Position numbers and translations under genes: made by a program. The notes under the pieces are model-generated. The model did not search any database and had not been told where the DNA came from. It was given only the letters and a program-made list of their open reading frames with translations. A stretch of DNA of 64,000 nt, from positions 20,301 to 84,300 of the forward strand of contig CAMNKK010000002.1 of NCBI GenBank assembly GCA_946542235.1, read 5' to 3'. Of this stretch, positions 1 through 64,000 are shown piece after piece. Each line of letters opens with the position of its first letter. Positions within the stretch are counted from its first letter, which is position 1. This DNA is from an uncultured Clostridia bacterium (lineage in GTDB: Bacteria > Bacillota > Clostridia > Christensenellales > Aristaeellaceae).

Positions 1-10
1 GGCCTTTGCC

Positions 11-982
11 ATGGTGGAGGAGGGGAACCCTTTTCAGGCCAGATACAATCTGCTGACCGGAGCGGATATCCGGAGCGTGCTTCCCCTGGGTATACCGTAT
101 TTCTGGGGGGGAAGAAACTACCGGACCACCCTGGAGCGCCTTCCCCTGTATACAACCCGGGAAGCCTGGCAGTCCTCCAGGGTGTATTACCAGAAGGGAA
201 CCATCTATCTGTACGGCTTTGACTGCATCGGGTTTGTGAAGAACGTGTACAGCCTGGCGGGAAAACCGATTATCGGGACGGTCGTCGGGCATGGGGCGGA
301 GGAGTACTGCCAGGCAGGGCAGCACATCTACTGCGATAAGGCGCATCCGCTGCCGGAGGACTGGACGGAGGCCGCCCGGACCATGCAGGCGGGGGACATT
401 ATGGTGATTCATCATCCGGGCACCCATGCCATGATGTACATGGGGACGCTGCGGGAGTTTGGATACACGGAGGAACAGCTGCCGGCCCTGGCGAAGTATC
501 TGGACCATCCCCTGATGCTGCAGAGCGGCGAAAACCCTTACAGCTATCTGCGCTTCAGAAGCATGATCGAGTCCTCCTCCGACCCCAGGACGGCGGGCGC
601 GGCGCCGACGGACGGCGGAGTGGGCGTCTGCATCCTGGGAGTGGACAGAGAGGACGCGGAAATGGTGATCGAATGCCATGACACGGTTTCCCGCTGCTTT
701 GATGTGGAAGGCAGCTGCGTAACCATCATGGGCTTCGGCAACGTGGCGGACTATTTTGTTTACCGCATGGGAGCGGAGCAGCCGGAGGTGTCCGCCGCGG
801 AGGAAGCCGAAGCGGATGAGACGGAAGCCGCCGGGGACGAGGAGACGGCAGAAGAGGCGGCAGCGGATGAGACGGAAGCTTCCGGGGCGGCCGGAAGCAC
901 AGAGACGGCAGAAGAGGCGCCGGCGGGAGAGACGGAAGCTTCCGGGGCGGCCGGAAGCGCAGGGACGGCTGCGGAGAAATGA
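11..982 (+). CDS. NlpC/P60-like cysteine peptidase-fold protein with Ala/Glu-rich repeat tail (5' end may lie upstream of the window)
   Basis: YFWGGR...GFDCIGFV...GDIMVIHH...HAMMYMG pattern typical of NlpC/P60 domains; frame is open to the window edge. Confidence 0.6.
   Translation: MVEEGNPFQARYNLLTGADIRSVLPLGIPYFWGGRNYRTTLERLPLYTTREAWQSSRVYYQKGTIYLYGFDCIGFVKNVYSLAGKPIIGTVVGHGAEEYCQAGQHIYCDKAHPLPEDWTEAARTMQAGDIMVIHHPGTHAMMYMGTLREFGYTEEQLPALAKYLDHPLMLQSGENPYSYLRFRSMIESSSDPRTAGAAPTDGGVGVCILGVDREDAEMVIECHDTVSRCFDVEGSCVTIMGFGNVADYFVYRMGAEQPEVSAAEEAEADETEAAGDEETAEEAAADETEASGAAGSTETAEEAPAGETEASGAAGSAGTAAEK
842..961 (+). repeat. Two tandem copies of a ~60-bp in-frame coding repeat (20 aa), preceded by a degenerate partial copy
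   Basis: gagacggcagaagaggcg...gagacggaagcttccggggcggccggaagc recurs at exactly 60 nt spacing. Confidence 0.85.
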
Positions 983-2103
983 ACGGAAAGGAAAGCCGAC
1001 AGGCATACGGGGGCGAAAGCATGGAAAGAGAACTGCTGCAGGTGGTCAGGGCCTTTGAGCTTCCGGAGGGAGAGATCCGCATTGAGCCCTTTGGAAACGG
1101 CCACATCAACCGGACCTATGCGGTCTCGGTGGAAGGGGAAAAGCATCGCTATATTCTTCAGCTGATCAACCATCATGTCTTTCAGCGCCCGGATCAGGTG
1201 CAGGAGAATATTCTGGCTGTGACCAGCCATCTGCGGAAGAAAATCCGGGAGGAAGGCGGCGACCCGGAGAGGGAAACCATGCGGGTGATTCCGGCCCGGG
1301 ACGGAAAGCCCTGGACGCGGGACGGAGAAGGACAATGGTGGCGGGTTTTCCTCTTTGTAGAGGAAACCGAGAGCCGGGATCTGCCGGATTCTCCGGAAGT
1401 GTTTTCGCGGTGCGGCAGGGCGTTCGGGCGCTTCCAGCGGCGCCTGGAGGATTTTCCGGCGGAAAACCTGCACGAGACCATCCCGAATTTCCACAACACC
1501 CCCTGGCGGATGGAACAGCTGGAGGACGCGGCGCGGAGAGACCCGGAGGGACGGCTGTCCGAAGTGAGAGAAGAGCTGGATTTCTGTCTGCGCAGGGCGG
1601 AATGGGCCGGGAAACTGACGGAGGGGCTGAAAGCGGGCGTGCTTCCGCTGCGGGTGACGCATAACGATACCAAGCTGAACAATGTGCTGCTGGATCGGAA
1701 GACGGGGGAAGCTCTTTGCGTGGTGGACCTGGATACGGTGATGCCGGGGCTGCTGGCCTACGACTTCGGGGAAGCGATCCGGACCGGCGCCTCCACGGCG
1801 CCCGAGGATGAGCAGAATCTGAGCAGGATCGGCCTTTCACTGCCGATGGTGCGGGCTTACGCCGGAGGATTCCTGGCGGAAGCCGGAGCGGGGATGTCCC
1901 CGGAGGAAAAGAAATCCCTGCCCTGGGGTGCCCGGCTGATGACGCTGGAAAACGGAGTGCGGTTTCTGACGGATTATCTGGACGGAGATCACTACTTTGC
2001 CGTACACCGGCCCCGCCATAATCTGGAGCGGGCACGGGCTCAGCTGACACTGCTGAAGCGGATGGAGGAGTGCTGGGACGAAATGCAGGCGGCGGTGGAA
2101 TAA
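979..2103 (+). CDS. APH-fold kinase, N-acetylhexosamine 1-kinase (NahK)-like; start may be 979 or 1021
   Basis: FGNGHINRTY...YILQLINHHVFQRPDQVQENI; HNDTKLNNVLLD and VVDLDTVMPG catalytic motifs. Confidence 0.7.
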   Translation: MNGKESRQAYGGESMERELLQVVRAFELPEGEIRIEPFGNGHINRTYAVSVEGEKHRYILQLINHHVFQRPDQVQENILAVTSHLRKKIREEGGDPERETMRVIPARDGKPWTRDGEGQWWRVFLFVEETESRDLPDSPEVFSRCGRAFGRFQRRLEDFPAENLHETIPNFHNTPWRMEQLEDAARRDPEGRLSEVREELDFCLRRAEWAGKLTEGLKAGVLPLRVTHNDTKLNNVLLDRKTGEALCVVDLDTVMPGLLAYDFGEAIRTGASTAPEDEQNLSRIGLSLPMVRAYAGGFLAEAGAGMSPEEKKSLPWGARLMTLENGVRFLTDYLDGDHYFAVHRPRHNLERARAQLTLLKRMEECWDEMQAAVE

Positions 2104-2116
2104 CCGGGCTTTCCGC

Positions 2117-2145
2117 TTGAAGAATTCAGGTGCCTCTGATATAAT
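2117..2145 (+). promoter_or_regulatory. Predicted sigma-A type promoter (TTGAAG-17-TATAAT)
   Basis: -35 at 2117-2122 and -10 TATAAT at 2140-2145, 17-nt spacer. Confidence 0.65.
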
Positions 2146-2173
2146 AGCCGACGTTTGTTTGGGAGGGATGGTC

Positions 2174-2434
2174 ATGCGGTGCAGCTGCAGGGTTTGTGAC
2201 ACGTACATGATTCAGGCGGAAAGCGCCGTTCTCGGCTGCGTATGCCCGGAATGCGGATATCGCTGCACGGACTGCCTGGGAACGGACACAGTTGTTCCCA
2301 GGGACCGAATCTCCTCGCTGGCGCTGGATCCCCGCTTTTCACCGGAAAGCCTGGAGGCCGCCCAGGGCTCCCCGGAGGAGGAAGATGACCGGTACGGGGA
2401 GGAAGACATCTATTACAGGGATGGAGGATACTGA
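2174..2434 (+). CDS. Small Cys-rich putative zinc-ribbon protein
   Basis: MRCSCRVCDTYMIQAESAVLGCVCPECGYRCTDC; RBS gggagg upstream; start could be 2168 or 2174. Confidence 0.6.
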   Translation: MRCSCRVCDTYMIQAESAVLGCVCPECGYRCTDCLGTDTVVPRDRISSLALDPRFSPESLEAAQGSPEEEDDRYGEEDIYYRDGGY

Positions 2435-2437
2435 TTC

Positions 2438-3340
2438 ATGAAATGGTTTCTGGATGTGCTTCGCGGCATGGTGATTGGCCTTGCCAACGTGATTCCCGGG
2501 GTTTCCGGGGGAACCATGATGGTTTCCATGGGCATCTATGACAAGCTGATCTGGTCGATCAATCACCTGTTCCGGGAATTCAGAAAATGCTTCCGAATTC
2601 TGCTGCCCTATTTCGTGGGGATGGCGGCGGCGATTATTCTGGGCTCGGTCGCCCTGAAGGTTGCGTTTGAGAAATATCCGCTGCCGACGAATACGCTCTT
2701 TATCGGGCTGATCCTCGGAAGCCTTCCGATTATTGTCCAGCAGATCCGGGGGGAAAGGATCAATGCGGGCTGTGTCGTGATTTTCCTGATTTTTGCCGCC
2801 CTTGTCATCATTCCCAAGGTGATTGCCAATCAAACCCTGGTAGGGGATAACATCAACGGCGGAAACCAGGCGCTGACGCTGGATGTGATTCATATCCTCA
2901 TCTATCTGCTGCTGGGCGTCATTGCGTCCGCTTCCATGGTGATCCCCGGCATTTCCGGCTCCATGATGCTGAAGATCTTCGGATACTATGAGCCCATTGT
3001 GACGCAGACCCTCGGCGGAACCTTCAAGGACGCGATTCCTGCCGGAAACTGGAGCCTGGTCCTGCACAACATCGGCGTGCTGCTGCCCTTCGCGGTGGGC
3101 ATTGTCATCGGCATCTTCGGCGTGGCCAAGCTGATCGAGGTGCTGCTGAAAAAATGGAAGGTGTATACCTACTGCGGGATCCTGGGCATGGTGGTGGCCT
3201 CTCCGGCTGTGATTCTGATGGATGCCGGCATTTATGAAGGCTTTAACGCGTGGATCGGCATTGCCGCCGCCGCCGCGCTGGTGCTGGGCGTCTTCTGCGC
3301 CGTGAAACTGGGCGGCGACCCCGAACCCGCAAAGGAATAA
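2438..3340 (+). CDS. DUF368 family membrane protein (family implicated in undecaprenyl-phosphate translocation)
   Basis: LRGMVIGLANVIPGVSGGTMMVSMGIYDKLI N-terminal signature and duplicated VIPGISGSMMLKIFGYYEPI half. Confidence 0.85.
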   Translation: MKWFLDVLRGMVIGLANVIPGVSGGTMMVSMGIYDKLIWSINHLFREFRKCFRILLPYFVGMAAAIILGSVALKVAFEKYPLPTNTLFIGLILGSLPIIVQQIRGERINAGCVVIFLIFAALVIIPKVIANQTLVGDNINGGNQALTLDVIHILIYLLLGVIASASMVIPGISGSMMLKIFGYYEPIVTQTLGGTFKDAIPAGNWSLVLHNIGVLLPFAVGIVIGIFGVAKLIEVLLKKWKVYTYCGILGMVVASPAVILMDAGIYEGFNAWIGIAAAAALVLGVFCAVKLGGDPEPAKE

Positions 3341-3360
3341 ACAGAGGCGGAGCAACCAAA

Positions 3361-3391
3361 GGCAGCCGGCTGAAACAGCCGGCTGCCTTTT
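3361..3391. terminator. Bidirectional intrinsic terminator between convergent genes
   Basis: ggcagccggctg-aaa-cagccggctgcc followed by tttt. Confidence 0.85.
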
Positions 3392-3397
3392 CAGAAC

Positions 3398-4474
3398 TTA
3401 TTCGTTTTCCACCTTCGGAGGATCCGGCGTGAAGTCCGGAGCGGGGTCCGCTTCCGGGCTGGGCTGCGCCAGATAGGGAGCGGGATTGAAATCAACTTCC
3501 TCACAGAGCCACCGATGACCGTCCGTTATCAGATGGAGGATATAATTCTGACGGCGGGTATAGGCGGTGGGTACGTGCCGATTATCCAGGAACCGGGTGG
3601 ATTCCCGGACATCAATGGTACGGGAGGAATTGGTGATGATAACCAGGGAGGGGTCAATGGCCCGGTACAGTTCGTCAATCATCGGTTCCTTTCCGTGATG
3701 GGGATACCGGAGAATATCCGCACGGAGAGGCTCCGGCCCGAGGGCCTCATAAAGCTGCCGCTCGCCCCGGAGCTCCACATCCGCCATAAACAGGGCATTG
3801 CAGTCCCCGTAGCTGATCATGAACTGGGCGCTCCGGTTATTCATGTCTTCCTCTTCGCTGACCTTCATCCAGGCCAGGAAGGAAACCAGACCGTCTCCCA
3901 TGCCCAGAACGGACTCGTCCTGAAAGGTCCGGACGGGGATGCCGTTTCCCTTGCAGTATTCCATCGCCGCGGTCATATGCTTTGTGGAATCCTCCGGAAA
4001 GCAGATGAGCAGCTCCTGGACGGGCACTTCAGCATCGATGCTGTACAGCCCGTTGAGATGATCGTGATGGGGATGGGTGTTGATCAGTCTGTCAATCCGT
4101 TCAATGCCCAGATACTTCAGCATGGGAACCGACTCTGTCTGCGCCCGCTCATCCCCGCAGTCCAGCATCCAGACCTGCCCCTGATAGAGAAAAACGGCGG
4201 CGTCCTGATCCCGGATGGAAGGGAACCAGATCTCCAGCAGGTCATCCTCCCCGGAGAAGGAAAATTCAGGCCAGCCGGAGGGATCATTGATCCGGTCAAT
4301 GACCTTGGGGGGCGCCTGGCTCTCCGCCTGCTGAACACGGACCGCCTGGACGGCCCGCACCAGTACATCCTGAAAAAAGGAAAGAAGATCATCGAAAAAG
4401 TCAGCCCGGGCCGGGAGCGCGAGAAACACGGAAAACAGGGAAGCAAGCAGGAACAGAGAGAGCCTTTTTTTCAC
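3398..4474 (-). CDS. Secreted/exported ComEC-like metallo-beta-lactamase fold hydrolase
   Basis: Signal peptide MKKRLSLFLLASLFSVFLALPARA; THPHHDHLNG and LRYPHHGKE motifs. Confidence 0.8.
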   Translation of the reverse strand: MKKRLSLFLLASLFSVFLALPARADFFDDLLSFFQDVLVRAVQAVRVQQAESQAPPKVIDRINDPSGWPEFSFSGEDDLLEIWFPSIRDQDAAVFLYQGQVWMLDCGDERAQTESVPMLKYLGIERIDRLINTHPHHDHLNGLYSIDAEVPVQELLICFPEDSTKHMTAAMEYCKGNGIPVRTFQDESVLGMGDGLVSFLAWMKVSEEEDMNNRSAQFMISYGDCNALFMADVELRGERQLYEALGPEPLRADILRYPHHGKEPMIDELYRAIDPSLVIITNSSRTIDVRESTRFLDNRHVPTAYTRRQNYILHLITDGHRWLCEEVDFNPAPYLAQPSPEADPAPDFTPDPPKVENE

Positions 4475-4551
4475 AGAGCAATCCTTTCAAATCATTCTGG
4501 ATCCGGGCCTCGGGGGAAAAAAGGAAATTTTTGACCCGGAACGGATTTTTG

Positions 4552-4580
4552 TTGACAACCATCTTTTCATATGATAAAAT
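4552..4580 (+). promoter_or_regulatory. Predicted rpoB promoter (TTGACA-17-TAAAAT)
   Basis: TTGACA 4552-4557, TAAAAT 4575-4580. Confidence 0.75.
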
Positions 4581-4729
4581 TTATGATTGCATCAGTATCG
4601 TTTCGATGCTGGGTTGCATTTTTGTGCTTTGCTATTGTACACATGTTCCGTGAAAAAAGCAAGCGCAAAATCGGAAGGGTCTGCAGCATCTTGATACTGG
4701 GCGGACAGAAATAAGGGGTGATTTGCTTC

Positions 4730-7700
4730 ATGGTACACGAGGTCCAAATGGGAAAGCTTCGGAAGCGCATGAGTTTCTCACGCATTGACGAAGTTCTGGA
4801 GATGCCGAATCTGATCGAGGTTCAGAAAAACTCCTATCAGCGCTTTCTCGACACCGATCTGCGCGAAGTTCTGAGCGATGTCTCACCGATTACGGACTAT
4901 AACGGCAATCTCGTTCTGGAGTTTGTGGATTACTCTCTGGATGAGCCGAAGAACTCTGTAGCGCGCTGCAGGGAACGGGATCTGACCTACGCTGCTCCGC
5001 TGAAAATTTTTGTCCGACTGAAGAACCGTGAAACCGGCGAAATCAAGGAATCCGACGTTTTCATGGGCGACTTCCCCCTTATGACTGAACATGGCACCTT
5101 TATCATCAACGGCGCGGAGCGCGTGATTGTCAGCCAGCTGGTGCGCTCTCCCGGCGTGTATTTTGACGTGCAGCTGGACAAGGCCGGCAAGCAGCTGTAT
5201 TCCTCCCAGATTATCCCGAACCGGGGCGCCTGGCTGGAGTATGAGACGGATTCCAACGATGTGCTCTGGGTCCGGATTGACCGGGCCCGGAAGCTGCCGA
5301 TTACCGTGATCCTCCGGGCGCTGGGCCTGGGGACGGACGCGGAAATCCTGGAGGTCATGGGCAATGACGCCCGGCTGAACGTGACCATGGAGAAGGGTGA
5401 CAACGCCAAGAGCCGGGAAGAGGGCCTGATTGAGATCTACAAGCGGCAGAAGCCCGGCGAGCCCGCTTCCCTGGAAAGCGCGACAAATCTGTTCAATTCC
5501 CTTTTCTTTGACCCCAAACGCTATGACCTGATGCGCGTGGGCCGGTATAAATACAATAAGAAGCTGGCCATCGCCACCCGGATTCACAACCAGATCGCCG
5601 CAAAGGATATCGTGAATCCGCAGACGGGAGAGGTCATGGTCAAAAAGGGCGAGTCCATTGACCTGGCGACGGCGTGGGAGGTTCAGCATGCCGGCGTCAA
5701 CAGCGTCGAGGTGGACTGCGAAGGAGAAATCCGCACGGTTGTCGGAAACAACTTTGTGGACGCGAGCCGTTATCTGCCCTTCGATCCAAAGGAAGCGGGC
5801 ATTCTGGAAATGGTCCACTTCCCGACCCTGAAGAGCATCATTGAATCCGTGGAGCCCGACCAGCTGTTTGAGGCTGTGAAGGAAAATGCTTCCGCCCTGG
5901 TGCCGAAGCATATTATTCCGGACGATATCATCTCGTCCATCAGCTACATGCTGGGCCTGCCTTACGGCATCGGCACCACCGACGATATCGACCATCTGGG
6001 CAACCGCCGGCTCCGCAGCGTGGGCGAACTGCTGCAGAACCAGATCCGCATCGGCCTGAGCCGGCTGGAGCGGGTTGTCCGGGAGCGGATGAGCATCCAG
6101 GATTCCACCGACATGAAACCCGGCGATCTGATCAATATCCGTCCGGTCAGCGCGGCGATCAAGGAATTCTTCGGATCCTCCCAGCTGAGCCAGTTCATGG
6201 ATCAGCCCAATCCCCTGGCGGAGCTGACCCACAAGCGGCGCCTGAGCGCCCTGGGCCCGGGCGGCCTGAACCGGGACCGTGCCTCCTTCGAGGTTCGGGA
6301 CGTGCACTACAGCCACTACGCGCGGATCTGCCCCATTGAGACCCCTGAAGGTCCAAACATCGGTCTGATCGGCTCCCTGGCCACCTATGCGCGCATCAAT
6401 CAGTACGGCTTCATCGAAGCGCCCTACCGCAAGGTGGACAAGGAAACCTGCAAGGTGACCGACGAGATTGACTATATGACCGCCGATGAGGAAGACCTCT
6501 ACCGGATTGCCACCGCCAACGAGCCCCTGAACGAGGACGGAAGCTTTGTCCATGACCGGATCACCGTCCGCGACAAGGTGGAGATCGTGGAGGTGCCCGT
6601 ATCCCAGGTGGACTACATCGACGTGAGCCCCCGGCAGGTTGTTTCCGTGGCCACGGCCATGGTTCCCTTCCTGGAAAGCGACGACGCGACCCGCGCCCTG
6701 ATGGGATCCAACATGCAGCGCCAGGCCGTGCCGCTGCTGGTACCCGAAGCGCCGCTGGTGGCCACCGGCATGGAATACCGCGCAGCCCATGACTCCGGCG
6801 TATGCCTGCTGGCCAAGGAAGACGGCGTGGTTGAAAAGGTGGATGCGGACCGCATCATCATCAAAGACAGCTTCGGCGAGCGCCACACCTATCAGCTGAC
6901 CAAGTTTGCCCGCAGCAACCAGAGCACCTGCATCAACCAGCGGCCCGTTGTGTCCGCGGGGCAGAAAATTGAGAAGGGCGATCTGCTGGCGGACGGTCCC
7001 TCCACCGAAAAGGGAGAGATCGGCCTGGGCCGGAACGCGCTGATCGGGTTTATGACCTGGGAAGGCTACAACTACGAGGACGCTGTTCTGCTGAGCGAGA
7101 AGCTGGTGAAGGAGGACATCTATACCTCCATCCATATCGAAGAGTTTGAATCCGAAGCCCGGGAAACCAAGCTGGGGCCGGAGGAGATCACCCGGGATAT
7201 TCCCAACATCTCCGAGGATGCCATCAAGGACCTGGACGAGGGCGGCATTATCCGGATCGGCGCCGAAGTGCACGCCGGGGATATCCTGGTGGGCAAGGTG
7301 ACGCCGAAGGGAGAAACGGAGCTGACCGCGGAGGAACGCCTGCTGCGCGCCATCTTCGGGGAGAAGGCCCGGGAGGTTCGGGATACGAGCCTGCGGGTGC
7401 CTCACGGCGAAGGCGGCATCGTGGTGGACGTGAAGACCTTCACCCGGGAGAACAAGGACGAGCTGAGCCCCGGCGTCAACGAAATGGTCCGGATCTATAT
7501 CGCCCAGAAGCGGAAGATTTCCGTGGGCGACAAGATGTCCGGCCGGCACGGCAACAAGGGCGTGGTTTCCCGGATCCTGCGGGAGGAGGATATGCCCTTC
7601 CTGCCGGACGGAACGCCGCTGCAGATCGTGCTGAACCCGCTGGGCGTTCCCAGCCGGATGAACCTGGGACAGGTGCTGGAAGTCCATCTGGGACTGGCCT

Positions 7701-8611
7701 GCCGGGCGCTGGGATGGCATATTGCCACGCCGGTTTTTGACGGCGCAAGCTATGACGAGATTCTGGAACAGCTGGAGCACGCGGAAGCCAAGATGGCTGC
7801 TCCGGAGGATGAAAGCGATCCTCATGTGACGGAATATCACTTCCACAACGGGCGGCCCCTGCGGCTGAAGCTGGACGAGGAAGGCAGGGAGCTGTTCAAA
7901 CAGGGAAAGATCCGCGTGCGGGACGGCCGTACGGGAGACTACTTTGAGAATCCCGTTACCGTAGGCATCATGTACTTCCTGAAGCTGCATCACCTGGTGG
8001 ACGACAAGATGCATGCGCGGTCCACCGGTCCCTACAGCCTGGTAACCCAGCAGCCTCTGGGCGGCAAGGCCCAGTTCGGCGGCCAGCGCTTCGGTGAAAT
8101 GGAAGTCTGGGCGCTGGAAGCCTACGGCGCGGCGAACACCCTGCAGGAGATCCTGACGGTGAAGAGCGACGACACCGTGGGCCGCGTAAAGACCTACGAA
8201 GCCATCATCAAGGGCCAGAACATTCCGACCCCCGGAGTTCCCGAAAGCTTCAAGGTGCTTCTCAAGGAAATGCAGGCGCTGAGCCTGGACGTGCGCGTGC
8301 TGGATGCGGACAAGAATGAAATCGAGATCCCCGAGCTGGATCCCGAGGACATGGCGCCCGCCGCTCCCGCGGTCCGGCCGGCGGCCAGACCCGCTGCTCC
8401 CGCGGCGGAGGAAGCCCCCGAAGAGGTGGACGAGGAAACCAACCGCGCCGCGGAAGAAGCGATCAATATGTCCGCGGAAGATCTGGATCTGGGCGAGGAC
8501 GAACAGGACGAGGACTTCTCGCTGGATGACACGGAGCTGGACGATGCCGCGCTGGAGGATTTCAGCCCGGATGATCTTTCCGATCTCAGTCTGGATGACG
8601 ACGATCTGTAA
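4730..8611 (+). CDS. rpoB: DNA-directed RNA polymerase subunit beta
   Basis: Full-length RpoB including [45 protein letters not shown] and [27 protein letters not shown]. Confidence 0.98.
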
Positions 8612-8755
8612 CTGATGCCTCCGGCGGATCCTGCGGCAGCGCAGCAAAGTCCGCCTGATCAGAGAATGTACCGGGAAGAAGCGGGAGGGCGCCCTGACGG
8701 GCCGCCCTGATCCCCAAGCCCTTTCCATTGACCATTGAAGGGAGAGTGGAACCTT

Positions 8756-12325
<3,570 letters not shown>

Positions 12326-12339
12326 TCGGGAATTCCGCG

Positions 12340-12370
12340 CCCCCTCCGATACTTCCGGAGGGGGATTTTT
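12340..12370 (+). terminator. Intrinsic terminator after rpoC
   Basis: ccccctccgatacttccggagggggattttt. Confidence 0.85.
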
Positions 12371-12403
12371 GCAGGGAAACGGAACCGGAGAAAGAAAAAA
12401 TGC

Positions 12404-12432
12404 TTGCAAACAGAGCTGAAGTCTGTTATAAT
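12404..12432 (+). promoter_or_regulatory. Predicted rpsF-ssb-rpsR promoter (TTGCAA-17-TATAAT)
   Basis: TTGCAA 12404-12409, TATAAT 12427-12432. Confidence 0.7.
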
Positions 12433-12498
12433 TCCCAATTGGCACATCCTTGCGCTGCGGGATGATGCAGCGCCATATGTCCGTGAGGAGGTGAAAGA

Positions 12499-12921
12499 AT
12501 GATGAACAGGTATGAAATGATCTACATCATCGACACGGGATTGGAGGAAACCGCTCGGAAAGAGCTGGTTGAAAAGGTTTCCGCTCTGATCTCCGCGAAC
12601 GGTGGTGAGGTCGAAAAGGTCGATGAGACCTGGGGAAAGCGCCGCCTGGCCTATGCGATTGACTACAAGACCGAGGGCTGGTACGTGCTGGTGAACTTCA
12701 AGGCTCCCGCTGAGCTGCCCCGCGAGCTCGAGCGCAACCTGCAGATCAACGAGAATGTTCTCCGTTATCTGGTGGTGAAGCTGGAAGAGAAGCGTTCAGC
12801 CGTAAAGCCGCGCCCCGTGCGTCCGGCCGCCCCGGCTGAAGAAGCTGCTCCCGTGGAGGAGGCTCCTGTGGAAGAAGCCGCTCCTGCCGAGGAAGCTGCT
12901 CCCGAAACTGACGCTGAATAA
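12499..12921 (+). CDS. rpsF: 30S ribosomal protein S6 with Ala/Glu/Pro-rich C-terminal tail
   Basis: MNRYEMIYIIDTGLEE..., position upstream of ssb and rpsR. Confidence 0.95.
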   Translation: MMNRYEMIYIIDTGLEETARKELVEKVSALISANGGEVEKVDETWGKRRLAYAIDYKTEGWYVLVNFKAPAELPRELERNLQINENVLRYLVVKLEEKRSAVKPRPVRPAAPAEEAAPVEEAPVEEAAPAEEAAPETDAE

Positions 12922-12944
12922 GCGCAATCAGGGAGGAAAATGAG

Positions 12945-13382
12945 ATGAACAGACTCACAATTATCGGCAATCTGACGCGCGATCCCGAACAGCGGACCAC
13001 TCCTTCCGGGTCTACGGTCTGCACGTTCACCGTGGCGGTCAACCGCCGCGCCCGTCGCGACGCCCAGAACAATCAGCCGGAGGCGGATTTCTTCCGCGTT
13101 TCGGCCTGGAACCAGCTGGGTGAAAACTGCGCCCGCTTCCTGTCCAAGGGACGGAAGGTCGCCGTGGTCGGCCCCGTGAGTGTCCATACCTACCAGGGAA
13201 ACGACGGGCAGACCCGGGCCTCTCTGGAAGTGATGGCCAACGATGTTGAGTTCCTCTCTTCCCGGAATGAGACGGAGGGAGAAGGCGGATATACCGCTCC
13301 TGCGGCTGCCGCTCCCGCGCCTGCCGCGGAGAATGCATCCGCCGGTTTCACTGCGGTGGAAACCGACGAACTGCCCTTTTAA
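12945..13382 (+). CDS. ssb: Single-stranded DNA-binding protein
   Basis: MNRLTIIGNLTRDPEQRTTPSGSTVCTFTVAVNR...; acidic C-terminal DELPF tip. Confidence 0.97.
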   Translation: MNRLTIIGNLTRDPEQRTTPSGSTVCTFTVAVNRRARRDAQNNQPEADFFRVSAWNQLGENCARFLSKGRKVAVVGPVSVHTYQGNDGQTRASLEVMANDVEFLSSRNETEGEGGYTAPAAAAPAPAAENASAGFTAVETDELPF

Positions 13383-13407
13383 CGCATGAGTAAGGAGGTA
13401 CAGCCCC

Positions 13408-13665
13408 ATGTCTGAAGATCGTGGAGAAAGAAGGCCCCGCCCCCGCGGAGGACGCCGTCCCCGTCGGAAGGTCTGCGCTTTCTGCGTGGATAAGATCGAG
13501 TATATCGATTATAAAGACATCAACCGTCTGCGTCGCTTCACCAATGAGCGCGGCAAGATTCTGCCCCGCCGGATGAGCGGCAACTGCGCAAAACATCAGC
13601 GCCAGCTGAGTGAGGCCATCAAGCGCGCCCGTGCCATCGCCCTGATGCCCTACACTGCGGACTGA
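13408..13665 (+). CDS. rpsR: 30S ribosomal protein S18
   Basis: [45 protein letters not shown]. Confidence 0.97.
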
Positions 13666-13677
13666 GACAGCAACAAG

Positions 13678-13706
13678 GCCGGAGCCATTCTGCTCCGGCT
13701 TTTTTC
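13678..13706 (+). terminator. Intrinsic terminator after rpsR
   Basis: gccggagccattctgctccggcttttttc. Confidence 0.9.
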
Positions 13707-13742
13707 TGTTTTTCCGGGGCTGCGCATCGCTTGCGCTGCGGC

Positions 13743-13771
13743 TTGCATTTTTTTCATGCGTGGCATATAAT
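13743..13771 (+). promoter_or_regulatory. Predicted promoter of degV-like gene (TTGCAT-17-TATAAT)
   Basis: TTGCAT 13743-13748, TATAAT 13766-13771. Confidence 0.7.
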
Positions 13772-13836
13772 CTCGGTATTCCCGGAACATGCCGGGAATG
13801 GGGAACGGAGTCCTGAGCAGTGGAGGAGGAAATGGG

Positions 13837-14706
13837 ATGGATTACGTGTTTATGATGGACAGCGACAGCGACCTGCCCTTTGACCTGAAAGAAAAATACG
13901 ATATTCCGGTTGTATATATGCCTTACGCCCTGGACGGAAAAGAGTATTTCGACGACCTGGGGCAGACGCTGGACCACAGGAGCTACTATGAACGCATGCG
14001 CAACGGGGCGGTGCCGGTGACCTCCGCGCTGAATGAAGAGACCTATATGGAGTACTTTGAGCCCATCCTGAAGGAAAAGGATCTGCTGTTTGTCGCCTTT
14101 TCCAGCAAGATGAGCTGCACCATCCAGGCGGTATATGCCACAAGGGACCGCCTGCTGAAAAAGTATCCGGAAAGAAAGTTCATTGTGGTGGATACGCTCT
14201 CCATCTCCACCCCTGTGACCCTGCTGGCCCTGAAAGCCCATGAGCTGTACCGGGACGGCGCACCCATTGAGGAAGTGGCCGAATGGCTCGAGAAAAACAA
14301 GCTCCGCGCCCAAGGGTGGTTTACGGTGGATGATCTGAAGTATCTCAAGCGGGGAGGACGCATTTCTCCCACGGCAGCCGCCTTCGGCTCCATGCTGGAT
14401 ATCAAGCCGGTGATTACCGAAGCGCGTGACGGAACCCTGCAGAGCGTGGACAAGGTGAGGGGACGCCGCCGGGCGCTGAACGCGCTGGTGGACCGAATGG
14501 TTGAGAATGAACCTGATCCGGCGGAGAGCATGGTGATCATCCTGCATGCGGATGCGCCGGAGGATGCCAGGGAATTAAAGGAACTGGCCCTGAAGAAGAT
14601 TCCCGATCTTCAGATCCGGATTGACAATATAGGCCCGGTGATCGGTGCCCACTGCGGACCGGGCACGCTGGCCATCACCTTCCTTGGGAAGGAAAGAAAA
14701 ATCTGA
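13837..14706 (+). CDS. DegV family fatty-acid-binding protein
   Basis: MDSDSDLPFDLKEKYDIPVVYMPYALDGKEYFDD...TSALNEETYMEYFEP...GRISPTAAAFGSMLDIKPVI. Confidence 0.92.
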   Translation: MDYVFMMDSDSDLPFDLKEKYDIPVVYMPYALDGKEYFDDLGQTLDHRSYYERMRNGAVPVTSALNEETYMEYFEPILKEKDLLFVAFSSKMSCTIQAVYATRDRLLKKYPERKFIVVDTLSISTPVTLLALKAHELYRDGAPIEEVAEWLEKNKLRAQGWFTVDDLKYLKRGGRISPTAAAFGSMLDIKPVITEARDGTLQSVDKVRGRRRALNALVDRMVENEPDPAESMVIILHADAPEDARELKELALKKIPDLQIRIDNIGPVIGAHCGPGTLAITFLGKERKI

Positions 14707-14716
14707 GATCATACGG

Positions 14717-14752
14717 AAAAGCCCCGAAGCGATTTGCTTCGGAGCTTTTTTC
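14717..14752. terminator. Intrinsic terminator between convergent genes
   Basis: aaaagccccgaagcgatttgcttcggagctttttt. Confidence 0.8.
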
Positions 14753-14803
14753 ACAGATCGGGAGAAAATCCGGAACCGGCGGCCGGACGGCTCTGAACCC
14801 GGG

Positions 14804-15232
14804 CTATGGGCGCAGAAACAGGGAAAGCAGAAGGAAGAGGACGGCGTTGATCAGGTCGGCCAGGCACAGAACAAGGTACCGTTCTTCCCCGTCCAGATTT
14901 TCATAATCGCGGATTTCTTCATCCACAAAATCAATCATGTCCCCCCGGCCGCGGGCTGGGCGCTTCCGATCGATTTTGGAACGCAGCCAGTCCAGCCGGG
15001 GAAGCTTCAGGCCGTCCATCTGCAGATGGCTGAGCCAGGCGCCGGTAAGGCAGATCAGAGCGTAAACAGCCATGAAGGCAGCCCGGAGATCCCGCCCTCC
15101 CGAGCGGGAGACCAGGAAAGCAACAAACAGCGTCAGGAAGAGGCCCCAGATCAGCCGGGTGAAGGCTCGGTGGATCAGCGGCCGGACAAGCTCCCTGCTC
15201 CATATTTTGCGGAAACGCTTCAGCATGTACAA
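14804..15232 (-). CDS. Small membrane protein of unknown function
   Basis: Multiple hydrophobic segments (LIWGLFLTLFVAFLV, AAFMAVYALICLTGAWL, YLVLCLADLINAVLFLLLSLFL); fits convergent layout with the terminator. Confidence 0.6.
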   Translation of the reverse strand: MYMLKRFRKIWSRELVRPLIHRAFTRLIWGLFLTLFVAFLVSRSGGRDLRAAFMAVYALICLTGAWLSHLQMDGLKLPRLDWLRSKIDRKRPARGRGDMIDFVDEEIRDYENLDGEERYLVLCLADLINAVLFLLLSLFLRP

Positions 15233-15524
15233 TCCCCCCGAAGAACAGCGTGGATAATCCGGACAGACGACCGCCGGATCCGGAAGCCGGACAAAAAACT
15301 GCAGAAAGACAAATACGACAGAGAAAACGGAAAATCCTGTGTCCGCTGATGAAAACGCATCCGTGCTCCGGCTCCGGAGGAATATATTTCATCAGAGACG
15401 GAAATTGTTTTTTTGCTGTATTTATGCTTTTCAAACGGGGCTGAAACAGGGTATAATCCAACCATCTGCCGAAGGCAGCGCGGATTCTCTCCGCAAAACA
15501 ACATAATAAGGAGGATAACCCAAG

Positions 15525-17435
15525 ATGAAAAAGTTTCTCGCTCTGGTGATGGCGCTGTGCATGGTTCTGGGCATGGCTTCATTTGCAAGCGCTGATGAGA
15601 TTAAGAATCTCAACACCTACGAGACTCAGGCCCGTGAGCTGGAAACCTGGAACATTCACTATTCCCAGGCAGCGGCTGATCTGAACGTGCTGACCAACTG
15701 CTTTGACGGCCTGCTGACCAACGACAACCACGGCAACCTGAAGCCTAACGCGGCTGCTTCCTACGGAACGGAAGACGGCGGCAAGACCTGGACCTTCACC
15801 CTGAACGAAGGAATGAAGTGGATCAACAAGGACGGCGAGGTCCAGGCGGATGTTGTCGCGCAGGACTGGGCGACCGGTCTGGAATGGGTTCTGAACTACG
15901 CGAAGAACGACTCCTACAACTCCTCCATGCCCATGGAAATGATCGCCGGCGCTGAGGAGTATTACAACTACACCAAGGAGCTGACCGAGACGGAAGGCAC
16001 CGAGGCCGCGTTCGCCCTGACCGCGGACGAGGGTTCCAAGTTCGCCGAGACCGTCGGCATCCAGATTCCGGATGAGAAGACCATCGTGTACACCTGCGTG
16101 GACGCGCTGCCCTACTTCGCTTCCGTGGCGACCTACAACTGCCTGTATCCCCTGAGCGCCGAGCTGATCGAGGAAGTCGGCGTGCAGGGCTACCGCGACA
16201 TCACCTGGGAGGACATGTGGTACAACGGCGCCTATACCGTGACCTACTTCGAGAACCTCAACCAGAAGGTGCTGACCGCGGCCCCCAACTACTGGAACGC
16301 GGAGAACGTGAAGCGGTTTGACACCGTGACCATCAAGATGGTCGAGTCCACCGCCAACGCCTATCAGCTGTATCTGGCCGGCGAGCTGGATCACGTGAGC
16401 CTGGATCAGGCGACCCTGCAGGAAATCTACAATGACGATGCCAACCCCAACAAGGCCAAGCTGGTGGAAGCCCGGCCGACCAAGTACTCCTATCAGATGC
16501 ATCTGGTGTACAGCAAGAACAAGGAAGACGACACGCCCGACGACAACTGGAACACCGCCGTGGCCAACGAGAACTTCCGCAAGAGCCTGTACTACGGCCT
16601 GGATCTGACCAACTATCTGGCCCGGACCAACTCCATCAACCCCCAGAAGTGCCAGAACTACGTCTACACCGGCAACGGCGTGGCCTTCACCTCCGACGGC
16701 AAGGACTACACCGAGCTGGTCCGCAAGGAGATCGGTCTGGAATACGACGCCGAGAAGTACAACCGCTATGACCCCGATAAGGCCGCCGAATACAAGGCCA
16801 AGGCCATTGAAGAGCTGACCGCCAAGGGCGTCACCTTCCCCGTGGAAGTGGACTACTACATCATGGGCAACAACACCACCGCCGCCGAGACGGCCAAGGT
16901 GCTGGAGAATATCTTCGCGGAAGGACTGGGCGAGGACTATGTGAAGCTGGTCACCAAGACCTACATCTCCTCCCTGGCCAACGAAGTGCGCAAACCCCGC
17001 TATGCTTCGATCTTCATCAATGGCTGGGGCGCCGACTTCGCTGACCCGATCAACTTCCTGGGCCAGGAGACCTATGATGACACTGCCGCGTATTACTCCA
17101 ACGCGTACAGCATGATCAATGACGCCAAGGACGAAGATCTGATCGCTGCCTACAAGGAATTCACCGATCTGACCGTTGCGGCCAAGGCCATCACCGATGA
17201 CATTGATGCCCGTTACGCGGCCTTCGCCAAGGCGGAAGCCTGCTTCCTGGGACACTGCCTGACCATCCCCATGAGCTATGAGGTGGCCTGGGAGCTGACC
17301 AAGATCAACAACTACAGCAAGGTGTACAGCGCCTACGGCATGCAGGCCTACCGTTATGTGGACTGGGAGACCAATACTGACGGCTACACCACCGAAGACA
17401 TGGAAGCCTTTGCGGCTGCCTACGCTGCGGAATAA
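15525..17435 (+). CDS. Oligopeptide ABC transporter substrate-binding protein (SBP_bac_5), canonical domain order
   Basis: Signal peptide then N-terminal FDGLLTNDNHGNLKPNAAASY...TFTLNEGMKW, C-terminal GWGADFADPINFL...ARYAAFAKAEACFLGHCLTIPMSYEVAWE. Confidence 0.93.
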   Translation: MKKFLALVMALCMVLGMASFASADEIKNLNTYETQARELETWNIHYSQAAADLNVLTNCFDGLLTNDNHGNLKPNAAASYGTEDGGKTWTFTLNEGMKWINKDGEVQADVVAQDWATGLEWVLNYAKNDSYNSSMPMEMIAGAEEYYNYTKELTETEGTEAAFALTADEGSKFAETVGIQIPDEKTIVYTCVDALPYFASVATYNCLYPLSAELIEEVGVQGYRDITWEDMWYNGAYTVTYFENLNQKVLTAAPNYWNAENVKRFDTVTIKMVESTANAYQLYLAGELDHVSLDQATLQEIYNDDANPNKAKLVEARPTKYSYQMHLVYSKNKEDDTPDDNWNTAVANENFRKSLYYGLDLTNYLARTNSINPQKCQNYVYTGNGVAFTSDGKDYTELVRKEIGLEYDAEKYNRYDPDKAAEYKAKAIEELTAKGVTFPVEVDYYIMGNNTTAAETAKVLENIFAEGLGEDYVKLVTKTYISSLANEVRKPRYASIFINGWGADFADPINFLGQETYDDTAAYYSNAYSMINDAKDEDLIAAYKEFTDLTVAAKAITDDIDARYAAFAKAEACFLGHCLTIPMSYEVAWELTKINNYSKVYSAYGMQAYRYVDWETNTDGYTTEDMEAFAAAYAAE

Positions 17436-17468
17436 TCCGATGACGGATTGCTGAGAACCCGTTTTTCC

Positions 17469-17506
17469 GGGGTAGTTCCTTCTTCGGAGGAACTACCCCT
17501 CTTTTT
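17469..17506 (+). terminator. Intrinsic terminator/attenuator between substrate-binding protein and permease genes
   Basis: ggggtagttcct-tcttcgg-aggaactacccc followed by tcttttt. Confidence 0.85.
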
Positions 17507-17589
17507 CTTCCTGTGAGGATGATCCCGGTTCCCGGGAGCCGCCGGAACCCGGGATCATTCCCAGGGAAATGATTGGAGGAGGAACAGGC

Positions 17590-18765
17590 ATGGCCAAATA
17601 CATTCTGAAAAGGCTTTTCCAGTCCCTGATTACGGTGCTGCTGGTCGTCAGCGTGGTATTCATTCTGCTGCGGATGATGCCCTCTGACTACTTCTTCACC
17701 GAGGATGAGCTGATGAAGTTCACCGAGGTTCAGAAGAACGCGAAGCTGGAACGGCTGGGAATCATGGCGATGTGTCCGGAATGCCACGGCAGCGGGAAGA
17801 CGGGAGAAGAGGCCTGCGGGCACTGCCATGGAGAGGGATATGTGAACCGGAGCGTTTTCGCCCAGCTGGGAGATTTCTTCTATGAAATGCTGGAGATGCG
17901 CGCCTACAACGCAAAGGGAAAGGAAGTTAAAACCGTTACGCCCGTGCCGCTGTGGACCTATCTGCGCCAGCAGGGCGCGGGAGAGGATCCCTTCAACGGC
18001 ACGCTGAAGGATGGCTACAGGGTGAAGTTGGCCTTCAACCTGGGAAAGAGCATCCGCCTGGAAAAAGGCCAGTATGTGACGGACGTCATCAGCAACAAGA
18101 TGGGAGTATCCATGGAGATCGGACTGATTTCCCTGGCGATTTCTCTCGTGCTGGGCGTCGTGTTCGGCGTGGCGCAGGCTCACTACAAGGGAGGAGCCTT
18201 CGATCACATCGGCACCGGATTCACGGTGGTGGTCAATGCGGTGCCGCATCTGGTCATCTATACCATCATCATGATCGCGGGCAGCAGCCTGTTCGGTCTG
18301 CCTATGCGGTATGACGCGACGGCGGCCAATCCGACGCTGACCAAGATCCTTCCCATCGTCTGCCTGTCCGTAGCTTCCACCGCCGGATACATGCTGTGGA
18401 CCCGCCGGTACATGGTGGACGAGCTGAACAAGGATTACATCCGACTGGCGAAGCTGAAGGGACTGAGCACCCGGAAGGTCATGTTCCGGCATGTGCTGAA
18501 AAACGCGTTCGTGCCGCTGGCGCAGTATCTGCCCTATTCCATCCTGCTGACGGTCGGCGGCAGCCTGCTGGTGGAAACCTTCTTCTCCGTACCCGGCATG
18601 GGTCCGGAGCTCACCAAGGCGATTGGCCGGTATGACCTGAATCTGGTTCAGGGCATCGTCCTGCTGTATGCGACCATGGGTATTCTGGGCGTGTTCCTGG
18701 GCGACCTGCTGATGACTGTGATTGATCCCCGGATTAAGCTGACAGGGAAGGGAGATGTGCGCTGA
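17590..18765 (+). CDS. Oligopeptide ABC permease (OppB-like) with DnaJ-type zinc-finger repeats in the first extracytoplasmic loop
   Basis: MAKYILKRLFQSLITVLLVVSVVFILLRMMPSDY; EAA-loop-like DELNKDYIRLAKLKGLSTRKVMFRHVLKNAF; CPECHGSG/CGHCHGEG at 17773-17838. Confidence 0.9.
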   Translation: MAKYILKRLFQSLITVLLVVSVVFILLRMMPSDYFFTEDELMKFTEVQKNAKLERLGIMAMCPECHGSGKTGEEACGHCHGEGYVNRSVFAQLGDFFYEMLEMRAYNAKGKEVKTVTPVPLWTYLRQQGAGEDPFNGTLKDGYRVKLAFNLGKSIRLEKGQYVTDVISNKMGVSMEIGLISLAISLVLGVVFGVAQAHYKGGAFDHIGTGFTVVVNAVPHLVIYTIIMIAGSSLFGLPMRYDATAANPTLTKILPIVCLSVASTAGYMLWTRRYMVDELNKDYIRLAKLKGLSTRKVMFRHVLKNAFVPLAQYLPYSILLTVGGSLLVETFFSVPGMGPELTKAIGRYDLNLVQGIVLLYATMGILGVFLGDLLMTVIDPRIKLTGKGDVR

Positions 18766-19814
18766 TGGCAACGAAACGACAAAAGACCGTACAGGAGCTG
18801 GAAGCTCCGGTCGTGGACCTGACCGCGGACAAGAAGGCCGTCGAGGCGGACAACAAGAGCGAGCGGCCCATGGGGCGGGAATATCCCAAGTCCCGGCGTA
18901 CCATGCCGGAGAAGCAGCTGTTCGAATTCGCGGAATACAAGGCGCAGGAAGCGGAAAAAATCGGATACTCCAACTACTCCTACTGGAAGAGCGTCTGGGC
19001 CAACTTTATCAAGAACCGCCCGGCACTGATCATGTCCGTCATTTTTATCCTGCTGTTTATTTTCACCTTTGTGGCCTCCGCCATCGGCAAGTATGACATC
19101 AATATGGCGCCGGATCCGCTGAACCGGGCTTTCATTGAGCCCAACGGGGAATACTGGTTCGGCACCAACGCCATCGGGCAGGATTACTGGGCGCAGGTCT
19201 GGTATGCCACCCGGGCTTCCATCCTGCTGGCGGTGCTGGTCTCCCTGGGGCAGATTCTTGCCGGTGTGATCATCGGGCTGATCTGGGGATATGTGCGGAA
19301 GCTGGACAGGTTTTTCACGGAGCTGTACAACCTGATCGACAACATCCCGACTATTATCTATATGACCCTGATCGCCCTGATGGTGGGCAAGAGCATGGTG
19401 ACCATGGGCGTGACCATGGTGGCCTTCGGATGGCTGGCCACGGCGCGCAACGTCCGGAATCTCGTGTTCATGTACCGGGACCGGGAGTACAACCTGGCCT
19501 CCCGCTGCCTGGGCACGGGGCTGTGGCGGATCCTGTTCCGGAATATTTTCCCGTATCTGATTTCCGTGATCATTCTGCGGATGGCGCTGGCGATCCCCAG
19601 CACCATCGCCTATGAGACGACGCTGACCTATCTGGGCCTGATGGATATCACCAAGCCCAGCCTGGGCATGCTGCTTTCCGCCGCGCGGGCCATCTTCCCC
19701 CGGGCGTCCTACACGCTGCTGTTCCCGGCCATCATCGTCTCCATTATCACGATCACCTTCTACCTGGTGGGCAACGCGTTTTCCGACGCGTGCGACCCGC
19801 GGAACCATGTGTAA
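18765..19814 (+). CDS. Oligopeptide ABC permease (OppC/AmiD-like)
   Basis: SVWANFIKNRPALIMSVIFILLFIFTF...FGTNAIGQDYWAQVWYATRASILLAVLVSLGQI...CDPRNHV end; ATGA overlap with upstream gene. Confidence 0.92.
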   Translation: MATKRQKTVQELEAPVVDLTADKKAVEADNKSERPMGREYPKSRRTMPEKQLFEFAEYKAQEAEKIGYSNYSYWKSVWANFIKNRPALIMSVIFILLFIFTFVASAIGKYDINMAPDPLNRAFIEPNGEYWFGTNAIGQDYWAQVWYATRASILLAVLVSLGQILAGVIIGLIWGYVRKLDRFFTELYNLIDNIPTIIYMTLIALMVGKSMVTMGVTMVAFGWLATARNVRNLVFMYRDREYNLASRCLGTGLWRILFRNIFPYLISVIILRMALAIPSTIAYETTLTYLGLMDITKPSLGMLLSAARAIFPRASYTLLFPAIIVSIITITFYLVGNAFSDACDPRNHV

Positions 19815-19829
19815 GGAAGGAGGAGCCCC

Positions 19830-21923
19830 ATGAGCGAAACGAGTGAAAAAATCAGCGGACGCATGCGGGAAGGGATCGAACAGATCCGCGGTGTCGATTT
19901 TGATGAGCGGGCCCGGGCCATTCTGAGCCAGGAGCCCCTGCTGAGCGCCCAGGAGGTGGAGGTGACCTTCAGCCTGCGGGGGAACAAGCTGACCGCCATC
20001 CGGAGGACCTCCCTGGATCTTTATGAGGGGGAAACGCTGGCGATCGTCGGCGAGAGCGGATCCGGCAAGAGCGTGTTTACCAAATGCTTTGTCGGAATGC
20101 TGGACAAGAACGGATCCATCACCCACGGCTCCATCATGTACAACGGACAGGATCTGACCAAGCTGACCGAGAAGGAATGGCTGAAGATCCGCGGCCGGAA
20201 AATTGCCATGGTGACCCAGGACCCCATGACCAGCCTGAACCCCCTGAAAACCGTGGGATGGCAGATTCAGGAAGCGGTTGAACTGCATCAGGGGCTGAAG
20301 GGAAAGGCTGCGAAGGAAGAGACGCTGCGCATTCTGGAGGCTGTCGGCATCCCGGATCCGGCCCGGCGCTACAAGCAGTATCCTCACGAATTCTCCGGCG
20401 GCATGCGGCAGCGCGTCGTCATTGCCATCGCCGTGGCCTGCAAGCCGCAGATTCTGATCTGCGACGAACCGACCACCGCCCTGGACGTGACCATTCAGGC
20501 GCAGATTCTGGACCTGATCCGGAGACTCCAGAAGGAACAGAACATGACCATCATCTATATCACCCATGATTTGGGGGTGGTGGCCAACGTCGCGGACCGG
20601 GTCGCGGTCATGTATGCCGGACAGATTATCGAAGTGGGGATGTGCAACGAAGTTTTCTTTGATCCCTGGCATCCCTATACCTGGGCGCTGCTGCAGGCGC
20701 TTCCGCAGCTGGGCGTCAAGGGAGAAAAGCTGCCCGCCATCGACGGAACGCCCCCCAACCTGTTCAACGAGATTCAGGGAGACGCCTTTGCACCCCGGAA
20801 CAAGAAGGCGCTGAACATAGACTTTCTGGAAGAGCCGCCCATGTACGAGGTGACCAGCACGCACATGGTCAAGGCCTGGCTGCGGGATCCCCGGGCCCCG
20901 AAGGTGGAGCAGCCCACAGCCATCGCCAGGCTGGCGGAGACGAGGCAAGAGACGGGTACAGACCCCGATGCGTACCATCCGCACCTGGATCCGAACCGGG
21001 AAACCCTGATCGAAGTCAAAAACATGCAGGTGACCTTCGGAAGCGGCCGGCACAAGTTTGTGGCGGTGGATGACGTCAACTTCGAAATCTACAAGGGAGA
21101 AACATTCTCCCTGGTGGGCGAGTCCGGATCCGGAAAAACCACGATCGGACGGGCGATTGTCAGGATCAATCCGATCACCGGCGGCGAGGTGCGTTTCAAG
21201 GGAGAGCGCATCAGCGGCAAGATCAGCCGGGAACTGGACACGAAGGTAATCCGCTCCATGCAGATGATTTTCCAGGACCCCATGGCCTCCCTGAACGAGC
21301 GGGCGAAGGTGGACTACATCGTATCGGAAGGACTGATGAACTTCCACCTGTATGAGAATGAGCACGACCGGCAGGACAAGGTGCAGGAGGCGCTCCGGGA
21401 AGTAGGCCTGCTTCCGGAATTTTCCAGCCGGTTCCCCCACGAGTTCTCCGGCGGGCAGCGGCAGCGCATCGGCATTGCCCGCAGCCTGATCATGCAGCCG
21501 GAATTCATTGTGGCGGACGAGCCCATTTCCGCGCTGGATGTATCCATCCGGGCCCAGGTGCTGAACCTGCTGAACGACATGAAGAAAAAGCGCGGGCTGA
21601 CCTATCTGTTCATTGCGCATGACCTGTCCGTCGTCCGGTTTATCTCGGACCGGATCGCCGTCATTCACAAGGGCAGAATCTTGGAACTGGCGGAGGCGGA
21701 GGAGCTGTTCTTCCGGCCCATGCATCCCTATACCAAGGCCTTGCTTTCCGCCGTACCGAATCCGAACCCCTATCTGGAGCGGAGCAAAAAGCTGTTGGTC
21801 TACGATCCCTCCATCCACGATTATTCCTCCGAGAAGCCAAAGTGGGCCGAGCTGATTCCGGGCCATTTTGTCTACGGAAACGAGCGGGAGCTGGACGGTT
21901 ACCGGAAGGAATTCAACCTGTAA
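19830..21923 (+). CDS. Fused dual ATP-binding protein (AmiE/OppD + AmiF/OppF in one polypeptide)
   Basis: Two Walker A motifs ([22 protein letters not shown]), two signatures ([18 protein letters not shown]), two oligo-peptide C-terminal regions. Confidence 0.95.
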
Positions 21924-21933
21924 AAAAAGAAGA

Positions 21934-21975
21934 AAGCAGCGCCCCGGCCCGGGAAACGGGCCGGGGCGCTGCTTT
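21934..21975. terminator. Strong GC-rich hairpin terminator between convergent genes
   Basis: aagcagcgccccggcccg-ggaaa-cgggccggggcgctgcttt. Confidence 0.85.
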
Positions 21976-21998
21976 ACGGGCGCGGACCTGACAGAAAA

Positions 21999-22859
21999 TC
22001 AGTTCACGCCCCGGAAACCTTTTCCGATAATTTCCGTACTGGTGGTAATGATCAGGAAGGCGGAGGGATCCTCCTGGTGAATGTAGTTCCGGAGCAGGAC
22101 GGCCTGATGCCGCGAAACGGCGGTCAGCAGAATGGTTTTGCCGTCATGGGTGTATACCCCCTCTCCGTGGAGCCGGGTGGCGCCCCGATGCAGGGTATCG
22201 GTGATAAAGGATTCCAGCTTCTCCGGATGGGAGGTAATGATGTGGAAGCATTTCTGAATCCGCAGATTGTCCGCTACCACGTCGATAAAGAGGGACTTGA
22301 TGATCAGCCCCAGGAGGGAGAAGAGCCCCGTTTCCATGCCGAAGGCAGCGCAGGCGGCCAGGGTGATGACGATGTCGCTGCAGAGCAGGGCAATCCCGAT
22401 ATTCAGGGAGGTATATTTTTTCAGGATCATGGCGACGATGTCCGTCCCGCCGCTGGAGGCGTCCAGGTTGAACAGCAGGGCGGAACCCACGGCCGGGAGG
22501 CCTACGGCAAACATCAGTTCCATCAGGGGCTGGCTCGTCAGGGGCTGATCAAGGGGAAGGACGATCTCCAGGAGCCGGATCAGCCCGGACATCAGCAGGG
22601 AAGCATAGGCCGTCCTTACGCCGAAGCTTTTGCCAAGCACCAGGAACCCGACAATCAGCAGCAGCACATTGATGATGGAAACGAAGGTTCCCGGTGTTAT
22701 CCCGGGGATATAATGCCCCAGGACAACGGATATGCCGGTGACGCCTCCGGTGGAAAAATGATTGGGAAACTTGAAGAAGTAGATGCCCACCGTCATGATC
22801 ACCACACCCAGGGTGATCAGACACCAGTCCTGCAGCGCTTTTGCTTTGCTTTGATTCAT
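21999..22859 (-). CDS. YitT family membrane protein (DUF2179 C-terminal domain)
   Basis: LGVVIMTVGIYFFKFPNHFSTGGVTGISVVLGHY...FNLDASSGGTDIVAMIL...TRLHGEGVYTHDGKTILLTAVSRHQAVLLRNYI. Confidence 0.9.
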   Translation of the reverse strand: MNQSKAKALQDWCLITLGVVIMTVGIYFFKFPNHFSTGGVTGISVVLGHYIPGITPGTFVSIINVLLLIVGFLVLGKSFGVRTAYASLLMSGLIRLLEIVLPLDQPLTSQPLMELMFAVGLPAVGSALLFNLDASSGGTDIVAMILKKYTSLNIGIALLCSDIVITLAACAAFGMETGLFSLLGLIIKSLFIDVVADNLRIQKCFHIITSHPEKLESFITDTLHRGATRLHGEGVYTHDGKTILLTAVSRHQAVLLRNYIHQEDPSAFLIITTSTEIIGKGFRGVN

Positions 22860-23164
22860 CTGAGCCTCCGGCGGCTGTTTTTTCCGCGCTTTCCTCCTGC
22901 CTCCGCGGCGCGCGGCCGCCCCGGGGCTTCCGCATCCGCCAGGGCAGAATTAAGGATTCTACAGAAGGACCGCCGGCTCCTTCCGCTTCGACACGGTTCG
23001 GATAAAAAATGTTTTTTTTTTGTTCTTTTGCCCCTCCGGAGATATTTCTGCGGCGCATGTGTGATAGAATACCCCGTAGTCTGCTCGAAGTCTGTTCTTG
23101 GAGCAGGAAGAAGTGTTATACGGGTTCGGCCCGTGTAATAAATATTTTGAAAGGAAGATGCGAA

Positions 23165-25309
23165 ATGACCAAGTTTGCAAAGATCCTGTCCCTGGTTCTT
23201 GCTCTGACCATGCTGTGCGGCGTGGCGATGGGCGAGGGTGCTCAGACGGCTGCGGCTGCGCAGACGGAAGTGGATATGGACGCCTATGAAGCGGCCTCCA
23301 CCGAAATCTACGAAGCTGTGCTGGGTGAGTTCTACAAGGTTTATGTGGACGCGAAAGCGGAGGTGGAGAACCTCAGCAAGCGGTATGCCGAAATGGCGAT
23401 TGCCGAGGCGAAGATCCTGGGCTCCGCTGTGATGATTCCCCTGGAGAGCCGCGGCGGCAACTATGCCATCACCCGGATTGCTCCCCGTTCCGCGAACACC
23501 ACCCTGTGGGGCAACGACTCCGACCGTGTGCACCAGATGATCATCGTCAAGGATGGCATTCTGAAGAGCTCCGAAGTCGAGGATCTGCGGAATCTGTGGA
23601 ATGAAGTCCGCGGCACCGGCACCTACGATGAAAAGGCCAAGGCCTATCTGACCGAAAAGGGCTACGAACTGACGGACGTATACAACTACGCCTACTCCAG
23701 CGACCCGAACACCTGGGACGTGCTGGCCACCTCCAAGCAGGCGGACAGCCGGGCCATCATCAACACCTATGACGGCCTGTACGAATATGATGAAGAGAAC
23801 GAGATGCAGCCCGCCCTGGCGACCGGTTACACCGTGAGCGAGGACGGCCTGACCTACACCTTCACCATCCGCGAAGGCGCGGTGTGGGTGGACAGCCAGG
23901 GCCGCAAGGTTGCCGACGTCAAGGCGGATGACTGGGTTGCCGGCATGCAGCATATGATGGATGCCGCGGAAGGTCTGGAATATCTGGTCGGCCCCGACGG
24001 CTGCAACATCGCCGGCGCGCAGGCCTACATGAACGGCGAAACCACCGACTTTGCCACCGTGGGCGTGAAGGCTCCCGATGACAAGACCCTGGTTTACACC
24101 CTGGCCGCTCCGTCCCCCTTCTTCACCACCATGCTGGGCTACGGCGTGTTTGCTCCCATGAGCCGGGATTACTACACCTCCCAGGGCGGTCAGTTCGGCG
24201 CGGACTACAACCCCGAAGCGGAAACCTACCTGTACGGCAAGGATCCCGATCACATCGCCTACAACGGTCCGTATCTGGTGACCAACTCCACCAAGGAGAA
24301 CACCATCGTGTTCCAGGCCAACGAGAACTACTGGAACAAGGACCACATCAACATCCACACCGTGAACTGGTACTACAATGACGGCACCGATGCCCTGAAG
24401 GCTTACAATGACTTCAAGGCCGGTATTCTGTCCGGCTGCGGCCTGAACTCCTCCGCTGCCGAGCAGGCGAAGGCGGACGGCCTGTTCGAAGAGCATTCCT
24501 ACATCGCTCAGACGGACGCCACCTCCTTCATGGGCTTCTTCAACGTGAACCGTCACGCGTTCGCGAACTTCAACGATGCCACCGCGGTGGTTTCTCCCCA
24601 GACTGTGGAAGACGCTGCCCGGACCCATCAGGCGATGCAGAACATCAACTTCCGCCGGGCTCTGCTGATGAGCCTGGACCGCGGCGCCTATGAAGCCCAG
24701 TCCGTCGGCGAAGAGCTGAAGTATGCCGCCCTGATCAACAGCTACACCCCCGGCAACTTCGTGAGCCTGCCCGAGGAAGTGACCGTGCAGATCAACGGCG
24801 AAGACAAGACCTATCCCGCCGGCACCTACTACGGCCAGATTATGCAGGATCAGCTGGATGCCGACGGCGTGACCGCCAAGGTGTGGGATGCCGAGACGCA
24901 GATGAGCTCCGGCTTCGACGGATGGTACAACGTGGAGAACGCCAAGGTCTATCTGGACAAGGCGATCGAAGAGCTGGCCGCCGAAGGCCTGGTGATTGAC
25001 GCGGAGCATCCGATCTATCTGGATGTGCCCACCTTCACCGGCAGTGAGATTTACAACAACCGCGAGGAAGCCCTGAAGCAGTCCGTGGCTGCCGCTTCCG
25101 ACAACCGGATCGTGATCAACAAGGTGGATTGCCCCACCTCGAACGACTGGTACTATGCGGGATACTATTACAATACCGGACACGAAGCGAACTTCGACAT
25201 CTGCGATCTGTCCGGATGGGGCCCCGACTATGGCGATCCGCAGAGCTATCTGGACACCATGCTGCCCGACTATGCCGGCTACATGGTCAAGGCTCTGGGC
25301 ATCTTCTAA
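23165..25309 (+). CDS. AmiA/OppA-type substrate-binding protein with apparently circularly permuted domain order
   Basis: N-terminal RYAEMAIAEAKILGSAVMIPLESRGGNYAITRI segment is normally C-terminal; protein ends just after GWGPDYGDPQSYLDTMLPDYAGYMVKALGIF. Confidence 0.88.
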   Translation: MTKFAKILSLVLALTMLCGVAMGEGAQTAAAAQTEVDMDAYEAASTEIYEAVLGEFYKVYVDAKAEVENLSKRYAEMAIAEAKILGSAVMIPLESRGGNYAITRIAPRSANTTLWGNDSDRVHQMIIVKDGILKSSEVEDLRNLWNEVRGTGTYDEKAKAYLTEKGYELTDVYNYAYSSDPNTWDVLATSKQADSRAIINTYDGLYEYDEENEMQPALATGYTVSEDGLTYTFTIREGAVWVDSQGRKVADVKADDWVAGMQHMMDAAEGLEYLVGPDGCNIAGAQAYMNGETTDFATVGVKAPDDKTLVYTLAAPSPFFTTMLGYGVFAPMSRDYYTSQGGQFGADYNPEAETYLYGKDPDHIAYNGPYLVTNSTKENTIVFQANENYWNKDHINIHTVNWYYNDGTDALKAYNDFKAGILSGCGLNSSAAEQAKADGLFEEHSYIAQTDATSFMGFFNVNRHAFANFNDATAVVSPQTVEDAARTHQAMQNINFRRALLMSLDRGAYEAQSVGEELKYAALINSYTPGNFVSLPEEVTVQINGEDKTYPAGTYYGQIMQDQLDADGVTAKVWDAETQMSSGFDGWYNVENAKVYLDKAIEELAAEGLVIDAEHPIYLDVPTFTGSEIYNNREEALKQSVAAASDNRIVINKVDCPTSNDWYYAGYYYNTGHEANFDICDLSGWGPDYGDPQSYLDTMLPDYAGYMVKALGIF

Positions 25310-25342
25310 TCCGGGAAGAGACTCCGCAAGAGCAAAAGGCGC

Positions 25343-25369
25343 GGGGGATGACGGTTTCCGTCATCCCCC
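25343..25369 (+). terminator. Hairpin in the intergenic region after the substrate-binding protein gene (possible attenuator)
   Basis: gggggatgacgg-ttt-ccgtcatccccc followed by ttt. Confidence 0.6.
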
Positions 25370-25535
25370 TTTCCCGCCCCGGACCGGGAAAAGCGACCGC
25401 TTTCTTCCGGACTATCCGAAGAAAGAGAATCGCTCCGTTTCCGTCCTTCTGTCCGGAGGACGCTGCCTCCATTCGGAGACCGCGTCCTCCAGACAGGGGG
25501 ATTCCCCTGTTATTAACGAAAGGAAATGCGACACG

Positions 25536-27104
25536 ATGACGAAGTACCTGTTTCGACGGCTGCTGCACGGGCTGATTTCCGTGATTATTGTAGTGGCTAT
25601 CGTCATGATCCTGATCTATTCCTGCCTGGACCGGCAGCTGATCTTTGCCCAGGATCCGGTTTTCACCCAGCTGGGCAACAATCAGAAGGTCGTGTATCAA
25701 TACCGGAAATGGGAAGACTACGGATATATCGACTATGTCCCCTATCCGGAATGGCTGCAGACCATTGCCGCGTCGGAGAATCTTACCCAGGAACAGGTTG
25801 CATCCCTGTCCTCGATCGGCAGGAAGGCCGAAGCAGATCCGGAGGAAGTGGCAGCCTATGTGGCGCGTTTCACGGATTATTATAAGGGACAGGGATACAC
25901 CGTCACCCGGCTGGACGCCAAGATGAGCAAGAAGAAGGTGGCGCCCGGCGGGCAACAGCAGCTCTTTGCCTTCAAGGATAAGCCGCTGATGGGTCGGCTG
26001 TGGAACTATCTGACCGGGCTGGTCAGCCTGGACAATATCCACTATGTGAAGGAAGATATCGGCCAGCGGGGACTGACCTTTACCCTGCATGATCCGCTCT
26101 ATGGCGGGAAGACCTTTGCACCGGCCATCATCGGCAACGGGACGCTGCACAAGTATCTGCTGTATACCGACAACAGATTTCCCTTCATTCACCAGAACCT
26201 GGTGAACATCAATCTGGGAAAGAGCTATACCGTCAACAGCGGTGTGGATGTCTTCCAGAGCATGAACGCTCCCCAGGGCTCCTATGTGAGCCGGGAGATT
26301 ACCTATCCCACCGGGCATACGGAGATCAGCGCGGATGATCTGCACAGCGCAACCTATGCGGCCGGATCCCGGGAGGCCAACCTTGTAAACAGGGACCGCT
26401 TTACGGACGACTATACCAACGTTGTTACGGTGAAGAGCGGTCTGAGCCAGATCGGATACTCCTTCGTGATCGGCATTATCGCGTCAGCCCTGGCCTATCT
26501 GCTGGGTGTGCCCATCGGCATTATCATGGCCCGGAAGAAGGACCAGCTGATCGACAAGATCGGAACAGTCTATATCGTCTTCATCATTGCCGTACCCTCC
26601 CTGGCCTACATTTTCCTGTTCAAGGCGATCGGCTACAGCATGGGGCTGCCTACCACCTTCAACATGGACAGCAATGACTGGCGGATGTACGCGCTGCCCA
26701 TCATCTCCCTGGCGCTGCCTTCGGTGGCGAACCTGATGAAGTGGCTGCGCCGGTACATGATTGACCAGATGAACTCGGATTACGTCAAGTTTGCCCGGTC
26801 CGGCGGACTGAGCGAGCGTGAGATCTTCACTCATCATATTCTGAAAAACGCCATTATCCCGCTGGTGCATGGGATTCCCGGCACCATTCTGGGAGCGCTG
26901 GTGGGCGCCATCATTACGGAGCGCGTTTACGTGGTGCCCGGCGCCGGCAACCTGCTGACGAAGGCCATTAACATGTTTGACAACGGCGTCATCGTGGGCG
27001 TGACGCTGTTCTATGCCATGCTGAGCGTGATCTCCATCATCCTCGGGGATATCCTGATGTCCATGGTGGATCCCAGAATCTCCTTTACATCGAAAGCGAG
27101 GTAG
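25536..27104 (+). CDS. AmiC-like oligopeptide ABC permease with large extracytoplasmic domain
   Basis: MTKYLFRRLLHGLISVIIVVAIVMILIYSCLDRQLIFAQDP...FPFIHQNLVNINLGKSY...RRYMIDQMNSDYVKFARSGGLSEREIFTHHILKNA. Confidence 0.9.
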   Translation: MTKYLFRRLLHGLISVIIVVAIVMILIYSCLDRQLIFAQDPVFTQLGNNQKVVYQYRKWEDYGYIDYVPYPEWLQTIAASENLTQEQVASLSSIGRKAEADPEEVAAYVARFTDYYKGQGYTVTRLDAKMSKKKVAPGGQQQLFAFKDKPLMGRLWNYLTGLVSLDNIHYVKEDIGQRGLTFTLHDPLYGGKTFAPAIIGNGTLHKYLLYTDNRFPFIHQNLVNINLGKSYTVNSGVDVFQSMNAPQGSYVSREITYPTGHTEISADDLHSATYAAGSREANLVNRDRFTDDYTNVVTVKSGLSQIGYSFVIGIIASALAYLLGVPIGIIMARKKDQLIDKIGTVYIVFIIAVPSLAYIFLFKAIGYSMGLPTTFNMDSNDWRMYALPIISLALPSVANLMKWLRRYMIDQMNSDYVKFARSGGLSEREIFTHHILKNAIIPLVHGIPGTILGALVGAIITERVYVVPGAGNLLTKAINMFDNGVIVGVTLFYAMLSVISIILGDILMSMVDPRISFTSKAR

Positions 27105-27109
27105 GATGA

Positions 27110-28087
27110 ATGAACGATAAAATGATTGATCTGAGCGATCTGAACCTGAGCGAGGAGGAGCTGTTCAGCCATGTGGACCACTCTTCGCTGGAAAGCGAAA
27201 AAATCACGGCGCCCCGGTACTCCTACTGGCGGAGCGTGTTCCGGGTTTTCTTTCACAAGCGGATCAACGTCGTGATCCTGGCGCTGTTTGCGGTGATCCT
27301 GGCCTTTACCTACATTTATCCGATGCTGGTGGAATACGACCCCTTTGCCAACCTGATGAATTCCTCGGCGAAGCATCTGCTGCCCGGCGTGGCCATGGAA
27401 CGGCTGGGAAGAAACATCCACTGGATTCTGGGAAGCGGCGCCTCGGGCCAGTCCACCTTTGACGCGGTCTGGTTCGGCAGCAGGATCAGCGTCACGATGG
27501 CCTTTATCTGCGCGGCCATCAACCTGACGGTGGGCGTGGTGATCGGCGCAGTCTGGGGATTCAGCAAGAAGGTCGACATCGTGATGACCGAGGTGTACAA
27601 CATCATCGGCAACGTGCCTTACATCCTGTTCATTTCGGTGCTGGTGCTGATTTTCTCCGCGGGATTCTGGACGATGGTTTTCGCCCTGACCATTACCGGC
27701 TGGCTCTTCATCGCCTACTTTATCCGGACCCAGGTAGTTATTATCCGGGACCGGGAATACAATCTGGCCTCCCGCTGCCTGGGAACCCCGATCCTGCGGA
27801 TCGCGATGAAAAACATCCTGCCTTTCATGACCAGCGTGATCGTTACCCTCGCGGCTACGGAGATCCCCACCTACATCAGCTATGAGGTGTTCCTGTCCTA
27901 TATCGGCATGGGTATGAGCGACATGAGCCTGGGCCGCCTGATCTATCAGGCGGAAAACGCCATGCTGACGCCCGGCTGGCAGTTCGAATTCTGGAGCCCG
28001 GTGGCGGTGGCTTCCATTATTACCGTCGTACTGTATGTGGTGGGACAGAACCTGGGCGATGCTTCTGACCCCAGAACCCATATGTGA
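27110..28087 (+). CDS. AmiD/OppC-like oligopeptide ABC permease
   Basis: APRYSYWRSVFRVFFHKRINVVILALFAVILAFTYIYP...DREYNLASRCLGTPILRIAMKNILPF...SDPRTHM. Confidence 0.92.
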   Translation: MNDKMIDLSDLNLSEEELFSHVDHSSLESEKITAPRYSYWRSVFRVFFHKRINVVILALFAVILAFTYIYPMLVEYDPFANLMNSSAKHLLPGVAMERLGRNIHWILGSGASGQSTFDAVWFGSRISVTMAFICAAINLTVGVVIGAVWGFSKKVDIVMTEVYNIIGNVPYILFISVLVLIFSAGFWTMVFALTITGWLFIAYFIRTQVVIIRDREYNLASRCLGTPILRIAMKNILPFMTSVIVTLAATEIPTYISYEVFLSYIGMGMSDMSLGRLIYQAENAMLTPGWQFEFWSPVAVASIITVVLYVVGQNLGDASDPRTHM

Positions 28088-28095
28088 GGTAGAAA

Positions 28096-29859
28096 ATGGA
28101 TAAGATGACGCAGAACCCGAACCATGTGCTGCTGAGCGTGCATGACCTGGAAGTGAAATTCCGGGTGCGCGGACGGATCCTGACTGCGATCCGGAACATT
28201 TCCCTGGATATTTTTGAAAACGAATCCATTGCCATCGTAGGCGAGAGCGGATCCGGCAAGAGCGTGTTTACCAAAACCTTTGCCGGAATGCTGGACTCCA
28301 ACGGGTTTATCGACAGGGGAAGCATCGTGTTCGATGATCCGGAGCTTGCGGACACAAAGGTTTCGCTGACGGCCGGTATCCGCAGCAGTCTGGAAAAGTG
28401 CAGAAAGAAGCTGGATGAATACAGCCTGCTGGAAGCCGGCGCATCCACCTGGAGGGAGCTCCGGAACCTGGAGGAGGCGCGGGAAAAGAAAGCGGCCCTT
28501 TCCGATGAGGAAATAGAACAGATGGACAGCGAACTGAGCGAGCTGGTGTTCCAGCGGACCGAGCTGTTCAATCAGCGGCAGACCTACGATCCGAAGAACG
28601 AGAAGGAACAGATCCGCCAGGCGGGCGCAAAGCTCAAGGAGATGGACGCCCGGATCCGGAAGATGCAGGATCAGAAGAAGGAAAGGATCGCGGAGCGGAA
28701 GCGGGAAGCCGCCGCTGACCATGCCTGGCAGGCGGAAACCCGGGAAAAGATTCAGGCACTGCAGCGCAGATACAGGGAGGAGACTGCCCGGCCCATCTCG
28801 AAGGAACAGCAGGAGCGGAATGTGATCCTGGCCAAGGAGATTGAGCTTTCCACCGGAAGATACAGCCCCGCGAAGCGGAGCAGGACCGTCCGGGCCCTGC
28901 TGGCAGCGCTGAAAAAAGCGATGCAGGAGGGCAAGAATCTGGAGGACGAGGGAACCCGCAACGAAGTGTTCGAGCCCGTCACCTTCCGGGTCCGCTACCT
29001 GGATGAAACGGAGGAATGGCTCCACGGAACCTGCGTACTGGACCTGGCAAAGATCAGGGATCCCAAGGACTGGACCAAGGTTCGGGGCACCCGGATTGCC
29101 ACGGTTTTCCAGGATCCCATGACCAGCCTGAACCCCATCATCACCATCGGCAAGCAGATCACCTCCATTATTCTGAAGCATCAGAACTGCAGCGAGGTGG
29201 AAGCCCGGAGGAGAGCGCTGGAGCTGATGAAGAAGGTCGGGATTCCCAACGCGGAGAACCGCTTTGACGACTATCCCTTCCAGTACTCCGGCGGCATGCG
29301 GCAGCGGATTGTTATTGCCATCGCCCTGAGCTGCCAGCCGAAAATTCTGATCTGCGACGAGCCTACGACGGCGCTGGATGTGACCATCCAGGCGCAGATT
29401 CTGAAGCTGCTGAAGGACCTGCAGAGAGAGTTCCAGTATACCATTGTGTTTATCACCCATGACCTGGGCGTGGTGGCCAACATCGCGGACCGGGTGGCCG
29501 TCATGTATGCAGGCCAGATCGTGGAATACGGCGGAGTCGAAGAGGTGTTTTACGATCCGCGGCATCCCTATACCTGGGCTCTGCTTTCCTCCCTTCCCCA
29601 GCTGGCAAAGAAGGATACCGTGCTGTATTCCATCGCGGGAACGCCGCCCAGCCTGTACAACAAGATTGTGGGTGACCCCTTTGCTCCCCGGAATCCTTAC
29701 TGTATGAAGATCGATACACTGAAGGAGCCGCCGATGTTCCAGGTCTCGGAAACCCATTTCGCCAAGACCTGGCTGGAAGATCCCAGAAGCCCGAAGGTAC
29801 AGAAGCCTGAGATCATCGAGAACATCCACGAAAAGCTGATAGAGGCCTTCAACATCTGA
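28096..29859 (+). CDS. AmiE/OppD-like ATP-binding protein with ~234-aa charged coiled-coil insertion
   Basis: [18 protein letters not shown], then insertion 28339-29040, then [43 protein letters not shown]. Confidence 0.92.
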
Positions 29860-29953
29860 CCGGACACAGCGGGAGGACGCCCCGAAGCAAAACGGGACGG
29901 AAGGATCAGCGGAGAAGGAATTCTCCTGTGAATCAAATGAGGAGCAATACGAT

Positions 29954-31246
29954 ATGGCAAAGCAAGAAAGCAACGTCACGGCTCATCTGCCGGAACACGG
30001 CCCCCTGAACGAGGAGGGACGGGAGATCCTGCTGTCCCTGAAGAATGTGGATATCACCTTCGGCAAGGATGAGAACGCGGTCCGCGCGGTGAAGAATGCC
30101 TCCTTCGATATTTTCAAGGGAGAAACCTTCTCCCTGGTCGGAGAGAGCGGATCCGGCAAGACCACGATCGGACGGGCGGTGATCCGGGTCAATCCATGCG
30201 CGGCGGGAGAAATCCAGTACAAGGGCGTCCGCATCAGCGGTAAAATTCCCCGCAGCCTTGACCGGGAAGTCATCCGGAATATTCAGATGGTTTTTCAGGA
30301 TCCCGCCGCCTCCCTGAACGAACGGGCAACGGTGGACTATATTATCTCGGAAGGCCTGTACAATTTCCATCTGTTTGAGAATGAGGCGGATCGGGTAAAG
30401 AAGGTGGAGACCATCATCAATGAGGTGGGTCTGCTGCCGGAGCATCTGACCAGGTATCCGCACGAGTTTTCCGGAGGACAGCGCCAGCGGATCGGGCTGG
30501 CCCGCGCCATGGTGATGGAGCCGGAGCTGGTCATCGCGGACGAGCCCATCTCCGCCCTGGACGTTTCCATCCGGGCGCAGGTGCTGAACCTGATGAAGAA
30601 GTTCCAGAAGGAAAGGGATATCACCTATCTGTTCATTGCTCACGATCTGAGCATCGTCCGGTTTATTTCGGACCGGATCGCGGTGATCTACAAGGGAGAC
30701 ATCGTGGAAATTGCAGAGACGGATGAGCTGTTCAATTATCCGCTGCATCCCTATACCCGCAGCCTGATTTCCGCCATTCCCATTCCCGATCCGAAGCTGG
30801 AGAAGCACAAGGTGCTGTTCACCTATGATCCCTCCGTCCATGACTACTCCGTGGACAAGCCCAGCCTGCAGGATATCGGGCACAACCACTTTGTGTACGG
30901 AAACGCGAAGGAAATCGAAGCCTACAGGGCGCAGCGCGAATCCGGGACTCCGCTGAAGTCCATTACCATTCTGCCGGAGAATGAGGAAGCGCCCAGCAGC
31001 ATCCAGGAAGACACCAAGGTGGACGAGGATTTCCTGCGGACGCCGGTTCATGACACGGGAAACATCTGGCTGGCAGTGCTGGCTTTCTTCCTCCCGCTGC
31101 TGGGCCTGATCGGCACCTGGCTGTTTAAAAAGTATCACCACTTCCGGAACTACAAGGTCTGCCGCAGGGGAACCATTGCCGGCTTTGCCGTGCTGGGCGC
31201 GATTGTGGTACTGTTCGGGCTGTTCCTGCTGCTGTCCGTACTCTGA
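29954..31246 (+). CDS. AmiF/OppF-like ATP-binding protein with C-terminal two-TM extension
   Basis: [57 protein letters not shown]; tail [22 protein letters not shown]...[25 protein letters not shown]. Confidence 0.93.
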
Positions 31247-31342
31247 CGGACCGCGGGAGAATGCCTGCGCGCGGGGAAACCGGACAGCGGAGGCGCCGGC
31301 TTCGGACGGGAAAAGCAGGTTGGATTTCGGGAGAAACGGGAC

Positions 31343-32581
31343 ATGAAACGGGAAGCAAGAGATTTCCGGGAAAGAATGCCCAGACCGGTACGGCGGATTC
31401 CGCTGGAGGAGGGTTCCCTCCGCAGACGGATCATCGGCGCAGGAATTGCGCTGGTCGTTGCCGGCCTGGCGCTTTTTATTGCGCTTCGGACGATGACCCG
31501 GGTGGATGCCGGGTGGGCCTGGATTGAACCGGATTCCGCGGAAGGCCCGACGGCGGAGGTCAGACTGTGGGCGGAGCTGGGCGCGGGAGAGGAAAGCCCC
31601 CTGACGGAAAGGAAAAAGCTGACCGCGCTTTACAGCGGCGCGGCCAGGGAGCTGTATACCCTGTTCAGCCCCTATGAGATTTTCAGCGGGGTGAACAACC
31701 TGTGGTGGATCAATCATCATCCGAATGAGGAGGTCACGGTGGATCCCCGCCTCTACAGCGCACTGGAAAAATGCGCGGGGAGCGGGCGCGGAATCTATTT
31801 CGGCCCTGTGTATGAGATCTGGGACGGGGTGTACTTCAGCCAGACGGATCAGGATGCGCGAATCGCCGATCCCAGGGAGGGAGCGGCCAATGCCGCGGCG
31901 CTGGCGGAAATCCTGGCGGCACTGCAGGATGAGAGCCAGATTTCCCTGAGCTTTCTCGGGCAGGGAATGCTGCGGCTGAATGTTTCGGAGCAGCTTCTCC
32001 GCCTGGCGGAGGAGGAGGGAATCGAGCGGTTTCTTGACTTTGGGTGGATGCAGAACGCCTGCGCGGCGGATGAGCTGGCCCGGGTGCTGACGGAAGCCGG
32101 ATGGACACGGGGGGTGCTGGTCAGCCAGGACGGTTTTATCCGGTGCCTGGACGGCCGGGACAGCTTTGTGCTGGAGATTCTGAGCACCCTGCAGGGGAAG
32201 GCAGTCCGAAATGCGGAGGCCCGATACCGGGGCCCGGCTGCGCTGATGCAGCTGATTCCCGCCCCCCGGGGAGAGCGGGCCAGGTCCTACCTGTATGCGG
32301 ACGGGACGCTGCGCACCGCCTGGATTTCCCGGGAGGATGGGCTGGACCGGCAGCCGGTGGACAGCCTGAGCACGATCTCCCGGACGAAAGGCTGCCTGGA
32401 TATGGCGCTGGAGGTCTGGCCGCTGCTGACGGAGGAGGAATTCCGGCCGCAGGCGCTGGAAGCGCTGGCCGAGCCGGGAGAGATTTCCCTGATTGCGATC
32501 CGGGACAATCGGATTTATTGCGCCGGGGAAGGGTTTGAAGTGCTGAAAGGCCCCGGAGCAGCAAAAAACGGCGGAAACTGA
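31343..32581 (+). CDS. Membrane-anchored, divergent ApbE-like protein
   Basis: N-terminal TM IIGAGIALVVAGLALFIAL; LYTLFSPYEIFSGVNNLWWINHHPNEEVTVDPRLYSALEKC...IYFGPVYEIWDG pattern resembles the ApbE N-terminal half. Confidence 0.45.
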   Translation: MKREARDFRERMPRPVRRIPLEEGSLRRRIIGAGIALVVAGLALFIALRTMTRVDAGWAWIEPDSAEGPTAEVRLWAELGAGEESPLTERKKLTALYSGAARELYTLFSPYEIFSGVNNLWWINHHPNEEVTVDPRLYSALEKCAGSGRGIYFGPVYEIWDGVYFSQTDQDARIADPREGAANAAALAEILAALQDESQISLSFLGQGMLRLNVSEQLLRLAEEEGIERFLDFGWMQNACAADELARVLTEAGWTRGVLVSQDGFIRCLDGRDSFVLEILSTLQGKAVRNAEARYRGPAALMQLIPAPRGERARSYLYADGTLRTAWISREDGLDRQPVDSLSTISRTKGCLDMALEVWPLLTEEEFRPQALEALAEPGEISLIAIRDNRIYCAGEGFEVLKGPGAAKNGGN

Positions 32582-32665
32582 ACCAGGCCTGCCAAAAGGC
32601 GTGAGCTGCAACAGCCCGCGCCTTTTTTGGATGGACGGAACAGGGCGGGCGGAGCCGCGCGGATC

Positions 32666-32695
32666 TTGACAACAAAAGGGCTTGAAACCTATAAT
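32666..32695 (+). promoter_or_regulatory. Predicted promoter (TTGACA-18-TATAAT)
   Basis: TTGACA 32666-32671, TATAAT 32690-32695. Confidence 0.75.
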
Positions 32696-32730
32696 AGCAT
32701 GTATTTTTATGGAGATGAGAGGTGAGTCTG

Positions 32731-33003
32731 ATGCAGAAGGCACTGATCAGCGTAACGGGACTGGATGCAACGGGAATCATTGCAAAGGTTGCGACTAAGC
32801 TCAGCGAACTGAACGTCAACATCCTGGATATCAGCCAGACCATTCTGGGCGGCTATTTTACCATGATGATGATCGTGGACATCAGCGGGTCTGCGGAGGA
32901 TTTTGACGGGATCAACAGGGCGCTGCAGCCGATCCGGGAGGAGCTGAAAATGGAGATCCACATACAGCGGATGGACATTTTCGACGCCATGCACCGGATC
33001 TGA
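32731..33003 (+). CDS. ACT domain protein (UPF0237)
   Basis: [47 protein letters not shown]; followed by its usual UPF0210 partner. Confidence 0.92.
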
Positions 33004-33074
33004 GGCCCGACGGATGCGGGAAGCGCTTTCCCGGAACCCGGAGAAGGAACGGGAAAAGGCAGAAGGAGAACAAG

Positions 33075-34421
33075 ATGATTGAAACAGGTGAAATCCTGCA
33101 GACGCTGCGGATGATCCAGGAAGAGCATTTCGATGTCAGAACCATTACCCTGGGGATTAACCTGCTGGACTGCTCGGATCAGGATCCGGAGCAGTGCGCC
33201 CGCCGGGTTTATGAGAAGATCTGTGCTACGGCGAAGGATCTGGTTCCTGTCGGGGAAAGAATTGAGGCAGAGCTGGGCATCCCCATTGTGAACAAGCGCA
33301 TCAGCGTGACCCCGGTGAGCCTGATCTGCCAGGGCGATCCCCGGCCGATCGCCCTGGCGCTGGACAGGGCTGCGGGGGAGATGGGCGTCAACTTCCTGGG
33401 AGGTTACAGCGCGCTGATGCACAAGGGAGCCACCCGGGCAGACGAACGGCTGCTGGCTTCGATTCCGGAGGTGCTGAGTGAGACGGAACGTCTCTGCGCC
33501 AGTGTGAATGTGGCTTCCACCCGGGCGGGCATCAATATGAATGCCGTTCGGGAGATGGGAGAAATCATCCGGAAGACCGCGGAGATGACCGCGGACAGCG
33601 ACGGGCTTGGCTGCGCCAAGCTGGTGGTCTTTGCCAACGCAGTGGAGGACAATCCCTTTATGGCAGGGGCATTCTGCGGAGTGGGAGAACCGGAATGCGC
33701 CATTAATGTGGGTGTCAGCGGTCCCGGCGTAGTCAAGAAAGCGCTGGAGGAAGTCCGGGGGCAGCCTTTTGATATTGTGGCGGAAACCATCAAGAGGACG
33801 GCCTTCAAGATTACGAGGGTCGGCCAGCTGGTGGCCCGGGAGGCCAGCCAGCGGCTGAACATTCCCTTCGGCATCGTGGATCTGAGCCTGGCGCCGACCC
33901 CTGCCCGGGGGGACTCCGTAGCCCATATCCTGGAGGAGATGGGGCTGGAGAGCACCGGCGCGCCCGGAACGACAGCTGCCCTGGCCCTGCTGAACGACGC
34001 GGTGAAAAAGGGCGGCGTTATGGCCAGCAGCCATGTGGGCGGCCTGAGCGGAGCCTTCATTCCGGTCAGCGAGGATATCGGTATGATTGAGGCGGCCGCC
34101 AAGGGCGCCCTGACGCTGGAAAAGCTGGAAGCAATGACCTGCGTATGCTCGGTGGGGCTGGATATGATCGCGGTTCCCGGGGATACGAGTGCGGCCGCCA
34201 TCAGCGGAATTATTGCAGATGAGGCGGCGATCGGCGTGGTCAACAACAAGACCACGGCGGTCCGGATCATTCCGGCGGTGGGAAAGAAAGCGGGAGACCG
34301 GGTGGAATTCGGCGGATTGCTGGGATATGCGCCGGTCATGCCTGTCAATGAATACGGAAACGCAGAATTTATTGCCCGGGGAGGACGGATTCCGGCTCCG
34401 CTGCATTCGCTTCGCAACTGA
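33075..34421 (+). CDS. UPF0210 (DUF711) family protein
   Basis: [15 protein letters not shown]...[13 protein letters not shown]...[14 protein letters not shown]...[16 protein letters not shown]. Confidence 0.92.
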
Positions 34422-34466
34422 GAGCGGCGAGCCGGGTATGCCTGCAGGAAACGGAATGGGAGAAAA

Positions 34467-35738
34467 ATGAGCAATTTTGTAGATCGGGTGAAGATTACGG
34501 CCAAAGCCGGAAACGGCGGAAACGGATCCGCCTCCTTTCACCGGGAAAAGTATGTCCAGAACGGCGGCCCTGACGGCGGCGACGGCGGAAGGGGCGGAGA
34601 TATTCTGCTGTATGCGGATGAGAACATGCATACGCTGCTGGACTTCCGCTTCCGGAGCAAATATACGGCGGAAAACGGGGGAGACGGGCTGAGCAACCTG
34701 CGCACCGGCAAGCGGGGCGAGGATCTGATGATCAAGGTTCCGGTGGGAACGATCGTCCGGGAGGCTGAATCAGGCCGGATTCTTGCGGATATGGACCGGG
34801 CGGGGGAAACCCGGGTGCTGCTGAGGGGAGGCCGGGGCGGCTGGGGCAACCGCCATTTTGCCACCTCGACCCGTCAGGCGCCGAACTTCGCCAAGCCCGG
34901 GGTCAAAACGGAGATCCACACCCTGCAGCTGGAGCTGAAAACCATAGCGGATATTGGTCTGGTAGGTTATCCGAACGTTGGGAAAAGCTCGATTCTGTCC
35001 GTGCTGACCAGCGCCCGGCCCAAGGTGGGCAATTACCATTTCACCACGCTGACGCCGAACCTGGGCATCGTCCGGAAGTACGGGCAGGACATCGTACTGG
35101 CGGATATCCCCGGACTGATCGAAGGCGCCGCGGAGGGCGCAGGGCTGGGGCATGATTTTCTGCGCCACGTGGAAAGAACCCGGCTGCTGCTGCATGTGGT
35201 GGACGCCAGCGGCAGCGAGGGCCGGGATCCGGTGGACGACCTGGATCAGATCAACAATGAGCTGGAGCATTACGGAGAGCTTGGGGAGAAGCCCCAGATC
35301 ATCGTTTGCAACAAGATGGACCTGCCGGGAGCAGAGGAAAACCTGAAGCGGATTCAAGCCCTGGCGGAGGGCATGGGAACGCCGGTCTACGCCGTGAGCG
35401 CCGCGGCCCATCAGGGCTTTGAGGAGCTGATGGACGCGGCGGCCAGAATGCTGGAAGATCTGCCGCCCATCCTGCACTTTGCGGAGGAGGAGGAACCGCT
35501 GCCGGAGAAGCGGAACGACGATGAATTCCGCGTGATCTTCGACGGAGCCACCTACTTTGTGGAAGGCCCCGGGATGGAACGGCTGCTGGACAGCGTCAAC
35601 TTTGAGGATCTGGAAAGCATGAACTGGTTTCACCGGACCCTGCGGCGCTGGGGAGTCATCGACGCGCTGCGGGAAGCCGGCGCCGGGGAAGGCGCTACGG
35701 TATGCATCGGTGAAATGGAATTTGATTTTGTGGAGTGA
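34467..35738 (+). CDS. obg: Obg family GTPase
   Basis: FVDRVKITAKAGNGGNGSASFHREKYVQNGGPDGGDGGRGG; GYPNVGKSS; DIPGLIEGAAEGAGLG. Confidence 0.97.
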   Translation: MSNFVDRVKITAKAGNGGNGSASFHREKYVQNGGPDGGDGGRGGDILLYADENMHTLLDFRFRSKYTAENGGDGLSNLRTGKRGEDLMIKVPVGTIVREAESGRILADMDRAGETRVLLRGGRGGWGNRHFATSTRQAPNFAKPGVKTEIHTLQLELKTIADIGLVGYPNVGKSSILSVLTSARPKVGNYHFTTLTPNLGIVRKYGQDIVLADIPGLIEGAAEGAGLGHDFLRHVERTRLLLHVVDASGSEGRDPVDDLDQINNELEHYGELGEKPQIIVCNKMDLPGAEENLKRIQALAEGMGTPVYAVSAAAHQGFEELMDAAARMLEDLPPILHFAEEEEPLPEKRNDDEFRVIFDGATYFVEGPGMERLLDSVNFEDLESMNWFHRTLRRWGVIDALREAGAGEGATVCIGEMEFDFVE

Positions 35739-35744
35739 GACAGA

Positions 35745-36032
35745 ATGACCGGAAAACAGAGAGCACGGCTGCGGGCGATGGCCAACACCCTGGAGACGAT
35801 CCTGTATATCGGGAAGGACGGCATCGGGGAAAACACGATCCGGGAGACGGAGGACGCGCTGGAAGCCCGGGAGCTGATCAAGGGATGCGTTCAGCAGGGA
35901 TGTCCCCTGGATGCACGGGAGGCGCTGCAGGAGCTGTGCGAGAGAACGCATGCGGAACCGATTCAGCATATCGGACGGCGGTTCGTGATGTACCGCCCGA
36001 GCCGGGAAAATCCCCGGATTACGCTGGACTGA
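35745..36032 (+). CDS. yhbY: YhbY-like CRM-domain RNA-binding protein
   Basis: MTGKQRARLRAMANTLETILYIGKDGI..., downstream of obg. Confidence 0.9.
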   Translation: MTGKQRARLRAMANTLETILYIGKDGIGENTIRETEDALEARELIKGCVQQGCPLDAREALQELCERTHAEPIQHIGRRFVMYRPSRENPRITLD

Positions 36033-36086
36033 AGAGAAGAAGGACGACGAACCTCCGGAAAGCGACGGAAGAAAGTGTGCAGAGAA

Positions 36087-37484
36087 ATGAGCGTACCCCG
36101 GATCAGGGATTATCAGGGACAGCGGATTCATCTGATCGGAATCGGCGGCAGCAGCATGAGCGGCCTTGCGGAGATGCTGATGGATCAGGGATATCGGGTT
36201 TCCGGAAGCGACCGGGATGAGGGGTATCTGATCCAGGGCGTAAGGGAGAAAGGCGCGGAGGTGCAGATCGGCCATCGGGCGGAAAACGTGCACGGTGCTG
36301 CGCTGGTCTGCTACAGCGCGGCCATCCGGCCGGACAACCCGGAGCGCCTGGAGGCGGAACGGCTGGGAATACCCACCCTGGAGAGGGCCTATCTGCTGGG
36401 ACAGCTGATGGAAGGATTCAGCAAGGCGGTGGGCATTTGCGGAGCCCACGGCAAGACCACGGTGACATCCATGCTGAGCGAAATGCTGCTGGAGCATGGA
36501 ATGGATCCCAGCATCCACATCGGCGGCCGGCTGGATGCCATCGGCGGCAGCACCAGGGTAGGCCACAGCGATATCTTTGTGGCGGAAGCCTGCGAATTCA
36601 ACCGGAGCTTCCTGCGGATGAATCCGACGGTAGCCGTGGTGCTGAACATCGACGCGGATCATCTGGACTGCTACAGGGATCTGGAGGAGATTGAGGAGAC
36701 CTTCGGCCAGTACCTGCACCTGCTGCCGCAGGAAGGGATCGCGCTGGGAAACGGAGACGATCCCCGGGTCCGGCGGCAGATCGAAAAGCTGAGCTGCCGG
36801 AAAATCTTTTTCGGATTCGGCAGGCAGAATGAGTGGCATCCGGAGAACCTGCAGGAGGATGACCGGGGATATGCCTCCTTCGACCTGATGCGCGGGGAGA
36901 AAAAGGTGACGTCGGTGCGAATGGGCGTGCCGGGAGACTTCAACGTCATGAACGCGCTGGCCGCGCTGGCTGCGGCGGATGCGCTCGGGCTGCCGGCGGA
37001 GAAAGCGGCGGACACGCTGGAACGCTTTACCGGAGCGCATCGCCGCTTTGAACTGACGGACACGATAGACGGCGTGGAAATATTCCATGATTACGGGCAT
37101 AATCCGGCGGAGATGAGAAATGCCCTTTCCATCGCCCGGAAACGCTGCAAAGGGCGGCTCTGGGCGGTCATGCAGCCTCACACCTTCAGCCGGGTGCGGA
37201 CGCTGTTCCAGGATTATCTGACCTGCACGGAAGCGGCGGACTTCACCCTGGTGACCGATATCTGCGCGGCCCGGGAAAAGGATCCCGGGGACCTGAACAG
37301 CGGGATGCTGGTGGAGGGTATGAAGGAACACGGCATCCGTGCAGTCTGGACTCCCAGCTTTGACGATACGGAAAAATACCTGCGGGAGCACTGGCAGGCA
37401 GGGGATCTTGTGATTACCATGGGATGCGGGGATATCAATATGCTGAATGCACAGATCCACCGGCATGAGTACCCGGAGAACTGA
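36087..37484 (+). CDS. murC: UDP-N-acetylmuramate--L-alanine ligase
   Basis: IHLIGIGGSSMSGLAEMLMDQGYRVSGSD; GAHGKTTVTSM; EACEFNRSFL; FHDYGHNPAEM. Confidence 0.93.
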   Translation: MSVPRIRDYQGQRIHLIGIGGSSMSGLAEMLMDQGYRVSGSDRDEGYLIQGVREKGAEVQIGHRAENVHGAALVCYSAAIRPDNPERLEAERLGIPTLERAYLLGQLMEGFSKAVGICGAHGKTTVTSMLSEMLLEHGMDPSIHIGGRLDAIGGSTRVGHSDIFVAEACEFNRSFLRMNPTVAVVLNIDADHLDCYRDLEEIEETFGQYLHLLPQEGIALGNGDDPRVRRQIEKLSCRKIFFGFGRQNEWHPENLQEDDRGYASFDLMRGEKKVTSVRMGVPGDFNVMNALAALAAADALGLPAEKAADTLERFTGAHRRFELTDTIDGVEIFHDYGHNPAEMRNALSIARKRCKGRLWAVMQPHTFSRVRTLFQDYLTCTEAADFTLVTDICAAREKDPGDLNSGMLVEGMKEHGIRAVWTPSFDDTEKYLREHWQAGDLVITMGCGDINMLNAQIHRHEYPEN

Positions 37485-37522
37485 AATCCCGGGGAGCGGT
37501 CAGGCAGGAGACCGGTGCGGGT

Positions 37523-38731
37523 ATGAAAGGAAATGAACGGAACAGCATGAGGCCAAGAAATATCCGGATTATCGACGCGGATGCAATCCGGCAGAATATG
37601 GTGCTGCTGCGCGGAGCGGTTCCCCGCAGCGCAGAAATTATGGCAGTGGTGAAGGCGGACGGCTACGGCCACGGAGCGGTGACCGCTGCCCGGGCCGCCC
37701 TGTCCGGAGGCGCTTCGGCACTGGCGGTTGCCACCGCAGAGGAAGGAATCGAGCTCCGGCAGGCGGGCATCACGGCGCCGATCCTGGTGCTGGGAGCGGC
37801 GGACCGGGAAGGGGCGGAAGCGGCGGCGCGCAGCGACCTGACGATGACCGTATGCAGCCCGGAAATGGTTCGCCTGTGCCAGTCCGCGGCGGAGCAGGCG
37901 GCGGCCCGGAAGGGGAAGCCGGAAACGGTAAAGGTTCATTTGAAGGTGGACAGCGGTATGGGCCGGCTGGGCGTTCGCAGCCTGACGGAGCGGGAAAGCG
38001 TGCTGGAAGCGATTTCTGAATGCCGCCTTGTTCAGCTGACCGGGGCGTACACCCACTTCAGCGACGCGGACGGAAACGCGGAGGGGGAGATTTACTCAGA
38101 GGAGCAGTTCCGGCGCTTTCTGACCCTGACGGAGGGGCTTCGCGTTCCGCGGCACTGCGCCAATTCCGCTGCGGCCCTCCGCCATCCGGAATGGGCGCTG
38201 GACATGGTGCGGGAAGGGATCAGCCTCTACGGATATCCCCCGGTAGAGACAGGGCTCGGCCTGAAACCGTGCATGGAATGGCGCGCGAAAATCAGCTATG
38301 TGAAGGAGGTTCCCCCGGGAGAGTATATCAGCTACGGAAGGACCTTCCGTACAGACAGGCAGACCCGGATTGCCACGATCACCTGCGGATACGGGGACGG
38401 ATATCACCGGTCGGCCGGAGGGCAGGCGGAAGTGCTGATCCGGGGCAGGCGGGCCCGGATTCTGGGACGGATCTGCATGGATCAGATGATGGCGGATGTG
38501 ACGGAGATCCCGGAGGCAAAAGAAGAGGATCCGGTCATTCTCCTGGGAGAGGACGGCGGAGAGCGAATCTCCGCGGAGGATCTTGCCCGGTGGAGCGGAA
38601 CCATTTCCTACGAGATTCTGCTCAGCAGCGGGAAGCGGGTGATTCGGACAGAAAAGACAAAGGCCGCGGAGGACGCCGGACAGCACATTTGCACCGGCGT
38701 ACGGAAGGAACCCGCGGATAAGACGGAATGA
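37523..38731 (+). CDS. alr: Alanine racemase
   Basis: AVVKADGYGHGA PLP-lysine motif; KVDSGMGRLGVR; GRICMDQMMADVTEI. Confidence 0.95.
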   Translation: MKGNERNSMRPRNIRIIDADAIRQNMVLLRGAVPRSAEIMAVVKADGYGHGAVTAARAALSGGASALAVATAEEGIELRQAGITAPILVLGAADREGAEAAARSDLTMTVCSPEMVRLCQSAAEQAAARKGKPETVKVHLKVDSGMGRLGVRSLTERESVLEAISECRLVQLTGAYTHFSDADGNAEGEIYSEEQFRRFLTLTEGLRVPRHCANSAAALRHPEWALDMVREGISLYGYPPVETGLGLKPCMEWRAKISYVKEVPPGEYISYGRTFRTDRQTRIATITCGYGDGYHRSAGGQAEVLIRGRRARILGRICMDQMMADVTEIPEAKEEDPVILLGEDGGERISAEDLARWSGTISYEILLSSGKRVIRTEKTKAAEDAGQHICTGVRKEPADKTE

Positions 38732-38749
38732 AAGACAGGAGCTGGAACG

Positions 38750-39559
38750 ATGTCAGACAAAAGCAGGCAGCCGGTAAAAAAGGTGGTTCGACCCTTTGTG
38801 ACAGGATCTCCCACGGATGAGAGAACCCTGGGGGGAGCATTGGGCTTCTTTGGCGTGACGCTGATGGTGGCGCTGATGACCTTTCTGGTCTGCAGCATGT
38901 TTACCATGAAAAACACGGTGCTTCGGACGGCGCTGAATATGCTGGTGGAAGTGCTGGTGCTGTTTGTTTTCTACAACAGCGCCGTCGGAAAGGGCGCGGA
39001 CGCCGTGGCGAGGGGAGAGATCCTCTGGCAGCGGCAGGAGAAAGGACAGAGCTTCTCCGCGGGAGAGAAGGCCGTCTGCTTCCATCCGCTGAAAGGTTAC
39101 CTGACAGCACTGACGGGAAGCATTCCCGTACTGATCTGCGCTGTTCTGCTGGCCATTGTGACAACGCGCCAGACAACCAATGCGGGCACAATTCCCGCCT
39201 GGCTGGATACATACCGGTCCCGCGGAGAGATCGGAGGGGCTCTGGTGGCCTATACCCAGAGCGCGGGAATGGGTGTCCAGGACATCCTCCGGATTGCTGT
39301 GCGGATCATGATCATGCCCTTTGTATCCATGGTGGGAGCGGAGAATCGGGACGGAATGCTTCTGCTGGAGCATCTGAGTCCGATCCTTGTCCTGCTGCCC
39401 GCCCTGGCCTATGGCACCGGGTATCTGCAGGGCCGGCAGGAGAGGACAAAAATCCATACCGGGATTGCGGAGAGCAACCGGCGCCGGGTCCGCAGGGAAA
39501 AGAAGGCCAGGAAAGCACGGATGACGCCCAAGCCCAGGACGCCGGAACAGCTGAACTGA
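38750..39559 (+). CDS. Integral membrane protein of unknown function
   Basis: Several TM segments, basic C-terminal tail; intact ORF with RBS between alr and rsmD. Confidence 0.7.
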   Translation: MSDKSRQPVKKVVRPFVTGSPTDERTLGGALGFFGVTLMVALMTFLVCSMFTMKNTVLRTALNMLVEVLVLFVFYNSAVGKGADAVARGEILWQRQEKGQSFSAGEKAVCFHPLKGYLTALTGSIPVLICAVLLAIVTTRQTTNAGTIPAWLDTYRSRGEIGGALVAYTQSAGMGVQDILRIAVRIMIMPFVSMVGAENRDGMLLLEHLSPILVLLPALAYGTGYLQGRQERTKIHTGIAESNRRRVRREKKARKARMTPKPRTPEQLN

Positions 39560-39560
39560 G

Positions 39561-40124
39561 ATGCTGAGAATTATTGCGGGAACCCATCGGGGACGCCGGA
39601 TTGAGGCTCCGGAGGGGCGGGATACCCGGCCGACCCTGGACCGCGTCCGGGAAAACCTGTTCAATATGCTGCAGGGAAGGATTCCGGATGCGCGGGTGCT
39701 GGATCTGTTTTCCGGCAGCGGCGCGCTGAGCCTGGAAGCGCTGAGCCGGGGAGCTGCCTTCGCGGTGATGGCGGACCGGGATCGGGAGGCCTGCCGGATC
39801 GAGGAGAAGAACGTCAATGCACTGGGACTTTCGGATAAGACCCGGCGAATGCGCAGCGAATGGGAACGCACCCTTCGGACGCTGACGGAGGAAGGGGATA
39901 AATTCGACCTGATTTTCCTGGATCCTCCCTACGTCATGACGGACCTGCGGGAGATGACGGAACGGCTGAAACCGCTGATGGCGGAGGATGCGTGGATTGT
40001 GCTGGAGCATCAGGCCCGGGCTGAAATCCAGGTGGCGAAGGGGCTGACTCCCGTCAGGGAAAGAACCTGGGGATACTGTGGGGTGAAAATCTATGAGCAG
40101 CTGTGTGATCCCGGGATCCTTTGA
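39561..40124 (+). CDS. rsmD: 16S rRNA (guanine(966)-N2)-methyltransferase RsmD
   Basis: MLRIIAGTHRGRRIEAPEGRDTRPTLDRVRENLFNML; DLFSGSGALSLEALSRGA; FLDPPY. Confidence 0.95.
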   Translation: MLRIIAGTHRGRRIEAPEGRDTRPTLDRVRENLFNMLQGRIPDARVLDLFSGSGALSLEALSRGAAFAVMADRDREACRIEEKNVNALGLSDKTRRMRSEWERTLRTLTEEGDKFDLIFLDPPYVMTDLREMTERLKPLMAEDAWIVLEHQARAEIQVAKGLTPVRERTWGYCGVKIYEQLCDPGIL

Positions 40125-40575
40125 TCCGGTAACCCGGGGGCATATGGATCTGATCCGCCGGACGGCGCAGCTTTTTGACCGGGTGACCGTGGTGGTGATG
40201 GTCAACATACACAAGCAGGGGACCTTTTCCACGGAGGAGAGGGTGGAGCTGCTGCGGAAGGCCTGCAGATCTGAAGCGAACGTCCGGGTCGAGCAGTGGG
40301 AAGGCCTGCTGAGCGAGTATATGCGGAAGACCGGGGAAAGGACCGTTGTACGGGGCGTACGGAACGGTACGGAATACGATGGGGAGTGTTCCGCGGCACA
40401 GGCCAACCGGATGCTGAATCCGCGGATGGAAACCCTGCTGATGCCGGCAGGAGACGGATACCAGTGGATTTCCTCCTCCGCGGTGAGGGAAATTGCAGCC
40501 TTCGGCGGCGACATCCGGGAATTTATTCCCCGGGAGTGCGCGGAGGAAATCATCCGGAAGCTGTCGAATGAATAA
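40093..40575 (+). CDS. coaD: Phosphopantetheine adenylyltransferase
   Basis: VIPGSFDPVTRGHMDLIRRTAQLFDRVTVVVM; RGVRNGTEYDGE; ISSSAVREIAAFGGDI. Confidence 0.96.
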   Translation: MSSCVIPGSFDPVTRGHMDLIRRTAQLFDRVTVVVMVNIHKQGTFSTEERVELLRKACRSEANVRVEQWEGLLSEYMRKTGERTVVRGVRNGTEYDGECSAAQANRMLNPRMETLLMPAGDGYQWISSSAVREIAAFGGDIREFIPRECAEEIIRKLSNE

Positions 40576-41353
40576 AGGATCTGGATCACCAGCGGAACAG
40601 GAAGGCGGAGGCGAAAAGGATATGGATACACCCAGAAGAAGGAGCCTGAATCGGGAAGAACAGCCGGAGACGGCAGAAGCGGCTGAAAGCAGGGAAAATG
40701 CGGAAGCCAAAACCCCTGCAGCAGACATGAACAGCGCAGAAAACTGCATCCAGGCTGTGGAGGCCATGAAGCGTGAGCTGAGCTCTGCGAAGAAATCCCT
40801 GATGAACTCGGAAAACTGCGTGGTAAACCGCGGCGTACTGCAGGCACAGCTGGACTATCTGGAACGGAATCTGCCCGATACCGTGCGCCGGGCGGCCGAA
40901 ATCGTGAAAAATGACCAGACGATCCGCCGGGAAACGGAAGAGAAGAAGAACCAGATTCTGAGCGAGGCGCAGGCTGCGGCGCAGAAGGGGCTTCGGGATG
41001 CGGAAAACCAGGCCAGGGGCATGATGGAGCAGGCCAACCAGCAGGCGCACGCCATGCTGGAGCAGGCGAATCAGGAAGCCGCGTCCTGCGTGGAGGCGGC
41101 ACGGGCGGAAGCTGCCAGGATGCTCGAGGATGCGGAAAAAAAGGCCAGGCAGCTGATCGAAGAGGAGAACATCGTGCGCAGGGCCCGGGTGGAAAGCGAT
41201 GAAATCCGGGAAAAGGCACAGCAGGAGACCGCTCAGCTTCGGAAGAACGCGCTGGATTTTGTAGACCGGCAGCTGATGGACGCGGACCGCAGCATCAGCG
41301 AGATGCTTAATGCGATCCGGCTGGAAAGGAACGAGGTCCGGAACCGCAGATAA
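40568..41353 (+). CDS. Coiled-coil protein of unknown function
   Basis: Heptad-rich AQAAAQKGLRDAENQARGMMEQANQQAHAMLEQANQEAA...; ATGA overlap with coaD. Confidence 0.7.
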   Translation: MNKGSGSPAEQEGGGEKDMDTPRRRSLNREEQPETAEAAESRENAEAKTPAADMNSAENCIQAVEAMKRELSSAKKSLMNSENCVVNRGVLQAQLDYLERNLPDTVRRAAEIVKNDQTIRRETEEKKNQILSEAQAAAQKGLRDAENQARGMMEQANQQAHAMLEQANQEAASCVEAARAEAARMLEDAEKKARQLIEEENIVRRARVESDEIREKAQQETAQLRKNALDFVDRQLMDADRSISEMLNAIRLERNEVRNRR

Positions 41354-41366
41354 AGAATTGCAGAAG

Positions 41367-41397
41367 AAAAAAGCCCCGAAGCTTCGGGGCTTTTTTG
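41367..41397. terminator. Bidirectional intrinsic terminator
   Basis: aaaaaagccccgaagcttcggggctttttt palindrome. Confidence 0.92.
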
Positions 41398-41460
41398 TCT
41401 GCGCACCGGGGAAGGGGCAGGGGGCTGCTCTGCCGCCGGAGAGAAGAAGGAACCGGGGAC

Positions 41461-42492
41461 TCAGAGCTGATCTGCCAGATCCAGCACCATCCGCTCCGTT
41501 TTTTCCCAGCCCAGGCAGGGATCCGTGATGCTCTTTCCGTAAACGCCCTCTTCCGGCTTCTGGCACCCATCCTCCAGATAGCTTTCAATCATCAGACCTT
41601 TGACGATGGATCGGATATCCTGATTCACCCGCATGGAATGGAGTATTTCCTGGGCGATCCGGGGCTGCTGCTCGAACTGCTTGCCTGAATTGGCATGGTT
41701 GCAGTCCACGATGACGGCCGGATTTTTCAGCCCGCTGCCCTCATACAGATCATACAGGAAACGAAGATCCTCATAATGGTAGTTCGGAACGCTCTGGCCG
41801 TGCTTGTTGCTGTATCCCCGAAGAATGGCGTGAGCCATGGTGTTGCCGGTGCTCTGGACCTCCCAGCCGGAATAGACGAAGGTGTGGCTGTGCTGGGCAG
41901 CCCGGATGGAATTCATCATGACCTTCAGGTCGCCGCCGGTGGGGTTTTTCATGCCCACCGGAATGTCCAGCCCGGAGGCGGTCAGCCGATGAAGCTGGTT
42001 CTCCACACTGCGGGCTCCGACTGCGACATAGGAAAGACAGTCCGCCAGATAACGGTGATTTTCCGGATAGAGCATTTCATCCGCGCAGGAAAAGCCTGTC
42101 TGCTCCAACGCGTCGATATGAAGCTTGCGGATGGACAGAAGGCCCCGCAGCAGATCCGGAGAGTGAGTTGGATCCGGCTGATGGAGCATGCCCTTGTATC
42201 CGTCCCCGGTGGTGCGGGGCTTGTTGGTATAGATCCGGGGAACCATGACAATCCGGTCCTGCACCTTTTCCTGCAGCAGACGCAGCCGGCCGATGTATTC
42301 CAGCACCGCATCCTCCCGGTCGGCAGAGCAGGGGCCGATGATCAGCAGCAGCTTCCGGCTGTCCCCGCGGAATACGGACTGCACGGCTTCATCATTTTCC
42401 TTCTTCCGCTGACGCATGGCCTCTGAGAGCGGATACATTTCCTGAATGACGTTTGCCGTCGGCATTTCCCGTTTGAAGATCATGTTCATCAT
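41461..42492 (-). CDS. 3-deoxy-7-phosphoheptulonate synthase (AroG/F type)
   Basis: LLLIIGPCSADREDAVLEYI...RIYTNKPRTTGDGYKGMLHQPD...VGMKNPTGGDLKVMMN...VDCNHANSGK. Confidence 0.95.
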   Translation of the reverse strand: MMNMIFKREMPTANVIQEMYPLSEAMRQRKKENDEAVQSVFRGDSRKLLLIIGPCSADREDAVLEYIGRLRLLQEKVQDRIVMVPRIYTNKPRTTGDGYKGMLHQPDPTHSPDLLRGLLSIRKLHIDALEQTGFSCADEMLYPENHRYLADCLSYVAVGARSVENQLHRLTASGLDIPVGMKNPTGGDLKVMMNSIRAAQHSHTFVYSGWEVQSTGNTMAHAILRGYSNKHGQSVPNYHYEDLRFLYDLYEGSGLKNPAVIVDCNHANSGKQFEQQPRIAQEILHSMRVNQDIRSIVKGLMIESYLEDGCQKPEEGVYGKSITDPCLGWEKTERMVLDLADQL

Positions 42493-42571
42493 ATCGATTC
42501 CTCCTGTCCTGCATCTCCTCCGGAGAAGGCAGGCCTGTCCGGCCTGCGGTCCGGAGGAGAACTGAAGGGAA

Positions 42572-43660
42572 TTAGTAGATTCCGACCAGCTTCAGCCGGG
42601 CGCAGAGGGCGCCCAGCTCCTGCATCATCATATCCCCGTTCTCATTGGCAATGCTGCCTTCGGCCTCAATATAGAAATAATAGTTCCACTGCAGGTCCTT
42701 CATGGGACGGGAGCGGAGATTCTTCATATTGTATCCGTGAGCGCCGATGATGTTCAGCGTCTGGGCCAGCGCGCCGGCCTTGTTCTGCACCGTGAAGAGC
42801 AGGATGAATCCGGCGCTGTCCCGGAGGCCGGAGCGGGCCGGCCTGTTCTGGCTGCGGCTGAGAACAGCGAAGCGGGTGGTGTTGTTGGCGCTGTCGTTGA
42901 TGCCGCCCTCCAGCAGCGACAGCCCGTACAGGTCTGCCGCTTCCTCAGATGCGATGGCGGCGACGGAGGGATCATTCAGCTCCATCACCTTCCTGGCAGC
43001 CTCGGCGGTGTTGGCACATTCCACGGTCTCCCACCCATGGGACTGAATATAGGCGGCGCACTGGCGCAGCGCCTGGCCGTGGCTCCAGACCGACCTGATT
43101 CCTCCGAGGGAAGCGCCGGGGACGCCAAGGAGCCCGTGGCGTACGGGAAGATCCAGCACCTGATTGATATACAGGCTGCCTGTAAAAAGCAGGTCCATCA
43201 CGGTGCCGACCTCGCCGGCGTAGCTGTTTTCCAGAGGAAGGACAGCGGATTCGCATTCTCCGGATTCCACAGCCCGGTAGGCTTCCTCAAAGGTGCCGTA
43301 TCCCCGGCAGAGCGCTTCCGGAAACAGCTTTCGGGCCGCGATATGGGCATAGGCTCCTTCCACTCCGCAGAAGGAGATTCTGCGGCCCTGAATCAGGGTT
43401 TCCTGATACCGGCAGGAAACCTCCATCAGCCGCTGCATAAATTCAACGTACCGGCCTTCTATGTCCGGATCCTGAATCAGCTTTCTGCAGCGGGAGACCA
43501 GAGCTTCCTCCCTGGCCGGATCCCGGATGGGAAGGCCCCTGTCCCGCTTGTACTCCGCAACCTGCTCCACCGCGTGCATCCGGCATTCAAACAGGCGGGC
43601 CATTTCCTCATCAATCCGGGTAATCTCCGCCCGGGCATCTTCCAGTTTATTCATTTCCAT
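42572..43660 (-). CDS. pheA: Bifunctional chorismate mutase / prephenate dehydratase
   Basis: N-terminal chorismate mutase type II helix region; FCGVEGAYAHIAARKLF...VLPLENSYAGEV; TTRFAVLSR; C-terminal ACT domain. Confidence 0.95.
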   Translation of the reverse strand: MEMNKLEDARAEITRIDEEMARLFECRMHAVEQVAEYKRDRGLPIRDPAREEALVSRCRKLIQDPDIEGRYVEFMQRLMEVSCRYQETLIQGRRISFCGVEGAYAHIAARKLFPEALCRGYGTFEEAYRAVESGECESAVLPLENSYAGEVGTVMDLLFTGSLYINQVLDLPVRHGLLGVPGASLGGIRSVWSHGQALRQCAAYIQSHGWETVECANTAEAARKVMELNDPSVAAIASEEAADLYGLSLLEGGINDSANNTTRFAVLSRSQNRPARSGLRDSAGFILLFTVQNKAGALAQTLNIIGAHGYNMKNLRSRPMKDLQWNYYFYIEAEGSIANENGDMMMQELGALCARLKLVGIY

Positions 43661-43719
43661 TCCGTCCTCCTGCCTGTTTCCGCCTTCACCGGATCTTTTT
43701 CCGAAAAAGATTCCTTCCA

Positions 43720-43748
43720 GTAATAATCCGATTCAGAGCGGCTGTCAA
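43720..43748 (-). promoter_or_regulatory. Predicted pheA/DAHP synthase promoter (TTGACA-17-TATTAC)
   Basis: Reverse complement TTGACA at 43748-43743, TATTAC at 43725-43720. Confidence 0.55.
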
Positions 43749-43903
43749 GACGGAAAACGCAAAGAAAACAGAAAGTTGGATCCAAAAAACAATAATAAAC
43801 CCCGGGCAAGGCAGGATTTATCAGGAAAATGCGAGAATTAGAGAGTGGAGTAGATTGTTTCCGGATGGAAACACAGAAACACAAGTAAGGAGGATTTGGT
43901 GTC

Positions 43904-45445
43904 ATGAAGAAATTTCTTTCTCTGATGCTGGCCGTACTGATGCTGGCCCTGCCGGTGTTCAGCGGAGCTGAAACCGCGGTGGAGACGGTGACGGCCCTGG
44001 CGTCTGCGGACTTTGCAGCCGGCTATCTGGCAAAAGGCGACCGGCTGGTGACGAATATCACCATTGAACCCGGAATTGTGCTGCTTTCCGGCGTGCCGGA
44101 GCAGCTTCAGTCCGCGATCCAGGATCTGCTGAAGGCGCTGGCTTTTGAAGTCACGGGCCAGAAGACGGACGGCATGGCTCAGGGCGGCTTCCGCCTGCTG
44201 CTGAACGGCGAAAATGCGCTGGATATCCTTGTGGCACTGGGTGAAAAAGGCGTCTATGCCGCTTCCACCCTGCTGGGGGATAAAATCGTACAGGTCACGC
44301 CGGATCAGCTCAAGTCGCTGGCCGACCAGCTGTCGGAGCAGCTCGTTGCCAGCGGAAAAGTTTCCAGGGAGCAGATGGACTCCATCAAGAATGCCCTGGC
44401 GAAATTCAAGGATGATCCGAACGGCGCGCTTGCTTCCATGATCGGTCAGCCGGATTTCGGTCCCCTGATGGAGGCGCTGAGCGGACTGGTGAGCGGAACC
44501 AACCTGATGCCGCAGGAAGTTACGGAGCTTCCGGAGGGCGTCACGATTGACGCGAAATATGTCATGAACGTGGTGCTGTCCAAGGAGGCGCTGACCAAGG
44601 TGACCGATGCCCTGGCAAAGCTGCTCTGGTCCATGCCCGTGGTGCAGCAGATCGCGCAGAACGTGAAGACCGGAGACGGCGAGCCGCTGACCGAAGGGAA
44701 GCTGGTATCCAAGCTGAACGCCATTCCCGGCGCGCTGAGCAAGGATCTTCAGATTGATGTGTATATGACGGAGGACGGACAGACCATCCAGGCCGTGTCC
44801 GGCTTTGAAATCACGGCCAACGGTTCCACCGTGCCGATCAACTTCAGCGTGACGGCTGAGACTGCGGCGGACGGCACCCATGTGCTCTGGACTGCCGGCG
44901 CCCAGAAGGGTGACGAAGCCATGCTGATGACCGGAGACATGAAGATCGCCGTCAGCGAAAACGGCGGTACCATGACCTATGATGTGACGGCGAGCATGAC
45001 CAGGAACGGGGAAACCTTTACGCCCATGGAGGAGAATGTCCATGCGGCCTGGACGGCGGAGGAGAAGAGCCGTGCCATGACCATGGAAATTGCCGTGCAT
45101 GCGAAGAACGACGCGGCGGCGGATCCGATCAACATGATCTTTACGATCGCGAGCCAGGATCAGGATCTGGGCGACCATGCGGAGGGAACCCTGACGATCA
45201 ACGCAGCCATGGAGAACATCGGGGATATCGTCACGCTGACCATCGGGAAGAAGACGGATATGGCGGAGGCCTATATTGTGACGGAGGACGCCGTACAGCC
45301 CCTGGCGATGAATTCCGAAGAGATGAACGCCTTTACCCAGGAAGTTTCCGCTACGGCCCAGCAGGCGCTGATCGGTCTGATCAACAAGCTGCCCGAGAGC
45401 GTGCGGAACCTTGTCATGCAGCTGATGGGCGGCGGACAGCAGTAA
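43904..45445 (+). CDS. Secreted protein of unknown function (Sec signal peptide)
   Basis: MKKFLSLMLAVLMLALPVFSGAE signal peptide; RBS aaggagg; no recognised domain. Confidence 0.75.
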   Translation: MKKFLSLMLAVLMLALPVFSGAETAVETVTALASADFAAGYLAKGDRLVTNITIEPGIVLLSGVPEQLQSAIQDLLKALAFEVTGQKTDGMAQGGFRLLLNGENALDILVALGEKGVYAASTLLGDKIVQVTPDQLKSLADQLSEQLVASGKVSREQMDSIKNALAKFKDDPNGALASMIGQPDFGPLMEALSGLVSGTNLMPQEVTELPEGVTIDAKYVMNVVLSKEALTKVTDALAKLLWSMPVVQQIAQNVKTGDGEPLTEGKLVSKLNAIPGALSKDLQIDVYMTEDGQTIQAVSGFEITANGSTVPINFSVTAETAADGTHVLWTAGAQKGDEAMLMTGDMKIAVSENGGTMTYDVTASMTRNGETFTPMEENVHAAWTAEEKSRAMTMEIAVHAKNDAAADPINMIFTIASQDQDLGDHAEGTLTINAAMENIGDIVTLTIGKKTDMAEAYIVTEDAVQPLAMNSEEMNAFTQEVSATAQQALIGLINKLPESVRNLVMQLMGGGQQ

Positions 45446-45479
45446 AAACAAACCAGCAGATTACCCGGGGCGGTAACCA

Positions 45480-45511
45480 AAAGGCTCAGCCGGAGATTCC
45501 GGCTGAGCCTT
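45480..45511. terminator. Intrinsic terminator between convergent genes
   Basis: aaaggctcagccggagattccggctgagccttg. Confidence 0.75.
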
Positions 45512-45538
45512 GTTATTTCAAGCAAACGGGGAAGAGAA

Positions 45539-47173
45539 TCAGGAACGGTTCTGGCTGTCTACCAGTCCTTCGCCGCCGTACATTTTGCGGAGCTTCGGCT
45601 TCTCAATCTTGCCGGTGGCGTTCCGGGGAACAGGAGCAAGGATGATTTTGCGCGGCCGCTTGTACCGGGGCATTCCCTGGCAGAACTCCTGAATGTCCTC
45701 CACGGTGCAGTCCACTCCGGGCACCAGCTCCACGATCGCGGCCGCAATTTCACCCAGCCTGGGATCCGGGAGACCGATGACCGCGACATCCTTGATGGGC
45801 TTGAAGCCGGCCATGAAGTTTTCGATCTCCACCGGGTAGAGGTTTTCCCCGCCGGAGATCACCACGTCCTTTTTCCGGTCCACCAGGTAGATAAAGCCCT
45901 CTTCGTCCATGCGGGCCATATCCCCTGTCAGAAGCCAGCCATCCTTCAGCGTTTCGGCCGTGGCCTGAGGATTGTTGTAATAGCAGACCATCACGCCGGG
46001 CCCCTTCAGCGCCAGTTCTCCCACCTCACCCTGAGGCACTTCCTTCATTTGGGAATCGACAATCTTCACTTGCCAGCCATAGCCCGGAACCCCGATGGCG
46101 CCGACCTTCCGGACATTTTCCACCCCGAGGTGCACCGCGCCGGGACCGATGGATTCACTCAGCCCATAATTTGTATCGTACTGATGGGATGGGAAATATT
46201 TCAGCCAGCGGCGGATCAGGCTCTGGGGTACCGGCTGGGCGCCGATGTGCATCAGGCGCCACTGATCCAGGTGATAGTCTTCCAGATGCAGTTCTCCGCT
46301 GTCCAGTGCGGTCAGGATATCCTGAGCCCAGGGTACCAGAAGCCAGACGATGGTGCAGTGCTCGTTGCTGACGGCCTGCAGGATGGTTTCCGGCCGCGTC
46401 CCTTTCAGGATGACGGCCTTGCTGCCGGAGATCAGGCTGCCGAACCAGTGCATCTTGGCGCCGGTGTGATACAGCGGAGGAATGCAGAGAAAACAGTCCT
46501 CCCTGGTCTGGCCGTGGTGCGCCTGCTCCACCCGGCAGGAGTGGATCAGGCTGCGGTGCTTGTGCAGGATTGCCTTCGGAAAGCCGGTGGTTCCGGAAGA
46601 AAAATAGATGGCCGCATCATCCTCCTCCGTCAGCGTGCATTCCGGGAAGAGGGAGCTGCTTTCATTGATCAGCTCGTTCAGGTCATCGGCAAAGGAGGGA
46701 CAGCCCGGGCCCAGATAGACCAGATCCACCTGGGGGATCTGATCGGCAATTTCCTCCACCCGGCCGATAAATTCGGGGCCGAAGATCATCATATTGCTGT
46801 CGGAGAGATTCAGGCAATACTGGATTTCATTGGCGGCATAGCGGAAATTCATAGGCACGGCGAGGGCGCCGGTTTTCAGGATACCGAAATAGATCGGAAG
46901 CCAGTCAATGCAGTTCATCAGAAGGATGGCGACCTTGCTGCCCTTGCCCAGGCCATGGCTTTTCAGCATATTGGCCACCCGGTTGGCCTTCTCATTGAAA
47001 ACGGCCCAGGTGATTTCCCTCCGGTAATGACGGGAACGGACGCTGGGCTCCACCAGCTCAAAATCGTGCCAGGTGACCCGGCGGGTCTCCGGCTGATCCG
47101 GATTAATCTCAATCAACGCGGAATCGTTCGGCCATTCCCGGGCATTCCGCTCCAGCAGATGTACGATGGTCAT
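45539..47173 (-). CDS. AMP-dependent acyl-CoA synthetase/ligase
   Basis: AAIYFSSGTTGFPKAILHKH; YDTNYGLSESIGPG; GWLLTGDMARMDEEGFIYLVDRKKDVVISGGENLYPVEIE; NATGKIEKPKLR. Confidence 0.95.
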   Translation of the reverse strand: MTIVHLLERNAREWPNDSALIEINPDQPETRRVTWHDFELVEPSVRSRHYRREITWAVFNEKANRVANMLKSHGLGKGSKVAILLMNCIDWLPIYFGILKTGALAVPMNFRYAANEIQYCLNLSDSNMMIFGPEFIGRVEEIADQIPQVDLVYLGPGCPSFADDLNELINESSSLFPECTLTEEDDAAIYFSSGTTGFPKAILHKHRSLIHSCRVEQAHHGQTREDCFLCIPPLYHTGAKMHWFGSLISGSKAVILKGTRPETILQAVSNEHCTIVWLLVPWAQDILTALDSGELHLEDYHLDQWRLMHIGAQPVPQSLIRRWLKYFPSHQYDTNYGLSESIGPGAVHLGVENVRKVGAIGVPGYGWQVKIVDSQMKEVPQGEVGELALKGPGVMVCYYNNPQATAETLKDGWLLTGDMARMDEEGFIYLVDRKKDVVISGGENLYPVEIENFMAGFKPIKDVAVIGLPDPRLGEIAAAIVELVPGVDCTVEDIQEFCQGMPRYKRPRKIILAPVPRNATGKIEKPKLRKMYGGEGLVDSQNRS

Positions 47174-47438
47174 GAAGCTTTCCTCCGATTTATCATATTC
47201 AGATCAGGAGAAATGATACTCTCTTTGACTGTGAATAGCAATAAAAGTGCTGCAAAAGAACAAAAAGCCCCGGCGGGGAAATGAAACCCACGGGTCTTTT
47301 TCTGTTCTTCCGTTGAAGAAAGCGGATGCGGTATGTATAATGAAAAAGGGTATGCCTGCCATTTTCCGGCGGGCCCGGACGGCTTTTTACCCTCTCCGGC
47401 GGAGAGAAATGCTGCGGCACCCATCGGATAGAAAAGTC

Positions 47439-47467
47439 GTGACATCCACGGAAGAAACAGTTATAAT
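47439..47467 (+). promoter_or_regulatory. Predicted iorA promoter (GTGACA-17-TATAAT)
   Basis: GTGACA 47439-47444, TATAAT 47462-47467. Confidence 0.65.
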
Positions 47468-47524
47468 ACGACAAATCGGAAGAAAACATCCCCGGTGCTC
47501 GGGGGAAGGAAGGAATGACCTCTT

Positions 47525-49282
47525 TTGAAGAAGCTTTTGATCGGAAACGAAGCGGTTGCCTGGGGCCTGTATCACGGAGGGCTGCGGGTGATCAGCTCCT
47601 ATCCCGGAACACCGTCGACGGAGATTACGGAATTTCTGTCCAAACATGACGACATTCACACGGAGTGGGCGCCCAACGAAAAGGTCGCCTGCGAGGCTGC
47701 TTTCGGCGCGAGCCTGGCGGGAGCCAGGTCTGCCTGCGCCATGAAGCATGTGGGGCTGAATGTGGCGGCGGATCCGCTGTTTACCCTGAGCTATACGGGG
47801 GTGACCGGCGGACTGGTGATCTGTGTGGCGGATGACCCGGCCATGCATTCCTCCCAGAATGAGCAGGATTCCCGGCATTACGCCGCCGCGGCCAAAGTAC
47901 CGATGCTGGAGCCGTCGGACAGCGCGGAAGCCTACGCCTTTGCAAAGTCCGCCTTTACCCTGAGCGAAGAATACGATACCCCCGTAATTCTGCGGATGTG
48001 CACCCGGATTGCCCACAGCCAGTGCCTGGTGGAAATCGGGAACCGGGAAGAAGTCCCCCTGAAGGAATATGTCAAGCAGCCCGCCAAGTATATTATGATG
48101 CCTGGATACGCAAAGGTCCGCCATCCGCTGGTGGAGCAGCGGACGGAACGGCTGAGGGCTCTGGCGGAGAATTGCGAATACAACCGGGTGGAAAACCGGG
48201 GAAGCAAAATCGGCATCATTACCAGCGGCTGCAGCTACCTGTATGTAAAGGAAGTATTCGGCGACAGCGTGTCCATCCTGAAGATCGGGATGCCCAATCC
48301 GCTGCCGGAAAAAATGATACGGGATTTCGCTTCCTCCGTGGAGAAGCTGTACGTGATCGAGGAGCTGGATCCGGTCATTGAAAACCATGTGAGAGCCCTC
48401 GGAATCGACTGTACGGGCAAGAGCCTGTTCAGCGCTGTGGGCGAGTTCAGCCAGCAGACAATCCGGGAAGCCTTCCGGAAGGAGGGCGTGAGCTTCGGGG
48501 AGCAGCCGGAGATGCAGGGGAAGGCGCCGCAGGTTCCCGGCCGGCCGCCCATGATGTGCTCCGGATGCCCGCATCGGGGCATGTTCTACACCCTGGCCAA
48601 AAACCATATCACCGTGCTGGGAGACATCGGATGCTATACCCTGGGAGCGGTGGCTCCGCTGAACGCCCTGGACTCCACCCTGTGCATGGGCGCCAGCGTC
48701 AGCGGCATCCACGGGTTTAACCTGGCCCGGGGCGGGGAGACGGAGAAGAAGACCGTCGCCGTGATCGGAGATTCCACCTTCATGCATTCCGGCATGACGG
48801 GGCTGGTAAACATCGCCTACAACGCGACAAACTCCACGGTCATCATTCTGGACAACTCCATTACGGGGATGACCGGACATCAGCAGAATCCGACCACCGG
48901 ATACAATATCAAGGGCGATCCCGCGGCCAAGGTGGATCTGGAAGCGCTGTGCCGCGCCCTGGGAATCCGCCGGGTCCGGGTGGTGGATCCCTACAACCTG
49001 AAGGAATGCGAACAGGCGGTGAAGGAGGAGCTGGCGGCCGAAGAGCCCAGCGTCATTATTTCCCGGCGCCCCTGCGTGCTGCTGAAATATGTAAAGCCCA
49101 AAGCGCCGCTGCGGGTGGATTCCGCGAAGTGCAGAGCCTGCCGCCGCTGTATGGGGCTGGGCTGCCCGGCGATTTCCATGAAGGAAGGGAAGGCGCGCAT
49201 CGATCAGACCCTCTGTGTGGGCTGCGGCGTGTGCGAACAGCTTTGCCCCTTTGAGGCCATCGGGGAGGAAGAACGGAAATGA
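47525..49282 (+). CDS. iorA: Indolepyruvate ferredoxin oxidoreductase alpha subunit (TTG start)
   Basis: LLIGNEAVAWGLYHGGLRVISSYPGTPSTEITEFLS; CSGCPHRGMFYTL; C-terminal 2x[4Fe-4S] CRACRRCMGLGCP / CVGCGVCEQLCP. Confidence 0.95.
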   Translation: MKKLLIGNEAVAWGLYHGGLRVISSYPGTPSTEITEFLSKHDDIHTEWAPNEKVACEAAFGASLAGARSACAMKHVGLNVAADPLFTLSYTGVTGGLVICVADDPAMHSSQNEQDSRHYAAAAKVPMLEPSDSAEAYAFAKSAFTLSEEYDTPVILRMCTRIAHSQCLVEIGNREEVPLKEYVKQPAKYIMMPGYAKVRHPLVEQRTERLRALAENCEYNRVENRGSKIGIITSGCSYLYVKEVFGDSVSILKIGMPNPLPEKMIRDFASSVEKLYVIEELDPVIENHVRALGIDCTGKSLFSAVGEFSQQTIREAFRKEGVSFGEQPEMQGKAPQVPGRPPMMCSGCPHRGMFYTLAKNHITVLGDIGCYTLGAVAPLNALDSTLCMGASVSGIHGFNLARGGETEKKTVAVIGDSTFMHSGMTGLVNIAYNATNSTVIILDNSITGMTGHQQNPTTGYNIKGDPAAKVDLEALCRALGIRRVRVVDPYNLKECEQAVKEELAAEEPSVIISRRPCVLLKYVKPKAPLRVDSAKCRACRRCMGLGCPAISMKEGKARIDQTLCVGCGVCEQLCPFEAIGEEERK

Positions 49283-49851
49283 AAACGACAAGCATTATGA
49301 TCGTAGGCGTAGGCGGCCAGGGAAGCCTGCTGGCCAGCAAGCTGCTGGGAAATCTGCTGACGGAGGAAGGCTATGACGTCAAGGTCAGCGAGGTGCACGG
49401 CATGAGCCAGCGGGGCGGCAGCGTGGTGACCTATGTCCGGTACGGGCAGAAGGTGTATTCCCCGATCGTGACGGAGGGGGAGTGCGACTTCATTATCAGC
49501 TTTGAGAAGCTGGAAGGAGCCAGATATGCCAGCTGCCTGCGCAAGGGCGGAAAGATCATTGTGAATACCCAGCAGATTGATCCCATGCCCGTGATCACCG
49601 GCGCGGCGGAATATCCGGAGAATGTGCTGGAGGAACTGAAGACCCAGGGCTTTGATGTGGATGACTTTGACGCGCTGACTCCGGCGCTGGAGGCCGGGAG
49701 CGCGAAAGCCGTGAACATCGTGCTGATGGGACATTTTGCAAGGCATTCCGGCATTCCGAAGGAGCACTGGATCCAGGCGCTGGAAAAGACGGTGCCTGCC
49801 AGGTTCCTGGAGATGAACCGGAAGGCGTTTGAACTGGGCTATACCGCCTGA
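49279..49851 (+). CDS. iorB: Indolepyruvate ferredoxin oxidoreductase beta subunit
   Basis: SIMIVGVGGQGSLLASKLLGNLLTEEGYDVKVSEVHGMSQRGGSVVTYVRYG; ATGA overlap with iorA. Confidence 0.95.
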   Translation: MKTTSIMIVGVGGQGSLLASKLLGNLLTEEGYDVKVSEVHGMSQRGGSVVTYVRYGQKVYSPIVTEGECDFIISFEKLEGARYASCLRKGGKIIVNTQQIDPMPVITGAAEYPENVLEELKTQGFDVDDFDALTPALEAGSAKAVNIVLMGHFARHSGIPKEHWIQALEKTVPARFLEMNRKAFELGYTA

Positions 49852-49920
49852 AGGGCGTAAACCTGCGGACAGCCGGCGGAAAAAGACAGGCTGAATAAAG
49901 AAGAGAAGAGGTGGAGTCCG

Positions 49921-51246
49921 TTGAAGTACTTTCAGGAGAAGGCGGAAACCATGCCGCTTTCCGAGCTGCGGAAGCTGCAGAGTGAGAAGCTGGTAAAGCA
50001 GGTTCGCCATGTATATGAGCATGTGGCGCCTTACCGCAGGAAGATGGATGAACTGGGCGTCAAACCGGAAGACATTCACGGCATTGAGGATCTGCCGAAG
50101 CTTCCCTTTCTGACGAAGGGCGACCTGCGTGATGAGTATCCTACGGGTTATCTGGGCGTTCCGATGAAGGACTGTGTGCGCATTCAGTCCACCAGCGGCA
50201 CCACGGGACGGCGTGTGGTGGCGTTTTATACGCAGCACGATATCGATCTGTGGGAAGACTGCTGCGCCCGGGCGATCGTAGCCACGGGAGGCTCCGATGA
50301 AGATGTGCTGCAGGTTGCCTACGGCTATGGGCTGTTCACGGGCGGCGCCGGCCTGAACGGCGGCAGCCACAGGGTGGGCTGCCTGACGCTGCCCATGTCC
50401 TCCGGAAACACGGACCGGCAGATTCAGTTCATGATGGATCTTGGGGCCACGATTCTCTGCTGCACACCCTCCTATGCCGCTTACCTTGGAGAAAGTATGA
50501 AAGAGCGGGGCATCGCTCCGGATCAGAACCCGCTGCGGGTCGGCATATTCGGCGCGGAACCCTGGACGGAGGAAATGCGGCAGGCGATTGAAAAGTCCCT
50601 GGGCATCAAGGCATATGATATCTATGGACTGACCGAAACCTCCGGCCCCGGGGTTGCTTTCGAGTGCCAGGAGCAGCAGGGAATGCATATCAACGAGGAT
50701 CACTTCATCGCGGAAGTGATTGATCCGGAGACGGGGAAGGTGCTTCCCGAGGGCAGCAAGGGCGAGCTGGTGTTCACCAGCCTGGACAAGGAAGCGTTCC
50801 CCCTTCTCAGATACCGGACGCGGGACATCTGCATCCTGAGCCGGAAAAAGTGCGCCTGCGGCAGGACCTTTATCCGGATGACCAAGCCCATGGGCCGCAG
50901 CGATGACATGCTGATTATCCGCGGCGTCAACGTATTCCCGAGCCAGATTGAGACCGTACTGCTGAAGGAAGGCTATACGCCGAACTATCAGATTGTGGTG
51001 GATCGGGTAAACAACAGCGATACCTTTGATATTCTCGTGGAGATGGATGAAGCGATGTTCGCGGATACGGTATCCGTGATTACCGGACGGGAGAAGGCAC
51101 TGGTTGCCGCGATGCGCGCGATGCTGGGCATCGGGCCGACGGTTCATCTGGTGGCACCCCATTCCATCCAGCGGAGCGAGGGCAAGGCAGTCCGGGTGAT
51201 CGACAAACGCAAGCTGGTGACGGATACCCAGTGGCTGGGGAAATGA
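49921..51246 (+). CDS. paaK: Phenylacetate--CoA ligase family protein
   Basis: QSTSGTTGRRVVAFYT; YDIYGLTETSGPGVAFECQEQQGMHINEDHFIAEVIDPETG; GRSDDMLIIRGVNVFPSQIE. Confidence 0.95.
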   Translation: MKYFQEKAETMPLSELRKLQSEKLVKQVRHVYEHVAPYRRKMDELGVKPEDIHGIEDLPKLPFLTKGDLRDEYPTGYLGVPMKDCVRIQSTSGTTGRRVVAFYTQHDIDLWEDCCARAIVATGGSDEDVLQVAYGYGLFTGGAGLNGGSHRVGCLTLPMSSGNTDRQIQFMMDLGATILCCTPSYAAYLGESMKERGIAPDQNPLRVGIFGAEPWTEEMRQAIEKSLGIKAYDIYGLTETSGPGVAFECQEQQGMHINEDHFIAEVIDPETGKVLPEGSKGELVFTSLDKEAFPLLRYRTRDICILSRKKCACGRTFIRMTKPMGRSDDMLIIRGVNVFPSQIETVLLKEGYTPNYQIVVDRVNNSDTFDILVEMDEAMFADTVSVITGREKALVAAMRAMLGIGPTVHLVAPHSIQRSEGKAVRVIDKRKLVTDTQWLGK

Positions 51247-51283
51247 GATCACCATCGGACAGAAACGGAAAGGAGAGAAACCA

Positions 51284-51715
51284 ATGGCCCTGAATCAACT
51301 GTCTGTTTTTGTGGATAATACACCTGGCGCCCTGGCGGACATTGCGGAGGTGCTCGCAAACGCGGACATCAATCTGCGCGCGCTTTCCATTGCGGATACG
51401 GAACGCTTCGGCATCCTGCGCATGATCGTCAGCGACAACAGGATGGCGGTTTCCGTGCTGAAGGGAAAGGGCTACATCGTCAAGGAGACGGAAGTGGTCG
51501 GCGTCAAGATCGGAGATCAGCCCGGAAAGATGGCGGAGGCGCTGAAGGTGCTGGATCTGGCCGAAATCAATCTGGAGTACCTGTATGCCTTCTGCGCCCG
51601 GACGGAGAGGCATGCCTATCTGGTCATCCGCGTCGCGGATAACCAGAAGGCGGAGGAAGTGCTGACCGCCGCGGGGTTCCATATGATCGAAGACTCGGAT
51701 GTGGCAAAGCTGTAA
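51284..51715 (+). CDS. Tandem ACT domain protein
   Basis: NQLSVFVDNTPGALADIAEVLANADINLRALSIADTERFGILRMIV; second ACT QPGKMAEALKVLDLAEINLEYLYAF; common partner of paaK/ior clusters. Confidence 0.92.
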   Translation: MALNQLSVFVDNTPGALADIAEVLANADINLRALSIADTERFGILRMIVSDNRMAVSVLKGKGYIVKETEVVGVKIGDQPGKMAEALKVLDLAEINLEYLYAFCARTERHAYLVIRVADNQKAEEVLTAAGFHMIEDSDVAKL

Positions 51716-51731
51716 GAAAGAACGGTTCCGG

Positions 51732-51766
51732 GGAGAGGAGACCGGGGTGTCTCCTCTCCTGTTTTC
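51732..51766 (+). terminator. Intrinsic terminator after the ACT gene
   Basis: ggagaggagac-cggggt-gtctcctctcctgtttt. Confidence 0.8.
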
Positions 51767-51828
51767 AAGGGAAAAAGCATGCTTCCGGAATGGTCCGGCA
51801 GTCTGGCAGGAAAGGAAGGAAAACAAAG

Positions 51829-52716
51829 ATGCGCATCGGTGCACTGGAAGCCGGCGGAACAAAAATGGTTCTGGGGATCTTTGATGAGGAGGGGCATTTG
51901 CTGGAGGACACGAAGCTTCCTACCCGCTCTCCGGCCCAGACCATGCCGGAGATTATTTCTTTCTTTCGGGAAAGGGAGATTGAGACGCTGGGTATCGGAA
52001 CCTTCGGACCGGTGGATCTCCGGCCAGGCTCCCCCACATACGGCGGTATTACCGCCACTCCCAAGCTGGACTGGCGGAACTATCCCATGCTTGCGAAGCT
52101 GCAGGAGGAGCTGCAGGTCCCCTGCGCCATCGATACGGACGTGAACGCCGCGGTGCTGGCGGAATGCAGGCTGGGTGCGGCCCGGGGATGTGAAAACGCG
52201 GTGTATGTCACCGTGGGAACCGGGATCGGGGCAGGTATTTTTGCGGGAGGGAAAACGGTTCACGGGCTGATGCACCCGGAAGTGGGGCATATGCTGCTGA
52301 AGCCGAATCCGCTGGATCCGCTGCCCCAGGGTATCTGCCCCTACCATGAGAGCTGCCTGGAAGGGCTGGCCTCCGGTCCGGCGATTGCCAAGCGGACCGG
52401 CGCGGGCGGGGAAGCGCTGCCGGATGACGATCCGGTATTTACCCTGGAGACAGACTATCTGGCACAGATGTGCGTGAACCTGATCATGACGGTCAGCCCC
52501 GAGCGGATCATGATCGGCGGAGGCGTGATGGAAAGGGAATACCTGCTGGACCGGATCCGCAAGGAAACGGTCCGGCTGCTGGGAGGATATATCCAGATGC
52601 CTGAAATCACGGCCAGGATTGACTCCTACATAGTACGGCCGGAGCTTTATCCCATCAGCGGGCTGATCGGCGCATGGCTTCTGGGAAGAGACGCGGGAGG
52701 AAATGCGGTTTCATGA
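51829..52716 (+). CDS. ROK family sugar kinase, fructokinase-like
   Basis: MRIGALEAGGTKMVLGIFDE; IDTDVNAAVLAECRLGAARG; VTVGTGIGAGIFAGGK; GICPYHESCLEGLASGPAI. Confidence 0.92.
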   Translation: MRIGALEAGGTKMVLGIFDEEGHLLEDTKLPTRSPAQTMPEIISFFREREIETLGIGTFGPVDLRPGSPTYGGITATPKLDWRNYPMLAKLQEELQVPCAIDTDVNAAVLAECRLGAARGCENAVYVTVGTGIGAGIFAGGKTVHGLMHPEVGHMLLKPNPLDPLPQGICPYHESCLEGLASGPAIAKRTGAGGEALPDDDPVFTLETDYLAQMCVNLIMTVSPERIMIGGGVMEREYLLDRIRKETVRLLGGYIQMPEITARIDSYIVRPELYPISGLIGAWLLGRDAGGNAVS

Positions 52717-55202
52717 TGACGGAAAGAACGCTGCGGGTTCTGGAATTTCCACGAATCCGGGAGATGCTGGCGGAAGGCGCCCTGACGGCCATCGGCGCGG
52801 AGAAATGCCGGATGCTGGTGCCCGCGGACACAATGTACGATATTGACCTGGCTCAGAAGGAAACCGAGGAAGCCACGGTGATTCTGCAGTATACCGGAGG
52901 GCATCCCCTGAGTGAGTTTCCGGACGCGAGGCCCGCACTGACGGTCTGCGAGAAGGGCGGAACCCTCAGCCCCGGCATGCTGCTGAGCGTGGCGGCGCTG
53001 CTCCGGGCCAGCCGCGCAGCCCGGGACGCGCTGATTACGGAACGGGAAAACACCCCCCTGCTGCGGGGAAGGGCGGAGCAGCTGACGGATGCGCGGAACG
53101 TGGAAAGCGATATCACCGACGCGATCCTGAGCGAGGATGAAATCGCGGACAGGGCGTCCTCCGAGCTGATGAACATCCGGCGGCACCTGCGGGGCGCGCA
53201 GGACCGGATCAAGGAGAAGCTGAACCAGATGATCCGGTCCTCCTCCCTCCAGAAGTATCTGCAGGAAGCTATTATTACCGTGCGGAATGACCGGTATGTC
53301 ATTCCGGTCCGGGCCGAATACCGGGCTCAGGTGCCGGGACTGGTTCATGATCAGAGCACCTCCGGCGCCACGCTTTTCATTGAACCCATGGCCGCGGTGG
53401 AAATGGGAAACGAGATCCGGGAATGGGAAATCAAGGAAGCGCGGGAGATTGAACGGATTCTGGCGTCCCTCAGCGCGGAGGTGGCACCGTACGCGGAAGC
53501 GCTGCGGGGAAATGTGGAAGCGCTGGGAGAACTGGATTTCATTTTTGCCAAGGGCCTGCTGAGCAGGAGACTTCGCTGCGTGGCGCCGAAGATGAACGAG
53601 CGGGGATTTCTGCATATCCTTCGGGGAAGGCATCCGCTGATTGATCCGGAAAAGGTGGTGCCCAGCGACATTACCCTGGGATACGCTCCTGCTCCTTCCC
53701 GGAAGGATGCAGCCGGGAAAGCGCCCGCGGAAGAGCCGGACGGCGGCGGGAAAAAGAGCTGGAAGGTCAGGGACGCGGAATCCCGGCAGGCAAGGGAAAA
53801 CCGGGAGGAGACGGGTACGGGCTTCAATACGCTGGTGATCACGGGGCCGAATACCGGCGGAAAAACCGTGACGCTGAAGACGATCGGCCTGATGACGCTG
53901 ATGGCACAGGCCGGCCTGCAGGTGCCGGCGGAGCTGGGAACGGAGCTTGCAGTCTTTGAACAGGTCTGGGCAGATATCGGGGATGAGCAGAGCATTGAGC
54001 AGAGCCTGAGCACTTTCAGCGGACACATGACGAATATTGTCAGTATCATGAAAGAGGTGACGCCCCGGGATCTGGTGCTTTTTGATGAGCTGGGCGCGGG
54101 AACGGATCCGACGGAGGGCGCGGCGCTGGCCCAGAGCATTCTGACCCGGCTGCTGCACATCCGGGTCAGGACGGTGGCGACAACTCACTACAGCGAGCTG
54201 AAGGTGTTTGCCCTGACAACGGAGGGCGTGGAAAACGCCAGCGTGGAGTTCAACGTGGAGACCCTTCGGCCGACCTACCGGCTGAGCATCGGGGTGCCCG
54301 GGAAGAGCAATGCCTTTGAAATCAGCAGGCGCCTCGGCCTGCCGGAGAACCTGATTGAAGGAGCCAGAAAGCTGCTGAGCAGCGACGAGGTTCGGTTTGA
54401 GGATGTGATCGCCAATGCCGAGTATCACCGCCAGATCGCGGAGCGGGAACGGCAGCTGGCACAGGAGGCCAGCCGGGAAACCCTGAAGCTGCGGGATGAG
54501 GCGGAAAAGCTGCGGCGGGAGATGGAAGAAAAGCGGGAGCAGAGCGTGCGGAAGGCAAAGGAGGAAGCCAGACGCATTCTGCAGGATGCCCGGAGAGAAA
54601 GCGAAAGCATCATCAGCGATCTGAAGCGAATGAAAAAGGAGGCGGGTTCTGCCGCTGAAATCAATGCGCTTCGCCGGGAACTGGATCAGGGGATCGATGA
54701 GATGAGCGAAGGACTGCAGGCCCCCCGGACGGAAGAAGGGGAAGCACCCAAAACCCTGAAGGCGGGGGATCGGGTGCGGGTGCTGACCTTCGGCACGGAA
54801 GCATCGGTGCTGAGCGAACCCAACGCCCGGGGAGAGGTGGAGCTGGCCAGCGGGAACATGAAATTCAAGGCAAAGCTGGGAGACCTGCGGCTGATCCGGG
54901 AAAGCGCGGAGAAGGAAAAAACCGTGGTCCGGGCCAAAACCGGGGCCATGACCAGGACAGTGCCCCTGGAATGTGACGTCAGGGGCATGAATCTGGAGGA
55001 AGCCATCAGCGCAGTGGAAATCTATCTGGATGAAGCCGTGATGGCCGGGCTGCATGAGGTGAGCGTGATTCACGGCAAGGGGACCGGCGTGCTTCGAAGC
55101 GGGATCCGGCAGGAGCTGCGGAGAAACCGGCATGTGAAGAGCTGCCGGCCCGGGATGTACGGGGAAGGCGAAGACGGCGTCACGGTGGTTGCTCTGAAAT
55201 AA
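52713..55202 (+). CDS. mutS2: Endonuclease MutS2 (with C-terminal Smr domain)
   Basis: VITGPNTGGKTVTLKTIGL; LFDELGAGTDPTEGAALAQSIL; Smr LECDVRGMNLEEAI...VIHGKGTGVLR. Confidence 0.96.
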   Translation: MMTERTLRVLEFPRIREMLAEGALTAIGAEKCRMLVPADTMYDIDLAQKETEEATVILQYTGGHPLSEFPDARPALTVCEKGGTLSPGMLLSVAALLRASRAARDALITERENTPLLRGRAEQLTDARNVESDITDAILSEDEIADRASSELMNIRRHLRGAQDRIKEKLNQMIRSSSLQKYLQEAIITVRNDRYVIPVRAEYRAQVPGLVHDQSTSGATLFIEPMAAVEMGNEIREWEIKEAREIERILASLSAEVAPYAEALRGNVEALGELDFIFAKGLLSRRLRCVAPKMNERGFLHILRGRHPLIDPEKVVPSDITLGYAPAPSRKDAAGKAPAEEPDGGGKKSWKVRDAESRQARENREETGTGFNTLVITGPNTGGKTVTLKTIGLMTLMAQAGLQVPAELGTELAVFEQVWADIGDEQSIEQSLSTFSGHMTNIVSIMKEVTPRDLVLFDELGAGTDPTEGAALAQSILTRLLHIRVRTVATTHYSELKVFALTTEGVENASVEFNVETLRPTYRLSIGVPGKSNAFEISRRLGLPENLIEGARKLLSSDEVRFEDVIANAEYHRQIAERERQLAQEASRETLKLRDEAEKLRREMEEKREQSVRKAKEEARRILQDARRESESIISDLKRMKKEAGSAAEINALRRELDQGIDEMSEGLQAPRTEEGEAPKTLKAGDRVRVLTFGTEASVLSEPNARGEVELASGNMKFKAKLGDLRLIRESAEKEKTVVRAKTGAMTRTVPLECDVRGMNLEEAISAVEIYLDEAVMAGLHEVSVIHGKGTGVLRSGIRQELRRNRHVKSCRPGMYGEGEDGVTVVALK

Positions 55203-55225
55203 AGAAAAGAAGGCACGGGATCAAA

Positions 55226-55918
55226 ATGAAGGAAAAACCGTATATTCTGATCGTGGATGATGATCCGAATATTTCCAGGCTGGTGGCACTGTACCTGGAA
55301 AAGGAAGGCTATGAAGTCAGGACGGCGGACCGGGGAGACGACGCGGTGAATGAGTTTACCCGTCTTCCTCCGGATCTGATGGTACTGGACGTTATGCTGC
55401 CCGGAATGGACGGATACCAGGTGCTGAAAAGCGTGCGCAAGAGCAGCGCGATTCCGGTGATCATGCTGACCGCCCGGGACGAAACCTTCGACAAGGTGCT
55501 GGGACTGGAACTGGGGGCTGACGATTATATGACCAAGCCCTTTGACGCCAAGGAGCTCGTGGCCCGGGTCAAGGCAGTGCTCCGGCGGACGCAGGGCGGG
55601 GAGGAGGACAAGAAGACGGATCTCTCCTTCCCCGGGCTGACGGTCAGCATTGCGGAATACGCGGTCTATTACGAGGGAAAGCGGCTGGATATGCCGCCCA
55701 AGGAACTGGAGGTGCTCTACTTCCTGGCAGGATCCCCGAACCAGGTCTTTACCCGGGAACAGCTGCTGAAGCAGGTCTGGGGGTTTGATTTCTTCGGAGA
55801 CAGCCGAACCGTGGATGTGCATATCAAACGCCTGCGGGAGAAGCTGACGGGCAGCGAGAAGTACGGGTGGAGCATACATACCGTGCGGGGCGTGGGATAC
55901 AAGTTTGAAATGAACTGA
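55226..55918 (+). CDS. OmpR/PhoB family response regulator
   Basis: ILIVDDDPNISRLVALYLEKEGYEV...DLMVLDVMLPGMDGYQVL...MTKPFDAKELVARVKAVLRR; winged-helix DBD FTREQLLKQVWG. Confidence 0.95.
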   Translation: MKEKPYILIVDDDPNISRLVALYLEKEGYEVRTADRGDDAVNEFTRLPPDLMVLDVMLPGMDGYQVLKSVRKSSAIPVIMLTARDETFDKVLGLELGADDYMTKPFDAKELVARVKAVLRRTQGGEEDKKTDLSFPGLTVSIAEYAVYYEGKRLDMPPKELEVLYFLAGSPNQVFTREQLLKQVWGFDFFGDSRTVDVHIKRLREKLTGSEKYGWSIHTVRGVGYKFEMN

Positions 55919-57138
55919 TGAGGAAGATCATGAACGAGCGAATCAGGAAAGCCGTAACCTTCTTTACCGAAGAAACCGGGATCATGGACGGGATGGCGGT
56001 CTGCTGCGGCCGGAACGGGCGGAGGCAATGGGCCTGGGACGGCAGGGAAATCGGCCCGGATACGGTCTATGACCTGGCGTCCGTGACCAAAATTTTTACC
56101 GGCCTGTGCCTGATGAAACTCTGGGAGAGGGGGAAGCTGGATCCATTCCGGCGGATCAGCTGGTACTGCCCCGAATTCAGCCGTCTGGGAGAGGTGACGG
56201 TGGAGCAGCTGATGTCCTTTCAGGTGCAGCTGCGAACGCCGGAAAGAATAGACCGGCAGCGAACCCGTGAAGAGGCGCTGGCATGCCTTCGGGAAACGCA
56301 GTCTCTGGGCGGATGCGGCCGGCGCGCCTATTCCGATATTCCGGCCATGGTGCTGAAATATGTCGTGGAAAAGGCCTCCGGAATGGATATGATGGAATGC
56401 GTTCGGAAAGCGGTCCTGGAGCCGGCCGGCATGACCTCTACCTGGGCCGCGGTGCCGGAGGAGCGGAAAAAGGACTGCCTTCTTTACGGACCGGAATACC
56501 GGATTGAGGGAGAACAGTGGATCTGCCGGGAGAATTCTCCCCGCGGGATTCCGCATGATCCGAAGGCAGCTGTTCTGCAGGGAAGCAGCGGCGACCTGTG
56601 CGGCCACGCGGGCCTGTTTTCCACCCTGGAGGACATGTCCAGGCTGGCGGAGGCGATCCTGGACGGCCGGATTCTCAGCCGGGAGAGCCTGCGGCGGATG
56701 GCGGTCAACCGGACCGGGCGGGAGCTGGCGGACGGCGGTTATACCCAGTACCTGGGATACTGCTGCTACCTGAAGCATCCTGACCAGTACTTTTCCGAGA
56801 TCCCGGCGGACATGAGCCGGGAAGCCTTCGGCATCGGAGGCTTTACGGGGAACCACTTCAGCGTGGATCCCGGCACGGGAAGATATACTCTTTTCCTGGG
56901 CAACAGGGTGCGGGACAGGCTGACGATGCTGATTCTTCCCGAAGGGAAAAGCCGGACGGATTACGGACTGCAGGAGGACGGAACAGGCCGGATCCGCTGG
57001 ACGGACGGAAGCGTTCATTTTTCCTCGGCCAATTATGTGCACCAGAAGGATGAACACCTGCATGCCGTGATTGAGCGGCTTTTCAGGGAGAAAAGGGAAG
57101 GGGAGCGCCCGTGCCTGACGGAGCGGGAAAGACGGTAA
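55918..57138 (+). CDS. Serine hydrolase of the beta-lactamase/PBP-like family
   Basis: YDLASVTKIFTGLCLMKLWERGKLD (SxxK), Y-S-D motif AYSDIPAMVL, GHAGLFSTLEDMSRLAEAIL, GFTGNHFSVDP. Confidence 0.9.
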   Translation: MRKIMNERIRKAVTFFTEETGIMDGMAVCCGRNGRRQWAWDGREIGPDTVYDLASVTKIFTGLCLMKLWERGKLDPFRRISWYCPEFSRLGEVTVEQLMSFQVQLRTPERIDRQRTREEALACLRETQSLGGCGRRAYSDIPAMVLKYVVEKASGMDMMECVRKAVLEPAGMTSTWAAVPEERKKDCLLYGPEYRIEGEQWICRENSPRGIPHDPKAAVLQGSSGDLCGHAGLFSTLEDMSRLAEAILDGRILSRESLRRMAVNRTGRELADGGYTQYLGYCCYLKHPDQYFSEIPADMSREAFGIGGFTGNHFSVDPGTGRYTLFLGNRVRDRLTMLILPEGKSRTDYGLQEDGTGRIRWTDGSVHFSSANYVHQKDEHLHAVIERLFREKREGERPCLTERERR

Positions 57139-57172
57139 AGCGGACTCCCGAGACAGGAGGGAAAAAGGATTC

Positions 57173-58606
57173 ATGAACAGCCTGTTTGCGCGGATTATGG
57201 CTGTGGTGCTGAGTGTGATTCTGCTCCTGACCATTTCCCTGAGCGTGCTGAGCTATTTCAGCCTGCGGGAACAGCGAATCTCAGCCCGGCTGGATTATCT
57301 GGCGGCGGAAGCGGAGGAAATCGCCTATCTGGCGGCAGATCTGAACGGTGGAAACGGCGGGCTGCTGTTTTTCCAGAACTCGCGACAGTATCTGAACCGG
57401 ATGGCCCAGAAGGTCAATGAGGAATTCGGAGCCTACATCGCCGTGGTGGACCGGTGGGGGAATGTCATGACCAATGTGCAGACCGCCTACAGTGAAGACC
57501 CGGACTTTGTGGCCAGCCTGAGCGGGGAGGAAATCAGCAATGCCCTGACCCAGGTGCTGGCCGGGAAAACCATCCGGGTCCGGAGCAGCGTGGGGGCGGA
57601 CGCAACCTTTACGGTGGGGGTGCCCTATCTTCAGTATGAGACGGTGACCGGGGCCGTGTTTATCCAGACCAAGGCCCAGCGGATCCAGGGAGGCATGGAG
57701 GACCTGGTGTGGCAGGTGCTGGCAGTGGCGCTGGCGGCTTCCATTCTGAGCGCGCTGGCGGTCGGATTGGTGGTGCGGTCCATCATGCGGCCGCTTTCCG
57801 CGCTGACGGAGGCTGCCCACGCCATGGGAGAAGGGGACTTCAGCCGCCGGCTGGATGAGGAGAAGGGAGACCGGGAGCTGCGGCAGCTGGCGCATACCTT
57901 CAACGGAATGAGCGGGAAGCTCCGGGATCTGGAAAACAGCAGAAGGGAATTTGTCGCCAATGTAAGCCATGAGCTCCGCAGTCCGATTACGAGCATCAAG
58001 GGATTTGCGGAGGGAATGGCGGACGGAGTCATTCCGGAGGAGGATCATCCGAAATACCTGCGCCTGGTGGCGGAGGAGAGCAACCGGCTGAGCCATCTGG
58101 TGGGAGATCTGCTGCAGCTGAGCCGGCTGGAGCGGGAGGACGCGGCGCTGGAAAAAACGGAATTTGACATGAACGAGATGCTGCGGCGCGCGATTATCCG
58201 GAGAATGAATGATCTGGACGCGAAGAAAATCAATGTGGAATGCGATTTCCGAGCCGACCCCTGCCTGGTGCGTGCAGACTCGGAGCGGATTGAACAGGTG
58301 GTGGTGAACCTTCTGGACAACGCCATCAAGTTTACCGGGGAGAAGGGCAAAATCGTACTGACCACTGAACGCCTCGGGGAGGAGGCGCGGATCACCGTCT
58401 GGGATGATGGAATCAGCATTCCGGAGGAGGACCGGGGGCGGGTGTTTGAGCGCTTCTTCACGGCTGACAGAGCCCATACATCCGGCAAGGGCACAGGGCT
58501 GGGACTGAGCATCTGCCAGCGTATCCTGGAGATGCACGGAAAGGAAATCCGGCTGCAGGATACGGAGGAAGGAACCGGGTTCCGCTTTTCTCTGGATGCG
58601 GCGTGA
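57173..58606 (+). CDS. Sensor histidine kinase
   Basis: Two TMs, HAMP region, FVANVSHELRSPITSIKGFAEGM H-box, NLLDNAIKFTGEKGKI N-box, GKGTGLGLSICQRILEMHG. Confidence 0.96.
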   Translation: MNSLFARIMAVVLSVILLLTISLSVLSYFSLREQRISARLDYLAAEAEEIAYLAADLNGGNGGLLFFQNSRQYLNRMAQKVNEEFGAYIAVVDRWGNVMTNVQTAYSEDPDFVASLSGEEISNALTQVLAGKTIRVRSSVGADATFTVGVPYLQYETVTGAVFIQTKAQRIQGGMEDLVWQVLAVALAASILSALAVGLVVRSIMRPLSALTEAAHAMGEGDFSRRLDEEKGDRELRQLAHTFNGMSGKLRDLENSRREFVANVSHELRSPITSIKGFAEGMADGVIPEEDHPKYLRLVAEESNRLSHLVGDLLQLSRLEREDAALEKTEFDMNEMLRRAIIRRMNDLDAKKINVECDFRADPCLVRADSERIEQVVVNLLDNAIKFTGEKGKIVLTTERLGEEARITVWDDGISIPEEDRGRVFERFFTADRAHTSGKGTGLGLSICQRILEMHGKEIRLQDTEEGTGFRFSLDAA

Positions 58607-58672
58607 AAAGTATTGACAGGTGTGCTATACTGTCACGCATGAACCGGGCGTGGATGAAAGGAGGAAACAGAA

Positions 58673-59188
58673 ATGCTGAACAGACAGATTTTCCTGATTG
58701 GGATGCCGGGAAGCGGAAAGAGCACCATTGGACGGCGGGCTGCCTGGGAAGCAGGGGTTTCGTTCCTGGACATGGACAGCTGGATTGAACAGCAGGCGGG
58801 CATGAGCATTCCCGAAGTATTTGAAAAATACGGGGAAGCCGGCTTCCGCAGAATGGAAAAGGGCGCGCTGGCTTTCCTGAGCATGACCCGTCCGGGAATG
58901 ATCTCCCTGGGCGGCGGAACGGCGATGGATCAGGAAAACCGGAAAATCATGCGGGCCTGCGGCAGCGTGATCCTGCTGGACCGGCCGGTCGAACGGATCC
59001 TTACCGATCTGAATCCGGAAAACCGGCCTCTGCTGAAGGACAATCCGGAGGAGAAGCTGCAGGAGCTTTATGACGTCCGAATGCCGGTGTACCGCGCACT
59101 GGCGGACGTTACGATCCGCAATGACGGGGATTTCCAGAGCGCGGTTTCCCTGCTGAGCAGAGTACTGAAGGAAAGGTATCACGCATGA
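58673..59188 (+). CDS. aroK: Shikimate kinase
   Basis: IFLIGMPGSGKSTIGRRAAWEAGVSFLDMDSWIEQQAGMSIPEVFEKYGEAGFR; SLGGGTAM. Confidence 0.93.
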   Translation: MLNRQIFLIGMPGSGKSTIGRRAAWEAGVSFLDMDSWIEQQAGMSIPEVFEKYGEAGFRRMEKGALAFLSMTRPGMISLGGGTAMDQENRKIMRACGSVILLDRPVERILTDLNPENRPLLKDNPEEKLQELYDVRMPVYRALADVTIRNDGDFQSAVSLLSRVLKERYHA

Positions 59189-60009
59189 GCTACCAATTTG
59201 AGCTGGTTGGAAAAATCGGATCCATGGCTCTGATCCGTCCGGAAGATCAGGACATGAACTACAATATCTTTTCCCGCCTGGGCGCAGAGCTTCGCCCGGG
59301 CATGATCTGGGTGACCAGCGGCGCGACGGAAATCGGCCGGCTGGATTATCTGAAAAGGACGGGCTGCGAGCTGTGCGGGGATCCGGAGCAGGACAAGTCG
59401 GACTATTCGGCGCAGGGGCAGGCGATCCTGATGCAGACCTACCGCCAGTTTGTCCGGCCGGAGTTCGGAATCCGGCAGATTCTGGTGGAGCATACCCATT
59501 TCAATGACCCTGAAAAGCGGGAACATATCAAATCGCTGCTGGAGCGGGCGGCAAGGCAGAAAACGATTCCCATCGTCAATTACAATGACCCCGTTTCAGA
59601 CGAGGAAAACCGGAAGATGGAGCTGGCTGTGCGCCGGCAGCAGGGAGCGGAGGTCCATGAATGCGTGGACAACGATGAAACAGCCGCAGTGATTGCGAAC
59701 CTGGTTCACGCGAAAACGCTGGTGCTGATGACCTCCACCGAGGGAATCTACCGGGAAGCGGGGAAACCGGAAACGCTGGTGCGGGATGTGCTGGGGAAAA
59801 GCGTGGAGGAGGTTTCGGCGCAGGTTCGGGCGCTGCAGGAAAACTGCATCGGCGCCAGCCGGGCCGGGGCAAACGGAGCCCGGGCCAAGCTGGAGTATGC
59901 GCTGGGATGCGTACAGAACGGGACAACCGTCATTATCGGACACGCGAGGCACCGGATTTCTGACCTCGTGGAGGGACGCGTGCCCTGCACCAGAATCGGC
60001 CTGATCTGA
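59185..60009 (+). CDS. Amino-acid kinase (AAK) superfamily protein of uncertain substrate
   Basis: VGKIGSMALI...GMIWVTSGATEIGR...IPIVNYNDPVSDEE...VDNDETAAVIANLVHAKTLVLMTSTEGIYRE; ATGA overlap with aroK. Confidence 0.75.
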   Translation: MSYQFELVGKIGSMALIRPEDQDMNYNIFSRLGAELRPGMIWVTSGATEIGRLDYLKRTGCELCGDPEQDKSDYSAQGQAILMQTYRQFVRPEFGIRQILVEHTHFNDPEKREHIKSLLERAARQKTIPIVNYNDPVSDEENRKMELAVRRQQGAEVHECVDNDETAAVIANLVHAKTLVLMTSTEGIYREAGKPETLVRDVLGKSVEEVSAQVRALQENCIGASRAGANGARAKLEYALGCVQNGTTVIIGHARHRISDLVEGRVPCTRIGLI

Positions 60010-60049
60010 GCGCCTTTTCGAAAGCGCTCTCTTCATACGAATCTTTCTC

Positions 60050-60079
60050 TTGAAAAAGCAGAAGAATCATGCTACAATA
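60050..60079 (+). promoter_or_regulatory. Predicted ctsR-clpC promoter (TTGAAA-18-TACAAT)
   Basis: TTGAAA 60050-60055, TACAAT 60074-60079. Confidence 0.65.
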
Positions 60080-60084
60080 CTAAA

Positions 60085-60101
60085 GTCAAAGAAAGTCAAT
60101 C
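60085..60101 (+). promoter_or_regulatory. CtsR operator (direct heptad repeat)
   Basis: AGTCAAA-GAA-AGTCAAT matches the CtsR RGTCAAA-NAN-RGTCAAA consensus, just downstream of the -10. Confidence 0.88.
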
Positions 60102-60147
60102 GGACGGATGCCGTCCGCGCACTTTGACGTTGAAAGGTGGCATACAG

Positions 60148-60618
60148 ATGAGGATCAGTGATTCCATCGAGCAGTTTATTAAAGATATGCTTGGGGAGGA
60201 CAGCCCGGAGGTGGAGCTGAAGCGGAATGAGCTGGCCGAGTATTTCGGGTGTGCTCCCAGCCAGATCAATTACGTTCTGGCTACCCGCTTTTCTCCTTCT
60301 CAGGGGTACCTGACGGAAAGCCGCAGAGGCGGAGGCGGTTACATTCGTATTGTGCGGGTGGTGGAAACCGGACCGCAGAAGATGGCCTATTTGGTGCGGG
60401 ACCGGATCGGGGACCAGCTGAGCGAGGAGGAGGCGCAGCGGATTATCGCCCATCTGAAAGACAGCGGAATGGCGAACCCGGAGGAGGCGGGCATGATGTC
60501 CGCGGCGCTCAGCGCCCGGGCGCTTGCTGTACCGCTGAGCCCGGAGATGAAGGCGGCTCTTCGGGCCAGAATCCTGAAAACCATGATTCTGGCCCTGGCG
60601 AACAAAGGAAACGGATAA
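60148..60618 (+). CDS. ctsR: Transcriptional repressor CtsR
   Basis: RISDSIEQFIKDMLGEDSPEVELKRNELAEYFGCAPSQINYVLATRFSPSQGYLTESRRGGGGYIRI. Confidence 0.96.
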   Translation: MRISDSIEQFIKDMLGEDSPEVELKRNELAEYFGCAPSQINYVLATRFSPSQGYLTESRRGGGGYIRIVRVVETGPQKMAYLVRDRIGDQLSEEEAQRIIAHLKDSGMANPEEAGMMSAALSARALAVPLSPEMKAALRARILKTMILALANKGNG

Positions 60619-60727
60619 ATCGGATCCTGCGGAAAAAGGAATGTACAGCGCGATTCGGACGGCCCGGACAGGGCAATCCGGATGAAGACCGGGAGCAGAT
60701 CCGGAAGGGAAAGGGGGCAGAAGACAG

Positions 60728-63478
60728 ATGCTCTGTGAGGAATGCCATCAGAATGAAGCGAATTTTACCATTTCAGTGATGTCGGGGGAGGAGAACAAAA
60801 CCCGCCACCTGTGCGCTGACTGCATGAGCCGGATGAACGCAGACCTGATGAAGGGAAACCTGCGCAGCTTTTTGCACACCGTGCTGGGCGCTCTGCAGAA
60901 AGGAACCTCCAAGGAAGAGAGAAAGGAATTTTCCATGCCAATATTCGGACGTTTTACCCAGAAAGCGCAGCAGACCCTGCAGCTGGCCCAGCGGATCGCT
61001 TCGGAGCTGCAGATGTCCTATGTGGGAACGGAGCATATCCTGCTCGCCCTGCTGAAAACCGGAGCTTCCGTTCCCCAGGCGGTATCCTCCCGGATGTCCT
61101 TTGACAGCGCGCTGGAGGAAATCCGGGAACGCCTGTCCCAGGAGGATATGACGGCCCAGGGATCCCGCGTTGAGCTGAGCCCGAGAGCCAAGAAGCTGCT
61201 GGAAACCAGCGTGCTGGAATCCCACAAACTGGGACAGAGCTATGTGACGGTGGAGCATTTCTGGCTTGCCATCCTGGGAAGCGACGACGGAGTGGCCGGC
61301 GCGCTGCTGAGAAAGGCGGGAGTCGATCTGTCCGCCGCCCGGGAGGAGCTGCTGCAGCAGATGCGGGAAAACGCGTCTTCCGGGGAAGGGGAAGGCCAGA
61401 ATCCGGGCTTCTTTCCCTTCGCGGCTCAGATACGGGCGGGAAACGCGGGGGAAAACCGGACCGGGCAGAAGTCCGCGCTGGACCAGTACTGCCGTGACCT
61501 GACCGCCGCAGCCGGAAAAAACGAGCTTGATCCGGTGATCGGACGGGACGGGGAGATCCAGCGGATTATCCAGATTCTGATCCGGCGGACCAAGAACAAT
61601 CCGGTGCTGATCGGAGAGCCGGGCGTCGGGAAAAGTGCCGTGGTGGAAGGGCTGGCCCAGCGGATCGTGCAGGGAAACGTGCCTGATATGCTGAACGGAA
61701 AACGGGTGCTGAGCCTGGATATGGGATCTCTGATTGCGGGCACGAAATACCGGGGCGAGTTCGAAGAACGGCTGAAAAACCTGATGGATGAACTGAAAAA
61801 AGCCGGGAACGTTCTTCTGTTCATGGACGAACTGCATACGATCATCGGTGCGGGAAGCAGCGAAGGAAGCCTGGATGCCGCGAACATGCTGAAGCCGGCT
61901 CTGAGCCGGGGCGAAATCCAGTGCATCGGCGCAACCACGCTGGAGGAATACCGGAAGCATATCGAAAAGGACACTGCCCTGGAACGGCGGTTCCAGCCTG
62001 TTACCGTCGGAGAACCCACCGCGGAGGAAGCGCTGAGCATCCTCTATGGCCTCCGGGACAGGTACGAGGCGCACCACCGGGTTCGGATCACGGACGAAGC
62101 GCTGGCGGCGGCGGTGAAGCTGTCCGACCGATACATCCCGGACCGCTTTCTGCCGGACAAGGCTGTGGACCTGATGGATGAGGCTGCGAGCCGCGTTCGG
62201 ATCCAGGCATGCACCACTCCTCCGGATGTGCGGGAGCAGGAGAAAAAGCTGGAGGCGGTGCAGATTGAGAAAAAGGAAGCCATCGCCCACCAGGACTTTG
62301 AGAAGGCAGCCGCCCTGCGGGATCAGGAGCAGAATCTGACCCAGGATATTCAGAAAAAGCGGAACGCGTGGAACAAAACACAGACGACAGCCAGGGACGT
62401 GGTCACGGAAGAGGATATTGCCCAGGTGGTATCCCTGTGGACCGGCATTCCCGTGCAGAAGATGACGGAGAAGGAAGCCCACCGGCTGATGAAGCTGGAA
62501 AAAACACTGCACCAGCGTCTGGTTGGGCAGGAGGAAGCGATCTCCGCGGTGTCCCGGGCGATCCGCCGGGCCAGAGCCGGACTGAAGGATCCGAAGCGGC
62601 CTATCGGAAGCTTTATCTTCCTGGGACCGACGGGCGTCGGAAAGACGGAACTGTGCCGGGCTCTGGGAGAAGCCATGTTCGGGGATGAGGATGCTGTGAT
62701 CCGGCTGGACATGAGCGAATATATGGAAAAGCATACCGTATCCAGGCTGGTGGGATCGCCGCCCGGATATGTGGGATACGAAGAGGGCGGCCAGCTGACG
62801 GAAGCGGTGCGCAGAAAGCCGTACAGCGTGGTTTTGCTGGACGAGGTGGAAAAAGCCCATCCGGATGTGTTCAATATCCTGCTGCAGATTCTGGAGGACG
62901 GAAGACTGACGGACAATACAGGACGTGTTGTCTCCTTCCAGAATACCATCGTGGTCATGACCTCCAATGCGGGTGCGCACACCATCTCCACCAGCCGTTC
63001 CATGGGCTTCGGCGCGGAAGGCCCCCGGAGCCTGAAGGACTATGACGCCATGAAGGACGCGGTCATGAAGGAAGTGAAGGATCTGTTCCGCCCCGAATTC
63101 ATCAACCGCGTGGACGAGCTGATTGTTTTCCATGCCCTGTCGGAGGAGGACATCCTGCAGATTACGGAGATGATGCTGAAGCAGGTGGCGGAGCGCCTGA
63201 AGGACCGGGATATCAAACTGACCTGGGACAAGCCGGTGCGGGAAAAGCTGGCCAGAGACGGCTACGATCCGAAATACGGAGCCCGTCCCCTGCGGAGGCT
63301 GATCCAGCGCACCGTAGAGGATACGCTGAGCGAAGCGCTGCTGGAAGGAAGGGTCACCCTGGGCGAGCCGGTCAGGCTGGGCATCCGCGGAGGGGAAATC
63401 GTAATCCGGGAGCAGAAAAAAACACAGCAAGGCCCTTCCGGGATTCCGGAAGGCGCAAGAATCAAGGCGCAGAAATAA
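60728..63478 (+). CDS. clpC: ClpC-type AAA+ unfoldase with N-terminal McsA/ClpE-like zinc finger fused in frame (possible internal start at 60935)
   Basis: MLCEECHQNEANFTISV...HLCADCMSRM then MPIFGRFTQKAQQTLQLAQ Clp_N repeats; GEPGVGKSAVVEGLAQRI; UVR-like linker; GPTGVGKTELCRALGEAMFG. Confidence 0.95.
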   Translation: MLCEECHQNEANFTISVMSGEENKTRHLCADCMSRMNADLMKGNLRSFLHTVLGALQKGTSKEERKEFSMPIFGRFTQKAQQTLQLAQRIASELQMSYVGTEHILLALLKTGASVPQAVSSRMSFDSALEEIRERLSQEDMTAQGSRVELSPRAKKLLETSVLESHKLGQSYVTVEHFWLAILGSDDGVAGALLRKAGVDLSAAREELLQQMRENASSGEGEGQNPGFFPFAAQIRAGNAGENRTGQKSALDQYCRDLTAAAGKNELDPVIGRDGEIQRIIQILIRRTKNNPVLIGEPGVGKSAVVEGLAQRIVQGNVPDMLNGKRVLSLDMGSLIAGTKYRGEFEERLKNLMDELKKAGNVLLFMDELHTIIGAGSSEGSLDAANMLKPALSRGEIQCIGATTLEEYRKHIEKDTALERRFQPVTVGEPTAEEALSILYGLRDRYEAHHRVRITDEALAAAVKLSDRYIPDRFLPDKAVDLMDEAASRVRIQACTTPPDVREQEKKLEAVQIEKKEAIAHQDFEKAAALRDQEQNLTQDIQKKRNAWNKTQTTARDVVTEEDIAQVVSLWTGIPVQKMTEKEAHRLMKLEKTLHQRLVGQEEAISAVSRAIRRARAGLKDPKRPIGSFIFLGPTGVGKTELCRALGEAMFGDEDAVIRLDMSEYMEKHTVSRLVGSPPGYVGYEEGGQLTEAVRRKPYSVVLLDEVEKAHPDVFNILLQILEDGRLTDNTGRVVSFQNTIVVMTSNAGAHTISTSRSMGFGAEGPRSLKDYDAMKDAVMKEVKDLFRPEFINRVDELIVFHALSEEDILQITEMMLKQVAERLKDRDIKLTWDKPVREKLARDGYDPKYGARPLRRLIQRTVEDTLSEALLEGRVTLGEPVRLGIRGGEIVIREQKKTQQGPSGIPEGARIKAQK

Positions 63479-63484
63479 GCGCAG

Positions 63485-63522
63485 GCCTGCCCGGGCGCCT
63501 TTCTTCAGGCGCCCGGGCAGGC
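63485..63522 (+). terminator. 15-bp perfect GC-rich hairpin downstream of clpC (no clear U-tract)
   Basis: gcctgcccgggcgcc-tttcttca-ggcgcccgggcaggc. Confidence 0.6.
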
Positions 63523-63644
63523 TGCCCCGCCAGGAGATGGCCAGAGAAGCAGAAAAACAGGATGAGTTCCGTGTCCTGAGCGGCGGGCGGAGAATGCGGG
63601 GAAAACACCCTTGTAAATTGTTTTTCCGTTGTATTCAAAAGGGC

Positions 63645-63673
63645 TTGACAGGGAAAGAAAAAGCGGATAAAAT
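63645..63673 (+). promoter_or_regulatory. Predicted tRNA-Gly/tuf promoter (TTGACA-17-TAAAAT)
   Basis: TTGACA 63645-63650, TAAAAT 63668-63673. Confidence 0.75.
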
Positions 63674-63716
63674 AATCTTTGTTCGCAAGTCTTCAGGGGC
63701 TTGTGATGCGGTGCAT

Positions 63717-63790
63717 GCAGGTGTAGCTCAATGGCAGAGCTCCAGCTTCCCAAGCTGGTCACGTGGGTTCGATTCCCATCACCTGCTCCA
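63717..63790 (+). tRNA. tRNA-Gly (anticodon CCC), CCA encoded
   Basis: Acceptor gcaggtg/cacctgc, anticodon stem ccagc-ttcccaa-gctgg, T-arm gtgggttcgattcccat, 3' CCA. Confidence 0.92.
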
Positions 63791-63858
63791 ATTCCGCATC
63801 AACGGCTCGGAAGCAAAATTCTTCGCTTTTGAGCGAGACATTTAAGGAGGAGATTCCA

Positions 63859-64000
63859 ATGGCTAAAGGAAAGTATGAGCGGACTAAACCCCATGTTAAC
63901 ATTGGCACCATCGGACACGTGGACCACGGCAAGACCACGCTGACTGCCGCCATCACCATGACTCTGGCCACCAAGGGCGAAGCCCAGGCCATGCGGTATG
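63859..64000 (+). CDS. tuf: Elongation factor Tu (5' part, continues beyond the window)
   Basis: [42 protein letters not shown]. Confidence 0.97.

Follow-up and report, generated by a model that had tools for sequence, protein, structure and literature searches.

A natural circular permutant of an AmiA-type peptide-binding protein, probable receptor of an Ami/Opp-type importer in Clostridia

Results

SBP B, encoded in the window (the whole stretch of 64,000 nucleotides analysed here), is very probably the receptor of an Ami/Opp-type ABC importer (SBP B-AmiC-AmiD-AmiE-AmiF), with peptides as its presumed ligands, and a natural circular permutant of one AmiA-type gene. The original prediction, a circular permutation of an AmiA/OppA-type binding protein, is supported by sequence comparison, profiles, a structural model with a canonical control from the same genus, and a tree. 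SBP B is specified by an intact open reading frame (23165-25309, + strand, 714 aa) with a good ribosome-binding site, AAGGAAG, ahead of its ATG. As listed in Table 1, a signal peptide and short linker are followed by the old C-terminal segment, a connector, and then the old N-terminal and middle part. The protein is nearest in sequence and fold to AmiA, AliB, AliC and AliD, as judged from sequence matches, structure search and tree. However, the order N-lobe, GWGPD, C-terminal segment of Ami/Ali-type proteins is rotated in SBP B, and because of this it is a permuted variant of these proteins rather than a canonical member.

Table 1. Coordinates of the binding proteins, of the segments of SBP B and of its operon in the window.
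Feature	Coordinates	Strand	Remarks
SBP A, canonical-order oligopeptide-binding protein	15525..17435	+	internal comparison for SBP B
SBP B signal peptide, end approximate	23165..23233	+	no usable lipobox in window lineage; sequence MTKFAKILSLVLALTMLCGVAMGEG
SBP B moved segment, lobe 2 part	23276..23446	+	helices at residues 38-65 and 70-86; strand at 90-94
SBP B moved segment, lobe 1 part, canonically the C-terminus	23447..23611	+	strands and alpha19-like helix (residues 135-148)
SBP B connector GTGTY..AK.YL.EKGY.L.D	23609..23665	+	links old C-terminus to old N-terminus
SBP B old N-terminal and middle part	23666..25306	+	SBP_bac_5 match at residues 213-701; end ..MVKALGIF
SBP B GWGPDY motif (W685, D688)	25214..25231	+	binds the peptide N-terminus in AliB/AliD
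AmiC-type permease, 522 aa, large extracellular region	25536..27104	+
AmiD/OppC-type permease	27110..28087	+
AmiE/OppD-type ATPase with ~218-aa insert (about 28387-29040)	28096..29859	+
AmiF/OppF-type ATPase with C-terminal extension	29954..31246	+

The swapped order can be seen in pairwise comparisons. By BLASTP, SBP B matched SBP A in two swapped blocks, residues 183-696 of B with 41-512 of A (E 3e-33) and 51-93 of B with 541-583 of A (E 2e-5). Similarly, residues 171-699 matched 14-497 of AmiA (8a42; 248 bits) and residues 44-159 matched 515-630 (19.6 bits), while in AliC (8qlh) residues 163-713 corresponded to 4-506 and 51-111 to 518-578. A profile of 76 permuted family members gave swapped blocks against AliB also, and three blocks against AliD. 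A sequence search of the solved structures found no PDB chain matching the permuted order in one piece. Profile-profile comparison of the N-terminal segment of the 76 permuted proteins with a set of 32 canonical ones gave a match to their C-terminus (prob 97.8, E 7e-13); reversing the profile on either side, or using the permuted family's own core, gave none. When all fetched open reading frames were searched with an HMM of the moved segment, it was found before the core in 99 proteins, a count that includes some overlapping loci, and after the core in 39, but in no protein on both sides; in all 39 canonical proteins with any match, only the C-terminus was hit.

These results confirm that the normally C-terminal segment sits N-terminally in SBP B and aligns with SBP_bac_5 C-termini, and that SBP A has the canonical order. 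The moved tail does lie where the original prediction had put it (about 23270-23670), with limits now drawn at about 23285-23611 and the new connector following at about 23609-23665. It was likewise proposed that SBP B stops where a canonical chain would continue; this holds, and the cut is refined to just after ..LGIF, soon after the GWGPDY motif. The connector, of about 19 residues (consensus GTGTYExWAKxYLxEKGYTLKD), is conserved among the permuted proteins and missing from canonical ones.

A scan of GTDB species genomes gave at least 171 relatives of SBP B. Of 80 that were kept, about 75 were full length and could be aligned colinearly with the window protein as a single set. These full-length relatives, from separate genomes and 51-94% identical, have the same order as SBP B, and nearly all share its stop position (..GIF or ..GIY). 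Cultured carriers include Roseburia inulinivorans DSM 16841 and Butyrivibrio hungatei DSM 14810. Two genes fused artificially by misassembly or a frameshift might be suspected in a draft genome as fragmented as that of the window (157 contigs), but the recurrence of one order in some 75 relatives from different studies and from cultured strains refutes this and leaves that explanation a negligible probability. In an evenly drawn sample of the class, a permuted binding protein was present in 4 other genomes of 290; a sample of 399 genomes of the phylum yielded none outside the class. The permuted family is widespread, and many Clostridia of gut and rumen employ it, presumably in food uptake. 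Among 25 genomes of the window's own genus, 7 carried a permuted and 5 a canonical AmiA-type protein, and none carried both; mutual exclusion is not claimed, such a pattern having a chance probability of about 16%.

The structure of SBP B was predicted with AlphaFold2 on the family alignment. The model is one compact fold (pLDDT 94.1, pTM 0.89), in which the moved N-terminal segment has pLDDT values of mostly 88-98 and is confidently packed rather than appended as a separate domain. As a control, a canonical AmiA-type protein of the same genus, L125, was modelled on a 32-row alignment (pLDDT 90.1, pTM 0.86). Elements H5-32, H37-53, E57-61, E67-70 and H102-115 of the permuted model correspond to H519-542 (with one break), H545-561, E566-570, E575-578 and H613-626 of the canonical one, and the elements from E139-144 to H222-234 correspond to those from E8-13 to H90-102 at a near-constant offset of 131-132. 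With Foldseek, the canonical model aligned end to end with AmiA and AliB (TM 0.89-0.90 across 624-633 columns), whereas the permuted model aligned with AmiA and AliD over just 546-548 columns, the larger piece (TM 0.64-0.74); a shorter alignment is what a sequential program such as Foldseek would be expected to give if the moved part is out of its reach. From the confidence values, the element order and the alignment with AliD, the N-terminal segment of SBP B is predicted to pack in its canonical place, giving the canonical bilobed fold with the connection alone altered.

The possibility that the N-terminal segment is an added domain outside the lobe, on a protein with a plainly truncated C-terminus, was also considered. 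Such a reading would fit the Pfam annotation, which covers residues 213-701 only (SBP_bac_5, PF00496; 136.1 bits against a cut-off of 32.4). It seems very improbable, however, in view of the specific homology of the segment to canonical C-termini, the compact model with high confidence throughout and the rotated element order.

In AliD, lobe 1 consists of residues 29-63, 64-190, 191-296 and 583-617, lobe 2 of residues 297-582, and helix alpha19 of residues 622-652 (PMC11192437). The permutation cut maps by alignment to about AliD 525-529 in lobe 2 (domain III), a numbering inferred from chain length and uncertain by a few residues, which on this alignment places both ends of SBP B in lobe 2. 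The counterpart of residues 38-94 of SBP B closes domain III in canonical proteins (domain limits from PMC11192437). In the model, lobe 1 of SBP B is predicted to be continuous and lobe 2 split, the reverse of canonical proteins, where an uninterrupted lobe 2 is inserted into a split lobe 1; the same two interlobe crossings are predicted to be kept. Loss of basic charge from alpha19 was rejected as an effect of the permutation, the canonical tails of the same genus being likewise short and non-basic.

Most permuted relatives carry a lipobox (51 of 77 by a strict pattern, and several more by eye), with a linker preceding the moved segment. The N-terminal lipobox typical of Ami/Ali-type proteins is absent from SBP B and from the window's lineage. 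Where present, the lipid anchor would thus be shifted from lobe 1 to lobe 2; the signal peptide, together with the anchor in most relatives, would then lie on lobe 2, and the receptor would be held at the membrane by the opposite lobe.

Several features of the N-terminal regions were recorded besides. SBP A and SBP B both lack a lipobox, yet their own genome holds 8 Lgt-family matches. Four permuted proteins (L047, L049, L050 and L074) have a twin-arginine type signal (SRRDFLKG), and at L049, L050 and L074 a second related binding protein lies upstream, 48-50% identical over the part seen. At L072 (4819-8040), the frame upstream of the permuted gene contains a long acidic repeat (EAPTEAETEEVT), which may be an unusually long linker.

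The W and D of the GWGPD motif (W685 and D688 in SBP B) do not vary among the 76 permuted and the 32 canonical proteins compared. A GWGPDY-type motif binds the peptide N-terminus in AliB and AliD, and the equivalent residues of AliB, W500 and D503, contact and hold it (PMC11192437). In the pneumococcal model the extracellular region of AmiC clamps the receptor (PMC11192437), and the window AmiC retains this region. Since W and D are invariant and the AmiC extracellular region is kept, the best reading is that SBP B would import peptides by the usual lobe-closing mechanism. Oligopeptides would be captured by lobe closure through the same GWGPD motif, as in AmiA and AliB, and SBP B would dock onto the retained extracellular domains of AmiC.

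The locus encodes an Ami-type operon: AmiC with a large extracellular part, AmiD, AmiE and AmiF. The gene order SBP-AmiC-AmiD-AmiE-AmiF is common to permuted and canonical operons, and the window AmiC can be aligned end to end with its counterparts in canonical operons of the same genus (41-42% identity). A tree of the shared SBP core was built from 64 rows and 553 columns, two of the canonical rows being long-branched; in it a single branch (100/99) sets all permuted proteins apart. Next to them lie canonical AmiA-type proteins, among them five of the window's genus and a pair found in a single genome of another family of the phylum. A tree of permeases and AmiF gave the same split between permuted and canonical members (support 99). 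Because the SBP and operon trees each place all sampled permuted members on one branch, there was a single permutation event, followed by inheritance together with the protein's own permeases and ATPases.

The AmiE insert is charge-rich and coiled-coil-like and lies ahead of the Q-loop region. It is present in nearly all permuted operons and absent from the canonical sisters. Strict coupling between permutation and insert was rejected, five permuted operons (L057, L059, L063, L069 and L071) having short ATPases without it. For these five, loss of the insert is likelier because the deepest permuted clade (L130-L133) carries it. The AmiF extension (about 31046-31243) contains two membrane-helix-like stretches and is absent in the deeper permuted clade L130-L133. 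In the SBP A operon, a permease (17569-18765) bears a DnaJ-type zinc-finger-like motif, CPECHGSG...CGHCHGEG, between its first membrane helix and the remainder, and two ATPases that are separate genes in relatives L142-L144 are fused in one 697-aa reading frame (19830-21923).

Discussion

The permutation very probably arose when one ancestral AmiA-type gene in Clostridia gained a new start within old domain III and the old C- and N-termini became joined through the short conserved connector. The likely route is a tandem duplication whose outer ends were later lost. A surviving duplication intermediate, which would carry the tail segment twice, was not seen among the 158 proteins with a core match.

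A chimera has to be weighed here: the tail of a different SBP gene might have been fused ahead of an AmiA-type protein lacking its own tail, making the event a fusion and not a permutation. The moved segment has diverged from canonical proteins far more than the core (about 20-33 against 228-351 bits), and in a tree of the segment alone it joins AmiA-type tails only loosely (72/51). An origin from a different gene was also raised by the authors of the Tp0684 study for their own protein (PMC4990184). Lower bit scores are, however, expected of a segment so much shorter than the core; the segment fits the predicted fold with high confidence; and the tail tree, weakly supported as it is, prefers AmiA-type to SBP A-type tails and is compatible with a same-gene origin. 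We therefore regard a chimera as improbable, and an origin of the moved tail from the same gene is favoured by these sequence comparisons.

Within the same genus, canonical AmiA-type homologues occupy the equivalent place in the operon, which offers a natural experiment on whether the anchor-bearing lobe matters for import, a question that the authors of the Tp0684 study raised without settling (PMC4990184). A rather doubtful suggestion is that the permutation is adaptive: an anchor on lobe 2 in place of lobe 1 might change the membrane-side lobe and the handover to the AmiC extracellular domains, and together with the AmiE insert might make up a re-wired Ami importer, which then became widespread among Clostridia of gut and rumen. 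Domain libraries hide permutations of this sort, Pfam and NCBIfam annotating SBP B merely as an ordinary SBP_bac_5 protein.

Few natural circular permutations have been reported in binding proteins, and here one is carried by a widespread family. The only natural case that we found is Tp0684 (MglB-2) of Treponema pallidum, a cluster B sugar-binding protein whose type of permutant occurs in treponemes and Gram-positives (PMC4990184). Natural permutation of a binding protein is thus already known; no report of it in an Opp/Ami-type protein was found in the open literature (most subscription journals lay outside the search), within which the present case appears new.

Like SBP B, Tp0684 and its relatives ('Type Ic / Cluster Bc'; PMC4990184) are natural permutants of an ABC binding protein with the fold kept. 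They differ in that strands were moved to the C-terminal end of Tp0684 with a fourth interlobe crossing, whereas in SBP B a C-terminal segment was moved to the front with no added crossing. The Type I/cluster B sugar-binding fold of Tp0684 was not seen in SBP B either, the fifty best PDB matches of its model being OppA/DppA/NikA-like (cluster C-type) proteins. The domain-swapped dimer of AliC (8qlh) resembles SBP B as an Ami-type protein with an alternative lobe connection. Its swap hinge lies between the lobes at residues 290-294, in contrast to the cut inside domain III, and by this position a domain swap was rejected as the origin of the cut.

The pneumococcal AmiA, AliB, AliC and AliD proteins (8a42, 8qlj, 8qlh and 8qlc; PMC11192437) are alike to SBP B in sequence family, predicted fold and GWGPD motif, and the Ami/Ali transporter is likewise composed of a binding protein, AmiC with a large extracellular region, AmiD, AmiE and AmiF. 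In contrast to that system, the segments of SBP B are rotated, both of its ends would lie in lobe 2 and not in lobe 1, an extra connector is present, and most permuted operons carry a large insert in AmiE.
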